NCBI GenBank assembly: GCA_903828515.1
Contig: CAIKMD010000003.1
Span: forward strand, 1-64,000
Source: an uncultured Rhodospirillales bacterium
GTDB lineage: Bacteria > Pseudomonadota > Alphaproteobacteria > ATCC43930 > CGMCC-115725
Direction: 5' to 3'
DNA: 64,000 nucleotides
Shown: positions 1 through 64,000 of the stretch, one piece after another
Layout: every line of letters begins with the position of its first letter
How positions within the stretch are numbered: position 1 is the first letter of the stretch
The notes under the pieces: model-generated
Databases searched by the model: none
The model's input: the letters and a program-made list of their open reading frames with translations, nothing else
What the model was told of the DNA's origin: nothing
Made by a program: the position numbers and the translations under genes

Positions 1-2000
1 CGTTCACATTGACCTGGGCCGTGCCGCCGACCCGGCCGAGTGCGCCGTTGGTGCCGCCTTCGCCGCCCGTCGCCGATACCGTGACGTTCGCCAGGCTCGC
101 GTTGTCGCTGATGCTGCCGTTGAGCTGTGAACTCGCGTTGCCGCCGATGCCGCCGTTACCGGCGCCGCTGTCCGCCGTGCCGCCCATGCCGCCGATGGCG
201 TTCTGATTGAGGTTCAACGTGCCGGTGGTGTCGCCACCGACCGCGTTCAACACCAGCGAGTCGCCGCCTGCGCCGGCCGTGCCGGTGCCGCCGCCGATGA
301 TGTTGCCGCCGGCGCCGCCGGTCTGCGTCGTCGTCACCGTCACATCGCCGGTCTTGGTCGCGCTGCCGCCGAAGACGAACGACGGCAAGGTGCTGGTATT
401 GATCGACGCACCCGCCGTCACCAATGTGGTGCCGTCGCCGCCTTTGCCGCCGGTCGCGTCGCCATTCACGTTCAGCGGATTCGCGCTGGTGTTGCCGACG
501 TTCACATTGACCTGGGCCGTGCCGCCGACCCGGCCGAGTGCGCCGTTGGTGCCGCCTTCGCCGCCCGTCGCCGATACCGTGACGTTGGCGAGGCTCGCAT
601 TGTTGCTGATGGAACCGTTGAGCTGCGAACTCGCGTTGCCGCCGATGCCGCCCGCGCCGGCGCCGCTGTCCGCGAGACCGCCCATGCCGCCGATGGCGTT
701 CTGATTAAGGTTCAGCGTCCCGGTGGTGTCGCCACCGACCGCGTTCAACACCAGCGAGTCGCCGCCTGCGCCGGCCGTGCCGGTACCGCCGCCGATGATG
801 TTGCCGCCGGCACCGCCGGTCTGTGTCGTCGTCACCGTGACGTCGCCCGTCTTGGTGGCGCTGCCGCCGAAGACGAACGACGGCAAGGTGCTGGTATTGA
901 TCGACGTGCCCGCCGTCACCGTCGTGGTGCCGTCACCGCCTTTGCCGCCCGTCGCGTTGCCGGTCACGTTCAGCGGATTCGCGCTGGTGTTGCCGACGTT
1001 CACGTTGACGTCAGCCGTGCCGCCGCCGACGCCGAACGCGCCGTTGGTGCCGCCTTCGCCGCCCGTCGCCGATACCGTGACGTTGGCGAGGCTCGCATTG
1101 TTGCTGATGCCAACATTGAGTTGCGCGTTCGCGTTGCCGCCTTGGCCGCCGGTTCCGACGCTGGTGTCCGCGAGGCCGCCCATGCCGCCGATGGCGTTCT
1201 GATTGAGGTTCAACGTGCCGGTGGTGTCGCCGCCGACCGCGTTTGCCACCCTCGCGTTGCCGCCCGCTCCGGCCGTGCCGGTACCACCGCCGATGATGTT
1301 GCCGCCGGCACCGCCGGTCTGCGTCGTCGTCACCGTGACCGTGCCGCTCTCGCCGGCGCTGCCGCCGAAGACGAACGACGACAAGAGCGTGGTGTCGATC
1401 GACGTGCCCGCCGTCACCGCCGTGGTGCCGTCGCCGCCTTTGCCGGCGGTTGCGATGCCGGTCACGTTCAGCGGATTCACGCCACTGTTGGCGATCGTCG
1501 CGTTCACGTCGGCCGTCCCGCCGCCGACGCCGAACGCGCCGTTGGTGCCGCCTTCGCCGCCGGTCGCGGCGACGGTGACGTTCATCAGACTCGGCGCGTT
1601 GTTGCTGTAAGCGAGGTTCGATGTCGCGTTGCCGCCCGCGCCGCCGATGCCGGCGCTGTCCGCGTTGCCGCCCGCGCCGGCGACCGCGTTCTGATTGAGG
1701 GTCAACGTGCCCGCGGTGTTACCCGAAACCACGTTCACCACTTTCGAGTTGCCGCCCGCACCCGCAATGCCGGTGCCGGCGCCCGTGATGTTGCCGCCCG
1801 CGCCGCCGGTCTGCGTCGTCGTCACCGTGACATCGCCGCCCGTGCTGCCGCCGAAGATCGACGACGCCAAAGCCGTGGTATCGATCGCCGTGCCGGACGT
1901 CACCGCGGTGGTCGCGTCGCCGCCTTTGCCGCCGGTCGCGTTGCCGATGACGTTGACGATGCCGGTGCCGTTGATATTCGCGTTGACGTCGGCGGTGCCG
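1..2000. repeat. Tandem repeats of about 480-504 bp (160-168 codons) within the glycine-rich gene
   Basis: The same landmark (CGTTCAC or CGTTGAC followed by a Val/Asn-coding stretch) recurs at about 1, 499, 997, 1501 and 1981, giving periods of 498, 498, 504 and 480 bp, all multiples of three. The two leftmost units are almost identical at DNA level, while the units beyond 1500 are more diverged. This suggests recent duplication at the left side and an older right side. The array continues beyond the left edge of the window. Confidence 0.85.
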
Positions 2001-2911
2001 CCGCCGACACCGAACGTGCCATTGGTGCCGCCCAGGCCGCCGGTCGCATTGACCGTTACGTTGTACTGGCTGGCACCGCCCGCATCGGTCTGCGTGATGT
2101 TGGAAGCCGCGGTGCCGCCGGCACCGGCGATGCCGGTCGTATCGGTGTTGCCGCCCGCGCCGCCGACGGCGCTTTGAATAAGATTGATGATGCCGGTGGT
2201 GATGCCTTGCACCGCTGTCGTCAGGCTCGAGAGACCGCCCTGGCCCGCATTCGCGCCGAGGCTTCCGGTGCCGCCGGCGCCGCCGGTCTGAACAGCGGTG
2301 ACAGTGACATCGCCCGAGCCGCTCGTGTCGCTCGCCGTGGTTTGATTGGTTTCGCCGGCGCCCGAACCGGCAACGCCGCCGGTGCCAGACGACACGCCGC
2401 CCTGACCGCCGGTGGCGGTCGCGGTCACGCTGGTCGGATTGGTTTCGCTCGCGTTGTTATAGGTCGCGCTCGCGGTGCCGACGCCGCCGATGCCGCCCGC
2501 GCCCGGCACGCCGCCGGCACCCGCTGCACCGCCATCGCCGCCAAGACCACCGGTCGCCGTCGAAATCGCCGGTGTCGCCGAACCGGTGGTCGTGGTCGTC
2601 GCGGTTGCGTTGGCCGTACCGCCCGCACCACCGGTGCCACCATTGCCGCCGACCGCGCCCGTGCCGCCGGTGCCGCCCTTGCCGCCGACCGCCAGCGAGG
2701 TGTTTTACGGATCGACATTCGGGACCGTGGTGCCGTTATCGGAATTCGCCGCGTTGCCGGTGCCGCCGGTGCCGCCATTGGGCGTGCCCGCAGCACCCGT
2801 CGTGCCGGTCGTGGCCGATTGATCGTCGGGAACCGACGCCGCATGGGCCGGCATGGCCGCGAGAAGGGCCATGATCAGCGGTAGAGCGGTGAGCGTGCCA
2901 CGAGGCTGCAT
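1..2911 (-). pseudogene. Secreted glycine-rich tandem-repeat protein, interrupted by an in-frame stop; runs off the left edge
   Basis: The true reading frame is on the minus strand. It starts at ATG 2911 (AGGGA upstream) with a clear signal peptide: a basic N-terminus, a hydrophobic core, and a likely cleavage after AHA at about residue 23. The mature part is rich in Gly, Thr, Asn and Ala, with GGxGG blocks alternating with beta-type stretches such as NVTVSATGGEGG. A TAA at 2705-2707 stops the frame after 68 residues. The same frame then continues open (NTSLAVGGKGGTGG) without another stop to position 1, over 880 codons. No good restart with an export signal follows the stop, so the gene is either broken, read through, or affected by a base error. 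The composition resembles PE_PGRS-like or haemagglutinin-type surface proteins, but no known family was recognised. The plus-strand ORFs here are mirror images of the repeats. Confidence 0.75.
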
Positions 2912-3023
2912 TGCGTTCGTCCCTGAATTTCCCAAAAGGGCTTTCTTCAGTGGACAGGAGTACGCGCATCACTAATTAAAATAAATATAGAATAATGGTT
3001 AACTTCTATAAATCGTAATTAAG

Positions 3024-3040
3024 ATCATTACATTAATGAT
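3024..3040. promoter_or_regulatory. AT-rich leader of the repeat-protein gene with a perfect 7-3-7 palindrome
   Basis: The 2940-3060 stretch is strikingly AT-rich for this chromosome. It holds ATCATTA-CAT-TAATGAT, a perfect inverted repeat, upstream of the minus-strand repeat-protein gene that starts at 2911. Several TATA-like hexamers lie between the palindrome and the gene, so one promoter cannot be chosen. An operator or nucleoid-protein site is an inference. Confidence 0.35.
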
Positions 3041-3095
3041 TAATTGGTTTACTTGATGAGCCGAGTAAATGTGTTCTTCTCGGCTCGAAGCGACG

Positions 3096-3180
3096 GTCCA
3101 CCTACGCCAAGGCTTCGGTGGACACCCTGCTGGTTTTTTGTTGGTGCGGGTGGCCCACCACCCGAAGCTTTAGCGCAGGG

Positions 3181-3185
<5 letters not shown>
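3096..3185. repeat. Pair of related REP-like imperfect hairpins in opposite orientation
   Basis: One palindrome spans 3096-3123 (stem GTCCACC/GGTGGAC plus inner GCC/GGC). A second spans 3156-3185 (stem CACCACCC/GGGTGGTG plus inner GCT/AGC). The second, read in reverse, shares the core TNCGCYAARGCTTCGG with the first, so they are two copies in opposite orientation, 32 bp apart. The second copy includes the last five bases of tRNA-Arg. Neither is followed by a T run in the tRNA direction, so they do not look like a standard terminator. Confidence 0.55.
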
Positions 3186-3257
<72 letters not shown>

Positions 3258-3403
3258 CCACGGCGCCATTATAGCAAATCCCGCCGCGCCGCGCGGCGAT
3301 AGGAATATTGCGCGGGCGGCGGCGCTAGGATAAAATTGTTTTAATGTGCCGTCCAAAGGGCGGCAAACGCTGCGATTGACTTAAACTTTAGGGGAGAACG
3401 TCC

Positions 3404-4756
3404 ATGTCGGTTTCTGCGCCTGCCATGGGTCGCGCCACCGCCGACGCGCCGCAAAGCCTTAGTTTCATCATCGCGGCGTCTTCGGTCGGCACATTGATCG
3501 AATGGTACGATTTCTATCTCTACGGCATCCTGGCCGTGTTTTTCGGCCAACATTTCTTCTCGCCGGACATTTCTCCCACGATCTCGTTAATCTTGAGTCT
3601 AGCCGTATTCTGGACCGGTTTCCTGGTGCGCCCGTTCGGCGCGCTGCTCTTCGGCCATATCGGCGATCTGGTCGGACGCAAATTCACCTTCATGCTGACT
3701 CTCGGCCTGATGGGCCTCGCGACGTTCCTGGTCGGCTGCCTGCCGACCTACGATACCATTGGCACGCTGGCGCCGATCCTGCTGGTCACCTGTCGCGTCA
3801 TCCAGGGCCTCGCGCTGGGCGGCGAATATGGCGGGGCCGCGACCTATATCGGCGAGCACGCCCCCGATGGGAAACGCGGCTTCTATACAAGCTGGATACA
3901 AACCACCGCGACGATGGGCATCGTCACAGCGCTGCTCGTGATCCTCGCCTTCCGCCTCGGCGGCGGTGACGCCTGGTTCGCGTCGGTCGGTTGGCGCATC
4001 CCGTTCCTGCTTTCGGCGGTCCTCGTCCTCGTGTCGGGCTATATCCGCCTGAGGCTGCGGGAATCGCCGCTCTATGCCAAGCTCAAGGCGCAAGGCAAGT
4101 CGTCCGACAACCCGGTCCGCGACACCTACACCAGCGGCAAGAACTGGGGCCTCATCCTGCTCGCGTTGTTCGGCGCAACCGCGCCGGAAGGTGTCGTCTG
4201 GTACACCGGACAATTCTACGCCCTGACCTATCTCACGGTCGTCCTGAAGCTGCCCTACGTCGAGGTCTATCTGATCCTGATGCTGGCGTTGATCTTCGGG
4301 GCACCGTTCTTCGTGGTGTTCGGTGCACTCAGCGACCGCATCGGCCGGCGCGCGATCATGATCTCGGGCTTCCTGCTGGCCGTCATCACCTACATTCCGG
4401 TGTTCACCGCCTTCACGACCTACAAGGACAACCCGGTCATCCTGACGCTGCTGGTGTTCTACTTGGTGATCCTCGTCACCATGGTGTACGGGCCGATCGC
4501 GGCGTTCTTGATCGAGCTCTTCCCGGCGAAGATCCGCTACAGCTCGATGTCGATGCCCTATCACATCGGCAACGGCGTGTTCGGCGGCGTGGTGCCGCTC
4601 ATGGGCACGTCGCTGGCAGCCATCTATCCCGCCATTCCCCTGGTCGGTCTCTATTACCCGATCGGGGTCGCCGCAGTCGGCGTCGTGGTCGGATTGCTTG
4701 GTTTCAAAGGCGCGTCACAAGACGTCAAGATCTGGGACGAAGTCGGCGGTCGTTAG
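3404..4756 (+). CDS. MFS transporter, metabolite:H+ symporter (MHS) family
   Basis: A 450-residue inner-membrane carrier with about 12 hydrophobic segments. It shows the MHS hallmarks: an N-terminal GTLIEWYDFYLYG segment, a loop 2-3 motif FGHIGDLVGRK, RVIQGLALGGEYGG in the next segments, and a second-half copy GALSDRIGRR. Family members (ProP, ShiA, KgtP and others) import organic acids, osmolytes or shikimate by proton symport. The substrate cannot be told here. AGGGGAG lies 7 bp before the ATG. The gene stands alone on the plus strand and ends at a strong terminator. Its TAG stop is nested with the TAA stop of the convergent nuclease gene. Confidence 0.9.
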   Translation: MSVSAPAMGRATADAPQSLSFIIAASSVGTLIEWYDFYLYGILAVFFGQHFFSPDISPTISLILSLAVFWTGFLVRPFGALLFGHIGDLVGRKFTFMLTLGLMGLATFLVGCLPTYDTIGTLAPILLVTCRVIQGLALGGEYGGAATYIGEHAPDGKRGFYTSWIQTTATMGIVTALLVILAFRLGGGDAWFASVGWRIPFLLSAVLVLVSGYIRLRLRESPLYAKLKAQGKSSDNPVRDTYTSGKNWGLILLALFGATAPEGVVWYTGQFYALTYLTVVLKLPYVEVYLILMLALIFGAPFFVVFGALSDRIGRRAIMISGFLLAVITYIPVFTAFTTYKDNPVILTLLVFYLVILVTMVYGPIAAFLIELFPAKIRYSSMSMPYHIGNGVFGGVVPLMGTSLAAIYPAIPLVGLYYPIGVAAVGVVVGLLGFKGASQDVKIWDEVGGR

Positions 4757-5556
4757 CCGGCAGCGTCATCCTTACGAGCAGGCCCGGGGCGCAAGTCCCG
4801 GGCCTTTTTCTTTGACCGCGACAATATTTCGATCTGCTCGGGATGGGTAACGGCAAGCCGCGGCCGCGCGAACCCGTCGATGAAGCCGCGTACCAGGATC
4901 GATTGACCCTTGAGGGTACGCGGATCGAATCCGGCATCGCGGCACAGCTTCAATGCATCGGCATCGATGGTGATCGCCAACGTGTTGCGCCGGTCGCCAC
5001 CGAAATCGAGAAACATGATTCCGCTCGACGGCGTGACGTTGGCCACCGTGCCCGAGACGATCTGAAAACTGCCGGCGAATTTTCCGATCCCGTCGGGCGG
5101 GCGCACGGCATAAGCGGGATCGGCCCAGATACCGCGACGATAACGCCGCGCCGCGCGTTCGAGCGCCAGCATCTCCGGCATGCCGATGCGATTATCCGCC
5201 GTGCTCCGCACCCGGACGAGTCCGCGCCGCAGAAGTTCGCCCTCGACCCAAACATCGCCGACATACACTTGGGCCAGCACGCGACCTTGCCGGTCGCGCG
5301 GATTGCCGGCGAAACGCAATTCGATCGGCCCGCCCTTAAGCAATTCCATGAGCGCGGATTTCGCTGTCACCGCAGGCACCCCCCGCGTGGGCGCATCGAT
5401 TCCGACGAGACGCAACGTACGGCCATCGGACAAAGTAACCGTATCGCCATCGATAACCGAGGCGACCGTCACGGCTCCCCCCGGCATGAAAGCCGGCTCG
5501 GCGAAGACAGGGCCCCATGTCATGAAAAACACGATCGCCAGCACGAAGCCGCGCAA
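4753..5556 (-). CDS. Exported thermonuclease-family (SNase-like) protein
   Basis: After a hydrophobic export signal (RGFVLAIVFFMTW...VFA) comes an SNase fold: VIDGDTVTL, LRLVGIDAP, then DRQGRVLAQVYV and ELLRRGLVRV. The staphylococcal nuclease ligands Asp21/Asp40 and the catalytic Arg35 and Arg87 have counterparts. The catalytic Glu43, normally just after DxPE, is Thr (GIDAPT), so nuclease activity is uncertain. A TTG at 5556, with GAGG about 10 bp upstream, gives a clean signal peptide and starts 5 bp after the upstream gene. A GTG at 5607 would overlap that gene. The C-terminal domain of about 100 residues (GTVANVTPSSGIMFLDFGGD) resembles an OB-type extension. The gene is last in the terB-fdxA-carD run. 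Confidence 0.75.
   Translation of the reverse strand: MRGFVLAIVFFMTWGPVFAEPAFMPGGAVTVASVIDGDTVTLSDGRTLRLVGIDAPTRGVPAVTAKSALMELLKGGPIELRFAGNPRDRQGRVLAQVYVGDVWVEGELLRRGLVRVRSTADNRIGMPEMLALERAARRYRRGIWADPAYAVRPPDGIGKFAGSFQIVSGTVANVTPSSGIMFLDFGGDRRNTLAITIDADALKLCRDAGFDPRTLKGQSILVRGFIDGFARPRLAVTHPEQIEILSRSKKKARDLRPGPARKDDAAG
4781..4813 (+). terminator. Rho-independent terminator of the MHS transporter gene, inside the convergent nuclease CDS
   Basis: A perfect 8-bp GGCCCGGG/CCCGGGCC stem with an 8-nt loop is followed by TTTTTCTTT on the plus strand. The hairpin lies within the last codons of the opposite-strand nuclease gene. On the minus strand there is no T tract after it, so it should stop only the plus-strand transcript. 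Confidence 0.85.
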
Positions 5557-5561
5557 GGGCG

Positions 5562-6377
5562 TTACGCCTCGATGCGGTCGACGACGCTGCCGTCGAGCCC
5601 GAAACACACCGCGGCCAGCGGTCCGCCGAAACCGGCGCCGGCGTCGATCGAGGTCGCGTAGGGACTTTCTTTCGGTCCGGCATGATCGGAGTCAAAACCC
5701 CGAATGACCCGGCGATAACCGGCGAACGGCGCTGTCATCTCGAGGATGTCGTTGCCGCCCCACCAGAAACGATCGCCCTGAAGATCGAGCGGCTTCGCCG
5801 GATCGACGCCGGCATGGACCAGCAGCAATTCGCCGTCGGCGGTGAACGCCGCGCGGCGCAGCGCGCTGAACAATTGACGATGGCCCGAACGGGAATCGAT
5901 CGCAGCGCGCATGCTCGCCGTCCAACGGGTCAGCGCCAGCACGCCTTCGCGCGTCGCCGCCAGGCCCTGGCGCGCATCGACGCCGTAAGAGGCGAGCGTC
6001 TTATCGACGCCGTGTTCGAGCATCCACGGCAACAGCTCGCGCGGATTGGGGGCGAATTGCAGTTCCAGAAGTTTTTGCCACATCTCCTCCTGGCTGCCGC
6101 GCAAAAAGACGATGTCGCCCATGAAGGCGTTGCGCCGCGCGAGAAAAATCCGGCGGAACATGACCAGCGTATCGAGGGTTGCCGCCGACGAGGGGCCGTA
6201 GCCCATGTAATTGCCGAGACAGACCAACCGGTCGCCCGCCAACATGCGGGGCGCGAGACGCGCCAGCAGCGAGATAAGGCGTTGCGCCTCGCCGTGGATG
6301 GATGCCAACGCCCACACGCGTCGCGCGCGGACCAGCCGGCCATAGATTTCGGAATCGCAGGGCGGGGTGACAGCCAC
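5562..6377 (-). CDS. PPP-type metallophosphatase homologue with degenerate metal-binding motifs
   Basis: The 271-residue protein follows the layout of bacterial serine/threonine (PPP, ApaH/PrpE-like) phosphatases, but nearly every ligand is changed. GDxHG is ASIHG (residues 25-29), GDxxDRG is GNYMGYG (55-61), GNHE is GSQE (94-97) and the later GHT is GFD. The VHAG segment (187-190) and the C-terminal DAGAGFGGPLAA (canonical DTGA..GG) remain, which confirms the family. It likely keeps the fold but does not bind two metals. The start codon is GTG. It lies 38 bp downstream of carD and is probably co-transcribed. A regulatory or scaffold role is inference only. Confidence 0.7.
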   Translation of the reverse strand: MAVTPPCDSEIYGRLVRARRVWALASIHGEAQRLISLLARLAPRMLAGDRLVCLGNYMGYGPSSAATLDTLVMFRRIFLARRNAFMGDIVFLRGSQEEMWQKLLELQFAPNPRELLPWMLEHGVDKTLASYGVDARQGLAATREGVLALTRWTASMRAAIDSRSGHRQLFSALRRAAFTADGELLLVHAGVDPAKPLDLQGDRFWWGGNDILEMTAPFAGYRRVIRGFDSDHAGPKESPYATSIDAGAGFGGPLAAVCFGLDGSVVDRIEA

Positions 6378-6415
6378 CGCCCAGCCTTAGGGGCGACGCG
6401 CCACGACGGGCAGAA

Positions 6416-6943
6416 TCACGCCGCGCTCAGCATCTGCTCGACGCGTTTGACCGCCGTGTCTTCGTCGATCTTTTCGACGGCGGCGAATTCGCGCACCAGC
6501 CGATCGAGCGCCGCCTGATAGATCTGGCGTTCGGAATAGGATTGTTCGGGCTGACCGGCATTGCGGAACAGATCGCGCACCACCTCGGCGATCGACGCCG
6601 GGTCGCCGGAATTGATCTTGGCTTCGTATTCCTGGGCGCGGCGGCTCCACATCGTCCGCTTGGCACGCGAACGGCCTTTGAGCTTAGTCAGGGCGGTTTC
6701 CATTTCCTTGCGGGTGGATAGGCGCCGCAGGCCGGAATTCTTGGCTTTGGCGACCGGCACGCGCAGGGTCATACGGTCCTTGTCGAACAGGACGACGAAG
6801 ACGTTGAGCGAATGCCCCGCGATCTCCTGATTTTCCACCGCCATGATCTTGCCGACGCCGTGAGTCGGGTAAACCACCAGATCGCCCGCGCCGAAGCCGA
6901 GCTTTTCTGCGTTTTTCTTGTCTTCTTTCGTCATCGCTGCCAT
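6416..6943 (-). CDS. carD: CarD family transcriptional regulator
   Basis: A 175-residue protein with the N-terminal RNA polymerase-interacting Tudor-like domain (GDLVVYPTHGVGKI, residues 18-31) and a helical C-terminal DNA-binding domain (LKGRSRAKRTMWSRRAQEYE onward). CarD/CdnL proteins bind the RNAP beta subunit and stabilise the open complex at housekeeping, including rRNA, promoters. A neighbouring fdxA is the usual arrangement in alphaproteobacteria. The start at ATG 6943 is close to a second ATG three codons in. The 239 bp between this gene and fdxA hold no recognisable gene. Confidence 0.95.
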   Translation of the reverse strand: MAAMTKEDKKNAEKLGFGAGDLVVYPTHGVGKIMAVENQEIAGHSLNVFVVLFDKDRMTLRVPVAKAKNSGLRRLSTRKEMETALTKLKGRSRAKRTMWSRRAQEYEAKINSGDPASIAEVVRDLFRNAGQPEQSYSERQIYQAALDRLVREFAAVEKIDEDTAVKRVEQMLSAA

Positions 6944-7182
6944 TCACGACCTCCGCCCGGGGGCCAAACCCCGCGAATTTGGGCGCATAAAGCGGCGTTC
7001 CGACCGAGGCAGGTTTCCCCACGCCCCCATCGGCTGTGCCGCCCGGACCCATGTCACCGGGATAGACGCGCCGTTGTGCGCATCATTCATGACAATTACC
7101 ACAAAACCGTGGGAAAAGCCAGCCCAGGCGCTATGCGCCGGCCGCAAATCCGCCCGCAAATTACGGACGGGATTGGACTTTT

Positions 7183-7518
7183 CTATCTTTTAGCCGGGTC
7201 GGGATTGAAGTGCTTCTCGAACTTGTCGGGCACGTCTTTCCACTGGTCGGCGTCGGCCGGCGCCGGTCCCTTGCGGGTGATGTTGGGCCAGGTCGATGCG
7301 TACTGGCGATTGATCTCGACCCACTTCTCGGCGTCCCCGTCGCTGTCCGGCTTGATCGCCTCGGCCGGGCATTCGGGCTCGCACACGCCGCAATCGATGC
7401 ATTCGTCCGGATGGATGACGAGCATGTTCTCGCCCTCGTAGAAGCAATCCACCGGACAGACTTCGACGCAGTCCATGTATTTGCACTTAATGCAGGCTTC
7501 ATTGACGATGTAGGTCAT
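7183..7518 (-). CDS. fdxA: Ferredoxin FdxA, 7Fe type
   Basis: A 111-residue soluble ferredoxin beginning [17 protein letters not shown]. The two Cys clusters are [17 protein letters not shown] and [16 protein letters not shown]. The changed first spacing is typical of [3Fe-4S][4Fe-4S] FdxA proteins. The conserved C-terminal tail ([18 protein letters not shown]) also fits. It is a low-potential electron carrier in the cytoplasm. It sits 33 bp downstream of the TerB-like gene and upstream of carD, the usual neighbour. Confidence 0.97.
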
Positions 7519-7551
7519 GGCGCATCACTCTCGTTGAATGGACGAAACTCG

Positions 7552-8013
7552 TTATGCGGTAGCCAGACCGAGGCGGTGCAGAACGCGCCGCTTGGCCTCG
7601 CCGCGATCGTGGTCGCCGACATCGATCAGACCGGCAACCCGACGCAGCAAACTGTCTTCCAGCGGATCGAGCACGCCATCGGCAAAAGCGACTTCCCACA
7701 GCATCTCGATCACTTCGATCTTACGTTCCACGTTCAACCGTCCGTTGATCGTGGTAGTGAAACGGAACAAATGAGCAGAACTCTCGACCCGTTCCACCGC
7801 CGCCTGCAGGAGCGCAGCGGCGTCGGCGGGCGACAATCCGAAACGTTGTTGCAGAACCCGGAGGATCGCCGCCCGTTCATGCTCGTCGAACCGGCCATCG
7901 ACGACCATGGCCGCCTCAAGCAAAAGAGCCGCAACCGCCAGTTGGAGCTCGTCCCTGCCGCGCGAAAGATCCTGCCCCCCGTCCTTCAACCAGGCGACCA
8001 AACGGTCAATCAT
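7552..8013 (-). CDS. TerB family (tellurite resistance-like) helical protein
   Basis: The 153 residues form the all-helical TerB/DjlA N-terminal type domain: LQLAVAALLLEAAMVVDGRFDEHERAAI, then IEMLWEVAFADGVLDPLEDSLLRRVAGLIDV. The two acidic DGxxDxxE segments, which bind metal in TerB, are both present. The protein is cytosolic, and its exact role in alphaproteobacteria is unknown. It is the first gene of the minus-strand run that continues into fdxA. It is separated by 83 bp from the divergent FkbM gene. Confidence 0.85.
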   Translation of the reverse strand: MIDRLVAWLKDGGQDLSRGRDELQLAVAALLLEAAMVVDGRFDEHERAAILRVLQQRFGLSPADAAALLQAAVERVESSAHLFRFTTTINGRLNVERKIEVIEMLWEVAFADGVLDPLEDSLLRRVAGLIDVGDHDRGEAKRRVLHRLGLATA

Positions 8014-8096
8014 GGCGCTTGCGTAGCATGCGTCCTGCCGGGGTTCAACCCTAAGCGGAATATGGCTTTTTCACCCATCCTCGCTAGGCTTAAACG

Positions 8097-8882
8097 ATGG
8101 TAGAGCCGATTCCCTCGCGTTTGACCGCGTTGCGCCGCGCCTATGGTTTCGCGCGCTCGACCGTGATCTATCGCGCCAACCCGTTGAAGCATCGGCGCGC
8201 GCGTCGTTTCTACCGCCAGTTCATCGCCAAGGACGATCTCTGCTTCGACGTCGGCGCGCATCTCGGCGACCGGACGGCGCATTTCCTGGCCCTAGGGGCA
8301 CGCGTGATCGCGATCGAGCCACAACCGAGGCTGGCCGCAGCCCTGATCCGGCGCTTCGGCAAACATCCGCGCGTCACCATCGTAACGGCCGCTTTGGGCG
8401 CGACCTCGGGCAAGGCCGAACTCGCGATCGATCCGGCCAACCCGACCGTCGCATCCCTGTCGCCCGACTTCCTCGTTCAGGCCGGCGCGAGCCACGGCTT
8501 TCGCCATGTTCGCTGGCGCGAGCGCATCGAGGTCGAGGTCACGACGCTTGATCGGCTGATCGCCGCTTATGGCCCACCGGCGTTCTGCAAGATCGATGTC
8601 GAAGGCTATGAGCACGCGGTGCTCGAGGGCCTCTCGCAATCCCTGCCGGCTTTGTCGTTCGAGTACCTGCCCGCAGCACTCGACCCGGCGCTGATCGCGA
8701 TCGCGCGGCTCAATCGACTAGGGTCCTATCACTTCAACCGTTCGCGCGGCGAAACCATGAGGCTGGCAGTGCCGCGCTGGCTCGGCGCCGCGGAGATGAC
8801 GGCGGAATTGCGGCGTCTTGCGCCGGGCGAGAGTGCGGGCGACGTCTATGCCTTTCTCGACGACCCGCCGTTTAGCCGATAG
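8097..8882 (+). CDS. FkbM family SAM-dependent methyltransferase
   Basis: The 261-residue protein has a class I methyltransferase core: CFDVGAHLGDRTAHFLALG (motif I), RVIAIEPQPRLAAAL (acidic ribose-binding position), and the FkbM signature TTLDRLI...FCKIDVEGYEHAVLEGL. FkbM enzymes usually O-methylate sugars or polyketides. Its place at the head of a glycan gene block suggests methylation of a sugar in a surface polysaccharide. greB follows 12 bp after its stop in the same direction. Confidence 0.88.
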   Translation: MVEPIPSRLTALRRAYGFARSTVIYRANPLKHRRARRFYRQFIAKDDLCFDVGAHLGDRTAHFLALGARVIAIEPQPRLAAALIRRFGKHPRVTIVTAALGATSGKAELAIDPANPTVASLSPDFLVQAGASHGFRHVRWRERIEVEVTTLDRLIAAYGPPAFCKIDVEGYEHAVLEGLSQSLPALSFEYLPAALDPALIAIARLNRLGSYHFNRSRGETMRLAVPRWLGAAEMTAELRRLAPGESAGDVYAFLDDPPFSR

Positions 8883-8894
8883 GCTCGACGCCGC

Positions 8895-9458
8895 ATGAGC
8901 AAGGCTTTCACCAAAGAAGATGGCGGCGAGATGCCGGCCGTCGAGGCGCCCGAGGGTCCGACCTTACCAGCCGGCACTAAGAACTACGTCACGCCCGCAG
9001 GCTTTCAGCACATGCAGGATGAGTTGCGCCAGCTATCGCGCGTCGAACGGCCGAAGGTAGTCGAGACCGTGTCCTGGGCCGCCGGCAATGGCGACCGCTC
9101 GGAGAACGGCGATTACATTTACGGCAAGCAGCGGCTGCGCCAGATCGACAGCCGCATCCGCTTCCTCACCAAGCGTCTCGAAATCGCCGAAGTGGTCGAT
9201 CCGATCCAGCAAAAGAATCGCGAGCAAATCTTCTTCGGCGCGACCGTGCGCTATGAAAATTCCAAAGGCGTCGAACGCACCATCACCATCGTCGGTATCG
9301 ACGAAGCCGATTCGAATGCCGGCAAGGTCAGTTGGGTCGCGCCGATCGCGCGGGCGTTATTGAAAGCGCGGATCGGCGACACGGTCGAACTGGCGACGCC
9401 GAACGGCCCCGAGGCGATCGAGGTGGTCGACATCGACTACCCGGCGACAGGCGCTTAA
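8895..9458 (+). CDS. greB: Transcription elongation factor GreB
   Basis: The 187 residues carry the Gre N-terminal coiled-coil hairpin with the acidic tip residues (NGDRSENGDYIYGKQRLRQID) and the C-terminal FKBP-like domain (FFGATVRYENSKG...). The YGKQRLRQIDSRIRFL stretch is typical of GreB rather than GreA. It promotes transcript cleavage by backtracked RNA polymerase. An N-terminal extension of about 25 acidic residues precedes the core. It is unusual to find greB inside a glycan block, but the spacing (12 bp after the FkbM gene) suggests co-transcription. Confidence 0.95.
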   Translation: MSKAFTKEDGGEMPAVEAPEGPTLPAGTKNYVTPAGFQHMQDELRQLSRVERPKVVETVSWAAGNGDRSENGDYIYGKQRLRQIDSRIRFLTKRLEIAEVVDPIQQKNREQIFFGATVRYENSKGVERTITIVGIDEADSNAGKVSWVAPIARALLKARIGDTVELATPNGPEAIEVVDIDYPATGA

Positions 9459-9489
9459 GACAATTCATGCAGACGGAAAGAACCGCGTA

Positions 9490-10647
9490 ATGGCCAAGCA
9501 ACGGGTCGTGGTGTTGCATTTCGTGGCGCAGATGCCGATGGCGGGCATCGCCTGGCAGGCGCTGCAATATCTCGTCGGCCTCGAAAAGCTCGGCTACGAG
9601 GCGTGGTATGTCGAAAATCATGGCGCCAATCCGTACGACCCGCGCGCCAACAGCGTCACCATGGATTGCGCCTACAACGTCGATTACCTGAAACGCGCGA
9701 TGGAGCGTTTCGGTCTGGGCGAACGCTGGGCCTATTGGGACGCGATCAACGATGCCTATCACGGCATGACGCGCGAAAGAGTCTTCGAGCTCCTGGCCGG
9801 CGCCGATGCGCTGATCAATCTCTGCGGCGCGACGCGGCTGCGCGACGAGCACATGAAATGTCCGGTGCGGATCATGGTCGACACCGACCCGGTCTATGAG
9901 CAGATCAAATACGCCAAGGCCGATCCCGCCGCGCGCGCCTATCTCGACGCGCACACGCATTTCTTCACCTACGGCGAAAACGTCGGCGGACCCGGCTGGA
10001 TCGTGCCGCTTTGCGATGTGCCGTGGAAACCGACCCGGCCGCCCGTGGTGCTCGACCTTTGGCCGGAAGCGCCCGGCGAACCCGATTGTTTTTCGACCAT
10101 CGCCACTTGGGAGAACAAGGGCAAGAACATCGATTTCGAGGGCGAAAGCTATGTGTGGTCGAAGCACGTCAACTTCGTCCGCTATCTCGACCTGCCGCAC
10201 CGCACCGGTGCATGCTTCACGATGGCGATGCTGCCGCCGACGGAAACGGTCGAAACCGAGGTCACCGGCAAGGGCTGGAAACTGGTCGACCCCCGTCCGG
10301 TTTCGGCCGGTCTCGATGCTTACGGCGATTTCATCCGTGGCTCGCGTGGCGAATTTACCGTTGCCAAGGATATCTATGTCAGACCCAAAAGCGGATGGTT
10401 CAGCGACCGCAGCGTCTGCTATCTTGCCTCCGGACGTCCGGTGATCACGATGGCCACCGAGTTCGAACGTTTCTATCCGGTCGGCGAAGGTCTCTTCGCC
10501 TATCGCGACGAAGCCGGAGCGATCGAAGCGGTCCGGACGATCAAGGGCGATTACCCGCGTCACGCGCGCGCGGCGCGGCGGATGGCAGCGGAATTTTTCG
10601 GCAGTGACGGCGTTGTCGGGTCGATGATGCGCGAAGCCGGGCTATAG
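9490..10647 (+). CDS. Putative GT-B-type glycosyltransferase
   Basis: The 385-residue soluble protein begins VVVLHFVAQMPMAGIAWQALQYLVGLEKLGYEAWYVE, the Rossmann opening of a GT-B glycosyltransferase (glycine-rich loop followed by a helix). Its C-terminal half contains VAKDIYVRPKSGWFSDRSVCYLASGRPVITMATEFERFYPVGEGLFAYRD in family-1-like order: a donor-site SGWFSDR, then ASGRPVI, then a G-E-G-L loop. Context (GT-C transferase, methyltransferase and GT2 downstream) supports a role in surface glycan assembly. Donor and acceptor are unknown. The start is ATG 9490, shortly after greB. Confidence 0.65.
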   Translation: MAKQRVVVLHFVAQMPMAGIAWQALQYLVGLEKLGYEAWYVENHGANPYDPRANSVTMDCAYNVDYLKRAMERFGLGERWAYWDAINDAYHGMTRERVFELLAGADALINLCGATRLRDEHMKCPVRIMVDTDPVYEQIKYAKADPAARAYLDAHTHFFTYGENVGGPGWIVPLCDVPWKPTRPPVVLDLWPEAPGEPDCFSTIATWENKGKNIDFEGESYVWSKHVNFVRYLDLPHRTGACFTMAMLPPTETVETEVTGKGWKLVDPRPVSAGLDAYGDFIRGSRGEFTVAKDIYVRPKSGWFSDRSVCYLASGRPVITMATEFERFYPVGEGLFAYRDEAGAIEAVRTIKGDYPRHARAARRMAAEFFGSDGVVGSMMREAGL

Positions 10648-10683
10648 ATCCGGCACGTTTTGCGCGTGGAGAACGGGTCGGGT

Positions 10684-12357
10684 ATGTCGGCGACGGAGTT
10701 GCACAGCGACGCGCGAGCTCCAGGGTTCGTGACGCGATTTTCGTATCCTTCTTGGGACTCGATGGCGCTTGCCCTTTTTCTGGTGGCGACCGTGCTCGTC
10801 CTGCTGCTGTTCCCGGATTACGGCGTCACCTGGGACGAGGACATTCACAACTGGTACGGCGCCTTTGTTCTGAATTACTATGTGTCGGGTTTCACCGACC
10901 TGCGCAGCCTGCACTGGCTCGACCTGTTCAATTACGGGGCGATCTTCGACAGCACCGCCGCGGCGCTGAACATGGTGTCGCCGTTCGGCACCTATGAGAC
11001 GCGTCATTTGCTCAACGGCTTGGTCGGCGTCGTCGGCCTGGTCGGGACCTGGAAACTCGGCCGTGCCTTGGGCGGACCGCGCGCGGGTTTCATCGCCGCG
11101 CTGTTCCTCGCGCTGACGCCGAATTATTTCGGCCAGATGTTCAACAACCCGAAAGACATTCCGTTCGCCGCCGGCAGCGTGTGGTCGCTCTATTACCTCG
11201 TCCGCATCCTGCCCGCGCTGCCGCGGCCGAATTGGGCGCTGGTGGCAAAGCTCGGTCTTGCCTGCGGCATGACGCTGGGCGTGCGCATCGGCGGCCTGCT
11301 GTTCATCGCCTATATCGGCGTGGCGCTGGGTCTCTTCACCCTCTGGCGCGGCATCGAAACCCGCAGCTTGCGTTGTTTCATCGTCGACGGCTTTACCTGC
11401 CTCGGCCGCGTCTTGTTGCCGGTGACGGCGATTGCCTATCCGTTGATGCTGGTGTTCTGGCCGTGGGCGCAGCAAGCGCCGATCGCCAATCCGCTCGACG
11501 CGCTCGCCACCTTCTCGCACGAGACCTTCCCGTTCCGCACGCTGTTCGCCGGCCATTACCTCCCGGCCACCGATCTGCCATGGAGCTATCTGCCGGTTCA
11601 TATCCTGTTGGCCCTGCCCGAACTTATTTTGGTGCTCGTCGCGGCGGCACCGTTCGTCGCGATGTGGCTGCTGTGGAGCGACATTCGTTCGCTCGATCGC
11701 ACCCGTGTGCTCAGCCTCTTCGTCGTCGCGTTCGCCATCCTGTTCCCGGTCGGTTATGCGATCGCGATCAAGGCCGTGCTGTTCGACGGGATGCGCCATT
11801 TCATTTTCGTTCTGCCGCCGATCGCGGTAGCCGCGGCGTTTCTCGGCGACCGCGCGCTCGACCGGTTGCGCGGCGTGACGATGCGGCGCGCCGCGTTCGC
11901 CGCGCTGGCGCTCTATGGCTGCTTTCACGTCGTCACCATGGCGCGCCTGCATCCCGACGAGTACGTCTATTATAACGGTTTCATCGGCGGCACCGGCGGC
12001 GCCCAAGGCCTGTTCAAGCTCGACTATTGGGCTAATTCCTATTCCGAAGCGGTTCATGGCTTGCGCGAGCATCTGAAGGCCGAGTACGGCGGCGATTTCA
12101 TGGATCACGATTTCACCGTCGCGGTGTGCGGCCCACCGGGCTCGGCCGCGTATTATTTTCCACCGAATTTCATCTACACCGACGACCGCGCCAACGCCGA
12201 TTTCTTCATCGCGTTCACCAAGGACGATTGCGACAAATCCCTGCCCGGCACCGAAATCTATCGGGTCGAGCGGATGGGATCGCTGCTGTCGCTGGTGCTC
12301 GATCGTCGCGGCATCGTGGCCGGCGTTCGTTCCGGCCTGATCGCCGGCAACCGCTGA
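10684..12357 (+). CDS. Integral-membrane GT-C glycosyltransferase (ArnT/PMT-like)
   Basis: About 557 residues with 10-12 membrane segments. The first extracytoplasmic loop has the GT-C signature TWDEDIHNWYG (an Asp-Glu pair after TM1), followed by RHLLNGLVGVVGLVGTWKLGRALGG and FLALTPNYFGQMFNNPKDIPF as in dolichyl/undecaprenyl phosphate-sugar transferases. A periplasmic C-terminal part with no membrane segments spans roughly the last 130 residues. It probably moves a sugar from a polyprenyl carrier onto a lipid or glycan. ATG 10684 (MSATELHS) is chosen over an earlier start at 10660. The downstream GT2 gene could supply the polyprenyl-linked sugar. Confidence 0.75.
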   Translation: MSATELHSDARAPGFVTRFSYPSWDSMALALFLVATVLVLLLFPDYGVTWDEDIHNWYGAFVLNYYVSGFTDLRSLHWLDLFNYGAIFDSTAAALNMVSPFGTYETRHLLNGLVGVVGLVGTWKLGRALGGPRAGFIAALFLALTPNYFGQMFNNPKDIPFAAGSVWSLYYLVRILPALPRPNWALVAKLGLACGMTLGVRIGGLLFIAYIGVALGLFTLWRGIETRSLRCFIVDGFTCLGRVLLPVTAIAYPLMLVFWPWAQQAPIANPLDALATFSHETFPFRTLFAGHYLPATDLPWSYLPVHILLALPELILVLVAAAPFVAMWLLWSDIRSLDRTRVLSLFVVAFAILFPVGYAIAIKAVLFDGMRHFIFVLPPIAVAAAFLGDRALDRLRGVTMRRAAFAALALYGCFHVVTMARLHPDEYVYYNGFIGGTGGAQGLFKLDYWANSYSEAVHGLREHLKAEYGGDFMDHDFTVAVCGPPGSAAYYFPPNFIYTDDRANADFFIAFTKDDCDKSLPGTEIYRVERMGSLLSLVLDRRGIVAGVRSGLIAGNR

Positions 12358-12381
12358 GCGGGCGCGGCCCCGCGATCCATC

Positions 12382-13110
12382 GTGGAACGCCGCGAATACG
12401 AACGCCTCGCACACGTCGAGGAACAAGGTTGGTGGTTTCGCGGCTTGCGCCGCAACCTCATCGCCGCCTGGCGTGACGCAGTACCACCATCGGATCGGCC
12501 GCGCCTGCTCGATGCCGGTTGCGGCACCGGCGGTCTACTCACCGCGCTCACGCGAGCCGCACCCCACGCGCAATGTTTCGGCATCGACCTCGATCCCCTC
12601 GCCGTGTCCCTGGCGGCCGAGAAAAACGGCGCGGCGGTGGCATTGACCTCAATCACCGCCCTACCGTTTGCCGGCTCGCTCGACGCGGTATTCAGTGCCG
12701 ACGTTCTGAGCCATCGCGGCGTCGAGCCCGCCGCCGCCTTGCTCAGCATCGCCGGCGCGCTGAAACCCGGCGGGGTCGTCGTGTTGAATCTGCCCGCCTA
12801 TCGCTGGCTTCTGTCGGGCCATGACCACGCGGTCGATAACGTCAGGCGCTTCGGACGGGCCGAGGTTCGCGCCTTATTGGCGGCAGCAGGGTTCGGTCGC
12901 ATCCGGATCGGTTATTGGAACAGCATTTTGTTTCCCATCATGGTGCTGCAACGCCTGACCCATCCCGGCGGCGCGAGCGATGTCGAATTAATGCCGCGGC
13001 CGGTGGAATGTCTGTTCGGCGCCGCCGTTCTCCTGGAGGCGGGCCTCGCAAAAGTCGGCTTGCGCTTTCCCTTCGGCGGCTCGATCCTAGCGACGGCAGT
13101 CAAACCATGA
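12382..13110 (+). CDS. Class I SAM-dependent methyltransferase
   Basis: The 242-residue protein has motif I LLDAGCGTGGLLTAL, motif II FGIDLDPLAVSLA and motif IV-like DAVFSADVLSHRGVEPAAALLSIAGALKPGGVVVLNLP. The N-terminal ERLAHVEEQGWWFRGLRRNLI is typical of methyltransferases found beside GT2 polyprenyl-glycosyltransferases. The start codon is GTG 12382. Its TGA overlaps the ATG of the next gene (ATGA at 13107-13110), which indicates translational coupling with the GT2 enzyme. Confidence 0.85.
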   Translation: MERREYERLAHVEEQGWWFRGLRRNLIAAWRDAVPPSDRPRLLDAGCGTGGLLTALTRAAPHAQCFGIDLDPLAVSLAAEKNGAAVALTSITALPFAGSLDAVFSADVLSHRGVEPAAALLSIAGALKPGGVVVLNLPAYRWLLSGHDHAVDNVRRFGRAEVRALLAAAGFGRIRIGYWNSILFPIMVLQRLTHPGGASDVELMPRPVECLFGAAVLLEAGLAKVGLRFPFGGSILATAVKP

Positions 13111-14075
13111 ACCTCGCGCTCAGCATCCTCATTCCGGTTTACAACGGCGCCGACAGCATCGGCGAGCTGGTCGCGGCGCTCGAGTCGATCGAGGTTCCCG
13201 GCGGGCATGAGATCGTGCTGGTCAATGATTGCAGCCCGGATTCAAGCCTCTTCGAGTGCCAGCGGTTGCAAGCAAAAGCAAAAGTGCCGATCACCCTGGT
13301 CGATCTCGCGCGCAATTTCGGTGAGCACAACGCGGTAATGGCGGGCCTGCGCGAAGCGCGCGGCGCCCATGTCATCACCATGGACGACGATTTGCAGAAC
13401 CCGCCGGGCGAGGTCGTTCGCCTCCTCCACCACGCGCAAAAGACCGGCAAGGACGTGATCTATACGTTCTATGCGCACAAACGACATGCCGCGTGGCGCA
13501 ACCTCGGCAGCCGGTTCGCCAACCGCGTCGCCGACATGGTGCTCGATAAGCCCAAGGGCCTCTATCTCTCGAGCTTTCGCTGCATCAATGCCTTCGTCGT
13601 CGAGCAGGTCACCCGCTATGACGGCCCGTTCCCTTATATCGACGGCCTGATCATGCAGGCGACACAGCGCATCGGTACGCTCGAGGTCGAACATCTCCCG
13701 CGTGCCTCCGGCCGCAGCAACTACACGCTGACGCGGCTGGCGCGGCTGTGGCTCAGCATGTTCGTGAATTTCTCGGTGATGCCGCTGCGCATCGCGACGT
13801 TCACCGGGTTTGGGCTCAGCCTGCTGGGTCTCGTCGGTTTTCTCTGGGTCGTCGGCGAAGCGATGTTTCGCGCGACCCCGCCCGGTTGGGCCTCGCTGAC
13901 TGCCGCGACCTTACTGTTGCTCGGCGTGCAACTGGTGATGCTCGGCATTATCGGCGAATATCTCGGCCGGCTTTACCTGACGATCAACAAGAAGCCGCAA
14001 TCGGTGGCACGCGCGGTCACCCGCAACGATCAGGCCGAACGGCGGCGCGAACCGGTCGCGATCACCCGAAACTGA
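13107..14075 (+). CDS. Family 2 glycosyltransferase, polyprenyl-phosphate type (ArnC/DPM-like)
   Basis: The 322-residue protein has a GT-A domain (LSILIPVYNGADSIGELVAAL, VLVNDCSPD, HVITMDDDLQNPP with the DxD-type metal site) followed by two membrane helices (residues about 225-290) and a short basic tail. This is the architecture of ArnC, GtrB and DPM1 enzymes, which transfer a sugar onto undecaprenyl phosphate. It pairs naturally with the GT-C enzyme upstream. The first residues follow directly from the ATGA overlap with the methyltransferase. The gene ends 14 bp inside the convergent aminotransferase gene. Confidence 0.9.
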   Translation: MNLALSILIPVYNGADSIGELVAALESIEVPGGHEIVLVNDCSPDSSLFECQRLQAKAKVPITLVDLARNFGEHNAVMAGLREARGAHVITMDDDLQNPPGEVVRLLHHAQKTGKDVIYTFYAHKRHAAWRNLGSRFANRVADMVLDKPKGLYLSSFRCINAFVVEQVTRYDGPFPYIDGLIMQATQRIGTLEVEHLPRASGRSNYTLTRLARLWLSMFVNFSVMPLRIATFTGFGLSLLGLVGFLWVVGEAMFRATPPGWASLTAATLLLLGVQLVMLGIIGEYLGRLYLTINKKPQSVARAVTRNDQAERRREPVAITRN

Positions 14076-15186
14076 TCGCCTCCAAGGCGGCGATCACCCG
14101 CGCGACGTCGTCGTCGGGCAATTCCGGATACATCGGCAGGCTGAGGACTTCGCGCGCGGCGCGTTCGCTTTCGCCCAAGCCGCCCGGACCCACCGCGACG
14201 CGGCCGCGATAAGCGGGCTGGAGATGAACCGGCGCCGGATAATGGATGTTCGTGCCGACACCGCGCTCGCGCAGAGCCGCCTGCAACGCATCGCGCGCGG
14301 CCACGCGCAGCACATATTGATGGAAGACGTGCGAGGCGCCGCGGCGGCGGATCGGCAAGCCGAAGCCGAGGCCGCGCAAGCCGTCATCGTAAGCCCCCGC
14401 AATCGCCTGGCGGTGCGCGTTATCAGCATCGAGCCGGCGCAGCTTGACGCGCAAAAGCGCCGCCTGCATCTCGTCGAGGCGCGTGTTCATGCCGGCGAGG
14501 TGGCTGATATAGCGTTCGCGCCAGCCATATTCGCGCAGTTCCCGCATCCGCGTCGCGAGTGCGGCATCGTTGGTGGTGACCGCACCGCCATCACCGAACG
14601 CGCCGAGATTCTTGGTCGGATAGAAACTGAAACAGGCAAGATCGCCGAAACTCCCGAGGCGCTGGCCGTTCAGCAGCGCGCCATGGCTTTGCGCGCAATC
14701 CTCGATCACCCGCGCGCCGTGCTGACGCGCGAGCGCCAGGATCGCGTCTAGATCGGCGGCAAGCCCATAGAGATGCACCGGAATGATCGCGGCGATCCGC
14801 CCCGGCGGCGCGGCGAAGGCGCGCGCGAGCGCGGCCGGATCGAGGGTGAACCGCGCGGGATCGATGTCGATTAGCAAAGGCTTGGCGCCGGCGAGTTCGA
14901 TCGCCGCGACCGTGGCGACCGCGGTATGCGACACCGTGGCCACGTAATCGTCGGGGCCGAGATCGAGCGATTTCAGCGCCAGTACCAGCGCGTCGGTGCC
15001 GCTGCCGACGCCGATACCGTGACGGCAGCCGACATAGGCGGCGAAGTCTTGTTCGAACTGCGCGACCTCGGGACCGAGAATGAAACGGCCGCTGGCGAAG
15101 AAGCGCGCCAGTGCCGCATCGAGCATGGTCTTGTTCGCGCGATACGATGCGCCGGGATCCGCCTGGAGGATTGGACGGTCAGACAT
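14062..15186 (-). CDS. DegT/DnrJ/EryC1/StrS family sugar aminotransferase
   Basis: A 374-residue fold type I PLP enzyme: GVGSGTDALVLALKSLDLGPDD (cofactor phosphate loop), IPVHLYGLAADLDAI, VIEDCAQSHGA (PLP-contacting Asp) and SFYPTKNLGAFGDGG, in which Lys of PTKNLG forms the Schiff base. Such enzymes aminate 3- or 4-keto nucleotide sugars. Its ATG overlaps the end of the epimerase gene by 8 bp, so the two probably act together to make an amino sugar for the glycan encoded by this block. Confidence 0.92.
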   Translation of the reverse strand: MSDRPILQADPGASYRANKTMLDAALARFFASGRFILGPEVAQFEQDFAAYVGCRHGIGVGSGTDALVLALKSLDLGPDDYVATVSHTAVATVAAIELAGAKPLLIDIDPARFTLDPAALARAFAAPPGRIAAIIPVHLYGLAADLDAILALARQHGARVIEDCAQSHGALLNGQRLGSFGDLACFSFYPTKNLGAFGDGGAVTTNDAALATRMRELREYGWRERYISHLAGMNTRLDEMQAALLRVKLRRLDADNAHRQAIAGAYDDGLRGLGFGLPIRRRGASHVFHQYVLRVAARDALQAALRERGVGTNIHYPAPVHLQPAYRGRVAVGPGGLGESERAAREVLSLPMYPELPDDDVARVIAALEAISFG

Positions 15187-16192
15187 AATGCGTCAGGTTC
15201 TCTCGGAAATAGGTTAGCGAGCGCTTCAATCCGTCTTCGAGCACGACGGTGCCGCGCCAGCCGGTGACCTGTTTGAACAACGCATCGTCGGCATAATAAT
15301 CGCCGATATCGATGCGCTTGCGCTCGGCAGGAAACTCGTGGCGGCTGAAATCGCCGCTGCCATGGGCCGCGACGACAAGGCCGGCCAATTCATCGAGCGT
15401 GACCGGGCGCTCGCCACCCAGATTGAAAACGCAGCCTTTGGTTTCCTCTTTCAACGCAGCCAGCAGCAGCGCCTCGACCGCATCGTCGACGTAGGTGAAG
15501 TCGCGTTTTTGCGCGCCGCCCCACACCTCGAACGGTTTGCCGTCGAGGATGGCGCGCAGCCATACGCCGACGAAAGTCTGGCGCGCGTCCTTGATCCGCA
15601 TGCGCGGCCCATAGGTGTTCGTCAGCCGCAACGCGGTCGCCCGCAGGCCGTAAACGTCGTGATAGAGAATGTGATAGGCCTCGCCAGCCATTTTGTTGAC
15701 GCCGTTGACGTCGACCGGATGCAGCGGGTGCTTCTCGTCCACAGGCAGATAATGCGGCCGGCCGTAAATCTGGCGCGTCGAGGCGAAGACGATCCGCGCC
15801 GATGGACAGGCGCTGCGGCAAGCCTCGAGCAGCGTGAGCTGCGCCAGGCAATTGATCTCGAGATCGGTGACCGGATCGTGCATCGAATCGAGATGGCTGG
15901 TCTGGCCGGCGAGGTTGAACAGGAAATCGCAGCCCTCGAGCAACGGCTTCAACCGTTCGGTATCGCGGATATCGAGGATTTCGACCCGACCACGACCTTG
16001 CAGCGGCGCGATGTTGAAACGGTTGCCGCCGTATTGCGGCTCAAGACTGTCGACCAGCACCAGATCGGCGCCCAACCCGGCCAACCGGAGCGCCAAGGTC
16101 GAGCCGATGAATCCGAGCCCCCCGGTGATGACGACGCGCGCCCGGGCAAAGCCGCGCTCGATCTCAGGGTTTTCCATTAAATCAACGCTCAT
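15179..16192 (-). CDS. NAD-dependent nucleotide-sugar epimerase/dehydratase (extended SDR)
   Basis: A 337-residue extended SDR with nucleotide-binding GGLGFIGS (residues 24-31), VDSLEPQYGGN, FNLAGQTSH and FASTRQIYGRP (catalytic Ser/Thr). The usual catalytic YxxxK is NGVNK, so Tyr is replaced by Asn163 while Lys167 stays. The surrounding DVNGVNKMAGEAYH looks conserved rather than damaged, and LRLTNTYGPRM and FTYVDDAVEALLLA are intact. It may belong to a subgroup with a modified mechanism. It is upstream of and overlaps the aminotransferase. Its substrate is not known. Confidence 0.85.
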   Translation of the reverse strand: MSVDLMENPEIERGFARARVVITGGLGFIGSTLALRLAGLGADLVLVDSLEPQYGGNRFNIAPLQGRGRVEILDIRDTERLKPLLEGCDFLFNLAGQTSHLDSMHDPVTDLEINCLAQLTLLEACRSACPSARIVFASTRQIYGRPHYLPVDEKHPLHPVDVNGVNKMAGEAYHILYHDVYGLRATALRLTNTYGPRMRIKDARQTFVGVWLRAILDGKPFEVWGGAQKRDFTYVDDAVEALLLAALKEETKGCVFNLGGERPVTLDELAGLVVAAHGSGDFSRHEFPAERKRIDIGDYYADDALFKQVTGWRGTVVLEDGLKRSLTYFRENLTHYV

Positions 16193-16260
16193 TTGATCAA
16201 ATCTTCGCTTTTAGACAAGCAGATGCCAATAAGATGCTGTAATATCGTCTTATTCCAGTC

Positions 16261-16920
16261 ATGAAATTTTCGTTGCCTCCGAACTCCTTTTTTCGTCGCG
16301 GCGCCGTGCTGGGCATGGTCCTGGCCTTGGGGGCCTGTGCCTCGCACGTCACGCCACCGACAACAACGGCGCCCGCACCGGTTTTAAGCCATAACGAAAA
16401 GCAGTGCCTCGCCGAACTCGACCGGTTGGGGGTGCGATATCAGTCCGAACCCATGGGCGCAAGCGCCGGTCCGGGCTGCCTGGTGCAGAACCCGGTGCGG
16501 GTGATCGCGGCCACGGTTCCCTTCAACCGGTCGGCTGTTGCTGCCTGTCAGTTCGTCATCAAATTCGATAATTTCGAGCAACAGGTGATCCGGCCTCTGG
16601 CCAAAAAATATTTCGGTCAGGACGTGAAACAGATCGTCCATTTCGGCATCTACAATTGCCGCGCGACCAAAGCCGGGCGCGAGAGCGAGCACGCCAGAGG
16701 ACTGGCGATGGACCTTGCCGGCTTCGAGTTGACCGACGGCACGATGATTTCGGTGAAACACGATTGGGGCAAGCGCGGCAAGGCGCGCGATTTCCTACAC
16801 GCCGTGGCGGCGCAGGCTTGCCATTATTTCAACGAGGTGCTCGACCCGGATTCGGATCGCGATCATCTCGACCACATGCATCTGGACCTCGGCCGCTACA
16901 AACTCTGCGTGCGGCGTTAG
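16261..16920 (+). CDS. Extensin-family lipoprotein
   Basis: The 219-residue protein has a lipoprotein signal peptide (VLGMVLALGACAS, lipobox LGAC with Cys at about residue 22). The extensin-like C-terminal domain follows: CLAELDRLGVRY, GCLVQNPVRV, HFGIYNCRATKAGRESEHARGLAMDLAGF, and DRDHLDHMHLDLG with the conserved His residues. The SEHARGLAMD...H.DH.H.D pattern resembles D-Ala-D-Ala peptidases of the MepA/VanY fold, so a role on peptidoglycan in the periplasm is plausible. Its TAG stop is nested with the TAA of the convergent S4 gene. Confidence 0.85.
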   Translation: MKFSLPPNSFFRRGAVLGMVLALGACASHVTPPTTTAPAPVLSHNEKQCLAELDRLGVRYQSEPMGASAGPGCLVQNPVRVIAATVPFNRSAVAACQFVIKFDNFEQQVIRPLAKKYFGQDVKQIVHFGIYNCRATKAGRESEHARGLAMDLAGFELTDGTMISVKHDWGKRGKARDFLHAVAAQACHYFNEVLDPDSDRDHLDHMHLDLGRYKLCVRR

Positions 16921-17273
16921 GCCTCGACGACCTCGTCCTCGTCGGCAAAAAACGATACCCAGGGCGGCGTCTCATGCGCGCGGCTCACCGGCGGCACGGG
17001 TTCGTCATAGAGCAGGCGCGCCTCCGCCGGCGGACCGCGCCGCGCGCCCAAGCCACGCACGATCAGCGACCGGCGTTGATGCGGCAGGACCAGGGTAATC
17101 GCATCGCCGACACGCACCACGTGATGCGGCTTCATCACCTCGTGCCCTCCGATCGTCACCGCGCCTTCTTCGCATAATCGTGCGGCCAGCGAACGCGAAC
17201 GCGCGAACCGCGCGAACCAAAGCCATTTGTCGAGGCGCAGCGTGGCTGCAGGCAGCGGGGCGGCATCTTTCAT
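16917..17273 (-). CDS. S4-domain RNA-binding protein (Hsp15-like)
   Basis: The 118-residue protein has an S4 domain at the N-terminus (LRLDKWLWFARFARSRSLAARLCEEGAVTIGG) like Hsp15, which binds stalled 50S subunits carrying tRNA. A less conserved acidic C-terminal tail follows. It overlaps the helicase gene by 4 bp (ATGA) and is translationally coupled. In many alphaproteobacteria helicase, S4 protein, fdxA and carD are neighbours; here about 9 kb lies between this gene and fdxA. Confidence 0.92.
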   Translation of the reverse strand: MKDAAPLPAATLRLDKWLWFARFARSRSLAARLCEEGAVTIGGHEVMKPHHVVRVGDAITLVLPHQRRSLIVRGLGARRGPPAEARLLYDEPVPPVSRAHETPPWVSFFADEDEVVEA

Positions 17274-19744
17274 CGGGCGAGGCGAAGCTCCTTGAGTTTG
17301 GCGAAGGGATTGTCGGGATGGGGGGCGACCACGCGATCGCGCCGGCGCGGCGAGCGACGCAGATGAAACGTCACGCTGCCTTCGGCGTGAACGGCGCGAA
17401 ATCCAAGTCCGGTGAGGATCGCGGCGAGATTGGACGGCGAGGCGAAGGACATTGCCACGAGTTCCGGGGTCGGGCCGAACGGGCCTTGCCGCGCCATCAA
17501 TCGTGCCGCCGCCGCAAGGCGTTCGACCTTGTCGGCGCGCAGGATGCGTAGACCCAGCACGCGGTAGCCCATCACGCGATAAGCCTCGTCGCTGATCGCC
17601 GCATCGCGCGGACCTGAGACGCCGCCCGGTATCGCCGGCGCGACCGCGCCGTTCTTCACTGCCCAGAGCAACGCGGCCAAGGCCGTGGCCTCACGCTTGA
17701 AGATGCCGTCGAGATAGACCGTCTCGGTGCCGAGGCGGATGCCCAGGCGCGCCAGCGCCTTGCGCGCCTCGCGATCGAGCACCGCGATCTGCGGCGCCAA
17801 TGCCGACGCGGGCAGCGTGCCCAGCGCCTCGCAGAGCTGAAACACTAAACCACGCGCGACGCCGTCGAGATCGGCGTGACGCGCGCGCAAGAGCGGCCCC
17901 AGGGCTTTGTGCAGCGTCATGCGCCAGAACAGGGTCAGGCGCCGTCGCACGATTTCACGCAACGGTCCGTCGAGGAAATCATGCGAGAGCGCCTCGACCC
18001 GCGGCTCGAGCGCGCTGTCGCCCGGCAGCAAGCGACCGACCAGGCCGCCGCGCCACAACAACGCACCGGTCGCGCCAACGGAAAATTCGCTGTCCGGCGA
18101 CTCGGCCAAGACCTTCGCGCGCGCATCGATCTCGCTGCGCAAGACGCGATTGGCCGCCGCCAGCAGGGTTTTCGCCGTATCGCTGTCACCGACCGTGTCG
18201 GGCACGAAGCGAAACCCGTCGAGCCGGCCGACATGATGGCCTTCGACCTTCACCTCGCCATCGCGGCTGACCGAGGCGAGCAGTTCGCGCGACGAGGAAA
18301 GCTGCTTCACCAGGAAGGCGTTGCGGCGATCGACGAAGCGTTGGGTGATCAGATCGTGCAGCGCATCCGACAGTTTGTCCTCGAGCGCGTGGGCGCGTTC
18401 CTGCCACGCCGTGGAGTCGGCGAGCCAGTCGGCGCGATGCGCGATGTAGGTCCAGGTGCGGATATGCGCGATGCGCGCCATCAACGTGTCGATATCGCCG
18501 TCGGTGCGATCGAGCAGGTTCAACTGGGTCGCAACCCAATCGACCGGCAGACGCTGAGTCGCGCCGATCAGGTGCCGATAGATTTGCGCCAGCAACCGCG
18601 CGTGCGTGTCGCTCATCACCTTGCGGAAATCCGGGACCTGGCACACTTCCCAAAGAAGGCGCAGGGCTTCGGGATTATTGGCCGCCCCGGCGATATCGGG
18701 AATTTTGGCAAGCGACGCTAGGGCGAGATGATCGTCGCCCTGCCGGCTCGGCACCAGGCCGGGCAAATGCGGCGCCACGTCGAGGCTCTTCAACAACCCG
18801 CCCAGCGAGCGGAACTCGAGCCGTGCGTTGCGCCAGTAAAGCCGCTGCAACGGATCGAAGCGGTGATTCTCGACCGCCTCGACGATCTCGGGATCGAGGC
18901 CTTCGAGATCGGCGGTGGTGCCGAACGTGCCGTCGCTCATATGGCGGCCAGCGCGACCCGCGATCTGCGCAATCTCGGAGGCCGACAGGCGGCGCGGCGC
19001 CCGTCCGTCGAATTTCGCGATCTTGGCGAAGGCGACATGGTTCAGATCCATGTTGAGCCCCATGCCGATCGCGTCGGTCGCGACCAGGTAATCGACTTCG
19101 CCGGATTGAAAAAGCCCGACCTGCGCGTTACGCGCGCGCGGGCTCAACGCACCGAGCACCACGGCGCAGCCCCCGCGCTGGCGGCGCATCAGCTCGGCCA
19201 GCGCGAAGACATCCGAGACGGCAAAGGCCACTACGGCGCTGCGCGGCGGCAGGCGGGTTGCCTTTTTCGGCCCGGCATAGGCGAGCGTCGAGAAGCGCGG
19301 GCGGCTGACATATTCCGCCTCGGGCACCAGGCGGCGCAGCAAGGGCCGGATCGTGTCGGCGCCGAGGAACATCGTCTCCTGGGTTCCGCGCGCGTGAAGC
19401 AGGCGGCTCGTGAAGACGTGGCCGCGCTCGGGATCGCCGCAAAGCTGGATCTCGTCGACGGCGAGGAAATCGACCGGCCGGTCGAGCGGCATCGCTTCGA
19501 CGGTACAGACGAAATAGGCCGGGTTCGGCGGGATGATCTTTTCTTCGCCGGTAATCAACGCGACCGTGCGCGGCCCCTTGAGAGCCACCACCCGATCGTA
19601 ATTTTCGCGCGCCAGAAGACGAAGCGGAAAGCCGATCATGCCCGTGCGATGGCCGAGCATGCGCTCAATAGCGAGATGGGTCTTGCCGGTATTGGTGGGC
19701 CCTAGCACCGCCAGGACCCGAGCCGCCTGGGAATAAACGCCCAT
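17270..19744 (-). CDS. SUV3-like DExH RNA helicase
   Basis: The 824-residue protein starts with Walker A GPTNTGKT (residues 15-22), followed by DEIQLCGDPERGH (motif II), FLGADTIRPLLR, then motif V/VI YLVATDAIGMGLNMDL and QIAGRAGRHMSDGTFG. This order and the mitochondrial-SUV3-like DEIQ box place it with the alphaproteobacterial relatives of the mitochondrial RNA-degradosome helicase. A long C-terminal region (residues about 330-824) lacks obvious known motifs. It probably unwinds structured RNA in turnover. It is the first gene of the helicase-S4 pair. Confidence 0.92.
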   Translation of the reverse strand: MGVYSQAARVLAVLGPTNTGKTHLAIERMLGHRTGMIGFPLRLLARENYDRVVALKGPRTVALITGEEKIIPPNPAYFVCTVEAMPLDRPVDFLAVDEIQLCGDPERGHVFTSRLLHARGTQETMFLGADTIRPLLRRLVPEAEYVSRPRFSTLAYAGPKKATRLPPRSAVVAFAVSDVFALAELMRRQRGGCAVVLGALSPRARNAQVGLFQSGEVDYLVATDAIGMGLNMDLNHVAFAKIAKFDGRAPRRLSASEIAQIAGRAGRHMSDGTFGTTADLEGLDPEIVEAVENHRFDPLQRLYWRNARLEFRSLGGLLKSLDVAPHLPGLVPSRQGDDHLALASLAKIPDIAGAANNPEALRLLWEVCQVPDFRKVMSDTHARLLAQIYRHLIGATQRLPVDWVATQLNLLDRTDGDIDTLMARIAHIRTWTYIAHRADWLADSTAWQERAHALEDKLSDALHDLITQRFVDRRNAFLVKQLSSSRELLASVSRDGEVKVEGHHVGRLDGFRFVPDTVGDSDTAKTLLAAANRVLRSEIDARAKVLAESPDSEFSVGATGALLWRGGLVGRLLPGDSALEPRVEALSHDFLDGPLREIVRRRLTLFWRMTLHKALGPLLRARHADLDGVARGLVFQLCEALGTLPASALAPQIAVLDREARKALARLGIRLGTETVYLDGIFKREATALAALLWAVKNGAVAPAIPGGVSGPRDAAISDEAYRVMGYRVLGLRILRADKVERLAAAARLMARQGPFGPTPELVAMSFASPSNLAAILTGLGFRAVHAEGSVTFHLRRSPRRRDRVVAPHPDNPFAKLKELRLAR

Positions 19745-19896
19745 GCCTCAAAGATCGGATGTTCGGCCGAGAAAGGCAAGCATTTGGGCGGGGCGCCCGG
19801 CAGTTCGAATAATTTTATCGCAGGGGCGGACTAAGCGGGCCGGTTCGACCGTCTCTTAGGTGTCGGCTTTTTCATCAAAGCCGTCAGGAGATCAAA

Positions 19897-20349
19897 ATGA
19901 CCCGCCTGCGCCTGGTTCGCTCCGCCGCCTCCCTCGCCCTCCTCGCCGCATTGGCCGTTCCGATGGCGGCGACCCCCGCTTTGGCCGATTGGCATGGCGG
20001 CTATCACCACCATTGGGGCCGTTCCGGCTACGTTTATGAGGTGCCGCCGCCGGTCTACGTCTATCAGGCGCCAGCGCCGGTTTACGTCCCGGCACCCCCG
20101 CCGCCCGCTTATTACTATGCGCAGCCGGCCCCGACCGCTTATTACGCGCCGGCCCCGGCTCCCGTTCCGGCACGGTATGCCTGCGGCAACGGCGCGGTTG
20201 CCGGCGGATTGATTGGCGCCGCGACCGGCGGCCTGATCGGCTCGCAATTCGGCCGCGGGCCGGGAACCGCCGCAGCAACCATCTTCGGTGTTCTGGGCGG
20301 CGCGGTCGTCGGCGCCACGGTCGGCAACGCGGCCGCCGGCTGCGACTAG
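19897..20349 (+). CDS. Exported glycine-zipper outer-membrane protein with Pro/Tyr-rich linker
   Basis: The 150 residues contain a signal peptide (LALLAALAVPMAATPALA), a His-rich start (WHGGYHHHW), a linker of about 70 residues built from P, Y, V and A, and a C-terminal glycine-zipper 2TM-type segment (GAVAGGLIGAATGGLIGSQFG, GVLGGAVVGATVGNA). Glycine-zipper proteins of this sort sit in the outer membrane or periplasm; the precise role is unknown. AGGAG lies 6 bp before the ATG. It is divergent from the helicase gene. Confidence 0.8.
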   Translation: MTRLRLVRSAASLALLAALAVPMAATPALADWHGGYHHHWGRSGYVYEVPPPVYVYQAPAPVYVPAPPPPAYYYAQPAPTAYYAPAPAPVPARYACGNGAVAGGLIGAATGGLIGSQFGRGPGTAAATIFGVLGGAVVGATVGNAAAGCD

Positions 20350-20352
20350 GCT

Positions 20353-20817
20353 TTACTGCGCGGTGATCGCGCTGCGCAGTTGGAGCGGGTTTTCGATGTT
20401 CCGAAACGGCTCCAGCGTGCCGCCGGTGCCGCGCACCAGGATCGTGCCGTAATTGAAGATGCGGCCCATCAGGGTCTGCACGACATCAACGCTTTCGACC
20501 TTGGACCGCGCCATCTCGATCGTATAGCGGCCGACGACACCGCGCTTGAAGATCACCCGGTGGTCGGTCACGGCGAGTTCGGTCGAGGCGCGCCGGATGG
20601 CCGCCAGGACGATCGCCACCGTGCCCAGAATCAGGAACCCCAGCGCGGCGTAAAGCGCGATCGGGCGCAGATCGGGTGATACCTGGGTTTCCGCCGCCGC
20701 CGCGACCACCACCGCCAGCGCGAGCAGGACGAAACCGCGGGCGTAAACCAGCCAGTGCAGTTGGGTCACGTAGACCAGGTTTTCGTTCGGTTGCAGGACG
20801 CGCCGGATATAGTTCAT
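20353..20817 (-). CDS. Membrane protein with bacterial PH (YdbT/DUF304) domain
   Basis: The 154-residue protein has two membrane helices near the N-terminus (WLVYARGFVLLALAVVVAAA and ALYAALGFLILGTVAIVLA) and a bPH2 domain after them (STELAVTDHRVIFKRGVVGRYTIEMARSKVESVDVVQTLMGRIFNYGTI). The internal ATG 20817 (MNYIRRVLQPNE) is chosen because the longer frame from 20886 adds an atypical N-terminus. The gene is divergent from htpG. Its ligand or partner is unknown. Confidence 0.85.
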   Translation of the reverse strand: MNYIRRVLQPNENLVYVTQLHWLVYARGFVLLALAVVVAAAAETQVSPDLRPIALYAALGFLILGTVAIVLAAIRRASTELAVTDHRVIFKRGVVGRYTIEMARSKVESVDVVQTLMGRIFNYGTILVRGTGGTLEPFRNIENPLQLRSAITAQ

Positions 20818-20921
20818 CGCGATTCCATTGTAGCGGGCGACGTGGCTTTGCAGCCAGACCTTGCATGAAACCGCCCGCCGCCACATATCTGCGGGCGTTC
20901 ATTGAAGGGTCGGATGGGGTC

Positions 20922-22778
20922 ATGGCAGTCGAGAAACGGGAATTCCAGGCGGAAGTCAGCCGCCTCTTGGAGATCGTTGCGCATTCGCTCTACAGCGAAA
21001 AAGAGATTTTCCTGCGCGAGCTCATTTCCAACGCATCCGACGCTTGTGACCGGCTGCGCTACCTGTCGCTGACCGAGCCCGGTCTGATCGAGGGCGACGC
21101 CCAGTTCCGGGTCACCATCACCCCCGACAAGGAAAAGCGCACCCTCACCATCGCCGATAACGGCATCGGCATGAGCCGCGACGAGATGATCGGGAATCTC
21201 GGCACCATCGCGCGCTCGGGCACCGCCGCCTTCGTCAAAGGCCTGACCGGCGACCAGAAGAAGGATGTCGGCCTGATCGGCCAGTTCGGCGTCGGCTTCT
21301 ATTCCGCCTTCATGGTGTCGAGCGAGGTCGAGGTCGTCTCGAAAAAGGCCGGCGAGACGCTCGCCCATCGCTGGGTCTCGGACGGCAAGGGCGAATTCAC
21401 CATCGACGAGACCAGCAGCGACAAGCGCGGCACCACCATCACCCTCCACCTCAACGAGGCGGACGCGGAATATGTCGAGCCCGAGCGGCTCCGGACCATC
21501 GTCAAGAAATACTCCGATCACGTCGCTCTGCCGATCGTGCTTGAGCACGACGGCAAGGAAGAGACGCTCAACGCCGCCTCGGCGCTCTGGGTCAGGTCCA
21601 AGGCCGACATCACGCCCGACCAGTATAAAGAGTTCTATCACCACGTCGCGCATGCCTTCGACGAACCGTGGATGACGCTCCACAACAAGGCCGAGGGCAC
21701 TTACGAATACACCACCCTCCTGTTCATTCCCGGCTCGAAGCCGTTCGACCTGTTCGAGCCCGAACGCAAGCATCACGTCAAACTGTATGTCCGCCGCGTC
21801 TTCATCACTGACGATGCGCAGGAATTGCTGCCGCCGTATCTGCGCTTCGTGCGCGGCGTGGTCGACAGCGAGGATTTGCCCCTCAACGTCAGTCGCGAGA
21901 TGCTGCAGCACAATCCGATGCTGTCACGGATGCGCGGCCAGATCGTCAAACGCGTCTTGAGCGAGATCGCCAAAAAGGCCAAGGACGATCCCGCCGAGTA
22001 CGCGAAATTCTGGGACAATTTCGGCGCGGTGCTGAAAGAGGGAATCTACGAGGACCACGACAATCGCGACACGCTGCTGGAGCTCGCGCGGTTCCGCTCG
22101 ACCGCGGGCGATGCGTTGTCCTCGCTCGACGAATACGTCGCGCGGATGAAGCCCGAACAGGATGCGATCTACACGATCGCCGGCGACAATCTCGAAACCC
22201 TCAAGAAAAGCCCGCAGCTCGAAGGATTCCGCGCGCGCGGGATCGAAGTCCTGTTGCTGACCGATCCGGTCGACGAGTTCTGGATTTCGGGCGTCGGCGT
22301 TTTCAAGACGAAGCAGTTCAAGTCGGTGACGCGCGGCGCCGCCGATCTCGACAAGATCGCCGCCGAGGAAAAGAAGGACGACACGCCGGAGAAACCCGAG
22401 GGCGATGTCGCGTCATTAATCGCGCTGTTGAAGTTGACGCTCGGCGACGCGGTAAAGGACGTCCGGTCCTCGAAACGCCTGACCGACAGCGCGGTCTGCC
22501 TGGTCGCCGACGAGAACGACATCGACATGCATCTCGAACGCCTGTTGCGCCAGCATCAGCGGGCAACCGGCGATTCGAAACGCATCCTCGAGATCAACCC
22601 GAAGCACGCCCTGATCGCGCGCCTCGTCGATCTCGCCGGCAAAGAGGGCGCGCTCGATACACTCGGCGATTTCGCCTGGCTGCTGCTCGATCAGGCGCGC
22701 TTGCTGGAAGGCGAAACCCTACCCGACGCGGCGGCGTTCTCGAAGCGCCTGTCGTCGGTGCTGGCACGCTCGCTTTAA
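20922..22778 (+). CDS. htpG: Molecular chaperone HtpG (Hsp90)
   Basis: A 618-residue Hsp90: LRELISNASDACDRLRYLSL (nucleotide-binding helix), DNGIGMSRDEMIGNLGTIARSGT, GQFGVGFYSAFMV, the middle domain FIPGSKPFDLF and YVRRVFITDDAQELLPPYLRFVRGVVDSEDLPLNVSREMLQ, and a C-terminal dimerisation region. The start at ATG 20922 is preceded by GAAGGG; longer frames add non-homologous residues. It is an ATP-dependent cytosolic chaperone. Its TAA stop is nested with the stop of the convergent DUF1223 gene. Confidence 0.98.
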   Translation: MAVEKREFQAEVSRLLEIVAHSLYSEKEIFLRELISNASDACDRLRYLSLTEPGLIEGDAQFRVTITPDKEKRTLTIADNGIGMSRDEMIGNLGTIARSGTAAFVKGLTGDQKKDVGLIGQFGVGFYSAFMVSSEVEVVSKKAGETLAHRWVSDGKGEFTIDETSSDKRGTTITLHLNEADAEYVEPERLRTIVKKYSDHVALPIVLEHDGKEETLNAASALWVRSKADITPDQYKEFYHHVAHAFDEPWMTLHNKAEGTYEYTTLLFIPGSKPFDLFEPERKHHVKLYVRRVFITDDAQELLPPYLRFVRGVVDSEDLPLNVSREMLQHNPMLSRMRGQIVKRVLSEIAKKAKDDPAEYAKFWDNFGAVLKEGIYEDHDNRDTLLELARFRSTAGDALSSLDEYVARMKPEQDAIYTIAGDNLETLKKSPQLEGFRARGIEVLLLTDPVDEFWISGVGVFKTKQFKSVTRGAADLDKIAAEEKKDDTPEKPEGDVASLIALLKLTLGDAVKDVRSSKRLTDSAVCLVADENDIDMHLERLLRQHQRATGDSKRILEINPKHALIARLVDLAGKEGALDTLGDFAWLLLDQARLLEGETLPDAAAFSKRLSSVLARSL

Positions 22779-23509
22779 GGCTGCGGAATGTCGATCCGCG
22801 CGGCGGTGATGATCGGGCCGTTGCCGTTGGCCTGGATCAGTACCGCGGCGCCCATGTCGCCGAGCGCCTTGGCTTCGTCGGGCGGCACCACCAGTTGCTC
22901 GGAAAATCCGGCCCAGCCGCCGAGGCGGCGAAAATTGCGCACGGCCTGATAATCCCACGAGGTGCGGCCCTGGTTCTCGCCGGCCATCACCTTTTGCGTA
23001 TGCATGCGGTCGAAGCCGACAAGCCACACCGTCGCCGGTTGGCCCGCCGGGGATTTGCCTTCGCCGAGATCGGCGAGCAGCGCGCCGTCCTCGCGCCAAT
23101 GCAAACGAATATCGGGTTGCAGCGTCGCGCGCGATTGCGCCGCGCGGATCAGCACCTCGATCGCGTCGCGTTCGGAGCCGACGCCTTCGGCCCCGCCCTC
23201 GACCACCATTTGCGGGGTGTAAACGAAGCGCTCCTTGAGGCTTGTCTGATAATCGCGCTGACGCCGCGTTGCCCACGGTTTCGAATAGGGATCGGTCCAG
23301 CCGATGTAATTCCAATATTCGACGTGGAAGGCGAGCGGCAGAATCTCAGGACGCTTGGCGAGTTCGCCGAGATATTTGTCGGCCGGCGGGCACGAGCTAC
23401 AGCCTTGCGAGGTGAACAGCTCCACCACGATCGGCGCGGTGCCGTCGGCGCGCGCCGGCCCCGTCGCGACGATGGCGGCAAGGAAAAGCAAGGATAGGAG
23501 CCGTTTCAT
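22775..23509 (-). CDS. Exported DUF1223 thioredoxin-like protein
   Basis: A signal peptide (MKRLLSLLFLAAIVATGPARA) leads into the DUF1223 pattern: VVELFTSQGCSSCPPADKYLGEL with a CSSC pair at the active-site position of a thioredoxin fold, FHVEYWNYIGWTDPYSKPWATRRQRDY, and VYTPQMVVEGG. The role of this family is not established; a periplasmic redox function is likely. ATG 23509 is chosen over an earlier start at 23533, which would put extra residues ahead of the signal peptide. Confidence 0.88.
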   Translation of the reverse strand: MKRLLSLLFLAAIVATGPARADGTAPIVVELFTSQGCSSCPPADKYLGELAKRPEILPLAFHVEYWNYIGWTDPYSKPWATRRQRDYQTSLKERFVYTPQMVVEGGAEGVGSERDAIEVLIRAAQSRATLQPDIRLHWREDGALLADLGEGKSPAGQPATVWLVGFDRMHTQKVMAGENQGRTSWDYQAVRNFRRLGGWAGFSEQLVVPPDEAKALGDMGAAVLIQANGNGPIITAARIDIPQP

Positions 23510-23631
23510 CGCCGCATCCTGCGCCGCCGCCAACCGGACCGCAAACCACTATCTTTCACAAGCAGGTGAGGCTTGACCCTGACGCAGGGCACGCCCCACG
23601 CTGGTTTACCAAAAAGCCGCGGGAGGATCGC

Positions 23632-23952
23632 ATGATTTTGGAAGTTCGCACCTATACGACGCATCCCGGCAAGGGCGCTATCTGGCTCGCCTATTACGAA
23701 AAACACGGTCTGCCGGTGCAGGAGAAACATCTCGGCGGGCTGGTCGGGTTTTTCACCAGCGAGATCGGTACGCTCAACCAGATCGTTCACATGTGGAAAT
23801 ACGAATCGTTGAGCGATCGCGAGGCGCGCCGCGCCGCGATGGTCAAGGACCCGGCTTGGCACGCGTTCATCCAGAACGGACCGCAGCCGCACCCGCTGAT
23901 CTCGCAGGAAAGCCAAATCCTGGTGCCGACCGCGTTCTCGCCGATGAAGTAA
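23632..23952 (+). CDS. NIPSNAP family protein
   Basis: The 106 residues match a single NIPSNAP ferredoxin-like alpha/beta barrel unit: MILEVRTYTTHPGKGAIWLAYYEKHG, GGLVGFFTSEIGTLNQIVHMWKYESLSDREARRAAMVKDPAW. Bacterial NIPSNAP proteins are often near aromatic or CoA-dependent catabolic genes; the biochemical role is unclear. GGAGG lies 6 bp upstream of ATG 23632. It converges on the amidohydrolase gene with a 4-bp gap. Confidence 0.88.
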   Translation: MILEVRTYTTHPGKGAIWLAYYEKHGLPVQEKHLGGLVGFFTSEIGTLNQIVHMWKYESLSDREARRAAMVKDPAWHAFIQNGPQPHPLISQESQILVPTAFSPMK

Positions 23953-23956
23953 ACGC

Positions 23957-24898
23957 TTAGGCCTTGAGCCGGGGGAACAGACGCTCGGCGTTTTCCCGAC
24001 CGATGGCGGCAAGGTCGGCGGCGCTCAAGCCGAAGCTCATCAGGCCGCGATCCGTCGCCTCGGGCGGCAGGAACGGATAATCCGTCCCATAAAGCCATTG
24101 GGTGACCGGCACGAATTCGCGCAGGCCCGCGAGCGCCGGGCGGCTGGTGGTCGCGGTGATGTCGAAATAGAGCTTTTGCAATTCGGCCATCGCGCCGTGC
24201 GGCAGGCGTTCGGCCACCGCTTTCTGGTTGGCGACGTTGCGGACGATCCGTTCGGCCAGTTGCGGCAGGGTGCCGCCGCCATGGGTGAAGATGAAACGCA
24301 GATCGGGAAATTTCGCCAGCGTGCCGCGATAGAGCAGACTGGTGATGCAGCGCGTCACGTCGAACATGAATTCGACCGTCGAATCCGGCACCGGCGGTGT
24401 CAGGTTGTGGCAACACGCGACCGATTGCGGATGGACGAACACCACCGCCTTGCGACGGTTCAATTCGGCGAACACCGGATCGAACGCGGGATCGCCCGGC
24501 CAGGCCGTGTCGTAATTCGTCGTCGTGCCGATGCCGTCGGCGTGCAGCGTGTCGTAGGCATATTCGATTTCGGCGAGCGCGCCGTCGATATCGGGCATCG
24601 GGATCGCCGCGAGAATGCCGAAACGGCCGGGATGTTCATCGCGGATCGCGGCGGCGAATTCGTTGTTCTCGCGGGTCAGCGCCCGTGCCTCGTCGCGCGC
24701 GAACGAGGTCCACAGCGACGGGTTCGACAGCAGCGCCGTGGCGATTTCGGCCTTGTCCATCCGCGCCAGCGAATCCTCGGGCGTCCATTGCAGCGCGCCC
24801 TCATAGCCGGGGCCGGGCGAGAGACCTTGCGCGCGCCGCGCCGCGACGTAACGCGGCGTCATGATGTGATGATGAACGTCGATCCGGCCGGCGCTCAT
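23957..24898 (-). CDS. Amidohydrolase-2 family decarboxylase-like enzyme
   Basis: The 313-residue TIM-barrel protein has the metal-site RIDVHHH at its N-terminus (HxH), VFVHPQS, FIFTHGGGTLP (conserved His) and LYGTDYPFLPP (the last Asp). This pattern fits ACMSD and 6-methylsalicylate/salicylate-type decarboxylases rather than classical hydrolases. The substrate is probably an aromatic acid, given the FAD hydroxylase immediately upstream, to which it is coupled by an ATGA overlap (24895-24898). Confidence 0.85.
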   Translation of the reverse strand: MSAGRIDVHHHIMTPRYVAARRAQGLSPGPGYEGALQWTPEDSLARMDKAEIATALLSNPSLWTSFARDEARALTRENNEFAAAIRDEHPGRFGILAAIPMPDIDGALAEIEYAYDTLHADGIGTTTNYDTAWPGDPAFDPVFAELNRRKAVVFVHPQSVACCHNLTPPVPDSTVEFMFDVTRCITSLLYRGTLAKFPDLRFIFTHGGGTLPQLAERIVRNVANQKAVAERLPHGAMAELQKLYFDITATTSRPALAGLREFVPVTQWLYGTDYPFLPPEATDRGLMSFGLSAADLAAIGRENAERLFPRLKA

Positions 24899-26106
24899 GT
24901 GATCGCCGTGGCCATCCGCAGCCCATCGATCATCGAGGCCTTGCGGACATAGGCGTGATGGCGCTCGGGATCGCTGGTGATCGCCTGTAATTCCGCGAGC
25001 AACCGACGGCGTTCGTTCGGATCCTTTTCGCGCATCCGGTTGCGATTGCGCTTGGCCTGGCCGAGGATTTCCTCGGCGACGACCGGACGGCGGCGGCGCG
25101 TGTAGAGATCGAAGCGGTCGAGCGGCGCGCCGTGCTTCAACACATCGACCAGCGCCGCGACCAGCTCGAACGCCTCGTGAATGCCGCCATTGAGGCCGAG
25201 CGCGCCGGCAGGCGAATTGACGTGCGCCGAATCGCCGACCAGCACCGCGCGGCCGACATTGTAGGTCGGCACGATGCGCTGATTGACCTTGTAGGGCCAG
25301 GCGCGCAGCACCGGATATTTTTCCGGCACGGATATCACTTCCTGCAGCGCGGCCTCGACGCCCTCGGGCGTGATCTGTTCCTCGATCGAACGGTCTTCTT
25401 TCAGGTAAACCGCGAGACGCCAGTAATCCTTCAAACGCAGGAAAGCGAGATTGCCCTTCTCGGTCCAGCACGAGCAGACGATGCCGATGCCTTCCATGTA
25501 TTGGTCATACGGGAAGGTCGTCGTCACCACGAGCGTGGTCTCGGGGAAAGCTTCGCCCTCGAAGGGAATGCCGGCGGACTGGCGTACCGCGCTGTGCAGG
25601 CCGTCGGCGCCGACGAGAATACGTGCGCGTAACGTCTCGGTCCCTTGCGCGCCGCCTTCGACCGTCACGGTCACACCATCGGAATCCTGAGTGAAGCCGG
25701 TGACGCGGCGGCCGAATTCGACGCTGGCTTTATCCTGTTTGGCGATTCGCGCCACGAGCACACGTTGCAACCGCCATTGCTCGCATTGCAGGCGAAACGG
25801 ATGGCGGACGTCACCCTTGATGGTGGCAAGATCGAACACCGCGCGCTCGCCGCTCGGATGCAGGCGCACCTGCCAGCTCGTCGTGATGATTCCTTGTGCA
25901 ATCAATTCGTCGGTGATGCCGTGCGCGTCGAGCATGTCGAGCGTCGGCGGATGAAAGCTGGTCGCGCGCAGATCGAGCGCGACATCTTTTTGCGCCTCGA
26001 ACACGCGCGCTTCGATTCCGGCTTCGGCACAGAGGAACGCGGTCAGCAAACCGGTCGGCCCGCCGCCGGCAACGATCACATCGCAATCAAAAGATTTGAA
26101 GCTCAC
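24895..26106 (-). CDS. FAD-dependent aromatic monooxygenase
   Basis: A 403-residue group A flavoprotein hydroxylase: CDVIVAGGGPTGLLTAFLCAEAGI (GxGxxG), ILVGADGLHSAVRQ (the DG motif binding FAD and NADPH) and GRAVLVGDSAHVNSPAGALGLNGGIHEAFEL (GD motif). A GTG at 26106, 5 bp after AGAAGG, is the likely start, giving VSFKSFDCDVIVAGG. Such enzymes hydroxylate phenolic rings. The next gene encodes a decarboxylase-like amidohydrolase, so the two could act in sequence on an aromatic acid. Confidence 0.88.
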   Translation of the reverse strand: MSFKSFDCDVIVAGGGPTGLLTAFLCAEAGIEARVFEAQKDVALDLRATSFHPPTLDMLDAHGITDELIAQGIITTSWQVRLHPSGERAVFDLATIKGDVRHPFRLQCEQWRLQRVLVARIAKQDKASVEFGRRVTGFTQDSDGVTVTVEGGAQGTETLRARILVGADGLHSAVRQSAGIPFEGEAFPETTLVVTTTFPYDQYMEGIGIVCSCWTEKGNLAFLRLKDYWRLAVYLKEDRSIEEQITPEGVEAALQEVISVPEKYPVLRAWPYKVNQRIVPTYNVGRAVLVGDSAHVNSPAGALGLNGGIHEAFELVAALVDVLKHGAPLDRFDLYTRRRRPVVAEEILGQAKRNRNRMREKDPNERRRLLAELQAITSDPERHHAYVRKASMIDGLRMATAIT

Positions 26107-26190
26107 GTCACCTTCTCTATCATTCCATTTCGCGCCGAACAACGGCGACGGAACCTGCCCTGAACGATTGTGGCCCTCAAGGAGTATGAA

Positions 26191-27216
26191 ATGCCAGCTT
26201 GCCTGAAAGCGACGGCGATTTCGGCAATCCTCCTAGCCGCCCTCATCGGACCCTTCGCCGCCGAGGCCAAGCCCTTCCGCATCATCCTGCCCTATCAGGA
26301 CGAACCGCCGGCGCCGTCATCGGTGGTCGATCTTGCCGAGAAGCTCGGCTTCTACAAACAGGCGGGGGTCGAGGTCGAATTCGTGCGCGTCACCTCGACG
26401 CCGTCATCGCTCGCGGCATTGCGCATCGGCGACGGCGACATGGCCAATGTCGCGACCGGCACCTGCCTCGAACTGGTAGCGCGTCATCAGATGGATCTGC
26501 GCGGCGTGATCTCGGCGGACAAGGCGCTGCCCTTCGTCATCGCCGCGAAGAAGGACATCACCACGCCCAAGCAGATGAACGGTAAGTCCTTCGGCATCGC
26601 CAGCATCGGCAGCACCGATTACCTGGTCAGCCGGATGGTCCTGACCAAGCTCGGCGTCGATCTCAATTCGCTGCAATTCGTTTCGGTCGGCCTGCCGGCG
26701 GTTCGCGCGCAGGCACTGATGGCCAACCGTATCGACGCCACCACGTTCTCGATCGGCGTGTGGACCAGCATTCCCGACAAATCGTCGATGGCGATCCTCG
26801 TCGACCAGGAAAGCTATTACAAAGCGGCGCCCTTCCTGACGCAGCTCGACGTCGTGTTGGCCGACACGATGAAGACCAAGGCGAAAGAGATAGAGGGCGT
26901 GGTGCGCGGGATCATGATGGCCTCGCGCGCCTTCGCCAAGAACCCCGCGATGTGGGTCGATGCGATGGTCGAGGCGCGGCCCGATCTCAAACGCGCGGAC
27001 CTCGAGGCGGTCGCCCGCACCTATGTCGAAGACTGGTCGGTCAATGGCGGGCTCAACATGACGAGCGCGCAGTTCACCACCGACACGCTCTATGACGATC
27101 CGCAATGGAAGGATCTGCGGCGCGTGCCGCCCCAGGAATGGATCGACACGCGCTTCGTCGACAAGGTGCTGGCCGAGATCGGCACCGCACCCGATATCGA
27201 TCCGACCGGACGCTGA
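26191..27216 (+). CDS. NMT1/THI5-like ABC transporter substrate-binding protein
   Basis: The 341-residue exported protein has a signal peptide (ISAILLAALIGPFAAEA) and the SsuA/THI5-like fold: DLAEKLGFYKQAGVEVEFVRVTSTPSSLAALRIGDGDMANVATGT, FGIASIGSTDYLVSRMVLTKLGVDL, VRAQALMANRIDATTFS. It binds a small ligand in the periplasm for an ABC importer. No permease or ATPase gene is adjacent. AAGGAG sits 7 bp before ATG 26191. It is divergent from the monooxygenase gene, so the ligand may be an aromatic compound or its precursor. Confidence 0.85.
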   Translation: MPACLKATAISAILLAALIGPFAAEAKPFRIILPYQDEPPAPSSVVDLAEKLGFYKQAGVEVEFVRVTSTPSSLAALRIGDGDMANVATGTCLELVARHQMDLRGVISADKALPFVIAAKKDITTPKQMNGKSFGIASIGSTDYLVSRMVLTKLGVDLNSLQFVSVGLPAVRAQALMANRIDATTFSIGVWTSIPDKSSMAILVDQESYYKAAPFLTQLDVVLADTMKTKAKEIEGVVRGIMMASRAFAKNPAMWVDAMVEARPDLKRADLEAVARTYVEDWSVNGGLNMTSAQFTTDTLYDDPQWKDLRRVPPQEWIDTRFVDKVLAEIGTAPDIDPTGR

Positions 27217-27220
27217 GGCG

Positions 27221-29917
<2,697 letters not shown>

Positions 29918-30367
29918 TAATTTTCTCCTCGGATGTGACGGCGGCGGGTGCCTTGCTGCTACCGCCTTTGCCGCGCGATATCAAGTCTGCGCGAGGTCGC
30001 GAGGCATGTCACGCGCGGCACGTGGGGGAGCGACGCGACATCGCTTCGTCGTCGCGAACGTCGCTGCGATACCGATAACTTCGAATGCGGCCGATCGATC
30101 AGCGCGCGTCGTTTGCGAAGCGCGCGACAACCGGAAATGTCGTGTCCCGGTGCGCCGCGGGCCCGAATCGAGCCAGCTACCCGCGATTCGGGGTAAGGCA
30201 TCCACCGGGAAAATCATGACATTGGGCCGGGCCAAAATCGCGTTTTGCAAAAATATAAGTGATTGCAATGGGTTAGGAAATATGGCGCCTGGCGCGGTAA
30301 CGAAATACCACTTTTCCGCCACTATTCCTTCCTAGCCGCGTCGCATTCGGCGGCTCTTATGGGGGTC
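29918..30367. other. Gap upstream of acnA, no gene recognised
   Basis: These 450 bp separate the start of acnA (minus) from the hairpin-rich stretch before ccmA (plus). Short open frames here lack family resemblance or a good ribosome site. The stretch is less GC-rich around 30220-30320, where TATA-like and TTGCAA-like elements occur, so it probably holds the divergent promoters. No single promoter can be assigned. Confidence 0.5.
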
Positions 30368-30472
30368 AGGCGAGAGAGCCACAGCGCTTTTCTTGCCTCT
30401 CCGTAGCGGTCACATCCCCCCGACCGCTCTTTAAGCGGCCTTGGTTCCCCCGACCAAGGCCGCCTTTCTTTT
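30368..30472 (+). ncRNA. Putative structured small RNA with three hairpins and C-rich loops
   Basis: Three consecutive stems are seen. Stem 1 pairs 30368-30375 with 30391-30398 (8 bp, one G-U). Stem 2 pairs 30405-30411 with 30422-30428 (AGCGGTC/GACCGCT; loop ACATCCCCCC). Stem 3 pairs 30435-30445 with 30453-30463 (11 bp; loop TCCCCCG) and ends in CTTTCTTTT. Two neighbouring loops with runs of five or six C are unusual and could contact G-rich ribosome-binding sites. No ORF is coded here. It could instead be the 5' leader of ccmA with an attenuator, since ccmA begins 34 bp downstream. Confidence 0.5.
30435..30472 (+). terminator. Rho-independent terminator just upstream of ccmA
   Basis: A perfect 11-bp GCGGCCTTGGT/ACCAAGGCCGC stem with a 7-nt loop is followed by CTTTCTTTT on the plus strand. 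It either ends the predicted small RNA or acts as an attenuator in the ccm leader. Confidence 0.8.
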
Positions 30473-30505
30473 CAGGCCCCTTTCCTTCGAGCCGGGCCGC
30501 GCGGC

Positions 30506-31174
30506 ATGATCCGCCGCCCCATGTCGGACAATCCCCCCTCATCGCCCGATTTTACCGGCACCGGCCTCGCTTGCCGGCGCGGCGAGCGGCTGGTCTTTGC
30601 CGGGCTCGACTTCGCCGTCCCGGCCAGCGGCGCGCTGGTCCTGGTCGGCCCCAACGGCAGCGGCAAATCGAGCCTGCTGCGGGTGATGGCGGGCCTCACC
30701 CCGCCCGAAGCGGGTCGGCTGGCCTGGGACGGAGTCGCGCTTAAAGAAGACCCACAGGCGCATCGCGCGCGCCTCCATTTCATCGGCCACAGCGACGCGT
30801 TGAAGCCGGTGCTGTCAGCCGCCGAGATGCTCGGCTTTTGGGCCGGCATGCGCGGCGGCGGCGATGTCGCGGCGGCGCTCGCGCGTTTCGGCCTGAGTGC
30901 AGCCGCCCCGTTTCCCTGCCGCTATCTCTCCGCCGGCCAGCGGCGGCGCCTCGCCTTGGCGCGGCTGGTCGCCAGCCCGGCGCCGCTCTGGCTGCTCGAC
31001 GAGCCGACCACCGGCCTCGATACCGAGGCCACGGCGCAGTTGATGGCGGCCATCGCAGCGCATCGCCGGGACGGCGGATGCGTGGTGCTGTCGACCCACG
31101 CACCGCTCGATCTACCCGGCGCAGCCTCGCTCTCGCTCGCCGATTTTCGCCCGCGCCGGGGCCTCGCGGCGTGA
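30506..31174 (+). CDS. ccmA: Haem exporter ATPase CcmA
   Basis: The 222-residue ABC ATPase has Walker A GPNGSGKSSLLRVMAG, signature YLSAGQRRRLALARL and Walker B LWLLDEPTTGLD. With CcmB and CcmC it forms the complex that releases holo-CcmE in cytochrome c maturation. ATG 30506 is used, but ATG 30521 (MSDNPP) is equally possible. The stop overlaps the GTG of ccmB, the first of several coupled junctions in this operon. Confidence 0.95.
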   Translation: MIRRPMSDNPPSSPDFTGTGLACRRGERLVFAGLDFAVPASGALVLVGPNGSGKSSLLRVMAGLTPPEAGRLAWDGVALKEDPQAHRARLHFIGHSDALKPVLSAAEMLGFWAGMRGGGDVAAALARFGLSAAAPFPCRYLSAGQRRRLALARLVASPAPLWLLDEPTTGLDTEATAQLMAAIAAHRRDGGCVVLSTHAPLDLPGAASLSLADFRPRRGLAA

Positions 31175-31836
31175 GCGCCTTTCGCCTGCTGATCGCGCGC
31201 GACCTGCGCCTCGCGATGCGCCAGGGCGGCGATGCCGCGATGGTGGTAGCTTTTTTCATCCTCACCGTGGTGCTCTTTCCGTTCGGCGTCGGACCGGAGC
31301 CCGAACTCCTCCAGCGCATCGCCGCGGGCATCATCTGGGTGACCGCGCTGCTCGCCGCCCTGCTCTCGCTCGAGAAACTGTTTCAGACCGACTACGAAGA
31401 CGGCAGTCTCGAGGCGCTGTCGCTGCTGCCCTTGCCGCTCGAATTCCAGGTGCTGGCGAAATGCGTCGCGCATTGGCTGGTGACCGGCCTGCCGCTCACC
31501 CTGGTGGCGCCGCTGCTGGCGCTGCTGCTCCATCTCGACCCCGCCGGTTACGGCGCGCTGATGCTCGGCATGGCGCTCGGTACGCCGATCCTCAGTCTCT
31601 TGGGCGCGGTCGGCGCGGCGCTGACGCTCGGGGCAAGGCGCGGCGGCGTGCTGCTGTCGCTGCTGGTCCTGCCGCTTTATATCCCGGTGCTGATTTTCGG
31701 GGTCGCCGCGATCGAGGCCTCGATCGGCGGCTTCGGCGCACGGCCGCATCTGCTGATTCTAACCGCGCTTTTAGTTTTGGCCTCGGGTCTGGTGCCATTT
31801 GCCGCTGCAGCGGCGCTGCGCCAGGCGCTAGAATAG
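31171..31836 (+). CDS. ccmB: Haem exporter membrane protein CcmB
   Basis: The 221-residue protein has six membrane segments and opens with AFRLLIARDLRLAMRQGGDAAMVVAFFILTVVLFPFGVGPEPELLQRIAAGIIWVTALLAALLSLEKLF, separated here only to show the order of the CcmB landmarks RDLRLAMRQG, FPFGVGPE and LLSLEKLF. It is the membrane partner of CcmA. The start is GTG 31171, overlapping the ccmA stop (GTGA). Confidence 0.95.
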   Translation: MSAFRLLIARDLRLAMRQGGDAAMVVAFFILTVVLFPFGVGPEPELLQRIAAGIIWVTALLAALLSLEKLFQTDYEDGSLEALSLLPLPLEFQVLAKCVAHWLVTGLPLTLVAPLLALLLHLDPAGYGALMLGMALGTPILSLLGAVGAALTLGARRGGVLLSLLVLPLYIPVLIFGVAAIEASIGGFGARPHLLILTALLVLASGLVPFAAAAALRQALE

Positions 31837-31855
31837 GCACCGGGAGTTACGCCTG

Positions 31856-32578
31856 ATGTTCCGCTTCGCCAACCCCAACCGTTTCATGAACTGGTCGGGG
31901 AAGCTGTTGCCTTGGTGCGCCGCCGCGACCGCGATCCTGTTGATCGTCGGCACGTATCTGGCGTTGTTCGTGGCCCCGCCCGACTATCAGCAGGGCGAAG
32001 CGGTCCGCATCATGTATGTCCATGTGCCCGCCGCCTGGATGGCGAGCTTCGTTTACGGCGTGATGGCGGCATCGAGCGCGGTCGCGCTGATCTGGCGGCA
32101 TCCGGTCGCCGATATCGCCGCCCAGCAATCGGCGCCGCTCGGCGCGGGCTTCACATTATTGTGTCTCGTGTCGGGCTCGCTCTGGGGCGAGCCGATGTGG
32201 GGCACCTGGTGGGTGTGGGATGCACGGCTGACCTCGGTGCTCGTCCTGTTCTTCCTCTATCTCGGTTACATCGCGCTGGTGAATGCGTTCGACGAGCCGA
32301 CGCGCGGCGCCCGCGCGGGCGCGATCCTCGCGCTGGTCGGCGTCGTCAATCTGCCGATCATCAAATTCTCGGTCGATTGGTGGAACACGCTCCATCAACC
32401 CGCGAGCGTGTTCCGGATCGGCGCGCCGACGATTGCCGCGTCGATGCTCTGGCCGCTCCTGATCATGGCGGTGGGCTTCACGCTGTTTTACGTGACCCTG
32501 CTGCTGGTGCGGATGCGCAGCGCGTTGATGGCGGCGAAGCTGCGTGCGTTGCGCCTGCAAGAATTCCAGGCGGCATGA
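31856..32578 (+). CDS. ccmC: Haem lyase/handling protein CcmC
   Basis: The 240-residue protein has six membrane segments and the periplasmic tryptophan-rich haem-binding motif WGTWWVWDARLTS. Conserved His residues flank it (YVHVPAAWM and WWNTLHQPASVFR). It loads haem onto CcmE. ATG 31856 lies 19 bp after ccmB, and its TGA overlaps the start of ccmD. Confidence 0.96.
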   Translation: MFRFANPNRFMNWSGKLLPWCAAATAILLIVGTYLALFVAPPDYQQGEAVRIMYVHVPAAWMASFVYGVMAASSAVALIWRHPVADIAAQQSAPLGAGFTLLCLVSGSLWGEPMWGTWWVWDARLTSVLVLFFLYLGYIALVNAFDEPTRGARAGAILALVGVVNLPIIKFSVDWWNTLHQPASVFRIGAPTIAASMLWPLLIMAVGFTLFYVTLLLVRMRSALMAAKLRALRLQEFQAA

Positions 32579-32579
32579 C

Positions 32580-32744
32580 ATGGCGGCGATCGCGCAGTTC
32601 TTCGACATGGGCGGTTACGCGCGTTTCGTCTGGCCGGCCTGGGGCCTCGCCGTGATCGTGCTCGGCGGATTGCTGATCGACAGCGTCGTCACGTACCGCA
32701 AGCGCCGGCGCGAACTCGACGCCGCCGAGGAGCGTAAGCGGTGA
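32580..32744 (+). CDS. ccmD: Haem exporter small protein CcmD
   Basis: The 54-residue protein has one membrane helix (FVWPAWGLAVIVLGGLLID) preceded by MGGYARFVW and followed by a basic tail (YRKRRREL). This is the usual CcmD layout, and it lies between ccmC and ccmE. It helps release holo-CcmE from CcmC. The ATG overlaps the ccmC stop and the end overlaps the ccmE GTG. Confidence 0.93.
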   Translation: MAAIAQFFDMGGYARFVWPAWGLAVIVLGGLLIDSVVTYRKRRRELDAAEERKR

Positions 32745-33205
32745 CCCGCAAGCGCAAACGGCTTTACATCGTGCTCGGTGGTTTGGCGCTGCTCGGCGTC
32801 GCCAGCGCGCTCGTATTGTCGGCATTCAACGACAACATCGTGTTCTTCTACAGCCCCTCCGACATCGCGGCGAAACAAGTGCCGGACGGCCGCGCCATCC
32901 GCATCGGCGGCCTGGTCGAGACCGGCAGCGTCAAGCGCGAGAGCGACGGCGTCACCCTCGACTTCAAAGTCACCGACGGCAACACCGCGCTGCTGGTCGC
33001 TTATAAGGGTGACGTGCCCGATCTCTTTCGCGAAGGCCAGGGCGTCGTCGCCGAAGGCAAGCTCGAGCATGGGATGTTCCGCGCCTCGACCGTGCTCGCC
33101 AAGCACGACGAGACCTACATGCCGCCCGAAGTGGTCGACGCCTTGAAGCGCGCCGGACATTGGCAGGGCGAACCGCCCAAGCAATCCAGCGCGGCGAAGC
33201 CATGA
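32741..33205 (+). CDS. ccmE: Periplasmic haem chaperone CcmE
   Basis: The 154-residue protein has an N-terminal membrane anchor (LYIVLGGLALLGVASALVLSAF), the OB-fold (IRIGGLVETGSVKRES, FKVTDGN, YKGDVPDLFREGQGVVAEG) and VLAKHDETYMPPEV. The His of LAKHDE is the one that binds haem covalently. The start codon is GTG 32741. It overlaps ccmF by 4 bp. Confidence 0.96.
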   Translation: MTRKRKRLYIVLGGLALLGVASALVLSAFNDNIVFFYSPSDIAAKQVPDGRAIRIGGLVETGSVKRESDGVTLDFKVTDGNTALLVAYKGDVPDLFREGQGVVAEGKLEHGMFRASTVLAKHDETYMPPEVVDALKRAGHWQGEPPKQSSAAKP

Positions 33206-35184
33206 TCGCCGAACTCGGCCTTTACGCATTGATCCTCGCCTTCGGCCTGTCGCTGGTACAAGCGACGCTGCCGTTGAAGGGCGCGGCCAGCAATCACGCG
33301 GGACTGATGGCGACCGGCCAGGGCGCGGCGGCAGCGCAGTTCGTGCTCATCGCGACCGCCTTCATCGCCTTGATGCACGCCTATATCACCTCGGATTTCT
33401 CGGTCGCCAATGTCTATGAAAACAGCCATTCGGCAAAACCGATGCTCTATAAGATCACCGGCGTCTGGAGCAATCACGAAGGCTCGATGCTGCTCTGGGT
33501 GCTGATCCTGTCGCTGTTCGGCGCGGCGGTAGCGCTGTTCGGCGACAATCTGCCGCCGCCTCTGCGCGCGCGCGTGCTCGCCGTGCAAGGCATGATCGGC
33601 GCGGCATTTCTCGCCTTCATCCTCTTCACGTCGAATCCGTTCCTGCGCATGAACCCGGTGCCGCTCGACGGCCAGGGCATGAACCCCGTGCTGCAGGATC
33701 CGGGTCTCGCCTTTCATCCGCCGTTTCTGTATCTCGGCTATGTCGGCTTCTCGGTGACGTTCTCGTTCGCGGTGGCCGCTTTGATCGAAGGTCGCGTCGA
33801 CGCTGCCTGGGCGCGTTGGGTCCGGCCCTGGGCGCTTGCCGCGTGGTGCGCGCTCACCATCGGCATCGCGATGGGAAGCTGGTGGGCTTACTATACGCTC
33901 GGCTGGGGCGGCTGGTGGTTCTGGGACCCGGTCGAGAACGCATCGTTCATGCCGTGGCTGGTCGGCACCGCGCTGATCCATTGCGCCATCGTCGTCGAGA
34001 AACGCGACACGCTCAAAAGCTGGACCGTGCTGCTCGCCATCGTCACCTTCTCGCTGTCGCTGGTCGGCACGTTCCTGGTGCGCTCGGGCGTGCTCACCTC
34101 GGTTCATGCCTTCGCAGTCGATCCGATGCGCGGCACGTTCATTCTCATGCTGCTGGTGGCGGCGATCGGCGGCTCGCTCACGCTCTATGCGATCCGCGCG
34201 CCGAAGCTCGCGGGCGGCGGGCTCTTCGCGCCGATCTCGCGCGAGGGCGCGCTGGTGCTCAACAACGTGTTGCTGACGACGGCGGCCGCGACCGTCTTTC
34301 TCGGCACGCTTTATCCGCTGTTCCTCGACGCGGTTGGTGGCCCCAAGGTCTCGGTCGGCTATCCGTTCTTCAATCGCACCTTCGTGCCGTTGATGGTACC
34401 GGTGCTGATCGCGGTCGCGGCGGGACCGATGCTGGCGTGGAAGCGCGGCGATCTGTTGGGCGCGCTGCAGCGCCTGTGGATCGCCTTTGCCGCCGCCCTC
34501 GTCATCGTGATGGCGGGGCTTTATCTCGCCGGCTTTGCGCCGATCCTTTCGATCCTCGGACTGGGGATCGCCGCCTGGGTCGCGGTCGGGTCGCTGACCG
34601 AATGGGCCGATCGCGTGAAACTCTTTCGCGCGCCTTTGGGCGACACATGGCGCCGCGCGATCCATCTGCCGCGTTCGGCCTATGGCATGACGCTGGCGCA
34701 TTTGGGCCTCGCCGTCAGCGTCGCGGGCATCGCCGCCTCCGCCTTTTCGGTCGAGCGCATCGAGCTGCTGCATCCCGGCGACGATCTCGACATCGCCGCC
34801 TATCACCTGCATTTCGTCGGTACCGAGCCGGTGCCCGGCCCCAATTTCAACGCGGATCGCGCGACGATCGAGGTCACACGCAACGGCGCGCCGGTCGCGG
34901 TGCTGCATCCCGAGCGGCGGTTCTTCACGCTGCAGCAGATGACCACCGGCCTGACCGCGATCCACACCAATTTCTTCTCCGACCTTTATGTCGCGCTGGG
35001 CGATCCCGATCCAAGCGGGGGTGCCACCATCCGCGCCTATTGGAAGCCGCTGGTGCCGTGGATCTGGATCGGCGCGGTGATGATGGCGCTGGGTGGCATG
35101 TTGAGCCTGCTCGACCGCCGCTGGCGCGTCGGTGCGGCGGCCGGAAAGCGATTGCCCGCGGCGCATCCGGCACCGGGCGAATGA
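33202..35184 (+). CDS. ccmF: Cytochrome c haem lyase subunit CcmF
   Basis: The 660-residue protein has about 15 membrane segments, with the WWD-type haem-handling motif GWGGWWFWDPVENASFMPWL and conserved His residues around VWSNHEGSMLLWV and FHPPFLYLGYVGF. It attaches haem to apocytochrome c together with CcmH and CcmI. ATG 33202 overlaps the ccmE stop. ccmG begins 5 bp after its stop. Confidence 0.97.
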   Translation: MIAELGLYALILAFGLSLVQATLPLKGAASNHAGLMATGQGAAAAQFVLIATAFIALMHAYITSDFSVANVYENSHSAKPMLYKITGVWSNHEGSMLLWVLILSLFGAAVALFGDNLPPPLRARVLAVQGMIGAAFLAFILFTSNPFLRMNPVPLDGQGMNPVLQDPGLAFHPPFLYLGYVGFSVTFSFAVAALIEGRVDAAWARWVRPWALAAWCALTIGIAMGSWWAYYTLGWGGWWFWDPVENASFMPWLVGTALIHCAIVVEKRDTLKSWTVLLAIVTFSLSLVGTFLVRSGVLTSVHAFAVDPMRGTFILMLLVAAIGGSLTLYAIRAPKLAGGGLFAPISREGALVLNNVLLTTAAATVFLGTLYPLFLDAVGGPKVSVGYPFFNRTFVPLMVPVLIAVAAGPMLAWKRGDLLGALQRLWIAFAAALVIVMAGLYLAGFAPILSILGLGIAAWVAVGSLTEWADRVKLFRAPLGDTWRRAIHLPRSAYGMTLAHLGLAVSVAGIAASAFSVERIELLHPGDDLDIAAYHLHFVGTEPVPGPNFNADRATIEVTRNGAPVAVLHPERRFFTLQQMTTGLTAIHTNFFSDLYVALGDPDPSGGATIRAYWKPLVPWIWIGAVMMALGGMLSLLDRRWRVGAAAGKRLPAAHPAPGE

Positions 35185-35188
35185 TCGC

Positions 35189-35725
35189 ATGAGGCGCCTG
35201 CTCTATCTTTTGCCGATCGTGCTGTTCGCCGCGGTCGCGGGATATTTCGCGCTGGCTTTAAGCTCGGGCCGCGATCCGCAGACGCTGCCTTCGGCGATGA
35301 TCGACAAGCCCGCGCCGGAATTCGCGCTGGGCGGCCTCGATAACGGCGCCGGGCTCCAACTCGACGCGCTCAAGGGCCAGGTCGTGCTGGTGAATTTTTT
35401 CGCGTCGTGGTGCGAGCCATGCCGCGACGAGCACGCGGTGCTGATGCGCCTCGCCAAGGACAATAACGTCGCGCTCTACGGCATCGCCTATAAGGACAAG
35501 CCGGCGGATACGACGCGGTTCCTCAAACAGCTCGGCGATCCCTATCGTGCCATCGGCCTCGACGAGACCGGGCGCACCGCGATCGATTTCGGCGTCTATG
35601 GCGTGCCCGAAACCTATGTCATCGACAAGGAAGGCCGCATCCGCCTCCGGCATGTCGGGCCGTTGAACCAGGCCGATGTCACCAGGGAATTATTGCCGCT
35701 GATGGCGGCCTTGGCGCATTCGTGA
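35189..35725 (+). CDS. ccmG: Thiol:disulfide interchange protein CcmG/DsbE
   Basis: The 178-residue protein has an N-terminal anchor (LLYLLPIVLFAAVAGYFALA), then a thioredoxin fold with the active site FFASWCEPCRDEH and the CcmG-specific acidic insertion region GVYGVPETYVIDKEGRIRLRHVGPL with the cis-Pro. It keeps the CxxCH site of apocytochromes reduced in the periplasm. It overlaps ccmH by 4 bp. Confidence 0.95.
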   Translation: MRRLLYLLPIVLFAAVAGYFALALSSGRDPQTLPSAMIDKPAPEFALGGLDNGAGLQLDALKGQVVLVNFFASWCEPCRDEHAVLMRLAKDNNVALYGIAYKDKPADTTRFLKQLGDPYRAIGLDETGRTAIDFGVYGVPETYVIDKEGRIRLRHVGPLNQADVTRELLPLMAALAHS

Positions 35726-36186
35726 AATTTATTGCCGCCTTCCTTCTGTTGCTTTCCGTCGCCGCGCCTGCTTTCGCCGTCGAGCCGGGCGAACGGCTGG
35801 CCGACCCCGCGCTCGAATCGCGCGCGCGCACGCTGAGCGAACAATTGCGCTGCCTCGTCTGCCAGAACGAGTCGATCGACGAATCGGGTGCGCCCCTCGC
35901 GCATGATCTGCGCGTTCTGTTGCGCGAGCGGATCGCCGCCGGCGACAGCGATGCACAGGCGGTGAAATTTCTCACCGACCGGTACGGGAATTTCCTGCTG
36001 CTGAAACCGCCGGTCGAACCCGCGACTTATGTGCTGTGGTTCGGTCCACTTGGTTTACTGGTCGTCGCCGCCGGCGGCGCGCTGATCTTTCTGCGCCGCC
36101 GCCAGGCCATGCCCGATGCCCCGCCACTCACCGCGTCCGAGCGAACGCAACTCGACCGGCTGATGAAGGAAGGCGAGGGCCGATGA
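35722..36186 (+). CDS. ccmH: Cytochrome c maturation protein CcmH
   Basis: The 154-residue protein has a signal sequence (FIAAFLLLLSVAAPAFA), the redox motif LRCLVCQNESIDES, and a C-terminal membrane helix (YVLWFGPLGLLVVAAGGALIFLRRR). This is the short, CycL-type CcmH, with the TPR part encoded separately as ccmI. The start codon is GTG 35722. It overlaps ccmI by 4 bp (ATGA). Confidence 0.95.
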   Translation: MKFIAAFLLLLSVAAPAFAVEPGERLADPALESRARTLSEQLRCLVCQNESIDESGAPLAHDLRVLLRERIAAGDSDAQAVKFLTDRYGNFLLLKPPVEPATYVLWFGPLGLLVVAAGGALIFLRRRQAMPDAPPLTASERTQLDRLMKEGEGR

Positions 36187-37028
36187 TGCTCGCGTTCCTG
36201 CTAACGGGCGTCACGCTGATCGTGCTGGCGACGGTGCTTGGCCCGCTGTGGCGCCAGACCAGGGCGCCGCCCGAGCGCGCCGCGTATGACCGCGCGGTCT
36301 ATCGCGATCAGTTGAAGGAACTGGAACGCGACGCGGCGCGCGGCCTGATCGGCCCGACCGAAGCAGCGTCCGCGCGGATCGAGTTGCAGCGCCGCTTGCT
36401 GGGCGCCGACGCGACCGGCGCCGCGCCGCAAATCGGCAAGCGGCTGCCCTTTCTGGCGATGGGCCTCGCGGTCACCTTCACCGTCGCCGCAGCCGCGCTT
36501 TATCTCCGTCTCGGCGCGCCGAGCATCCCGGATGCGCCCTTTGCCGAGCGCCAGGCCGAACGCGACCAGGCCGCGCAAGCCCAGGCGCAATTGGCGCAGA
36601 TCAAAGGGATGGTCGCCAAGCTCGCCGACGAGATGAAAGCGCGGCCCGACGATCTCGAAGGCTGGCTGCGATTGGGCCGGTCCTATGCGGTGCTGGGTCA
36701 GCCGGACGAGGCTGCCGCCGCCTTCGCCCAAGCCGAACGCCTGAAACCCAACGATCCCGGCATCCTGATGGCCGAGGCACAGGCGTGGATGACGGGGCTG
36801 CAAATCAGCGATCCGATTCCGGACCGCGCCGTCGACCTGCTCCGCCGGGTCCAGACGATCGACCCGAGCAGTCAGGCGGCGTTGTGGTATCTCGGCTTGC
36901 ACGCGGCGCAATCGGGCGAATTCGCCGAAGCGCGCGATGATTGGCAAAAACTGTTGCCGCTGATGCCGAGCGACAGCGACGAGCGCAGGACCGTGATGTC
37001 CGCGCTCGACGCGATCAAGGACAAGTAA
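36183..37028 (+). CDS. ccmI: Cytochrome c biogenesis protein CcmI (TPR)
   Basis: The 281-residue protein has two N-terminal membrane helices (LAFLLTGVTLIVLATVLGPLW and LPFLAMGLAVTFTVAAAALYL) separated by a leucine-rich cytoplasmic loop (YRDQLKELERDAARGLIGPTEAASARIELQRRLL). TPR repeats follow (DDLEGWLRLGRSYAVLGQPDEAAAAFAQAERLKPNDP). It chaperones apocytochrome c to the CcmFH lyase. The last 22 bases of its frame (up to the TA of the stop) are repeated at 38926-38947, where the neighbouring insertion ends. The stop is TAA here and would be TAG at the other copy. Confidence 0.94.
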   Translation: MMLAFLLTGVTLIVLATVLGPLWRQTRAPPERAAYDRAVYRDQLKELERDAARGLIGPTEAASARIELQRRLLGADATGAAPQIGKRLPFLAMGLAVTFTVAAAALYLRLGAPSIPDAPFAERQAERDQAAQAQAQLAQIKGMVAKLADEMKARPDDLEGWLRLGRSYAVLGQPDEAAAAFAQAERLKPNDPGILMAEAQAWMTGLQISDPIPDRAVDLLRRVQTIDPSSQAALWYLGLHAAQSGEFAEARDDWQKLLPLMPSDSDERRTVMSALDAIKDK

Positions 37029-38947
37029 GAGGCATTTGTAGACGCCGCAGACATCTTTTCGGCAAACCATTAGCTAGCAAGCATTATCCGCAGTTATTCT
37101 AGAATTGGGTAGTTGGGTGGTTTCGGGTTCAGACCAGTACGGTTCAAGCCGTCTAGGGGGATGGAATGGAAGCACAGAATAGATTGCTGCCCAATTGGTT
37201 TGACCGAATTCGAAGCGGCCAATTGCGATTGCCCCGATTTCAACGTTATGAGGCTTGGGGACCCAATGAAGTTGCAAGCATTCTTGAAGCGATGTTACGC
37301 GGCCTCCCAGCCGGAGCCGCTTTGATCTTGCAGGTTGGAGATAAAGAAATATTCAAAAGCCGCACTATGGCGGGTGCTCCCGAGCCAGCCGAGCGAGTCA
37401 ATGAGCATTTACTAGATGGACAACAGCGTCTCACGGCTCTTTGGAGAAGCTTGAACGATTCATACGACGACCGAACATATTTTGTTTATTTCGGCGAAGA
37501 CGAAGACACAAAAGAGCGTCGAATACTCGTCCATGCGCAAGCGCGATGGTTTAAAGAAGATGGTCGGAGATTTCCGGTCTGGGCAGATGACCCTAGCGAG
37601 ATACACGCTCGCGAATACATACCGCTGAGCCTTCTACGGCCGGGCGACGTTGGGAAAGTTATTCGGAACTGGTGCGATGCAGCGACCGATAATGACGAGC
37701 ACGCCAGTCGGGAGCTTTTGGATGAGGTGTACGGACTTCGAGAGACGGTGACGCGATATAATCTGCCCTATTTATCTCTTCCGGTTACCACGAAAAAAAA
37801 CGTGGCGCTCGACGTATTTCTAAAACTCAACACCAGTTCCGTAAAACTCACGCCATTCGATATAATCGTTGCAGAGGTCGAAGCCGAGACCGACCAATCG
37901 CTACATGCTTTAGTGCATAAACTGATCGCGGATGCCCCCGGCATAGACCGGTATATCGAACCCGAAAATCTAATCCTCAATGTTGCGGCAATGCGCGAGG
38001 ATCATTCGCCTACTCAGGCGAGCTATTCCTTATTGGATCTCACAAAACTCGTGACGGAATGGGACAAGCTCGCGGCAGGAGTTCGCTGGATGGTCTCAAT
38101 TTTGGAGGAGGAGTGTATATTCGATAATACACGTCTTCCCACGGTAGCAGTCCTTAACACGCTCAGTGCCTTACATGAACATTTGCCGCCTGCATTGGAC
38201 GCGCGAGGCAATGCGCTAACCCTTATTCGCAAATATTTATGGCGTGCGTTTTTCACGAGGCGTTATGAAAATGCTGCCGCCACAATGGCGCTACAAGATT
38301 TTCGCGGATTGCGTGATGCACTACAAAATAAGAAAGACGCAGCTCCCATTCCCATTTTTAACGAAAAAGACTACCCGCTCCCAACCAGTGAAGAGTTGAC
38401 GGGGGCCGGCTGGCCTAAGGCTAGAGATACTCTTGCCCGCGCAGTGCTAGCCGCCACCATCCGAAGAGGTGCTTTCGACTTAGCCGACGGTGAGCGGGCA
38501 ACAAAGGAACGCCTTGGGATGCGCGAATATCACCATCTTTTCCCTGACGCATTGCTAACGGGAGAGGAAACCGGTCGCTTGCCGTCGGAGGCCAGCTATA
38601 CGGCTCTGAACTGCGCGCTCATTACATGGCGTACAAATAGGAACATTTCAGCCAAAGACCCCTTGACCTACTTGCGTGAACGAATCGACCGGGCAGACTT
38701 GGGCGAAGAGGCTATTAAGGGCCGCTTGCGATCCCACCTAATTCCTTACGAACAACTCAACGTCGGCGGGTATGCAAAAATTGCTGATCCACAGACACGC
38801 TCGGCGCGGATCAAGAGCGATTACGATGTTTTTTTAGCAGCACGCGCTGAGCTTATGGTTCCCGTTGTCCAACAGCTTTGCAGCGGCAATGCTGACCTAG
38901 CATAGATAATCGATCAAAAAGCTTATCGACGCGATCAAGGACAAGTA
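37006..38947 (+). mobile_element. Inserted element bounded by perfect 22-bp direct repeats, carrying one defence-like gene
   Basis: 37006-37027 (3' end of ccmI) and 38926-38947 are identical over 22 bp: they begin TCGACGCGATC and end AAGGACAAGTA, then diverge. The 1,898 bp between them hold a single gene. They are visibly richer in A+T than either side; for example, 37441-37500 has only 24 G/C of 60, while the flanks are high-GC throughout. Removing the insert and one repeat restores a normal ccmI stop next to the convergent doxX-like gene. No terminal inverted repeats, transposase or integrase were seen. A 22-bp duplication is longer than most transposon target duplications and resembles the core (attL/attR) of site-specific integration at a gene 3' end. 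Confidence 0.7.
37166..38905 (+). CDS. GmrSD-like (DUF262 + DUF1524/HNH) putative type IV restriction enzyme
   Basis: The 579-residue protein has the DUF262 (GmrS-type, ParB-like NTPase) features: RLPRFQRYEAWGPNEVASIL (residues 21-40), LLDGQQRLTALW (82-93, with the DGQQR motif) and FLKLNTSSVKLTPFD (218-232). Its C-terminal part has an HNH/DUF1524-like pattern: YHHLFPDALL (455-464), LNCALIT (481-487) and NRNISAKDP (491-499). GmrSD proteins cut phage DNA carrying modified (for example glucosylated) cytosine. Here both halves are in one chain. ATG 37166 has AGGGGG 5 bp upstream. Codon use is AT-biased and clearly unlike that of its neighbours, which fits recent transfer. The phage target is unknown. 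Confidence 0.82.
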   Translation: MEAQNRLLPNWFDRIRSGQLRLPRFQRYEAWGPNEVASILEAMLRGLPAGAALILQVGDKEIFKSRTMAGAPEPAERVNEHLLDGQQRLTALWRSLNDSYDDRTYFVYFGEDEDTKERRILVHAQARWFKEDGRRFPVWADDPSEIHAREYIPLSLLRPGDVGKVIRNWCDAATDNDEHASRELLDEVYGLRETVTRYNLPYLSLPVTTKKNVALDVFLKLNTSSVKLTPFDIIVAEVEAETDQSLHALVHKLIADAPGIDRYIEPENLILNVAAMREDHSPTQASYSLLDLTKLVTEWDKLAAGVRWMVSILEEECIFDNTRLPTVAVLNTLSALHEHLPPALDARGNALTLIRKYLWRAFFTRRYENAAATMALQDFRGLRDALQNKKDAAPIPIFNEKDYPLPTSEELTGAGWPKARDTLARAVLAATIRRGAFDLADGERATKERLGMREYHHLFPDALLTGEETGRLPSEASYTALNCALITWRTNRNISAKDPLTYLRERIDRADLGEEAIKGRLRSHLIPYEQLNVGGYAKIADPQTRSARIKSDYDVFLAARAELMVPVVQQLCSGNADLA

Positions 38948-38954
38948 GCCGGGC

Positions 38955-39362
38955 TTACGACCGCTTCATCAGCCGGTCGACGCTCCACGCGCCGCCGCCG
39001 ACCAGGACGAACATGAAAAAGAAGAAGCTGTAAATCGCTTCGGTCTGGCCGCCATTGGCCAGCGGGAAAAAGCCGCGCGCCATCCGGTTGGCGTAGATGA
39101 AAAAGGCGACCGCCATTTCGCCGGACAGGATCAGGGCGACCCAGCGCGTGTAGAACCCGGCCGCCAGCAGAATGCCGCCGATGATCTCGATTCCGCCGGC
39201 CAGCCCGAGCATCGACCAGGCCTGGAAATTCGGTGGCGACGCGGCGGGCCAGCCGAAATGCTTCGAGAGACCGTGCTGCAGATAAAGCAGCCCGAGGAAG
39301 ATTCGCACGACGCTGAGCAGGCGCGGCGCCCACACATCGCGAAACGCTGCACTGTCGAACAT
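38955..39362 (-). CDS. DoxX family membrane protein
   Basis: The 135-residue protein has four membrane segments: LLSVVRIFLGLLYLQHGLSKHF (the DoxX opening), GLAGGIEIIGGILLAAGFYTRWVALILSGEMAVAFFIYA, and FFFFMFVLVGGGAWSVDRLM. DoxX proteins are poorly characterised and have been linked to thiol or quinone stress. Its stop lies 7 bp from the right-hand repeat of the insertion, so before the insertion it would have directly faced ccmI. Confidence 0.9.
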   Translation of the reverse strand: MFDSAAFRDVWAPRLLSVVRIFLGLLYLQHGLSKHFGWPAASPPNFQAWSMLGLAGGIEIIGGILLAAGFYTRWVALILSGEMAVAFFIYANRMARGFFPLANGGQTEAIYSFFFFMFVLVGGGAWSVDRLMKRS

Positions 39363-39387
39363 GGCGTCGTTCCCCCGATAAAGTTCG

Positions 39388-40026
39388 TCAGTTCGCGCTG
39401 AAGGCCGCTTCGGTCTTGGCGCGAATTTCGTCGACGGTGACGCCCGGCGCGCGCTCCAAAAGACGCATGCCTTTGCCGCCGTGCTTGTCGATCTCGAACA
39501 CGCCGAGATCGGTGATCACCATGTCGACGACCTGCGAGCCGGTCAGCGGCAAGGTGCAGCGCTTCAACAATTTCGGCCCGTCCTTGGCCGAATGCTCCAT
39601 CACCACGACGACTTTTTTGACCCCGGCGACGAGATCCATCGCGCCGCCCATGCCTTTGACGACCTTGCCGGGGATCATCCAGTTGGCGAGATCGCCATTC
39701 TCGGCAACCTGCATCGCGCCGAGGATGGCGAGATTGATGTGACCGCCGCGTATCATCCCGAAGCTGTCGGCGCTCGAGAAAAAGCTCGTCGTCGGCAATT
39801 CGGTTACGGTCTGCTTGCCGGCATTGATGAGGTCGGGGTCTTCATCGCCTTCATAGGGAAACGGCCCGAAGCCGAGCATGCCGTTCTCGCTCTGAAGCTG
39901 AACCTGCATGCCTTGGGGGATGTAGTTCGACACCAGCGTCGGGATGCCGATGCCGAGATTGACGTAGTAGCCGTCGCGCAGTTCTTTTGCCGCGCGCGCC
40001 GCCATTTCATCGCGTGTCCAAGCCAT
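39388..40026 (-). CDS. scoB: 3-oxoacid (succinyl-CoA) CoA-transferase subunit B
   Basis: The 212-residue protein has the family features [16 protein letters not shown] and [14 protein letters not shown], in which the Glu of SENG forms the CoA thioester intermediate, then [14 protein letters not shown] and [16 protein letters not shown]. It transfers CoA from succinyl-CoA to acetoacetate, in use of ketone bodies or PHB. It follows subunit A with an 11-bp gap. Distinguishing ScoB from related AtoA/PcaJ enzymes by sequence alone is uncertain. Confidence 0.93.
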
Positions 40027-40037
40027 GATCGCTTCTC

Positions 40038-40742
40038 CTAGCCGCGCTTCCGCACGGTGCGCACTTCGATGCGTTTCACCGGGTCTTTCACATGAACGAT
40101 GCGCTGGACGAAAATGCCCGGCGTCATGATCTGGTCAGGCTCGATCTGGCCCGGTTCGACCAGATGCTCGACCTCGGCGACGGTGACCTTGCCGGCGGTC
40201 GCCATCATCGGATTGAAATTCCGCGCGGTCTTGCGATAGACGAGGTTGCCCTCGGTATCGCCCTTCCAGGCATGGACGATCGAAACATCGGCAACGATGC
40301 CGCGCTCCATCACATAATTCTGGCCGTCGAATTCGCGCGTCTCTTTGCCTTCGGCGATGACCGTGCCGTAGCCGGTCTTGGTGAAGAACGCCGGAATGCC
40401 CGCGCCGCCGGCACGGATGCGTTCCGCCAGCGTGCCTTGCGGGTTGAATTCGAGTTCAAGCGCGCCCTTCAGGAACAATTCCGCGAAAAGCTTGTTCTCG
40501 CCGACATAGGACGAGATCATCTTTTTGATCTGGCCCGACTCCAGCAAAAGCCCGAGCCCGGCGCCGTCGGTGCCGGCGTTGTTCGAGACGAAGGTGAGAT
40601 TCTTGACGCCCGATTTGCGAATCGCGTCGATCAGCGCATCGGGCACGCCGCACAGGCCGAACCCGCCCGACATCATCAACATGCCGTCGTGCAACAGCCC
40701 GGCCAGCGCCGCATCCGCCGTCGGATAAACCTTGTTCGCCAT
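40038..40742 (-). CDS. scoA: 3-oxoacid (succinyl-CoA) CoA-transferase subunit A
   Basis: The 234-residue protein has the subunit A motifs [16 protein letters not shown] (the CoA-transferase glycine-rich turn), [33 protein letters not shown], and [27 protein letters not shown]. It forms a heteromer with the product of the next gene. The pair stands alone, with no beta-ketothiolase or hydroxybutyrate dehydrogenase gene adjacent in the window. Confidence 0.93.
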
Positions 40743-40808
40743 TCCGGCAAGCTCCTCCCTAGAACGCGTTCAGTCCTATCACGCCCGAGGGCGATTCGCC
40801 ACCGGGCG

Positions 40809-41114
40809 CTATTTCCGATCGCGGGCCGGCGCCACCGCGTCGATGGCATGCGCGAGCTTGATGTCGCGCGGGCTCAGCCCCTCGACATCGTGGGTCGAGA
40901 GGATGATTTCGACCCGGTTGTAGACGTTGAACCATTCGGGATGGTGGTCCATCTTCTCGGCCAGCAGGGCCACTTGGGACATGAAGCCCCAGGCCTCGCC
41001 GAAGGTGCCGAAATGAAACACCTTGCGGACCGCGTCGCGATCCTCGACCTCGGTCCAGCCCTTGAGTTCCGCCACTGCCGCCTTGCGTGCCGCGCCGATC
41101 AGTCGTTCGACCAT
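40809..41114 (-). CDS. phhB: 4a-hydroxytetrahydrobiopterin dehydratase (PCD/DCoH)
   Basis: The 101-residue protein contains the PCD signature [39 protein letters not shown], including the two His and the Asp that line the pterin site. It dehydrates the 4a-carbinolamine made by pterin-dependent aromatic hydroxylases. No phenylalanine hydroxylase gene lies in the window; in such cases a role in molybdopterin or folate-type metabolism is also discussed. Confidence 0.95.
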
Positions 41115-41152
41115 GGTCCGTCTCCTGTCGCTTTTAGCCCGGTTTGCCGTCG

Positions 41153-41542
41153 ATGACCCAAAACCCGCCCTCGCTCGCCGATCTCGAAAACATGGCGCAT
41201 AAGGCGCTGGGCACCATTCCCGACGAGCTGAAACGCCATGTCGGCGAGGTCATCATCCGCGTCGAGGACTTTCCCGACGAGGAGACCGAGGACGAAATGG
41301 ACCTGGCGAGCCCGTTCGACCTCCTGGGCCTCTATCGGGGCGTGTCATTGCCGCTGCAAAGCGTATCGCAGCCGCGACCGGGGATCGAGATGATCTTTCT
41401 CTATCGCCGTCCGATCCTCGATTACTGGTGCGAGACCGGCGACGATCTCTATGACGTGGTGCGCCACGTTTTAATCCACGAAATCGGCCATCATTTCGGC
41501 TTCTCCGACGACGACATGGAACGGATCGAGGGCGAGGATTAG
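41153..41542 (+). CDS. Metallopeptidase family (zincin-like) protein
   Basis: The 129-residue protein is an alpha/beta minigluzincin-like unit with the zinc motif [17 protein letters not shown] near its C-terminus. Its earlier part contains [12 protein letters not shown] and [16 protein letters not shown] provides the two His ligands and the catalytic Glu. Small proteins of this type are common in alphaproteobacteria and actinobacteria, but their substrate is not known. ATG 41153 is chosen over an upstream TTG (41144). The TAG stop is nested with the TAA of the convergent UDG-like gene. Confidence 0.9.
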
Positions 41543-42126
41543 AGCAGCGCCTTCACCAGCCGCTTCGTCTCGGGGAGCAGGCGTTTGGCGAACCACGGAT
41601 TGTCGCGCTCGAAATTCATCGTCCGCCATGACGGGTGCGGCAAGACGAGAAATCGCGGCAGGTATTCCTCATAGGCCGCGACCGTCTCGCGCATCGTCCG
41701 CTTCGTCTTGTCGGCGAGGTAGTAATCGATCGCGTAGGAACCGACGAGCAGCGTCAATTCGAGGCGCGGCAGCACGGCCAGTATGCGCTCGTGCCAGAGC
41801 GGCGCGCATTCCGGGCGCGGCGGCCGGTCGCCACCCTTGGCGAAACGGCCCGGATAGCACATCCCCATCGGCAGGACGGCGACCCGTTTCTCGTCATAAA
41901 AGGTCTCGCGATCGATGCCGAGCCAGTCGCGCAGCCGGTCCCCGCTGCGGTCGTTGAACGAGAGGCCGGTTTCGTGGACCTTGGTTCCCGGCGCCTGGCT
42001 GATGATGAGAAGCCGCGCCGTCGAGCGCCCGCGCAAGGTCGGGCGCGGACCCAGCGGCAAATGCGGCGCGCAGAGCGTGCAGCCGCGGATTTCCGTGAAC
42101 AGCGTATCGAGCCGGGTCCGAGCCAT
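41539..42126 (-). CDS. Uracil-DNA glycosylase family protein
   Basis: The 195 residues show the UDG-superfamily order: a CTLCAPHLPLGPRPTL opening, LLIISQAPGTKVHETGLSFNDRSGDRLRDWL (motif A-like GxAPG), VLPMGMCYPG, and LVLPHPSWRTMNFERDNPWF (motif B-like HPS). Similar proteins are often annotated as uracil-DNA glycosylases of unassigned class. The SQAPG rather than GEAPG motif and only two Cys in the N-terminal part suggest it lacks the usual four-Cys [4Fe-4S] site. The substrate is uncertain. Confidence 0.78.
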   Translation of the reverse strand: MARTRLDTLFTEIRGCTLCAPHLPLGPRPTLRGRSTARLLIISQAPGTKVHETGLSFNDRSGDRLRDWLGIDRETFYDEKRVAVLPMGMCYPGRFAKGGDRPPRPECAPLWHERILAVLPRLELTLLVGSYAIDYYLADKTKRTMRETVAAYEEYLPRFLVLPHPSWRTMNFERDNPWFAKRLLPETKRLVKALL

Positions 42127-42280
42127 GGCGGTTATCTAGGAAGTCTCGCGCGCAAAGAAAGTGGGCGATTTGGCGATTGATGCGGGGAAGAGCGCCCTCC
42201 TATGATGCGCCCGTCGAGAATGCCCCAATCGATTGTCGCAGCCAGTCGAACCAGCGGATGGCTCAAAAGAGAGGATTATA

Positions 42281-43261
42281 ATGAAGGGAAAGATCGCACT
42301 CGAGGAGCACTGGAGCCTTCCGGAGACGCTGGAAGATTCACGCGGCTTCGTCGGTGGCTCGGCGGATTGGAGCCGGTTCGAACGACAAATCCTCGAACTC
42401 GGCGACGAACGCGTCTCCGAAATGGAAGAGAACGGCATCGACCACCAGATCGTCTCGCTCAACGCGCCGGCCATTCAGGCGGTCGTCAGCACGAACGAGG
42501 CGATCGACCTTGCCCACCGCGCCAACAACACGATGGCGAAGCTGGTGAACAAGAACCGCAAGCGCTTCTCCGGCTTCGCGGCCTTGCCGATGCAGGATCC
42601 CACGGCGGCGGCCAATGAGCTGGAACGCTGCGTGAAGGAACACGGCTATGTCGGCGCGCTGGTGAACAGCTTCACCCAGAAGGACAAACCGGATACCGCG
42701 CTCTATTACGACCTGCCCGAATACCGGCCGTTCTGGAAGAAGGTCTCGGAGCTGGATGTGCCGTTCTACATCCATCCGCGCTCGCCGCTGCTCAGCAAGG
42801 CGCCGGAATATGAGGGCCATCCCTGGCTGATGAGCTCGCCCTGGGGCTTTGCCGCGGACACGGCGGTCCATTCGCTGCGGCTGTGCGGTTCGGGCCTGTT
42901 CAAGGAATACCCGAACCTCAAGATCGTCATCGGGCACATGGGCGAAGGCATCCCCTTCTTCCTGTGGCGCATCGATGCGCGCATGCGCTTTTCCCCGCGC
43001 GGTTACAAGGGCGGCGACTTCCTGGGCGAGACCTTCATCAAGCACTTCTGGATCACGACCAGCGGCAATTTCTGCACGCCGTCGTTCCAGTGCGCGCTCT
43101 CGATGATGGGCATCGATAAAGTCCTGTTCTCGGCGGATTATCCGTTCGAGACCAATAAGGACGCCGCCGAGTGGTTCGACGGGCTGGAGATCGCCGCTGC
43201 CGACAAGGAGAAGATCGGCCGCACCAATGCGATGAAGCTGTTCAAGCTCGATATGAAGTAA
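42281..43261 (+). CDS. Amidohydrolase, gamma-resorcylate decarboxylase-like
   Basis: The 326-residue protein starts MKGKIALEEHW, the opening of gamma-resorcylate and 2,3-dihydroxybenzoate decarboxylases, in which the Glu and His (EEH) bind the metal. Further landmarks are VPFYIHPRSPL, LKIVIGHMGEGIPFFLWRID and KVLFSADYPFE, with the last Asp of the barrel. It most likely removes CO2 from a hydroxybenzoate. The ATG follows AAAAGAGAGG. It is separate from the other amidohydrolase at 23957 and has a different opening motif. Confidence 0.85.
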   Translation: MKGKIALEEHWSLPETLEDSRGFVGGSADWSRFERQILELGDERVSEMEENGIDHQIVSLNAPAIQAVVSTNEAIDLAHRANNTMAKLVNKNRKRFSGFAALPMQDPTAAANELERCVKEHGYVGALVNSFTQKDKPDTALYYDLPEYRPFWKKVSELDVPFYIHPRSPLLSKAPEYEGHPWLMSSPWGFAADTAVHSLRLCGSGLFKEYPNLKIVIGHMGEGIPFFLWRIDARMRFSPRGYKGGDFLGETFIKHFWITTSGNFCTPSFQCALSMMGIDKVLFSADYPFETNKDAAEWFDGLEIAAADKEKIGRTNAMKLFKLDMK

Positions 43262-43274
43262 ACTGAGGTAACGC

Positions 43275-45320
43275 CTATCGAAGTGCCGCCGCGATGTTGC
43301 CGCCGTCAACGGTGGTGACATCCGCGGTGGTCTTCAGCGCCAGCGCCTGATTGAGAAACGCCTGCGCCACGTCCTCGGCGGTGACTTCCCGGCCGAGAAG
43401 ATTTCCCGCCATGTAATCGTGCTCGCTCAAACCGCGCGCCTTCGAGCGTGTGGCGATCATCGCCGAATCGAGCAGGCCCGAGCGGATGCGATCGGCGTTC
43501 ACCGCATTGGCGCGGATCCCGTCCTTGCCGTAATCGAGCGCGTATTGGCGCGAGAGAAACAGCGTCGCCGCCTTGGGCAAACCATAAGGCCCGAAATCGG
43601 CGCCCGGATTGACCGCCTGTTTCGAGACGTTGAACAACAGGCATCCGCCGGTGCCCTGCGCCAGCATGATCTTCACCGCTGCCTGGGCCACGCGTTGATG
43701 CGCGAAGAAATTCAGCTCGAAACTTTTCCGTAACACCGCCTCGTCGACCTCGCCGATACGGCCCTGCCAGGCAGCACCGGCGTTGGAGACGACGATGTCG
43801 AGCCCGCCGAATTCGGCGGCGACCGCGGCAAAGGCGTCGTGCACGGACTGCGCGTTCGTCACATCGCAGGCGAGACCGATGCCGCCGAGTTTCTTCGCGA
43901 TGCCCTGCGCCACCGCGCCGTCGAGATCGAGCACCGCGACTTCGGCGCCGTTATCCTTGAAGAGTTTCGCGGTCGCCGCGCCGATCGCGCCGGCGCCGCC
44001 GGTGATCGCCACGATCTGACCGGCCAACGGCTTTTCCGCGACGGTGCCGAGCTTCGCCTGTTCCAGCGACCAGTATTCCATGTCGAAGAGATCGCGCTCG
44101 GGCAGCGCCTCGAAGCGGCCGATCGCTTCGGCGTCGCCGATCGTCAGCACGGTGTTCTCAGCGATGTCAGCGGCGATGCGCGCGTCTTTCTTGCTGCGTC
44201 CCATGCCGAACAGGCCGAGGCCCGGCACCAGGATCACGCGCGGCAACGGATCGAGTTCGCGCTTGGCCTTGTCGGCGTTGCGTTTGAAGTAATCGTGATA
44301 GGCGGCAACGAACTTTTCCGCGGCCGCGCGCACGTTGGCGCGGAACCCGGCCGGATCGGCGGCGTCGGGCGCGGGCACGACCAGCGGGATGTTCTTGGTG
44401 CGGATGGTGTGATCGGGCGTCACCACGCCTTGTTGCGCGTAGCGCGCGATCTCGGCGCCGTTCACATAATTGAGGATGCGCGCGTCGCTGCGGAAATCGA
44501 GGATGAGCCGGCGCCAGGCGCCTTCGGTTTTCGCGTCGGGCGCGCTGCATGCGCCGCGCAGGACCGGCGCGATATCGGCCACCGTCGCGAGCCGCGCGGG
44601 CAAAGCAGCCGGGGTGAAAATCTTTTTGCGGTCGCGCGCCAGCCGATCTTCGGCGCGCGTCACCATGTCGATCATGCGCTCATAGGCTTCGCGCGCCGTG
44701 GCGCCGAAGGTGAAGATGCCGTGCTTGACCAGGATCAGGCCTTCGACCGACGGATCGGCGTCGTATACCTCGGCGGCTTTTTTGGCGAGCGCGAAGCCCG
44801 GCATGATGTAGGGCACGAGACCCATGCGCTTGCCGTAGATCTCGGCGCAGATCGCGGTGGCATCGGGCTGGTTGGCGATGCTGAGCACCGCCGTCGAATG
44901 GGTGTGATCGACGAATTTCAGCGGCAGGAAAGCGTGCAGCAGCGTCTCGACCGAGGGGTTGGGCGCGCCGGGATCGAGCAGGTTCGCGCGCTGCTGGCGC
45001 ACCATGTCCTCGTCGCTCAAGGCCTCGCGCGCGCGTAATTTCAGCAGCGGCTTCATCCGCACGGCGGGCAGGCCGGCGGGCTCGATATCGCCCATGTCCC
45101 AGCCGCTGCCTTTGACGCAAAGAACCTCGACCTCGTCGCCGCTGAGGTCGGTGGCGGTCGTCTTGACCGAGGTATTGCCGCCGCCATGCAGGACGAGCAG
45201 CGGGTCGAGGCCGAGCAGCCGTGAGGTGTAGACGCGCAAGGCGAGATCGCGGCCGATGCCCTGTTGGGCATAGCGCGTGACCATCGCCTCGGCGTCTTCG
45301 TCGCGCCAATTGCTTTTCAT
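43275..45320 (-). CDS. Bifunctional aldolase / short-chain dehydrogenase (RhaD-RhaE-like)
   Basis: The 681-residue fusion has an N-terminal class II aldolase (LHGGGNTSVKTTATDLSGDEVEVLCVKGSGWD, KFVDHTHSTAVLS with zinc His, ILVKHGIFTFGATAREAYE). Its C-terminal SDR domain has GQIVAITGGAGAIGAATAKLF, VVSNAGAAWQG, and a YGLPK catalytic YxxxK. Such fusions split rhamnulose-1-phosphate and oxidise lactaldehyde in rhamnose catabolism. No other rhamnose gene is adjacent, so the substrate here may be a different phospho-sugar. Confidence 0.9.
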   Translation of the reverse strand: MKSNWRDEDAEAMVTRYAQQGIGRDLALRVYTSRLLGLDPLLVLHGGGNTSVKTTATDLSGDEVEVLCVKGSGWDMGDIEPAGLPAVRMKPLLKLRAREALSDEDMVRQQRANLLDPGAPNPSVETLLHAFLPLKFVDHTHSTAVLSIANQPDATAICAEIYGKRMGLVPYIMPGFALAKKAAEVYDADPSVEGLILVKHGIFTFGATAREAYERMIDMVTRAEDRLARDRKKIFTPAALPARLATVADIAPVLRGACSAPDAKTEGAWRRLILDFRSDARILNYVNGAEIARYAQQGVVTPDHTIRTKNIPLVVPAPDAADPAGFRANVRAAAEKFVAAYHDYFKRNADKAKRELDPLPRVILVPGLGLFGMGRSKKDARIAADIAENTVLTIGDAEAIGRFEALPERDLFDMEYWSLEQAKLGTVAEKPLAGQIVAITGGAGAIGAATAKLFKDNGAEVAVLDLDGAVAQGIAKKLGGIGLACDVTNAQSVHDAFAAVAAEFGGLDIVVSNAGAAWQGRIGEVDEAVLRKSFELNFFAHQRVAQAAVKIMLAQGTGGCLLFNVSKQAVNPGADFGPYGLPKAATLFLSRQYALDYGKDGIRANAVNADRIRSGLLDSAMIATRSKARGLSEHDYMAGNLLGREVTAEDVAQAFLNQALALKTTADVTTVDGGNIAAALR

Positions 45321-45347
45321 GCGGGCGATTATAAACGAAGTGGGCGC

Positions 45348-46204
<857 letters not shown>

Positions 46205-46205
<1 letters not shown>

Positions 46206-47182
46206 CAGATCGCGAGCATGCGTTCGACCGCGCGCCGCGCATTGGCCGCGATCGCGGGATCGATGGTGACCTCGAACTGCATGTTCTCGAGCGCCGCGCG
46301 AATCTTCGGCAGGGTGATCTGCTTCATGTGCGGGCAGAGATTGCACGGGCGCACGAAGTCGATATCGGCATGGGAGGCCGCGATATTGTCGCTCATCGAG
46401 CATTCGGTCATCAGCACGACGCGGCCGGGGCGTTCGCGATCGACATAATCCGCCATCGCCGCGGTCGAGCCGGCGAAATCGGATGCGGCCACCACCTCGG
46501 GCGGGCATTCGGGATGCGCCAGCACGACGATGCCGGGATAACGCTCGCGCAATTCGCGAATCTCGGCGGCGGTGAAGCGCTCGTGCACTTCGCAATGGCC
46601 TTTCCAGGCGATGATCTTGACGTTGGTTTCAGCCGCCACGTTCTGCGCCAGGTATTCGTCGGGCAGCATGATGACCGTCGGCACGCCGAGGGATTCGACG
46701 ATCTTCTTGGCATTGCCCGAGGTGCAGCAGATGTCGCTTTCGGCCTTCACCGCCGCTGAGGTGTTCACATAAGTGATCACCGGCACGCCGGGATAGCGCT
46801 TGCGCATCAGGCGCACGTCTTCGGCGGTGATCGAGGCGGCGAGCGAGCAGCCCGCGCCCGGATCGGGGATGAGCACGGTCTTCTGCGGATTGAGCAGTTT
46901 TGCCGTCTCGGCCATGAAGTGGACGCCCGCGAGCACGATCACCGACGCGTCGGTCTTCGCCGCCTCGCGCGCCAGCGCCAGACTGTCGCCGACGATGTCG
47001 GAGACGCAGTGATAGATTTCCGGCGTCTGATAATTATGCGCGAGGATCACCGCGTTGCGCTCGCGCTTCCACGCGAGAATCGCCTCGATGTCGTCGGCGA
47101 AGACCGGCCATTCGATCGCCGGAATGACGGTCTTCACTTTGTCGTAAAGCGAGGGTGCCCGAGGGGTCAGCGTGTCCGGCAT
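46205..47182 (-). CDS. nadA: Quinolinate synthase NadA
   Basis: The 325-residue protein has the NadA features [63 protein letters not shown], and three conserved Cys, in [18 protein letters not shown] and [13 protein letters not shown]. These hold the [4Fe-4S] cluster. It condenses iminoaspartate with DHAP to quinolinate. It is the first gene of the nadA-nadC pair, preceded by a symmetrical operator and the regulator gene. Confidence 0.97.
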
Positions 47183-47189
47183 GGTTTTT

Positions 47190-47249
47190 CTTATGCTCAG
47201 TTTGAGTAAATCTAAGGACTAATCCTATAGATGAGCATAAGAGAGTCAA
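47190..47249 (-). promoter_or_regulatory. nadA promoter with symmetrical operator half-sites
   Basis: On the minus strand, -35 TTGACT (47244-47249) and -10 TAGGAT (47222-47227) are 16 bp apart. The 10-bp sequences TTATGCTCA-type arms are perfectly inverted: CTTATGCTCA at 47190-47199 (plus) and TGAGCATAAG at 47232-47241, 32 bp apart. One arm lies in the promoter spacer and the other downstream of the expected start. The first arm also partly pairs with TTTGAGTAAA next to it. A repressor encoded just upstream (NadQ/NrtR-type) is the likely user; this is inference. Confidence 0.6.
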
Positions 47250-47253
47250 GCGT

Positions 47254-48174
47254 CTAGATGCGGGCGACCGGAAGTTTGGTCCCGGCGAAGGCCCGCTCCT
47301 GGAGCACTTCGCGGCGGAAACGCACGAGTTTTGCCGGCCGGCCGCCGGTTTCCGTCGAGACTTTCCCGGTTTCCTCGACCAGCCCTTGCTGCTCGATCAG
47401 GCGGCGGAAATTCTGTTTATGGAGTCGCAATCCCGCCAGCGCCTCGACCGCCCGCTGGAGGTGGAACAGGGTGAAACTGTCGGGCATCAGTTCGAACACC
47501 ACCGGGCGGTATTTGATCTTTGCCCGGAGCCGCGCGATGGCGGTGGCGAGGATGCGGCGATGGTCGTGACCCATCGGTTCGCCGAGCGTCGGATCGAAAT
47601 TGCCCTTGGCCGGCCCCGCCTCGGGCACCAGCCCTGCCTCGTAGAGAAGTTCATAGCGCTGCAGCGCCAATTCCTCGTTGAGATGGAGGTCGGTGAAGGA
47701 AAAGCAGATCTCGGCGCGCTGCTTGCGGTCGCGGCGCACGACGGGATCGTCGGCCGCGCCGGCCCAGGCCTGCAGACCCTTTTCGATCGCGGCCATCGCG
47801 GCGGGTGGACCATCGCGCCAATCCTCCCACGGGAGATAGCGGTACCAGTTGCGCCAGGCCGGGTCCTGCGCGCCGCGCGCATGCGCCTCGCGCGTGAGGC
47901 CGAGATAGGAGATCGAGATCGCCCGCCCGCCGCCCCGGCGCCGGTCGCGATCCGCGAAGGTATAAAGCTGTTCGATATAGCCCAGCGGGTGATGGGTCTG
48001 GCGTTCGACCCAGGACCGCAAACCTGCCTGGAGCGAGCGCTGGCCGGATTCGAACGGACCCGACGGCAAATCCTTGCCGTCGGCGATCGTCAGCACGCGC
48101 GGCTCCTCGTCCGTCACGGCGACGAGAACCGCGATCAGATCGACCGCTGCGGGGTTGGTGTCCTCGATGCTCAC
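47254..48174 (-). CDS. NadQ/NrtR-type NUDIX-related NAD regulator
   Basis: The 306-residue protein has an N-terminal NUDIX-like domain (residues about 8-130) in which the catalytic Nudix box is not recognisable. Its C-terminal winged-helix region resembles NrtR/NadQ (YRPVVFELMPDSFTLFHLQRAVEALAGLRLHKQNFRRLIEQQGLVEETG). Such proteins sense NAD-related ligands such as ADP-ribose and control nad genes. Position directly before nadA supports this. Choosing NadQ over NrtR needs a family search. Confidence 0.72.
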   Translation of the reverse strand: MSIEDTNPAAVDLIAVLVAVTDEEPRVLTIADGKDLPSGPFESGQRSLQAGLRSWVERQTHHPLGYIEQLYTFADRDRRRGGGRAISISYLGLTREAHARGAQDPAWRNWYRYLPWEDWRDGPPAAMAAIEKGLQAWAGAADDPVVRRDRKQRAEICFSFTDLHLNEELALQRYELLYEAGLVPEAGPAKGNFDPTLGEPMGHDHRRILATAIARLRAKIKYRPVVFELMPDSFTLFHLQRAVEALAGLRLHKQNFRRLIEQQGLVEETGKVSTETGGRPAKLVRFRREVLQERAFAGTKLPVARI

Positions 48175-48222
48175 GGGTTCGGGCTTCCTTGAACACGCAT
48201 TGTGTCACAAGATGATAATGCC

Positions 48223-49155
48223 ATGACCGATAAAACAAGGCCGCGCGGCGCGCTCGCGGCGGTATTGACCCCTTTCACCGACGCGCTCGAACCCCATCAT
48301 GCCGTCCTGATCGCGCATTGCCGCTGGCTGCTCGCTCACGGCTGCACCGGGCTTGCCGTGCTGGCGACTGCCGGCGAGGCGAATTCCCTGTCCCTCGACC
48401 AGCGCCTGAAGATCGTCGCGGCGCTGGCGGCGGCGGGAATCCCGATGGAGAAAGTGATCGTCGGCGGCGGTTCCTGCGCGCTGGCCGAAGCGGTGGCGAT
48501 GACCAAGGCGATCGTCGCGGCGGGCGCCGGCGGCGCGCTGATCCTGCCGCCTTTCTTCTATCGCGATCCCGACGAGGAAGGACTCTATGCGTTTTATGCC
48601 GCGCTGATCGACCGGGTCGGCGATCCGCGTCTCAGGATTTATCTCCATCACCGGCCGCAAGCCTCGGGCGCGCCGATCACCGGCGGCCTGGTCGGGCGAC
48701 TCACAACGGGATATGGCGCGGTCATCGCCGGCGTGCAGAACGGCGCCGGCGATTGGCCGACCACGCAGGCGCTGCTCACCGCGTTTCCCGATCTCGATGT
48801 GTTTTCGGGAACCGAACGCTTCCTGCTGGAGAATCTGCGTGCCGGCGGACCCGGCTGCATCGCCGCGACGCTCAACGTCACCGCGCCTTTGGTCACGGCG
48901 ATTCTCGCCGATCCAGGCTCGACCGACGCCGAGACGGCGCAACAGGCGCTCGCCGCCGTGCGGCTGGTCTTCGATCGCTTTCCGATTCCGCAGGGGCCGA
49001 AGGAAATCCTTGCCCGGCTGACCAGTGATCCGGGCTGGCTCCGCGTATTGCCGCCGCTGTGCCGTCTCGACGAAGCGGCGCGAGCGACCCTTATCAAGGA
49101 CCTTGAAACCTTGCCGCAAATGCGCGCGATAACGACCGCCGCGCGCGACGCGTAA
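48223..49155 (+). CDS. DapA/NAL-family aldolase homologue lacking the Schiff-base lysine
   Basis: The 310-residue TIM-barrel protein follows the dihydrodipicolinate synthase layout (LAAVLTPF, GCTGLAVLATAGEANSL, VGGGS, GAGGALILPPFF). The catalytic Tyr is His142 (LHHRPQ where the relatives have LYHIPQ), and the Schiff-base Lys is Gln172 (AGVQNGAGDW where they have GIKDSSGDW). Both changes are clear in the DNA (CAG for the Lys codon). It should not form the usual imine, so it may be a pseudoenzyme or use a different mechanism. It is divergent from the NAD regulator gene. Confidence 0.75.
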   Translation: MTDKTRPRGALAAVLTPFTDALEPHHAVLIAHCRWLLAHGCTGLAVLATAGEANSLSLDQRLKIVAALAAAGIPMEKVIVGGGSCALAEAVAMTKAIVAAGAGGALILPPFFYRDPDEEGLYAFYAALIDRVGDPRLRIYLHHRPQASGAPITGGLVGRLTTGYGAVIAGVQNGAGDWPTTQALLTAFPDLDVFSGTERFLLENLRAGGPGCIAATLNVTAPLVTAILADPGSTDAETAQQALAAVRLVFDRFPIPQGPKEILARLTSDPGWLRVLPPLCRLDEAARATLIKDLETLPQMRAITTAARDA

Positions 49156-49250
49156 AGGCCTCGAAACACCCGGCATTTCGTCTCTAACATGCCGAAAATG
49201 CGGGGCTTTCCTTTACACGATGGTAAGGGGTTCGCGGCATTAATACCGCC

Positions 49251-50618
49251 ATGGACGGAAGCCCTCAGAACCTCAGCGCGCAAGCCTTACACCAGACCAC
49301 GCCGCAGGAGTTGCGCCAGATTCTGCAGCTCCACGAACTCTTCCTCGCGCGCCAGGCCGGCGGACAACGCGCCGTGATGGCTTATTTCGATCTCTCCGCC
49401 GCCGATCTCAGCGATCAGGATCTGACCGGCGCCGATCTCACCGGCGCGCGGCTCCATCGCGCCATCCTCAAGAACTGCGTCCTGCGCGACGCGAAGATGT
49501 CGACCGCCGATCTGCGCGCGGCCAATCTGAACGGTGCCGATCTCACCGGCGCCGATCTGCGTTCGAGCTGCCTGCGCGGCGCCCAACTCAACCACGCCAA
49601 ATTGCCCAACGCCGACATGAGCAAGGTGGTGTCGATCCAGCTCGACCTCGACGACGCGAAATCCGTCGACGAGGCGCCGCGCACGGATCTCTCCTCGGTC
49701 GAGGCGCATGATTGCGACATGTCGGGCGCGAAGATGAGCGACGTGTCGTTCATCCGCGCCGACCTGACCGACGCCAACCTCGCCAATACCGATCTGTGCG
49801 GCGCCGATCTGCGCCACGCCAACATCACCGGCGCGGTGCTGCAACGCGCCGATCTGTCGGGCGCCAATCTGTGCGGCGCCAACCTGCGCGGCGCGGTGCT
49901 CTCGGACGCGAAGCTCGCCGGCGCCGAGTTGAAAGGCGTCGATGTCAGCGGCGCCATTCTCGACCGCCGCGATCTCGCCAACGCCAAGACCGAAGATATC
50001 CAGGGCGCCTATCTGCGGACCATGACCCGCGAGGAGATCGCCGAGATTCTCGCCCTGCACCGGGCCTGGCTCGATACGCACGGCAAGGAAGGCAAACGTG
50101 CCGTCCTCAGCGAATGCGACCTCAGCGGCTTCGACCTCAGCAAGGCCAAGCTGGCGCTCTCGGTTCTGGCCCGCGCCGTCCTGCGCAACGCCGATCTGAG
50201 CGATGCGTCGCTCGCGATGGCCGATCTGTCGCTGGCCGATCTGCGCGGCGCGCGGCTCGATCGTGCCGATCTGCGCGGCGCCAAGCTGGTGCGCGCGCAT
50301 CTGTCCGGCGCCACGCTGGTGCGCGCCAATCTGATGCCGCTCGAGAATGTCGGCGATCGCAAGTTCGAATTCCCGGCCAATCTCGAAGGCGCGAAACTCG
50401 GCGGCGCCGATCTGAGCGAAGCCCAGATGAAACAGGCCAAGGCCGCCAGCGCCGATTTCTCGAACGCCAAGCTCGACAACGCCGACCTGCGCGAGGCCGA
50501 TCTCCACAACGCGAATTTCGCCGGCGTGGCTGCGGGAACGACCATGCTCGAGGGTGCGAGCCTGCGCGACGCGCGCAATCTCTGCCGCGAGACGCCGCCG
50601 GTCCGGAAGCAGGCCTAG
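49251..50618 (+). CDS. Pentapeptide-repeat protein with two helical head modules
   Basis: Most of the 455 residues are A(D/N)LxX pentapeptides, for example ADLSDQDLTGADLTG, which would fold as a right-handed four-sided helix. The repeats come in two blocks, each led by a helical segment: residues about 16-48 (TPQELRQILQLHELFL...GGQRAV) and 257-290 (TREEIAEILALHRAWL...EGKRAV), so the protein is an internal duplication. Pentapeptide proteins can mimic DNA or act in the cytosol, but this one's role is unknown. The start ATG follows a short gap after the DapA-like gene. Confidence 0.85.
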   Translation: MDGSPQNLSAQALHQTTPQELRQILQLHELFLARQAGGQRAVMAYFDLSAADLSDQDLTGADLTGARLHRAILKNCVLRDAKMSTADLRAANLNGADLTGADLRSSCLRGAQLNHAKLPNADMSKVVSIQLDLDDAKSVDEAPRTDLSSVEAHDCDMSGAKMSDVSFIRADLTDANLANTDLCGADLRHANITGAVLQRADLSGANLCGANLRGAVLSDAKLAGAELKGVDVSGAILDRRDLANAKTEDIQGAYLRTMTREEIAEILALHRAWLDTHGKEGKRAVLSECDLSGFDLSKAKLALSVLARAVLRNADLSDASLAMADLSLADLRGARLDRADLRGAKLVRAHLSGATLVRANLMPLENVGDRKFEFPANLEGAKLGGADLSEAQMKQAKAASADFSNAKLDNADLREADLHNANFAGVAAGTTMLEGASLRDARNLCRETPPVRKQA

Positions 50619-50643
50619 AGTCCCTTCGCCCGCGCCGCGACAG

Positions 50644-51621
50644 TCAATGCAGGCTGGGTGACTTCATAAAACGCTGCCGGTCGGCCGAACGGACGTTGAA
50701 GTCGATCGTCTTGCCGTCGCGATAGACCAGCATCGGCACTTCGACCCCCGCCTCGCCCTGACGCCAGATGCCGCGATAGAGTCCGGCGAGATCGTCGATC
50801 TCTTTCCCACCCACGGCCAGGATGATGTCGCCGATCTTGAGGTTGGCGCGCCGCGCCGGTCCCGCATTGGCAAGACCCGCCACCACGACTTTGCTGTCGA
50901 CTTCGGTTGCATAGAGCCCGAGCCAGGGCCGCGGCGGATGATTGGGCCGCCCGAGCGCCAGCAGGTCGTCATAGATCGGTTTCAGCAGATCGATCGGCAC
51001 ATGCATGTTGAGATGCTCGGGCGGACCGCTGTCTTTCGACTGCTGCAGATGCAGCGAGCCGATGCCGAGAAGTTCGCCGGCGCTGCCGATCAGCGCCGTG
51101 CCGCCCCAATTGGGATGCGCCGGCGAGGTGAACAGCGCGTCGTCGATGAGGTATTCCCAATAGCCGGTGAATTCCTGTTTGGCCGCGATCTTCGCCGAGA
51201 TCGCGTGCTTGCGACCGCCGCCGCCCGCGACCACCACGCGGTCGCCCGCGCGCACGGCGGAAGACCGTCCGAGTTCCATCGCGGGAAGATTGAGCCGCCC
51301 CAGGGCCTGGAGCAGGCCGAAGCCGGTTTCCTGGTCGTAAGCCACCACATGACCCGGCACCGCACGTCCGTCGGCGAGATTGAGCCAGATCGTCTCGGCC
51401 TCGGTGATGAGGTAGCCGATCGTCAGCACGAGGCCGTCGTCGCCGATGATGACGCCGTTGCCGGCCCGTTCGGTCCCGAGCGTCTCGGCGGTGAAACCGT
51501 CGGACGGAATCGTCGCCCGAACCGTCAGCGTGGACGAGAGCGCGCGATCGAGGTCGAAGCTCCAGTCTTCAGGCCTCGGTTGAGAATGCGCCGGTATTTC
51601 CCAATCGCTTTCCGATGACAT
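50644..51621 (-). CDS. HtrA-like protein with PDZ domain and a lost catalytic triad
   Basis: The 325-residue protein follows trypsin-like HtrA order with a C-terminal PDZ domain (WLGLYATEVDSKVVVAGLANAGPARRANLKIGDIILAVGGKEIDDLAGLYRGI). The catalytic positions are changed: LTNxHVV is LTIGYLI (His to Tyr70), the Asp site TDLAVL is TGFGLL (Gly100), and NSGGP is NWGGT (Ser to Trp172). The substitutions are all at the triad, while the surrounding fold is kept. No signal peptide is seen. It cannot be an active serine protease; a binding or regulatory role is likely. ATG 51621 is chosen as the start. Confidence 0.75.
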   Translation of the reverse strand: MSSESDWEIPAHSQPRPEDWSFDLDRALSSTLTVRATIPSDGFTAETLGTERAGNGVIIGDDGLVLTIGYLITEAETIWLNLADGRAVPGHVVAYDQETGFGLLQALGRLNLPAMELGRSSAVRAGDRVVVAGGGGRKHAISAKIAAKQEFTGYWEYLIDDALFTSPAHPNWGGTALIGSAGELLGIGSLHLQQSKDSGPPEHLNMHVPIDLLKPIYDDLLALGRPNHPPRPWLGLYATEVDSKVVVAGLANAGPARRANLKIGDIILAVGGKEIDDLAGLYRGIWRQGEAGVEVPMLVYRDGKTIDFNVRSADRQRFMKSPSLH

Positions 51622-51698
51622 GCCGGACTCCACAGCAGCGGTTCCTGATTATACACGAACGGCCGGACGGGCAAGAAGCTGCGCTTGATCCCCGAGCT

Positions 51699-52127
51699 TT
51701 AATCTTCGCTCGAGGTTCCCCGCAGGCGCTTCACGCGGCCGCGATGGGTCTTGTCGTCGCGCCGCGCCGCGCGTTGCGAGCGCGACGGCTTGGTGGGCCG
51801 CCGGATCGTCGGCCGCACCGCGGCCTGGCGGATCAGATCGAGCAGCCGCTCGAGCGCGTCGGCGCGATTGCGCTCCCGCGTGCGAAACCGGTCGGCGGTG
51901 ATCACGATCACGCCATCGAGGGTGACCCGGCGTCCGCCCAGCACCTTGAGCCGGCGCCGCGTGCCGCCGTCGAGCGCCGGCGAGGCATCGATCGCAAACC
52001 GCAATTGGACGGCGGTCGAGACCTTGTTGACGTTCTGGCCGCCGGGACCGCTGGCGCGAATGAAGCGCTCGTCGATCTCGCGTTCGTCCAGTGTGATGGC
52101 GGGGGTGACCTCGATCATGCCCCCCAT
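51699..52127 (-). CDS. arfB: Alternative ribosome rescue factor ArfB (YaeJ)
   Basis: The 142-residue protein has the GGQ release-factor domain (RFIRASGPGGQNVNKVSTAVQLRF, with GGQ at about residues 29-31) and a long basic C-terminal tail (RRPTKPSRSQRAARRDDKTHRGRVKRLRG) that enters the empty mRNA channel of stalled ribosomes. It hydrolyses peptidyl-tRNA on non-stop complexes. The start at ATG 52127 could alternatively be ATG 52118. It is divergent from the substrate-binding protein gene. Confidence 0.93.
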   Translation of the reverse strand: MGGMIEVTPAITLDEREIDERFIRASGPGGQNVNKVSTAVQLRFAIDASPALDGGTRRRLKVLGGRRVTLDGVIVITADRFRTRERNRADALERLLDLIRQAAVRPTIRRPTKPSRSQRAARRDDKTHRGRVKRLRGTSSED

Positions 52128-52219
52128 GATGGCACAAATTCGCGGCCACGGCGCGCTTGCCAGCCTCGCGCCGCGCGGCCATCATTCCGGCCAAGAAACA
52201 TTTTGCGCGGAGGATCGCG

Positions 52220-53416
52220 ATGCGACGGTTTTTGCTGACCGGCTTTGTGATGGCGGCACTGACGGTGCCGGCCTGGGCCCAGACCAACACGATCACGCTC
52301 GGCAGCGCGGTGCAATTGAGCGGCAAGGACGCCAATACCGGCCGCTATTATCGCGACGCCTATCAGATGACGATCGACAAGATCAACGCCAAGGGCGGCA
52401 TCAAGGTCGGCGACAAGACCTATCAGTTGAAGCTCAACATCCTCGACAACCAATCGGACACGAATCTCGGCGTCCAGCTCTATACGCAGCTCATCACCCG
52501 CGACAAGGTCGACTTCCTGCTCGGTTCCTATTCGAGCACCGACGTGATGGTGGATTCGGCGGTCGCCGAGAAATACGAAATGATTTTCGTGCAGGGCGGC
52601 GGCGCGTCGAGCCAGATCTTCTCGCGCGGCTTCAAGTACACGTTCGGCACCTTGCCCCGCGCCGAGGATTATTTCTCGAGCACCATCGCCATGATGGCGA
52701 CGCTCGACCCGAAGCCCAAGACCGTCGCCCTCGTCATGGCCGACGACGCTTTCGACGTCGCAGTCGCCCAAGGCACCCGCGACCTCGTCAAGAAAGCCGG
52801 GCTCGAAACCGTGCTCGATCAGCAATACGCCCAAAAGAGCGCCGACTTCTCGTCGCTTCTCGCGTTGGTCAAATCCAAATCGCCCGATGTCGTGTTGTGG
52901 GGCGGCCTGCTCGCCGAAGTGCTCGACAGCATCCGCCAGTCGAAGAGCCTCGACGTCAACCCGAAGGGCTTCATGGCCTTCACCGTCGGACCGCCGACCG
53001 CCGATTTCCGCAAGGCGCTCGATAAGGATGCCGACTATGCGTTCGGCATGACGCCGTGGCTGCCGACCGGCGTGTTGAAAGACGACTGGTTCGGCGACGA
53101 CGCGCAATTCAACAAGGAATACATCGAGAAATACGGCTACGAGCCCGACTATCACGCCGCCTCCGCCGCGGCCGATGTCGAGGTCTATGCCAAGGCGCTC
53201 GCCAAAGCGGGGACGCTCGACAAGGCGAAAGTCCGCGACACGATCGCCAAGATCGAGTTCGACAGTCTTTATGCGCACGTCAAGTTCGCGGATAACGGCC
53301 AGATCGACGTGCCGCAGATCGCGATCCAGATTCAGAGCGGCAAGATCGTGCCGGTCTTCACGACCAAGGCGATCAACAAGCCGCTCTATCCGGTGCCCGC
53401 CTGGGGCAAGCGGTAG
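52220..53416 (+). CDS. Branched-chain amino acid-type ABC substrate-binding protein
   Basis: The 398-residue protein has a signal peptide (RRFLLTGFVMAALTVPAWA) followed by a two-lobed LivK-like fold: ITLGSAVQLSGKDANTGRYYRDAYQMTIDKINAKGGI, LLGSYSSTDVMVDSAVAEKYEMIFVQGGGAS, and WGGLLAEVLDSIRQSKSLDVNPKGFMAFTVGPP. It captures an amino acid or amide in the periplasm. No permease or ATPase lies nearby. GAGG precedes ATG 52220. A hairpin terminator follows. Confidence 0.92.
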   Translation: MRRFLLTGFVMAALTVPAWAQTNTITLGSAVQLSGKDANTGRYYRDAYQMTIDKINAKGGIKVGDKTYQLKLNILDNQSDTNLGVQLYTQLITRDKVDFLLGSYSSTDVMVDSAVAEKYEMIFVQGGGASSQIFSRGFKYTFGTLPRAEDYFSSTIAMMATLDPKPKTVALVMADDAFDVAVAQGTRDLVKKAGLETVLDQQYAQKSADFSSLLALVKSKSPDVVLWGGLLAEVLDSIRQSKSLDVNPKGFMAFTVGPPTADFRKALDKDADYAFGMTPWLPTGVLKDDWFGDDAQFNKEYIEKYGYEPDYHAASAAADVEVYAKALAKAGTLDKAKVRDTIAKIEFDSLYAHVKFADNGQIDVPQIAIQIQSGKIVPVFTTKAINKPLYPVPAWGKR

Positions 53417-53427
53417 GATCTTTCGCG

Positions 53428-53468
53428 CGCCGGCCCGGACCGCACGGGTTCGGACCGGCGGCTTCTTT
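53428..53468 (+). terminator. Rho-independent terminator after the ABC binding-protein gene
   Basis: A 14-bp arm at 53428-53441 pairs with 53447-53460 (one mismatch, one G-U) around a 5-nt loop, and GCTTCTTT follows. It lies in the short gap before the convergent flavin reductase gene. Confidence 0.7.
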
Positions 53469-54000
53469 ACCAGCCTTCCAATCGGAACGGCGCGATCTCG
53501 GCGCGCTGTTCGCTCAGCTCGCGGTATTGGCCGCGGAAATAGAGCAGCGGATCGATCGTCGCCTGGGCATCGCGGTGCATCGCGACCACCTTGCCGATCA
53601 GGATGACGTGGTCGCCGCCGTCGTGACGCGCCCAGACCTCGCATTCGAACGACGCCAGCGCCGGCTCGATCACCGGACATCCGCCGATGCCGAAGCGATG
53701 GCGCACCTGCGCGAAGCGCTCCGCCGAGGTCCCCGCCGTGCTGGCGAAAATCGTCGAGGCCTGACGCTGGTCGAACCCGAGCAATCCAACCGCGAAATGC
53801 TTTGCCGCCTCGAAGACGTCGAGGCTGCGGCTGGTGCGCGCCAGCGACACCAGGACGAGCGGTGGTTCGAGCGAGACCGAGCTGAAGGAATTGACCGTGA
53901 CCCCGGCCATGCGGCCGGCGGGATCGATCGTGGTGACGACGGCGATGCCGGTGGGGAAAAGACCCAAGGCGTCGCGGAATTCGCGGGAGGTGAAACTCAT
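53467..54000 (-). CDS. Flavin reductase-like domain protein
   Basis: The 177-residue protein has a flavin-reductase fold (FRDALGLFPTGIAVVTTIDPAGRMAGVTVNSFSSVSLEPPLVLVSLARTSRSL), SECEV-like FECEVWARHDGGDHVILIGKV, and the short C-terminal YFRGQYREL. Members such as HpaC supply reduced flavin to two-component monooxygenases. None is adjacent here, though an FAD monooxygenase is elsewhere in the window. Confidence 0.9.
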   Translation of the reverse strand: MSFTSREFRDALGLFPTGIAVVTTIDPAGRMAGVTVNSFSSVSLEPPLVLVSLARTSRSLDVFEAAKHFAVGLLGFDQRQASTIFASTAGTSAERFAQVRHRFGIGGCPVIEPALASFECEVWARHDGGDHVILIGKVVAMHRDAQATIDPLLYFRGQYRELSEQRAEIAPFRLEGW

Positions 54001-54080
54001 CGCCGAACGATACTACGAAACACCTCACGCTCCCAACCGCGGCGTAGCCGCCGCGGCGGGTCGCGCAACGATAAAACGGT

Positions 54081-54347
54081 TTAGAGCGAACCCTTCAGCT
54101 TGGCGCCGGCCTTGAAGCGGACGCCCTTGCTGGCCCTGATCTTGATCGGCTCGCCGGTGCGGGGATTGCGGCCCATGCGCGCGGCACGCTTGCTGACGTT
54201 GAACGAACCGAATCCGGGAATGCTGAACTTCTGATTCTTTTTGAGTTCTTTGGAGATCGCGGCGGTGATCACATCGACCGCACCGCCCGCTGCCGACGTC
54301 GTCATGCCGGTCTTTTTAAGCGCCTCGACGAGTACCTGTTTGCTCAT
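54081..54347 (-). CDS. HU family DNA-binding protein
   Basis: The 88-residue protein matches HU: an N-terminal helix pair (KQVLVEALKKTGMTTSAAGGAVDVITAAISKEL), the beta-arm GFGSFNVSKRAARMGRNPRTGEPIKIRASKGVRFKAG with the tip Pro of RNPRTGE, and a short C-terminal tail. It is a nucleoid-associated architectural protein. ATG 54347 (MSKQVLVEALK) is chosen over a longer frame to 54437. The about 245-bp gap upstream has no clear gene. Confidence 0.95.
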   Translation of the reverse strand: MSKQVLVEALKKTGMTTSAAGGAVDVITAAISKELKKNQKFSIPGFGSFNVSKRAARMGRNPRTGEPIKIRASKGVRFKAGAKLKGSL

Positions 54348-54592
54348 GATGTTTTTCCCTTTCTCGCTTGAGCGGTCCGACCTTTTGGCGACCGCCTCTC
54401 CCTGTACGTTTTCTCGCCTGTTGAACCGGCAATGCACGGCTCAGGCGCGATCACAGTCTCATTGCTTTGCCCGCTAATCAACAACTTCCTCGCGAAAAAA
54501 GGGCGATTCCGCGATCGGTCCAAATTGCGCTTGACAGTATGGCTGCGTGTGCCAAGCCGAATGCGTGACGGCGCGACACCGGAGTTGGCACG

Positions 54593-55603
54593 ATGGAAGT
54601 GGTCGAATTGAAGGATGGCTGGGGCCTCGAGCATGTCGGCATCGGCGAGCGCGACGCGCGGCAGCCCGGACCCGGCGAGGTCGCGATCGAGATGCGCGCC
54701 GTCTCGCTCAATTATCGCGATCTGGTTTTTGTCCGTGGCGGCTACGGCCCGAGCGGAACCCTGCCGCGCATTCTGTTGAGCGACGGCGCCGGCGTGGTGG
54801 TCGCGGCCGGTGCCGGCGTGAGCCGCGTCGCGGTCGGCGATCTGGTGTGCCCGATCACCTCGCCCGCCTGGCTGACCGGCCCGATTCGCGAACAGTACCG
54901 GGATTCGATGCTCGGCATTTCGGTCGATGGCGTCATGGCCGATCGCATCGTCGCCAACGCCGAAGCAATCGTGAGGGTACCGAAGCATTTTTCCGCGGCG
55001 GAAGCCGCGACACTTCCCTGCGCGGCGGTCACCGCCTGGAACGCGCTCGTCATGGCCGGCACCAAGTCCGGCGATCTGGTCGTCACCCAAGGCACCGGCG
55101 GCGTCTCGCTCTTCGCGTTGCAATTCGCGCGCGCCTTGGGCGCGACCGTCGTCGTGACATCGTCCAGCGAAGAGAAGCTTCAGCGCGCCCGCGCGATGGG
55201 CGCGCAGCTCGGGATCAATTATCAGCGCGTACCGGAATGGGGCAAAGAGCTGCGCCGGCTCACCGGCGGACGCGGCGCCGATCTCGTGATCGAGGTGGGC
55301 GGCGCGCAAACCTTGCCACAGTCCCTGCGCGCGGTGCGCGCCGGCGGGACCGTCGCCCTGATCGGCGTTCTGTCGGGCGGGGTCGCCGAACTCGAACTCG
55401 GCCGCGTGGTCACCCAAGGCCTGCGGCTTCAGGCCGTGACCATCGGCCCGCGCGACAGTTTCGAGGCGATGATCGCTTTCATCGAGCAGCACAATCTGAA
55501 GCCGGTGATCGATGAGCGACAATTCTCGCCGCCCGAAATCCGCGCCGCCATCGCCACGATCGGCGAAGGCCGGCACTTCGGAAAACTCGTGATCGAGCTC
55601 TAA
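54593..55603 (+). CDS. Zinc-independent medium-chain dehydrogenase (quinone oxidoreductase-like)
   Basis: The 336-residue MDR protein has the N-terminal PGPGEVAIEMRAVSLNYRDLVFVRGGYG, the Rossmann GDLVVTQGTGGVSLFALQFARALGATVVVTSSSEEKLQRARAMGA, and GGRGADLVIEVGGAQTLPQSLRAVRAGGTVALIGVL. The structural zinc Cys cluster is missing, as in the quinone-reductase branch. It is NAD(P)H-dependent, with an unknown substrate. TTGACA at 54531 is a possible -35, but no convincing -10 was found. The downstream FkbM gene is 134 bp away. Confidence 0.88.
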   Translation: MEVVELKDGWGLEHVGIGERDARQPGPGEVAIEMRAVSLNYRDLVFVRGGYGPSGTLPRILLSDGAGVVVAAGAGVSRVAVGDLVCPITSPAWLTGPIREQYRDSMLGISVDGVMADRIVANAEAIVRVPKHFSAAEAATLPCAAVTAWNALVMAGTKSGDLVVTQGTGGVSLFALQFARALGATVVVTSSSEEKLQRARAMGAQLGINYQRVPEWGKELRRLTGGRGADLVIEVGGAQTLPQSLRAVRAGGTVALIGVLSGGVAELELGRVVTQGLRLQAVTIGPRDSFEAMIAFIEQHNLKPVIDERQFSPPEIRAAIATIGEGRHFGKLVIEL

Positions 55604-55737
55604 GTGCTTGGCAGGAAACAATTTAACCATATGTTTTCATTGAAGTTTTCGGCTTCATGCTTTACCAAACATGAATCAGGACGCCCCACGCCCGGCCTTT
55701 GGCGTCTCCGCGAACAACCGCCGGAGAGATCGTTTCC

Positions 55738-56709
55738 ATGCCCCGTGACGGCCATTCCCATCCAACGCTCGAGCGCCGTCCGGCCAGTCGGTCCTGGGCG
55801 AAAGACGCAGCCGTCGCGCTGAGCTTTCGGGCGAGCCGCGCGCTGGTCCGGCAACCCTTCGGCGACAATCTCAAACAGATTCTCTGGCGCCGGATCGTCC
55901 GGCCCTATATCGGCTGGCGCCCCTATCAGTCGCGCGCCATGACCGTGTTCGGCGCGCAGTTCGACTGCACGCTCAAAGATTACATCCAGCAGATGCTGCT
56001 CTATTTCGGCGTCTGGGAACCCAACATCACCGGCTTCATCGCCTCGCGCCTGCGCGAGGGCGACTGCTTCGTCGATGTCGGTTCCAACATCGGCTACTAC
56101 GCCGTCCTCGCCTCGCGCCTGGTCGGCCCGGCCGGCAAAGTCGTCGCGATCGAGGCCTCGCCGTGGATCTATGCCACGCTCCGCCGCCACATCGACATCA
56201 ACGGCTGCACCAATATCCGTGCCTTGAACATCGCGGCATCCGATCACCAGGGCATGATGCGGCTGTTCAGCGGGCCGGATCACAATTGCGGCATGACATC
56301 GACCTTGCCCTCGCGCGGGCTCGATTTCGAATGCGAGGTCATGGCCGACCGGTTGGACGCGATCCTGTCGCCGACGGAAATGCAATCGGCCCGTCTGGTC
56401 AAAATCGACGTGGAAGGCGCCGAGGCGCCGGTGCTCGACACGATCGTCGAAACCATCGGACGCTATTTCGCCGATGTCGAATTCATCGTTGAGATCAACC
56501 AGCCCGAACTCTGTCATTTCGGCGTGACGGCGCAGACCATCATCGACCGCTTTGCCGCGATCGGGTTCAACGCCTATCTGTTGAACAACGACTATGCGCC
56601 GGCGGCCTATTGGCGGCGCGTGCCCCGCGCCCGGCCGATCCGCGTCTATCGACTCACCGAAGAACTGTCCGACGTGGTGTTCAGCCGCCGCGACGCGGAG
56701 ACGCTTTAG
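55738..56709 (+). CDS. FkbM family methyltransferase
   Basis: The 323-residue protein has CFVDVGSNIGYYAVLASRLVGPAGKVVAIEASPWIYATLRRH, then DRLDAILSPTEMQSARLVKIDVEGAEAPVLDTIVETI, the FkbM layout. ATG 55738 with GGAGAGA upstream is preferred over a TTG at 55699. It is a second FkbM enzyme beside the one in the glycan block (8097), but it has no glycan genes around it. The substrate is unknown. It ends 4 bp before the convergent CmcJ-like gene. Confidence 0.88.
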   Translation: MPRDGHSHPTLERRPASRSWAKDAAVALSFRASRALVRQPFGDNLKQILWRRIVRPYIGWRPYQSRAMTVFGAQFDCTLKDYIQQMLLYFGVWEPNITGFIASRLREGDCFVDVGSNIGYYAVLASRLVGPAGKVVAIEASPWIYATLRRHIDINGCTNIRALNIAASDHQGMMRLFSGPDHNCGMTSTLPSRGLDFECEVMADRLDAILSPTEMQSARLVKIDVEGAEAPVLDTIVETIGRYFADVEFIVEINQPELCHFGVTAQTIIDRFAAIGFNAYLLNNDYAPAAYWRRVPRARPIRVYRLTEELSDVVFSRRDAETL

Positions 56710-56712
56710 TCT

Positions 56713-57546
56713 TCAGAAAAACGCCAGCGTGCGGATCTCGATGCTTTCGCGCGGCCTTGCATTGGGCGGCGCGGATTCCAGATCGAACGCGCTATGCGCG
56801 GTCCAGCGCGCGCGGCCGTCGGTCGCCGAATCGAACACCTTGAACACCAGGGCTTCGTCGCGGCGCATGCGCGGAAACCAGTACCAGCGATGCGCCGGAT
56901 TATAGGTGATCGCATAGGTCTGGCCGACGCGATTGGGATAGCGCCGTTCGGAGATGACGAAATCCTTGGGATCAACGGTTGCCGCATCGCAGATCGCGAG
57001 CGGAAACGTCTCGACCGGATAACGGATCGGGCGCCAGACCTGCACGATCGCGAAACGCCGCTGTAACAGCGTGTCGGCTTCCTGCGGCAGGAGATCCTTC
57101 ACCCGCTGCGGGCCCGACCATTCGGTGTAGTCGTTATGAACCCGGCGCACGACCTCGCGAATCTTCTTCGCCTCGCGCATTTCGTCGTCGGCGGTACGCA
57201 GCGTGTGATCGAACACCACAACCCGCGAGGCGCCCGTCTCGGCTTTGATCAGCGCTTCCATTTCCGGATAGTAGACGCGCGCGATTTCGTCTTCGTCGAA
57301 GAAATCGTTCATCCGCGTGTCGTGGCCGATGAAGTGGAAACCGTTGCGCTCCAGCTTCATGCGATCGGCGACCGGCCGGCCGTTATGGATCGCGACGCGA
57401 TGCGGATCGTAGGTCGCGCTGCTGCGTATCTCCGTCGAACCCGGACCGCCGGTGAACGTATAAGGCGTCTCACCGGTATCGAGGTGGTAATTGACCGATG
57501 CCTCGATCGTGTCGAGGGCGGTGTCGGGCTCGGCGAGCTGAACCAT
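56713..57546 (-). CDS. CmcJ/NvfI family (cephem-methoxylase-like) oxidoreductase homologue
   Basis: The 277-residue protein shows the family's order: ASVNYHLDTGETPYTFTGGPGSTE, RMKLERNGFHFIGHDTRMNDFFDEDEIARVYYPEMEALIKAETGASRVVVFDHTLR, VHNDYTEWSGPQRV, FAIVQVWRPIRYPVETFPLAICDAATV, and WYWFPRMRRDEALVFKVFDSA. The HxD of VHNDYT and later His/Arg residues form the Fe/2-oxoglutarate-type core of the CmcJ family. GGAGG sits 5 bp before ATG 57546. The substrate is unknown. It is downstream of the SIMPL gene. Confidence 0.85.
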   Translation of the reverse strand: MVQLAEPDTALDTIEASVNYHLDTGETPYTFTGGPGSTEIRSSATYDPHRVAIHNGRPVADRMKLERNGFHFIGHDTRMNDFFDEDEIARVYYPEMEALIKAETGASRVVVFDHTLRTADDEMREAKKIREVVRRVHNDYTEWSGPQRVKDLLPQEADTLLQRRFAIVQVWRPIRYPVETFPLAICDAATVDPKDFVISERRYPNRVGQTYAITYNPAHRWYWFPRMRRDEALVFKVFDSATDGRARWTAHSAFDLESAPPNARPRESIEIRTLAFF

Positions 57547-57597
57547 GAGAGCCTCCATGATGCTCGGCATCAGGATAATGCGCGGCAACCGGGGCCG

Positions 57598-58311
57598 CTA
57601 GGGCCGCGACGCCAAGACGATATTCGCATCGATCGTGACCGTCACGACAGCCTCGCCCGGTTCGACCACGGGCGACGGCATCGCAGCGGCCGGCGCGGCC
57701 ATCGCCATGGCGCGCATCGGCGGACGTTGCCCTTGCGCGTTGCCGACCTGCAGATCGCGATAGGACGCGACCTTGGTGCCGAGCGTGGCCGCCACGCGAT
57801 CGGCGCGCTGCTTCAGCCGCGCCAGCGCGATGTCGGTCAATTCGTCTTCGACGGATTGCTGGGCCGACGGCGACAGACCCGGCGTCAGGCCGCGAACCAC
57901 CATCCCGCCCGCCTGCAAATCGCCGACCAGCGCAAGCAGCGCCGCGAAGTCCTTGCCCGTCACGGCAACCGATTGACTGCCGCGCCAGCGCGGCGGCGCC
58001 TTATCGGCACGCTCCTGATAGACGCTATAGCCGCCGGACTCGACGGACAGCGCCGGCACGGATTTGATTCGCGACAGGGCGGCGCTCATCCGCCGATTGA
58101 TCTCGGCTTGAACCTTCGTCGGATCGGCATCGCTGGCCTCGGCGGCGAGATCGGCGCGCAACATATCGCGCGGCACCGCGCGTTCCGCATTCTCGGTGAG
58201 GTGCAACACCGTGCCGCCGGCAACCGCGGCGGTGGGGGTTTGCGCCACGGCGGATGCGACGAGCATCCACGATGCCAATGCCAGGGTCGAGATGGTCGCA
58301 GTCCGTGACAT
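57598..58311 (-). CDS. Exported SIMPL (DUF541) domain protein
   Basis: The 237-residue protein has a signal peptide (ISTLALASWMLVASAVA) followed by a SIMPL domain: VLHLTENAERAVPRDMLRADLAAEASDADPTKVQAEINRRMSAAL, GGYSVYQERADKAPPRWRGSQSVAVTGKDFAALLALVGDLQAGG, and DIALARLKQRADRVAATLG. SIMPL proteins such as BP26 are periplasmic or surface-exposed and of uncertain function. Its Ala- and Pro-rich C-terminal linker is variable. It is 205 bp from the divergent OxlT-like gene. Confidence 0.88.
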   Translation of the reverse strand: MSRTATISTLALASWMLVASAVAQTPTAAVAGGTVLHLTENAERAVPRDMLRADLAAEASDADPTKVQAEINRRMSAALSRIKSVPALSVESGGYSVYQERADKAPPRWRGSQSVAVTGKDFAALLALVGDLQAGGMVVRGLTPGLSPSAQQSVEDELTDIALARLKQRADRVAATLGTKVASYRDLQVGNAQGQRPPMRAMAMAAPAAAMPSPVVEPGEAVVTVTIDANIVLASRP

Positions 58312-58517
58312 TCATTCCTCCACGACGGCGCGGCGTTTCGCCTGGGAAACATATTACCGCCAAAATCCATGCCGTGCCTGTCGTCGCGTTGCACCGCAAC
58401 AGAATGTTGGCGCCGGTCTTTTCGCGTCATTTTTCTTGCAAATGACCAGATCGGTTGTTGTACTGCCCCCCAATCGGGCAGCCGGAATGGCTGAGACGCA
58501 ACAAAGATCGGGTGGGG

Positions 58518-59807
58518 ATGATGACTGAGGGCAAATCTTTGGCCAGCGATGGCTACCGGTGGCTTCAGCTTTTGATCGGCATCGTCTGCATGGTGATGAT
58601 CGCCAATCTGCAATATGGCTGGACGCTGTTCGTCGGGCCGCTCGACAGCAAATATCATTGGGGCCGCGCCGGCATTCAGGTCGCCTTCAGCCTGTTCGTC
58701 CTTTGCGAAACATGGCTCGTCCCGGTCGAGGGTTGGTTCGTCGATCGCTTCGGGCCGAAGATCGTCGTCCTGATCGGCGGCATCCTGGTGGCGATCGCCT
58801 GGGTGATGAACGGCTACGCGGATTCGCTCACCATGCTCTATGTCGCGGCGGCGATCGGCGGTGTCGGCGCCGGCGGGGTTTACGGCACCTGCGTCGGCAA
58901 CGCGCTCAAATGGTTCCCCGACCGTCGCGGCCTCGCGGCGGGATTGACCGCCGCCGGATTTGGCGCGGGCTCGGCCGTCACGATCATTCCGATCCAGAAC
59001 ATGATCGCATCGGCCGGCTATGAAGCGACCTTCATCTGGTTCGGTCTCGGGCAAGGGATCGTCGTCGTCGCCCTGGCCCTTTTCCTGTCGGCACCCAGGC
59101 AAGGCCAAGCCCCCGCGGCAGTCGCGAAGCTCGGTCAATCGACCCGCGACTTCACCCCGGTCGAGATGCTCCGCACGCCGGTCTTTTACGTGCTCTATGC
59201 GATGTTCGTCATGGTCGGCACCGGCGGCTTGATGGCGACCGCGCAACTCGCGCCGATCGCCGACGATTTCCAGATCGCCAAAGTATCGGTGAACCTGATC
59301 GGCATCACCCTGCCGGCGCTCACCTTCGCGCTCTCGATCGATCGCATCATGAACGGTTTGACGCGACCATTCTTCGGCTGGATCTCGGATCAGATCGGCC
59401 GCGAGGTCACGATGTTCATCGCCTTCGGCATCGAAGCGGTCGGTATCTGGGCACTGTCCGTCTTCGGCACCAACCCGGTGCTGTTCGTGATCCTGAGCGG
59501 CCTCGTCTTCTTCGCCTGGGGCGAGATCTACAGTCTCTTCCCGTCGACCTGCACCGACACCTATGGCAGCAAATACGCGACGACCAATGCCGGGCTGCTC
59601 TATACGGCCAAGGGTACGGCGGCGTTGCTGGTGCCGTTTGCCAACGTACTCAAGGACGCGACCGGCAGCTGGCACGCCGTGTTCATCGTCGCCGCCGTGT
59701 TGAACGGCCTCGCGGCCGTCATGGCGCTGGGCGTTCTGAAGCCGTTGCGCAACGCGCATAACGCCCGGGAAACCGGCATCGCGACGGCAAAAGTCCGAAC
59801 CGCCTGA
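58518..59807 (+). CDS. MFS carrier, oxalate:formate antiporter-like (OxlT)
   Basis: The 429-residue protein has 12 membrane segments. Landmarks of the OxlT-like group are ANLQYGWTLFVGPLD in TM1, GWFVDRFGPKIVVLIGG in the TM2-3 loop, GTCVGNALKWFPDRRGLAAGLTAAGFGAGSA in TM5, and FGWISDQIGREV. Its neighbour, a formate dehydrogenase, makes exchange of oxalate for formate plausible. Related carriers transport other dicarboxylates, so the substrate is not proven. ATG 58518 is used; ATG 58521 is equally possible. It ends 15 bp from the convergent fdsA stop. Confidence 0.82.
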   Translation: MMTEGKSLASDGYRWLQLLIGIVCMVMIANLQYGWTLFVGPLDSKYHWGRAGIQVAFSLFVLCETWLVPVEGWFVDRFGPKIVVLIGGILVAIAWVMNGYADSLTMLYVAAAIGGVGAGGVYGTCVGNALKWFPDRRGLAAGLTAAGFGAGSAVTIIPIQNMIASAGYEATFIWFGLGQGIVVVALALFLSAPRQGQAPAAVAKLGQSTRDFTPVEMLRTPVFYVLYAMFVMVGTGGLMATAQLAPIADDFQIAKVSVNLIGITLPALTFALSIDRIMNGLTRPFFGWISDQIGREVTMFIAFGIEAVGIWALSVFGTNPVLFVILSGLVFFAWGEIYSLFPSTCTDTYGSKYATTNAGLLYTAKGTAALLVPFANVLKDATGSWHAVFIVAAVLNGLAAVMALGVLKPLRNAHNARETGIATAKVRTA

Positions 59808-59822
59808 TCCGGAGTTGCGGGC

Positions 59823-62594
59823 CTAGCCGACCTTCTCGATCTTCGCCGCGCAGAACTTGAATTCGGGAATTTTCCCGAACGGATCGAGCTGCGGATTGGT
59901 CAGCACGTTGGCCGCGGCCTCGGCAAAACAGAACGGAATGAACACCATGCCCGGCGGGATCGCCGCGTCGGCGCGTGCTTTCAGTTCGATCGCGCCGCGC
60001 CGCGTGGCGACGCGGATCGGATCGCCCGCCTTGGCCCCGAGGCGCCAGAGATCGGACGGCGCGAGGCTCGCCACCGCTTCGGGCTCCAACTCGTCGAGCA
60101 CGCTCGCACGCCTTGTCATCGCACCGGTATGCCAATGCTCGAGCTGGCGCCCGGTCGTCAGCACCATCGGATAGTCGGCGTCGGGCTCTTCCGCCGGCGA
60201 CACCAATCCCACCGGCACGAGTTTCGCGCGGCCGCTCTTGGTCGGGAAACCATCCGCGAAGACGATCTCGTTGCCGGGCTTGTCCTCGGCGTCGCACGGA
60301 TAAGTCACCGAGCTTTCGCGCTCGACGCGATCCCAGGTGATGTTGTCGAGCGACGGCATGCCGCGTTTCATCTCGGCAAAGACGTCGGCGGGACCCGCAT
60401 AATGCCAGTCGAGGCCCATGCGCTTGGCGATGTCCTGGATGATCGTCAGGTCCTGGCGCGTGTCGCCCGGCAGCGGCAGCGCGATACGTCCCATCTGAAC
60501 CTGACGATTGGTATTGGTGACGGTGCCGCTTTTCTCCGGCCACGCCGAGGCCGGCAACACGACGTCGGCATATTTCGCGGTCTCGGTCAGGAAGAGATCC
60601 TGCACCACGAGATGATCGAGCTTGGCCAAAGCCTCGCGCGCGTGCTGCACGTCGGGGTCCGACATCGCGGGGTTCTCGCCCATGATGTACATGCCGTGAA
60701 TCTTATCGTCGTGGATCGCGGTCATGATCTCGACCACGGTCAGCCCGCGCTTCGGGCCGGCGATGCTGCCCCAGATATCGCGATAGATGTCCTGCATATC
60801 GGCCGCTTCGACCGAACGGTAATCGGGGAAGAACATCGGGATAAGGCCCGCATCCGACGCGCCCTGCACGTTGTTCTGACCGCGCAACGGGTGAAGCCCG
60901 GCGCCGCGCCGCCCGACCTGACCGGTGACCATCGCCAGCGCAATCAGGCAACGCGAATTGTCGGTGCCGTGAATGTGCTGCGAAATGCCCATGCCCCAGA
61001 AGATGATCGAGCCTTCCGCCCGCGCATATTTGCGCGCGACAATCTTCAGCGTCTCGGCATCGATGCCGCAGATCGGCGCCATCGCCTCGGGCGTGCGGTC
61101 TTTCAGGCTTTCCTTCAGCGCCTCGAAATTCTCGGTATGCGCCTGGACGTATTGTTTGTCGTGCAGGTCTTCGTAGATGATCGTGTGCAGCATCGCCGAC
61201 AGCATCGCCACGTCGCGGCCGGGCTTGAATTGCAGCATATGCGTGGCGTGGCGCTTCAGCGTCTGGCCGCGCGGGTCCATCACGACGAGCGTGGCGCCGC
61301 GCTTGACCGCCTGTTTCAGATAGGTCGCGGCGACCGGATGATTCTCGGTCGGGTTGGCGCCGATGACGATGATCAGTTCGGCGTCGCGCGCGGCGGTGAA
61401 CGGCGCGGTCACGGCGGCCGAACCAATGCCTTCCATCAATGCCGCCACCGACGAGGCGTGGCAGAGCCGCGTGCAGTGATCGACATTGTTGGTGTGGAAG
61501 CCGGTGCGCACCAGCTTCTGGAAGAGATAGGCCTCTTCGTTCGAGCATTTCGCCGAGCCGAACCCGGCCAGCGCATCGCCGCCTTTTTCGTCGCGAATGC
61601 GCGTCAGCCCCGAGGCCGCGCGATCGAGCGCCTCTTCCCAGGTCGCCTTGCGGAAATGCGTCCACGGATTGCGCGGGTCGATCGATTCGGCATCGTGCTT
61701 GCCGACGCCGTCCTTGCGGATCATCGGCGTCATCAGGCGATCGGCATGGCCGATATAATCGAAACCGAAGCGGCCTTTGACGCAGAGGCGTTGTTCGTTG
61801 GCGGGGCCTTCGCGCCCCTCGACCGCAACGATCTTGTCGTCCTTGATCTGATAGGTGAGCTGACACCCGACCCCGCAATAGGGACAGACGCTGTCGACTT
61901 CCCGATCGTGCGTGGCGCGTGCCTCGCCCTGGGCATCGACCAAAGCCGCCGGCAACAAGGCGCCGGTCGGACAAGCCTGCACGCATTCGCCGCAGCCGAC
62001 GCAGGTGCTGTTGCCCATCGGGTCGTCGAAATCGAACACGATCTTGGCGTCGTGACCGCGCATCGCCATGCCGATCACGTCGTTGACCTGAACCTCGCGG
62101 CAGGCGCGGACGCAAAGATTGCACTGGATGCAGGCATCGAGCTGAACCGCCATCGCCGGATGCGAGCGGTCGGGCGCGGGCTGTTCACGCGCCGGGAACC
62201 GGCTGCTCGCGACGCCCACCGCATCAGCATGTTTCCAGAATTCCGATTGCGGATCGTGCGCGTGCGCGCGTTCGGGTTGGTCGGCGACCAGCAATTCGAA
62301 GACGAGCTTGCGGTTGCTGACCGCGCGTTCGCTGGCGGTTTTGACCTTCATGCCCGGCGTGGGCTTGCGGATGCACGAGGCGGCGAGCACGCGCTCGCCC
62401 TCGACCTCGACCATGCAGGCGCGGCAATTGCCGTCGGGGCGATAGCCGGGCGACGGCTTGAAGCAGAGATGCGGCAGATCGACGTCGTAGCGTTTCGCCG
62501 CGCGCCAGATGGTCTCGCCGGGATTGGCCTCGACCTCGATACCATCGAGGAAGAATTTGATGCCTTCGACCAGAACGCCCGATCCGTCGCTCAT
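59823..62594 (-). CDS. fdsA: NAD-dependent formate dehydrogenase catalytic subunit FdsA
   Basis: The 923-residue protein starts with a [2Fe-2S] domain (LCFKPSPGYRPDGNCRACMVEVEGERVLAASC), then two [4Fe-4S] sites (CIQCNLCVRACREVQ and CVGCGECVQACPTGAL), then CPYCGVGCQLTYQ at the front of the molybdopterin domain. The catalytic residue is Cys in GFGSAKCSNEEAYLFQKLVR, so no selenocysteine is required. It reduces NAD with formate in the cytosol. ATG 62594 is chosen. Its partner fdsB is separated from it by a toxin-antitoxin pair. No fdsC/fdhD or fdsD follows. Confidence 0.94.
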   Translation of the reverse strand: MSDGSGVLVEGIKFFLDGIEVEANPGETIWRAAKRYDVDLPHLCFKPSPGYRPDGNCRACMVEVEGERVLAASCIRKPTPGMKVKTASERAVSNRKLVFELLVADQPERAHAHDPQSEFWKHADAVGVASSRFPAREQPAPDRSHPAMAVQLDACIQCNLCVRACREVQVNDVIGMAMRGHDAKIVFDFDDPMGNSTCVGCGECVQACPTGALLPAALVDAQGEARATHDREVDSVCPYCGVGCQLTYQIKDDKIVAVEGREGPANEQRLCVKGRFGFDYIGHADRLMTPMIRKDGVGKHDAESIDPRNPWTHFRKATWEEALDRAASGLTRIRDEKGGDALAGFGSAKCSNEEAYLFQKLVRTGFHTNNVDHCTRLCHASSVAALMEGIGSAAVTAPFTAARDAELIIVIGANPTENHPVAATYLKQAVKRGATLVVMDPRGQTLKRHATHMLQFKPGRDVAMLSAMLHTIIYEDLHDKQYVQAHTENFEALKESLKDRTPEAMAPICGIDAETLKIVARKYARAEGSIIFWGMGISQHIHGTDNSRCLIALAMVTGQVGRRGAGLHPLRGQNNVQGASDAGLIPMFFPDYRSVEAADMQDIYRDIWGSIAGPKRGLTVVEIMTAIHDDKIHGMYIMGENPAMSDPDVQHAREALAKLDHLVVQDLFLTETAKYADVVLPASAWPEKSGTVTNTNRQVQMGRIALPLPGDTRQDLTIIQDIAKRMGLDWHYAGPADVFAEMKRGMPSLDNITWDRVERESSVTYPCDAEDKPGNEIVFADGFPTKSGRAKLVPVGLVSPAEEPDADYPMVLTTGRQLEHWHTGAMTRRASVLDELEPEAVASLAPSDLWRLGAKAGDPIRVATRRGAIELKARADAAIPPGMVFIPFCFAEAAANVLTNPQLDPFGKIPEFKFCAAKIEKVG

Positions 62595-62613
62595 GACATT
62601 GTCCTGCTTTGCA

Positions 62614-62973
62614 TCAGGCGACCTTTTTACGCCGTGTCCATTGCGCCAACCAGGCGTTGAGCCTTGTCTGCCATCCGGGGCCTTCGGCACGCAGAGCGGC
62701 CACGATCTCCGGATCGAGCCGGATCGTCACCGCGACCTTCTTTCGCTCGGAAACCGGCCGCCCGCGCGAGCGGCGAATCACCTTTGCGATCTCGGCGACC
62801 TGCCCGCGCGACAGCTTTTTCCGCTCGAAGAAAGCATCGGTCAACAATGGCGCGTCGGGGTCCGATCGCGCGGCCTTGGTGATCGCGCGATCTTCCTCCA
62901 CCGAAATCGCTTTCAGGGAGCGAAGCGAACGGCGTTTCGCTTCAGCAGAGGTTTCTTTACTTGCTTTCACCAT
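62614..62973 (-). CDS. brnA: BrnA family antitoxin
   Basis: The 119-residue protein has a C-terminal ribbon-helix-helix-like segment (VSERKKVAVTIRLDPEIVAALRAEGPGWQTRLNAWLAQWTRRKKVA), the mark of BrnA, which neutralises BrnT and represses the pair's promoter. An acidic/charged N-terminal region contacts the toxin. Its ATG lies 17 bp inside the brnT gene and just behind GGAGG, so it is translated with brnT. A GTG one codon later is an alternative start. Confidence 0.88.
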   Translation of the reverse strand: MVKASKETSAEAKRRSLRSLKAISVEEDRAITKAARSDPDAPLLTDAFFERKKLSRGQVAEIAKVIRRSRGRPVSERKKVAVTIRLDPEIVAALRAEGPGWQTRLNAWLAQWTRRKKVA

Positions 62974-63226
62974 ACCTCCGTACCTCGCGACGATTCGCCT
63001 TGCGCAGCCCGATCACGCGAACCTCGTTTTTGCGCCGCGTATAGACGAGCACATGTAGCCGACCACGAATGAAGCCAATGGCGATGAAACGCAATTCGCC
63101 ATAATCCCGCCGCTCATCCACGACGATACTTGCCGTATCCCATTCGAAAGCATCGATCGATTCAAAATCGACCCCGTGTTTTTCGAAATTCGCACGGCGC
63201 TTTTCCTCATCCCAAATTGGCGCCAT
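62957..63226 (-). CDS. brnT: BrnT family ribonuclease toxin
   Basis: The 89-residue protein has the BrnT signature: WDEEKRRANFEKHGVDFESIDAFEW, RRDYGELRFIAIGFIRGRLHVLVYTRR, and VRVIGLRKANRREVRRYGESK. BrnT is a RelE-like RNase whose activity is blocked by BrnA. The GLRKA here replaces the common SARKA. It is first in the brnT-brnA operon, and it lies 87 bp downstream of the fdsB stop with its own promoter-like sequence. Confidence 0.9.
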   Translation of the reverse strand: MAPIWDEEKRRANFEKHGVDFESIDAFEWDTASIVVDERRDYGELRFIAIGFIRGRLHVLVYTRRKNEVRVIGLRKANRREVRRYGESK

Positions 63227-63244
63227 CTAATTTCCGTACATACA

Positions 63245-63273
63245 AAAATAGAACGGGCAACGCTCAATGTCGA
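63245..63273 (-). promoter_or_regulatory. Candidate brnT promoter
   Basis: On the minus strand TCGACA (63268-63273) and TATTTT (63245-63250) are exactly 17 bp apart, close to the sigma-70 consensus. Transcription would start a few bases before the brnT ATG at 63226, on a short leader. It would let the toxin-antitoxin pair be expressed independently of the formate dehydrogenase operon. BrnA autoregulation here would be expected from the family. Confidence 0.5.
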
Positions 63274-63313
63274 GAAGAATACCGGCACCGGTCCCGAGTA
63301 CAGACGATCCGCC

Positions 63314-64000
63314 TTACGACACATCCTTCGGAAAATGTTTCAGCACCATCTTCACCGGATTCATCGCCGCCTGACCCAGGCCGCAGATCGAAGAATCGGT
63401 CATCACCTTGGCCAGCTCGGTCAGCAGTTCGGCGTTCCATGTCCGCTCGGCCATGAGATGCACGGCCTTTTCGGTGCCGACGCGGCACGGCGTGCATTGG
63501 CCGCAGCTTTCGTCCTCGAAGAATTTCAGAAGATTGAGCGCGACGTCGCGCATGTTGTCCTGATCCGACAGCACGACGACCGCAGCCGAGCCGATCAACG
63601 CGCCGTGTTGTTCGAGCGTGCCGAAATCCAGCGGCAGATCGGCCATCGAGGCCGGCAGGATGCCGCCCGAGGCGCCGCCGGGCAGATAACCCTTGAAGAC
63701 ATGGCCGTCGAGCATGCCGTCGCAATATTCGTCGATCAGTTCCCGCACGGTCACGCCGGCCGGCGCCAGTTTCACGCCGGGCGATTTGACCCGGCCCGAG
63801 ACCGAGAAGCTGCGCGGTCCCTTGCGGCCGCGACGACCATGGCTTTCGAACCAGGCCGGACCTTTCTCGACGATGTCGCGCACCCAGAACAAGGTCTCGA
63901 TATTGTTGATGAGCGTGGGCCGTCCGAACAATCCGACCTGCGACGGATAAGGCGGCTTGTGACGCGGCAGGCCGCGTTTTCCCTCGATCGATTCGAGCAT
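63314..64000 (-). CDS. fdsB: NAD-dependent formate dehydrogenase beta subunit FdsB (NuoF-like), N-terminus beyond window
   Basis: About 228 residues are visible, running off the right edge, so the frame's first Met is internal. The last part of the NuoF-like fold is present: KPPYPSQVGLFGRPTLINNIETL, the SLBB-type GVTVRELIDEYCDGMLDGHVFKGYLPGGASGGILPASMADLPLDF, and the [4Fe-4S] site FFEDESCGQCTPCRVGTEKAVHLM...SSICGLGQ with four Cys. It carries FMN and the NAD site in its missing N-terminal half. fdsG should lie further upstream. Confidence 0.93.
   Translation of the reverse strand: MLESIEGKRGLPRHKPPYPSQVGLFGRPTLINNIETLFWVRDIVEKGPAWFESHGRRGRKGPRSFSVSGRVKSPGVKLAPAGVTVRELIDEYCDGMLDGHVFKGYLPGGASGGILPASMADLPLDFGTLEQHGALIGSAAVVVLSDQDNMRDVALNLLKFFEDESCGQCTPCRVGTEKAVHLMAERTWNAELLTELAKVMTDSSICGLGQAAMNPVKMVLKHFPKDVS

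What the first reader, a model, noticed from the sequence alone, without database searches (positions are those of the whole stretch)
37006..38947. Single-gene defence-like element at the 3' end of ccmI, bounded by 22-bp direct repeats
A perfect 22-bp repeat covers the last codons of ccmI (37006-37027) and recurs at 38926-38947. Between them is one AT-richer gene encoding a fused GmrSD-like (DUF262 + HNH) protein. Removing the insert and one copy restores ccmI beside its convergent neighbour. The arrangement imitates attL/attR of an integrative element, yet no integrase, transposase or terminal inverted repeats are inside. It could be a cargo moved in trans, a remnant, or a hitherto unnamed minimal defence cassette that targets the ccmI 3' end.
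Basis: partly seen in the sequence, partly recalled or inferred. Interest (0 to 1): 0.85.

Follow-up and report, generated by a model that had tools for sequence, protein, structure and literature searches.

The report
Lone restriction gene inserted behind ccmI
A single foreign gene for a DNA-cutting, probably anti-virus enzyme has been inserted at the very end of a bacterial housekeeping gene, leaving that gene whole and a short copy of its end on the far side; a few relatives of the enzyme sit behind other genes in a similar way, which hints that such genes may move alone.

Summary
A perfect 22-bp repeat (37006-37027, 38926-38947) brackets one gene. It covers the last codons and two bases of the stop of ccmI. 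Between the copies lies an insert of 51% GC in a 64% GC window, with one 579-aa gene and no recombinase seen. The protein is a BrxU-like, GmrSD-type (type IV restriction) nuclease: DUF262 plus HNH, motif residues conserved, pLDDT 93, best solved fold BrxU at Z 18.

New here: of 92 loci with relatives of this protein, five (window included) have the gene between two copies of the 3' end of a protein-coding gene: ccmI, smpB, an NHL-repeat gene, an MmeI-like gene and a small gene of unknown family. The gene differs each time, so ccmI is not the target as such. In two cases the copies differ mainly at third codon positions, as if the unit brought a foreign gene end. Enrichment over controls is borderline without the discovery case (p about 0.05) and not significant against other defence families (p 0.34).

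The closest known phenomenon is restriction genes inserted with long target duplication; CIME-like relics are second. I call it a new variant of a known kind. The recombinase is not identified; classical homing is disfavoured.

The parts
36183..37028 (+). ccmI, cytochrome c biogenesis gene with TPR domain; host gene, left intact
   Evidence: TPR_CcmH_CycH E 1.5e-19; orthologue in G001 at 64% identity
37006..37027 (+). first copy of the 22-bp repeat: last codons of ccmI and two bases of its stop
37028..38925 (.). AT-richer insert between the copies, no recombinase frame seen
   Evidence: GC 0.512 against 0.643; frames
37166..38905 (+). GmrSD/BrxU-like nuclease gene: DUF262 domain plus C-terminal HNH domain, 579 aa
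38926..38947 (+). second copy of the 22-bp repeat, orphan ccmI end
38955..39362 (-). doxX, convergent neighbour; no match in the sister species G001

Best explanation
The gene encodes a BrxU-like GmrSD-family (type IV) restriction nuclease that protects the cell by cutting incoming, probably modified, DNA. It reached this genome recently as a one-gene unit. The unit carried its own copy of a host gene's end, and a crossover between that copy and the end of the chromosomal gene (a Campbell-type insertion of a small circle or transient molecule) put it behind ccmI. ccmI stays whole because the unit supplies the last codons; the orphan end stays on the far side. The crossover enzyme is not in the unit: it is a trans-acting site-specific recombinase or, where the shared end is long, host homologous recombination. 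Shown: the anatomy, the foreign composition, the nuclease fold and conserved active-site motifs, and a similar arrangement at four other loci with other host genes. Inferred: the circular intermediate, the crossover, the defence function and its trigger.
For: Perfect repeat and single gene; foreign GC. Comparable cases among relatives of the protein: Dehalococcoidia L059 (53 nt of an NHL-repeat gene, ending 17 nt before its stop, 96%), alphaproteobacterium G222 = L042/L065 (344 nt of smpB to its stop, 96.5%), Kapaibacterium L111 (137 nt of an MmeI-like gene, ending 25 nt before its stop, 82%), Bathyarchaeota L079 (about 100 nt of an 86-aa gene, ending 39 nt before its stop, about 81%; the weakest, beside a contig end). 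Differences between copies fall on third codon positions in G222 (10 of 12, p 5e-4) and L111 (15 of 25, p 0.006), as between two functional alleles. Of 21 pairs of family members compared, 12 share the gene with little or no flank; four of these are at 79-88% DNA identity, where flanks should still be visible: L051/L127 from 11 nt before the start to the stop, L060/L062 the gene only, L131/L134 and L123/L130 100-125 nt more on the left. So a gene-sized unit moves and its ends are not conserved. Fold and motifs.
Against: Only 5 of 92 loci show it clearly. Without the window the excess over controls is p 0.05 (4 of 91 against 4 of 376) and against other defence families p 0.34 (4 of 91 against 1 of 60). 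Nine of the 21 pairs share their neighbourhood too, so the gene also travels or stays with larger regions. In L130, which first looked like a case, phage relatives show that native downstream sequence follows the upstream copy, so the far copy is a foreign relic. The third-position signal is absent in L079 (5 of 19). In G222, relatives do not tell which smpB end is native. 22 bp is short for host homologous recombination. No circle, recombinase or precise empty site was found.
Confidence: 0.45

Rival explanations
1. Relic of a larger integrative element (CIME-like): an integrase-bearing island integrated in the ccmI end, then lost everything except the selected nuclease gene and its att sites.
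For: A short identical core that completes the gene end is typical of tyrosine-integrase att sites (recalled); CIMEs are defined as having lost integration and transfer genes but kept attL and attR (passage of PMC5704250). G222 keeps a second gene without family match between the copies.
Against: No integrase-like frame seen by reading in the five clear cases (the inserts were not searched by family, except the G222 gene); 12 of 21 pairs of relatives share only the gene; no element with the same core in 384 other sampled genomes of the class or in IMG/VR.
Confidence: 0.27
2. Illegitimate or transformation-mediated insertion (or tandem duplication with gene replacement); the duplicated gene end is a by-product and is retained because it keeps the host gene whole.
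For: Repeat lengths vary from 22 to 344 bp and ends are not conserved. L059 looks like a two-unit array in which the end of the next GmrSD gene is repeated beside the NHL gene end.
Against: A perfect 22-bp repeat with no further homology around it (last line) needs a template-guided event.
Confidence: 0.15
3. The nuclease itself drives insertion: it cuts the end of a gene and is copied in by repair, bringing a replacement gene end, as mobile ORFs do in fungal mitochondria.
For: The nuclease is the only gene common to the units; the anatomy resembles mORF gene hybrids with duplicated C-termini (passages of PMC3630166); signs of an imported gene end in G222 and L111.
Against: If the cut lies at the 5' border of the repeat, the occupied junction still equals the empty site over 22 bp here, 33 nt in L059 and 52 nt in G222, so a homing enzyme cutting there would cut its own chromosome. 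The fold is that of modification-dependent restriction enzymes. Host genes differ between relatives.
Confidence: 0.1
4. Assembly artefact or chance repeat.
For: No reads could be examined.
Against: The window lies in a 574-kb contig; the repeat is unique in the genome; comparable anatomy in independent assemblies.
Confidence: 0.03

Closest known systems
Insertion of restriction genes with long target duplication (Nobusato et al. 2000; Furuta et al. 2010), known here only through passages of PMC3031569, PMC3874152 and PMC1643837
   Same: A restriction gene without a linked mobile element sits between long, variable direct repeats of its target
   Different: Here the gene is a single GmrSD/BrxU-type nuclease without a methylase; in the five clear cases the repeats run to, or within 40 nt of, the stop codon of a protein-coding gene; in two the copies differ like diverged coding alleles. 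Whether the published cases share these traits could not be checked
CIME, cis-mobilizable element (passage of PMC5704250)
   Same: attL/attR-like copies of a gene end, no integration or transfer genes seen
   Different: One gene only; no parent element, integrase or mobilization known
Mobile ORF gene hybrids of fungal mitochondria (passages of PMC3630166)
   Same: A nuclease gene placed with a replacement gene end, native end displaced downstream
   Different: Bacterial or archaeal chromosome; DUF262-HNH restriction fold; occupied border not changed
BrxU and other GmrSD-family type IV restriction enzymes (7P9K, 7P9M)
   Same: DUF262 plus HNH layout; best fold match, Z 17.9-18.2 over 485-512 residues
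   Different: 15% identity; rmsd 21.5, so the domains are set differently; Pfam GmrSD_C does not score; substrate unknown

Membership tests
GmrSD-family type IV restriction enzymes | N-terminal DUF262 (GmrS, ParB/Srx-like) domain with DGQQR motif | tested here: met
   Pfam GmrSD_N E 5e-20; D84-R88 = DGQQR invariant in 44 sequences; ParB/Srx-fold matches to residues 1-228, Z 5-7.3, rmsd 3-4 over about 90-98 residues
GmrSD-family type IV restriction enzymes | C-terminal HNH nuclease domain | tested here: met
   H456, H457, N482 and N491 invariant in 44 sequences; whole-length match to BrxU; residues about 420-555 match Cas9 HNH domains at Z 5-6.5, mostly rmsd 3-4 over about 90-115 residues, a middling score by itself. 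The Pfam GmrSD_C model did not score at E 0.001, while it does for the neighbouring gene in L059
GmrSD-family type IV restriction enzymes | cuts modified DNA, needs no methylase | not testable with these tools
   no biochemistry; no methylase frame seen in the insert
insertion with long target duplication | direct repeat of the target on both sides of a restriction gene | tested here: met
insertion with long target duplication | empty allele with a single copy in a close relative | tested here: inconclusive
   G001 lacks the gene at ccmI but also doxX, and is only 64% identical in CcmI
CIME | att-like sites kept, recombinase and transfer genes absent | tested here: met
   absence inside the insert by reading of frames
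CIME | derived from an integrative element and mobilizable in cis | not testable with these tools
   no parent element found
mobile ORF / homing endonuclease unit | insertion destroys or changes the enzyme's own cut site | tested here: not met
   border identical over 22 bp, 33 nt in L059 and 52 nt in G222, on the assumption that the cut lies at the border
mobile ORF / homing endonuclease unit | imported gene end more diverged than the displaced native end | tested here: inconclusive
   G222 smpB: 12 differences, 20 relatives do not decide, the fused copy slightly closer to them; the window copies are identical

The most novel reading that the evidence does not exclude
BrxU/GmrSD-like nuclease genes form a widespread class of one-gene mobile units of bacteria and archaea. 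They carry a spare end of a host protein-coding gene as their attachment site, need no recombinase of their own, and possibly use their own nuclease to provoke insertion: a prokaryotic counterpart of mitochondrial mobile ORFs whose product also works as phage defence.
Probability: 0.1. Interest if true: 0.85.

Novelty: new variant of a known kind. Interest (0 to 1): 0.5.

Why it matters
How solitary defence genes move when no mobile element is in sight is an open question. If one family repeatedly lies between copies of the ends of ordinary genes, those ends give exact unit borders, predicted circle junctions and empty sites that can be tested by PCR, and an automatic way to find other such units.

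Tried and rejected
Exact and inexact repeats on both sides of the gene in the family loci. Rows dropped after reading: seven loci with HsdM-type methylase genes on both sides (L094, L100, L104, L107, L108, L109, L117; named by reading, confirmed by Pfam for L104 only; four of them passed the threshold); L066 (a repeat in three copies, judged dispersed); L103 (AT-rich 17-mer). Set aside as ambiguous: L057 (tandem paralogues) and L130 (see evidence against). Weak, below threshold: L048, L099. G303 was left out of the count. For L065 and L111 the best-scoring frame was an antisense frame; the host gene was assigned by reading.

Which smpB copy is native in G222: 20 relatives aligned, not decided. 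Same core sequence elsewhere: none in 384 other sampled genomes of the class and none in IMG/VR. E. coli genomes by distant DNA search with the L125 gene: no match. Phage records: two weak protein hits covering 40% or less. NHL gene of L059 in viral contigs: no match. NCBIfam: no match for the protein. PADLOC: matches to PDC-M55C (E 1e-18), HEC-05 and NsnA. Controls L275 and L290 were read and are not clear gene-end duplications, but L275 stays counted as a control hit (L290 is under the threshold). Literature; no paper describing this gene family between duplicated gene ends was seen in their listings, of which only the top rows were shown. Nobusato 2000 and Furuta 2010 are not held and are known here only through citing passages.

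Full report
What is there. The window holds ccmI (36183-37028) followed by a 1.9-kb AT-richer stretch and a second copy of a 22-bp piece of the ccmI end (38926-38947), then convergent doxX. The stretch encodes one protein of 579 aa. GC is 0.512 in the insert and 0.643 elsewhere in the window. The 22-mer is exact at only these two places in the 4.8-Mb genome. The genome has three Phage_integrase-family genes, none on the window: two with the SAM-like N-terminal domain of XerC/XerD-type proteins, one with the arm-binding domain of phage/island integrases, on another contig.

The protein. Pfam finds GmrSD_N at residues 10-237 and nothing else at E 0.001. An alignment of 44 family members keeps DGQQR (84-88) and H456, H457, N482, N491 invariant. 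The AlphaFold model (mean pLDDT 93) matches BrxU best (Foldseek E 3.9e-14; VIA-align Z 17.9-18.2 over 485-512 residues, rmsd 21.5, 15% identity, so the domains are arranged differently), then SspE and DndI entries; its C-terminal part matches Cas9 HNH domains at Z 5-6.5 and its N-terminal part ParB/Srx folds at Z 5-7.3. The only PDB sequence hit up to E 0.1 is BrxU, 7P9K, E 1e-4. It is most likely a modification-dependent restriction enzyme; the substrate is unknown. That GmrSD systems may belong to mobile elements in defence islands has been proposed (passages of PMC4619093).

Relatives. A scan of 84,980 species genomes found 178 relatives, of which the best 80 were returned; they come from many bacterial phyla and two archaeal lineages by their titles. 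One search found four other alphaproteobacterial genomes among 385 (one of them, G222, is also L065; G303 was left out of the count); of 33 plasmid records two were used; of eight IMG/VR loci seven. Of the 92 loci tested, window included, 11 have a frame end facing the nuclease gene that recurs on its other side within 1.5 kb at score 44 or more. After dropping four with HsdM-type genes on both sides and setting aside L057 and L130, five remain: window, L059, G222, L111, L079. In these the copies run to the host gene's stop or end 1-39 nt before it. In G222 and L079 the nuclease gene points the other way from the host gene. L079 is the weakest: its left copy is close to a contig end and has premature stops, and its 86-aa host gene has no Pfam match.

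Controls. Neighbouring frames of at least 300 aa in the same loci: 3 of 316 (flank 1.2 kb; at the same setting the family gave 8 of 89 raw, of which two have HsdM-type genes on both sides; G222's copy lies beyond that flank). Other families in the class at 1.5 kb: other GmrSD_N 0 of 30, Mrr_cat 1 of 20, AIPR 0 of 10. Control hits were not curated away. Fisher tests: 5 of 92 against 4 of 376, p 0.017; without the window 4 of 91, p 0.05; against the other defence families alone, 4 of 91 against 1 of 60, p 0.34. Exact repeats of 18 nt or more within 300 nt: 3 of 85 against 4 of 1422 shifted windows; without the window 2 of 84, p 0.04. So the pattern is real at these loci, its enrichment is suggestive, and that it is special to this family is not shown.

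Are the copies a fresh duplication or an imported end? In G222 the two smpB ends differ at 12 of 344 positions, ten of them third codon positions, with one amino-acid change; in L111 15 of 25 differences are third positions. L059 has two differences, L079 shows no such bias (5 of 19), and the window copies are identical. So in two cases the copies seem to have diverged while both were coding, that is in two genomes. Twenty relatives of G222 do not decide which end is native.

Unit borders. Twenty-one pairs of family members were compared. Nine share their neighbourhood. Twelve share the gene with at most about 125 nt of flank; eight of these are at 68-76% DNA identity, where flanks could have faded, and four at 79-88%: L051/L127 from 11 nt before the start to the stop, L060/L062 the gene only, L131/L134 and L123/L130 100-125 nt more on the left. 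With nine labelled rows (the five plus L057, L130, L048, L099) the quick tree of 91 proteins needs nine changes, so the cases are scattered. In eight of those nine loci the nuclease gene is lower in GC than its surroundings; L099 is the exception.

A case that turned. L130 has a 66-nt copy of a phage gene's end, to the stop, on the far side of the nuclease gene. One search found 53 loci with that gene, L130's own contig included. Nine others with enough flank were compared: in five (L303, L309, L312, L314, L318) the first 99-165 nt after the stop match L130, in four (L307, L311, L313, L352) they do not. So L130's upstream copy is followed by sequence native to its phage group, and the far copy, followed by unrelated sequence, is a relic. 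L307 also has a second diverged copy of the gene's end. A gene-end repeat alone does not prove insertion into that end.

An array. In L059 the next gene (9969-11774) is a standard GmrSD gene (GmrSD_N and GmrSD_C). A 61-nt stretch over its end (11728-11788) recurs at 9788-9848, directly before the copy of the NHL gene end. That reads as two stacked units or as a tandem duplication with replacement.

Mechanism. The anatomy fits a crossover between a gene end on an incoming unit and the same end on the chromosome. No recombinase was seen in the unit, so the enzyme acts in trans or is the host's. Classical homing is disfavoured because the occupied 5' border equals the empty one over 22, 33 and 52 nt in the window, L059 and G222. 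A 22-bp core suits an integrase better than homologous recombination; 344 bp suits either (general knowledge).

Known relatives of the phenomenon. Restriction-modification genes inserted with long and variable target duplications have been described since 2000 (passages of PMC3031569, PMC3874152, PMC1643837). CIMEs are integrase-less relics with att sites (passage of PMC5704250). Mobile ORFs in fungal mitochondria bring replacement C-termini (passages of PMC3630166). The present case is nearest to the first; the solitary GmrSD/BrxU-type gene and the gene-end borders are what I take to be new, on literature searches only.

Noticed in passing
L059 9788-9848 and 11728-11788: The 3' end of a second GmrSD gene (GmrSD_N plus GmrSD_C) is repeated between the first nuclease gene and the NHL gene-end copy, like two stacked one-gene units.
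   Followed up: partly
L110 9824-10846: A DUF4917 gene lies between two copies (about 62 nt, 82%) of the 5' part of a DUF1156 gene: another possible gene insertion with a long target duplication, found as a control hit.
   Followed up: partly
L130/L302 and L303-L353: In this phage group the sequence after a tail-type gene is shared for about 100-165 nt by six contigs (L302 among them) and then diverges; L130 carries there a nuclease gene that, by DNA match to L123, came with about 100 nt of the upstream gene of a L123-like operon.
   Followed up: partly
L307 6837-7330: Second, diverged copy of the C-terminal 230 nt of the same phage gene about 250 nt downstream.
   Followed up: no
L042 11056-11763 (genome G222): 235-aa protein without Pfam or NCBIfam match, with an apparent N-terminal membrane segment, shares the smpB-bounded unit with the nuclease gene.
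   Followed up: no
window 38955-39362: doxX between ccmI and the CoA-transferase genes has no match in the only other species of the genus found, so this intergenic site has changed more than once.
   Followed up: partly
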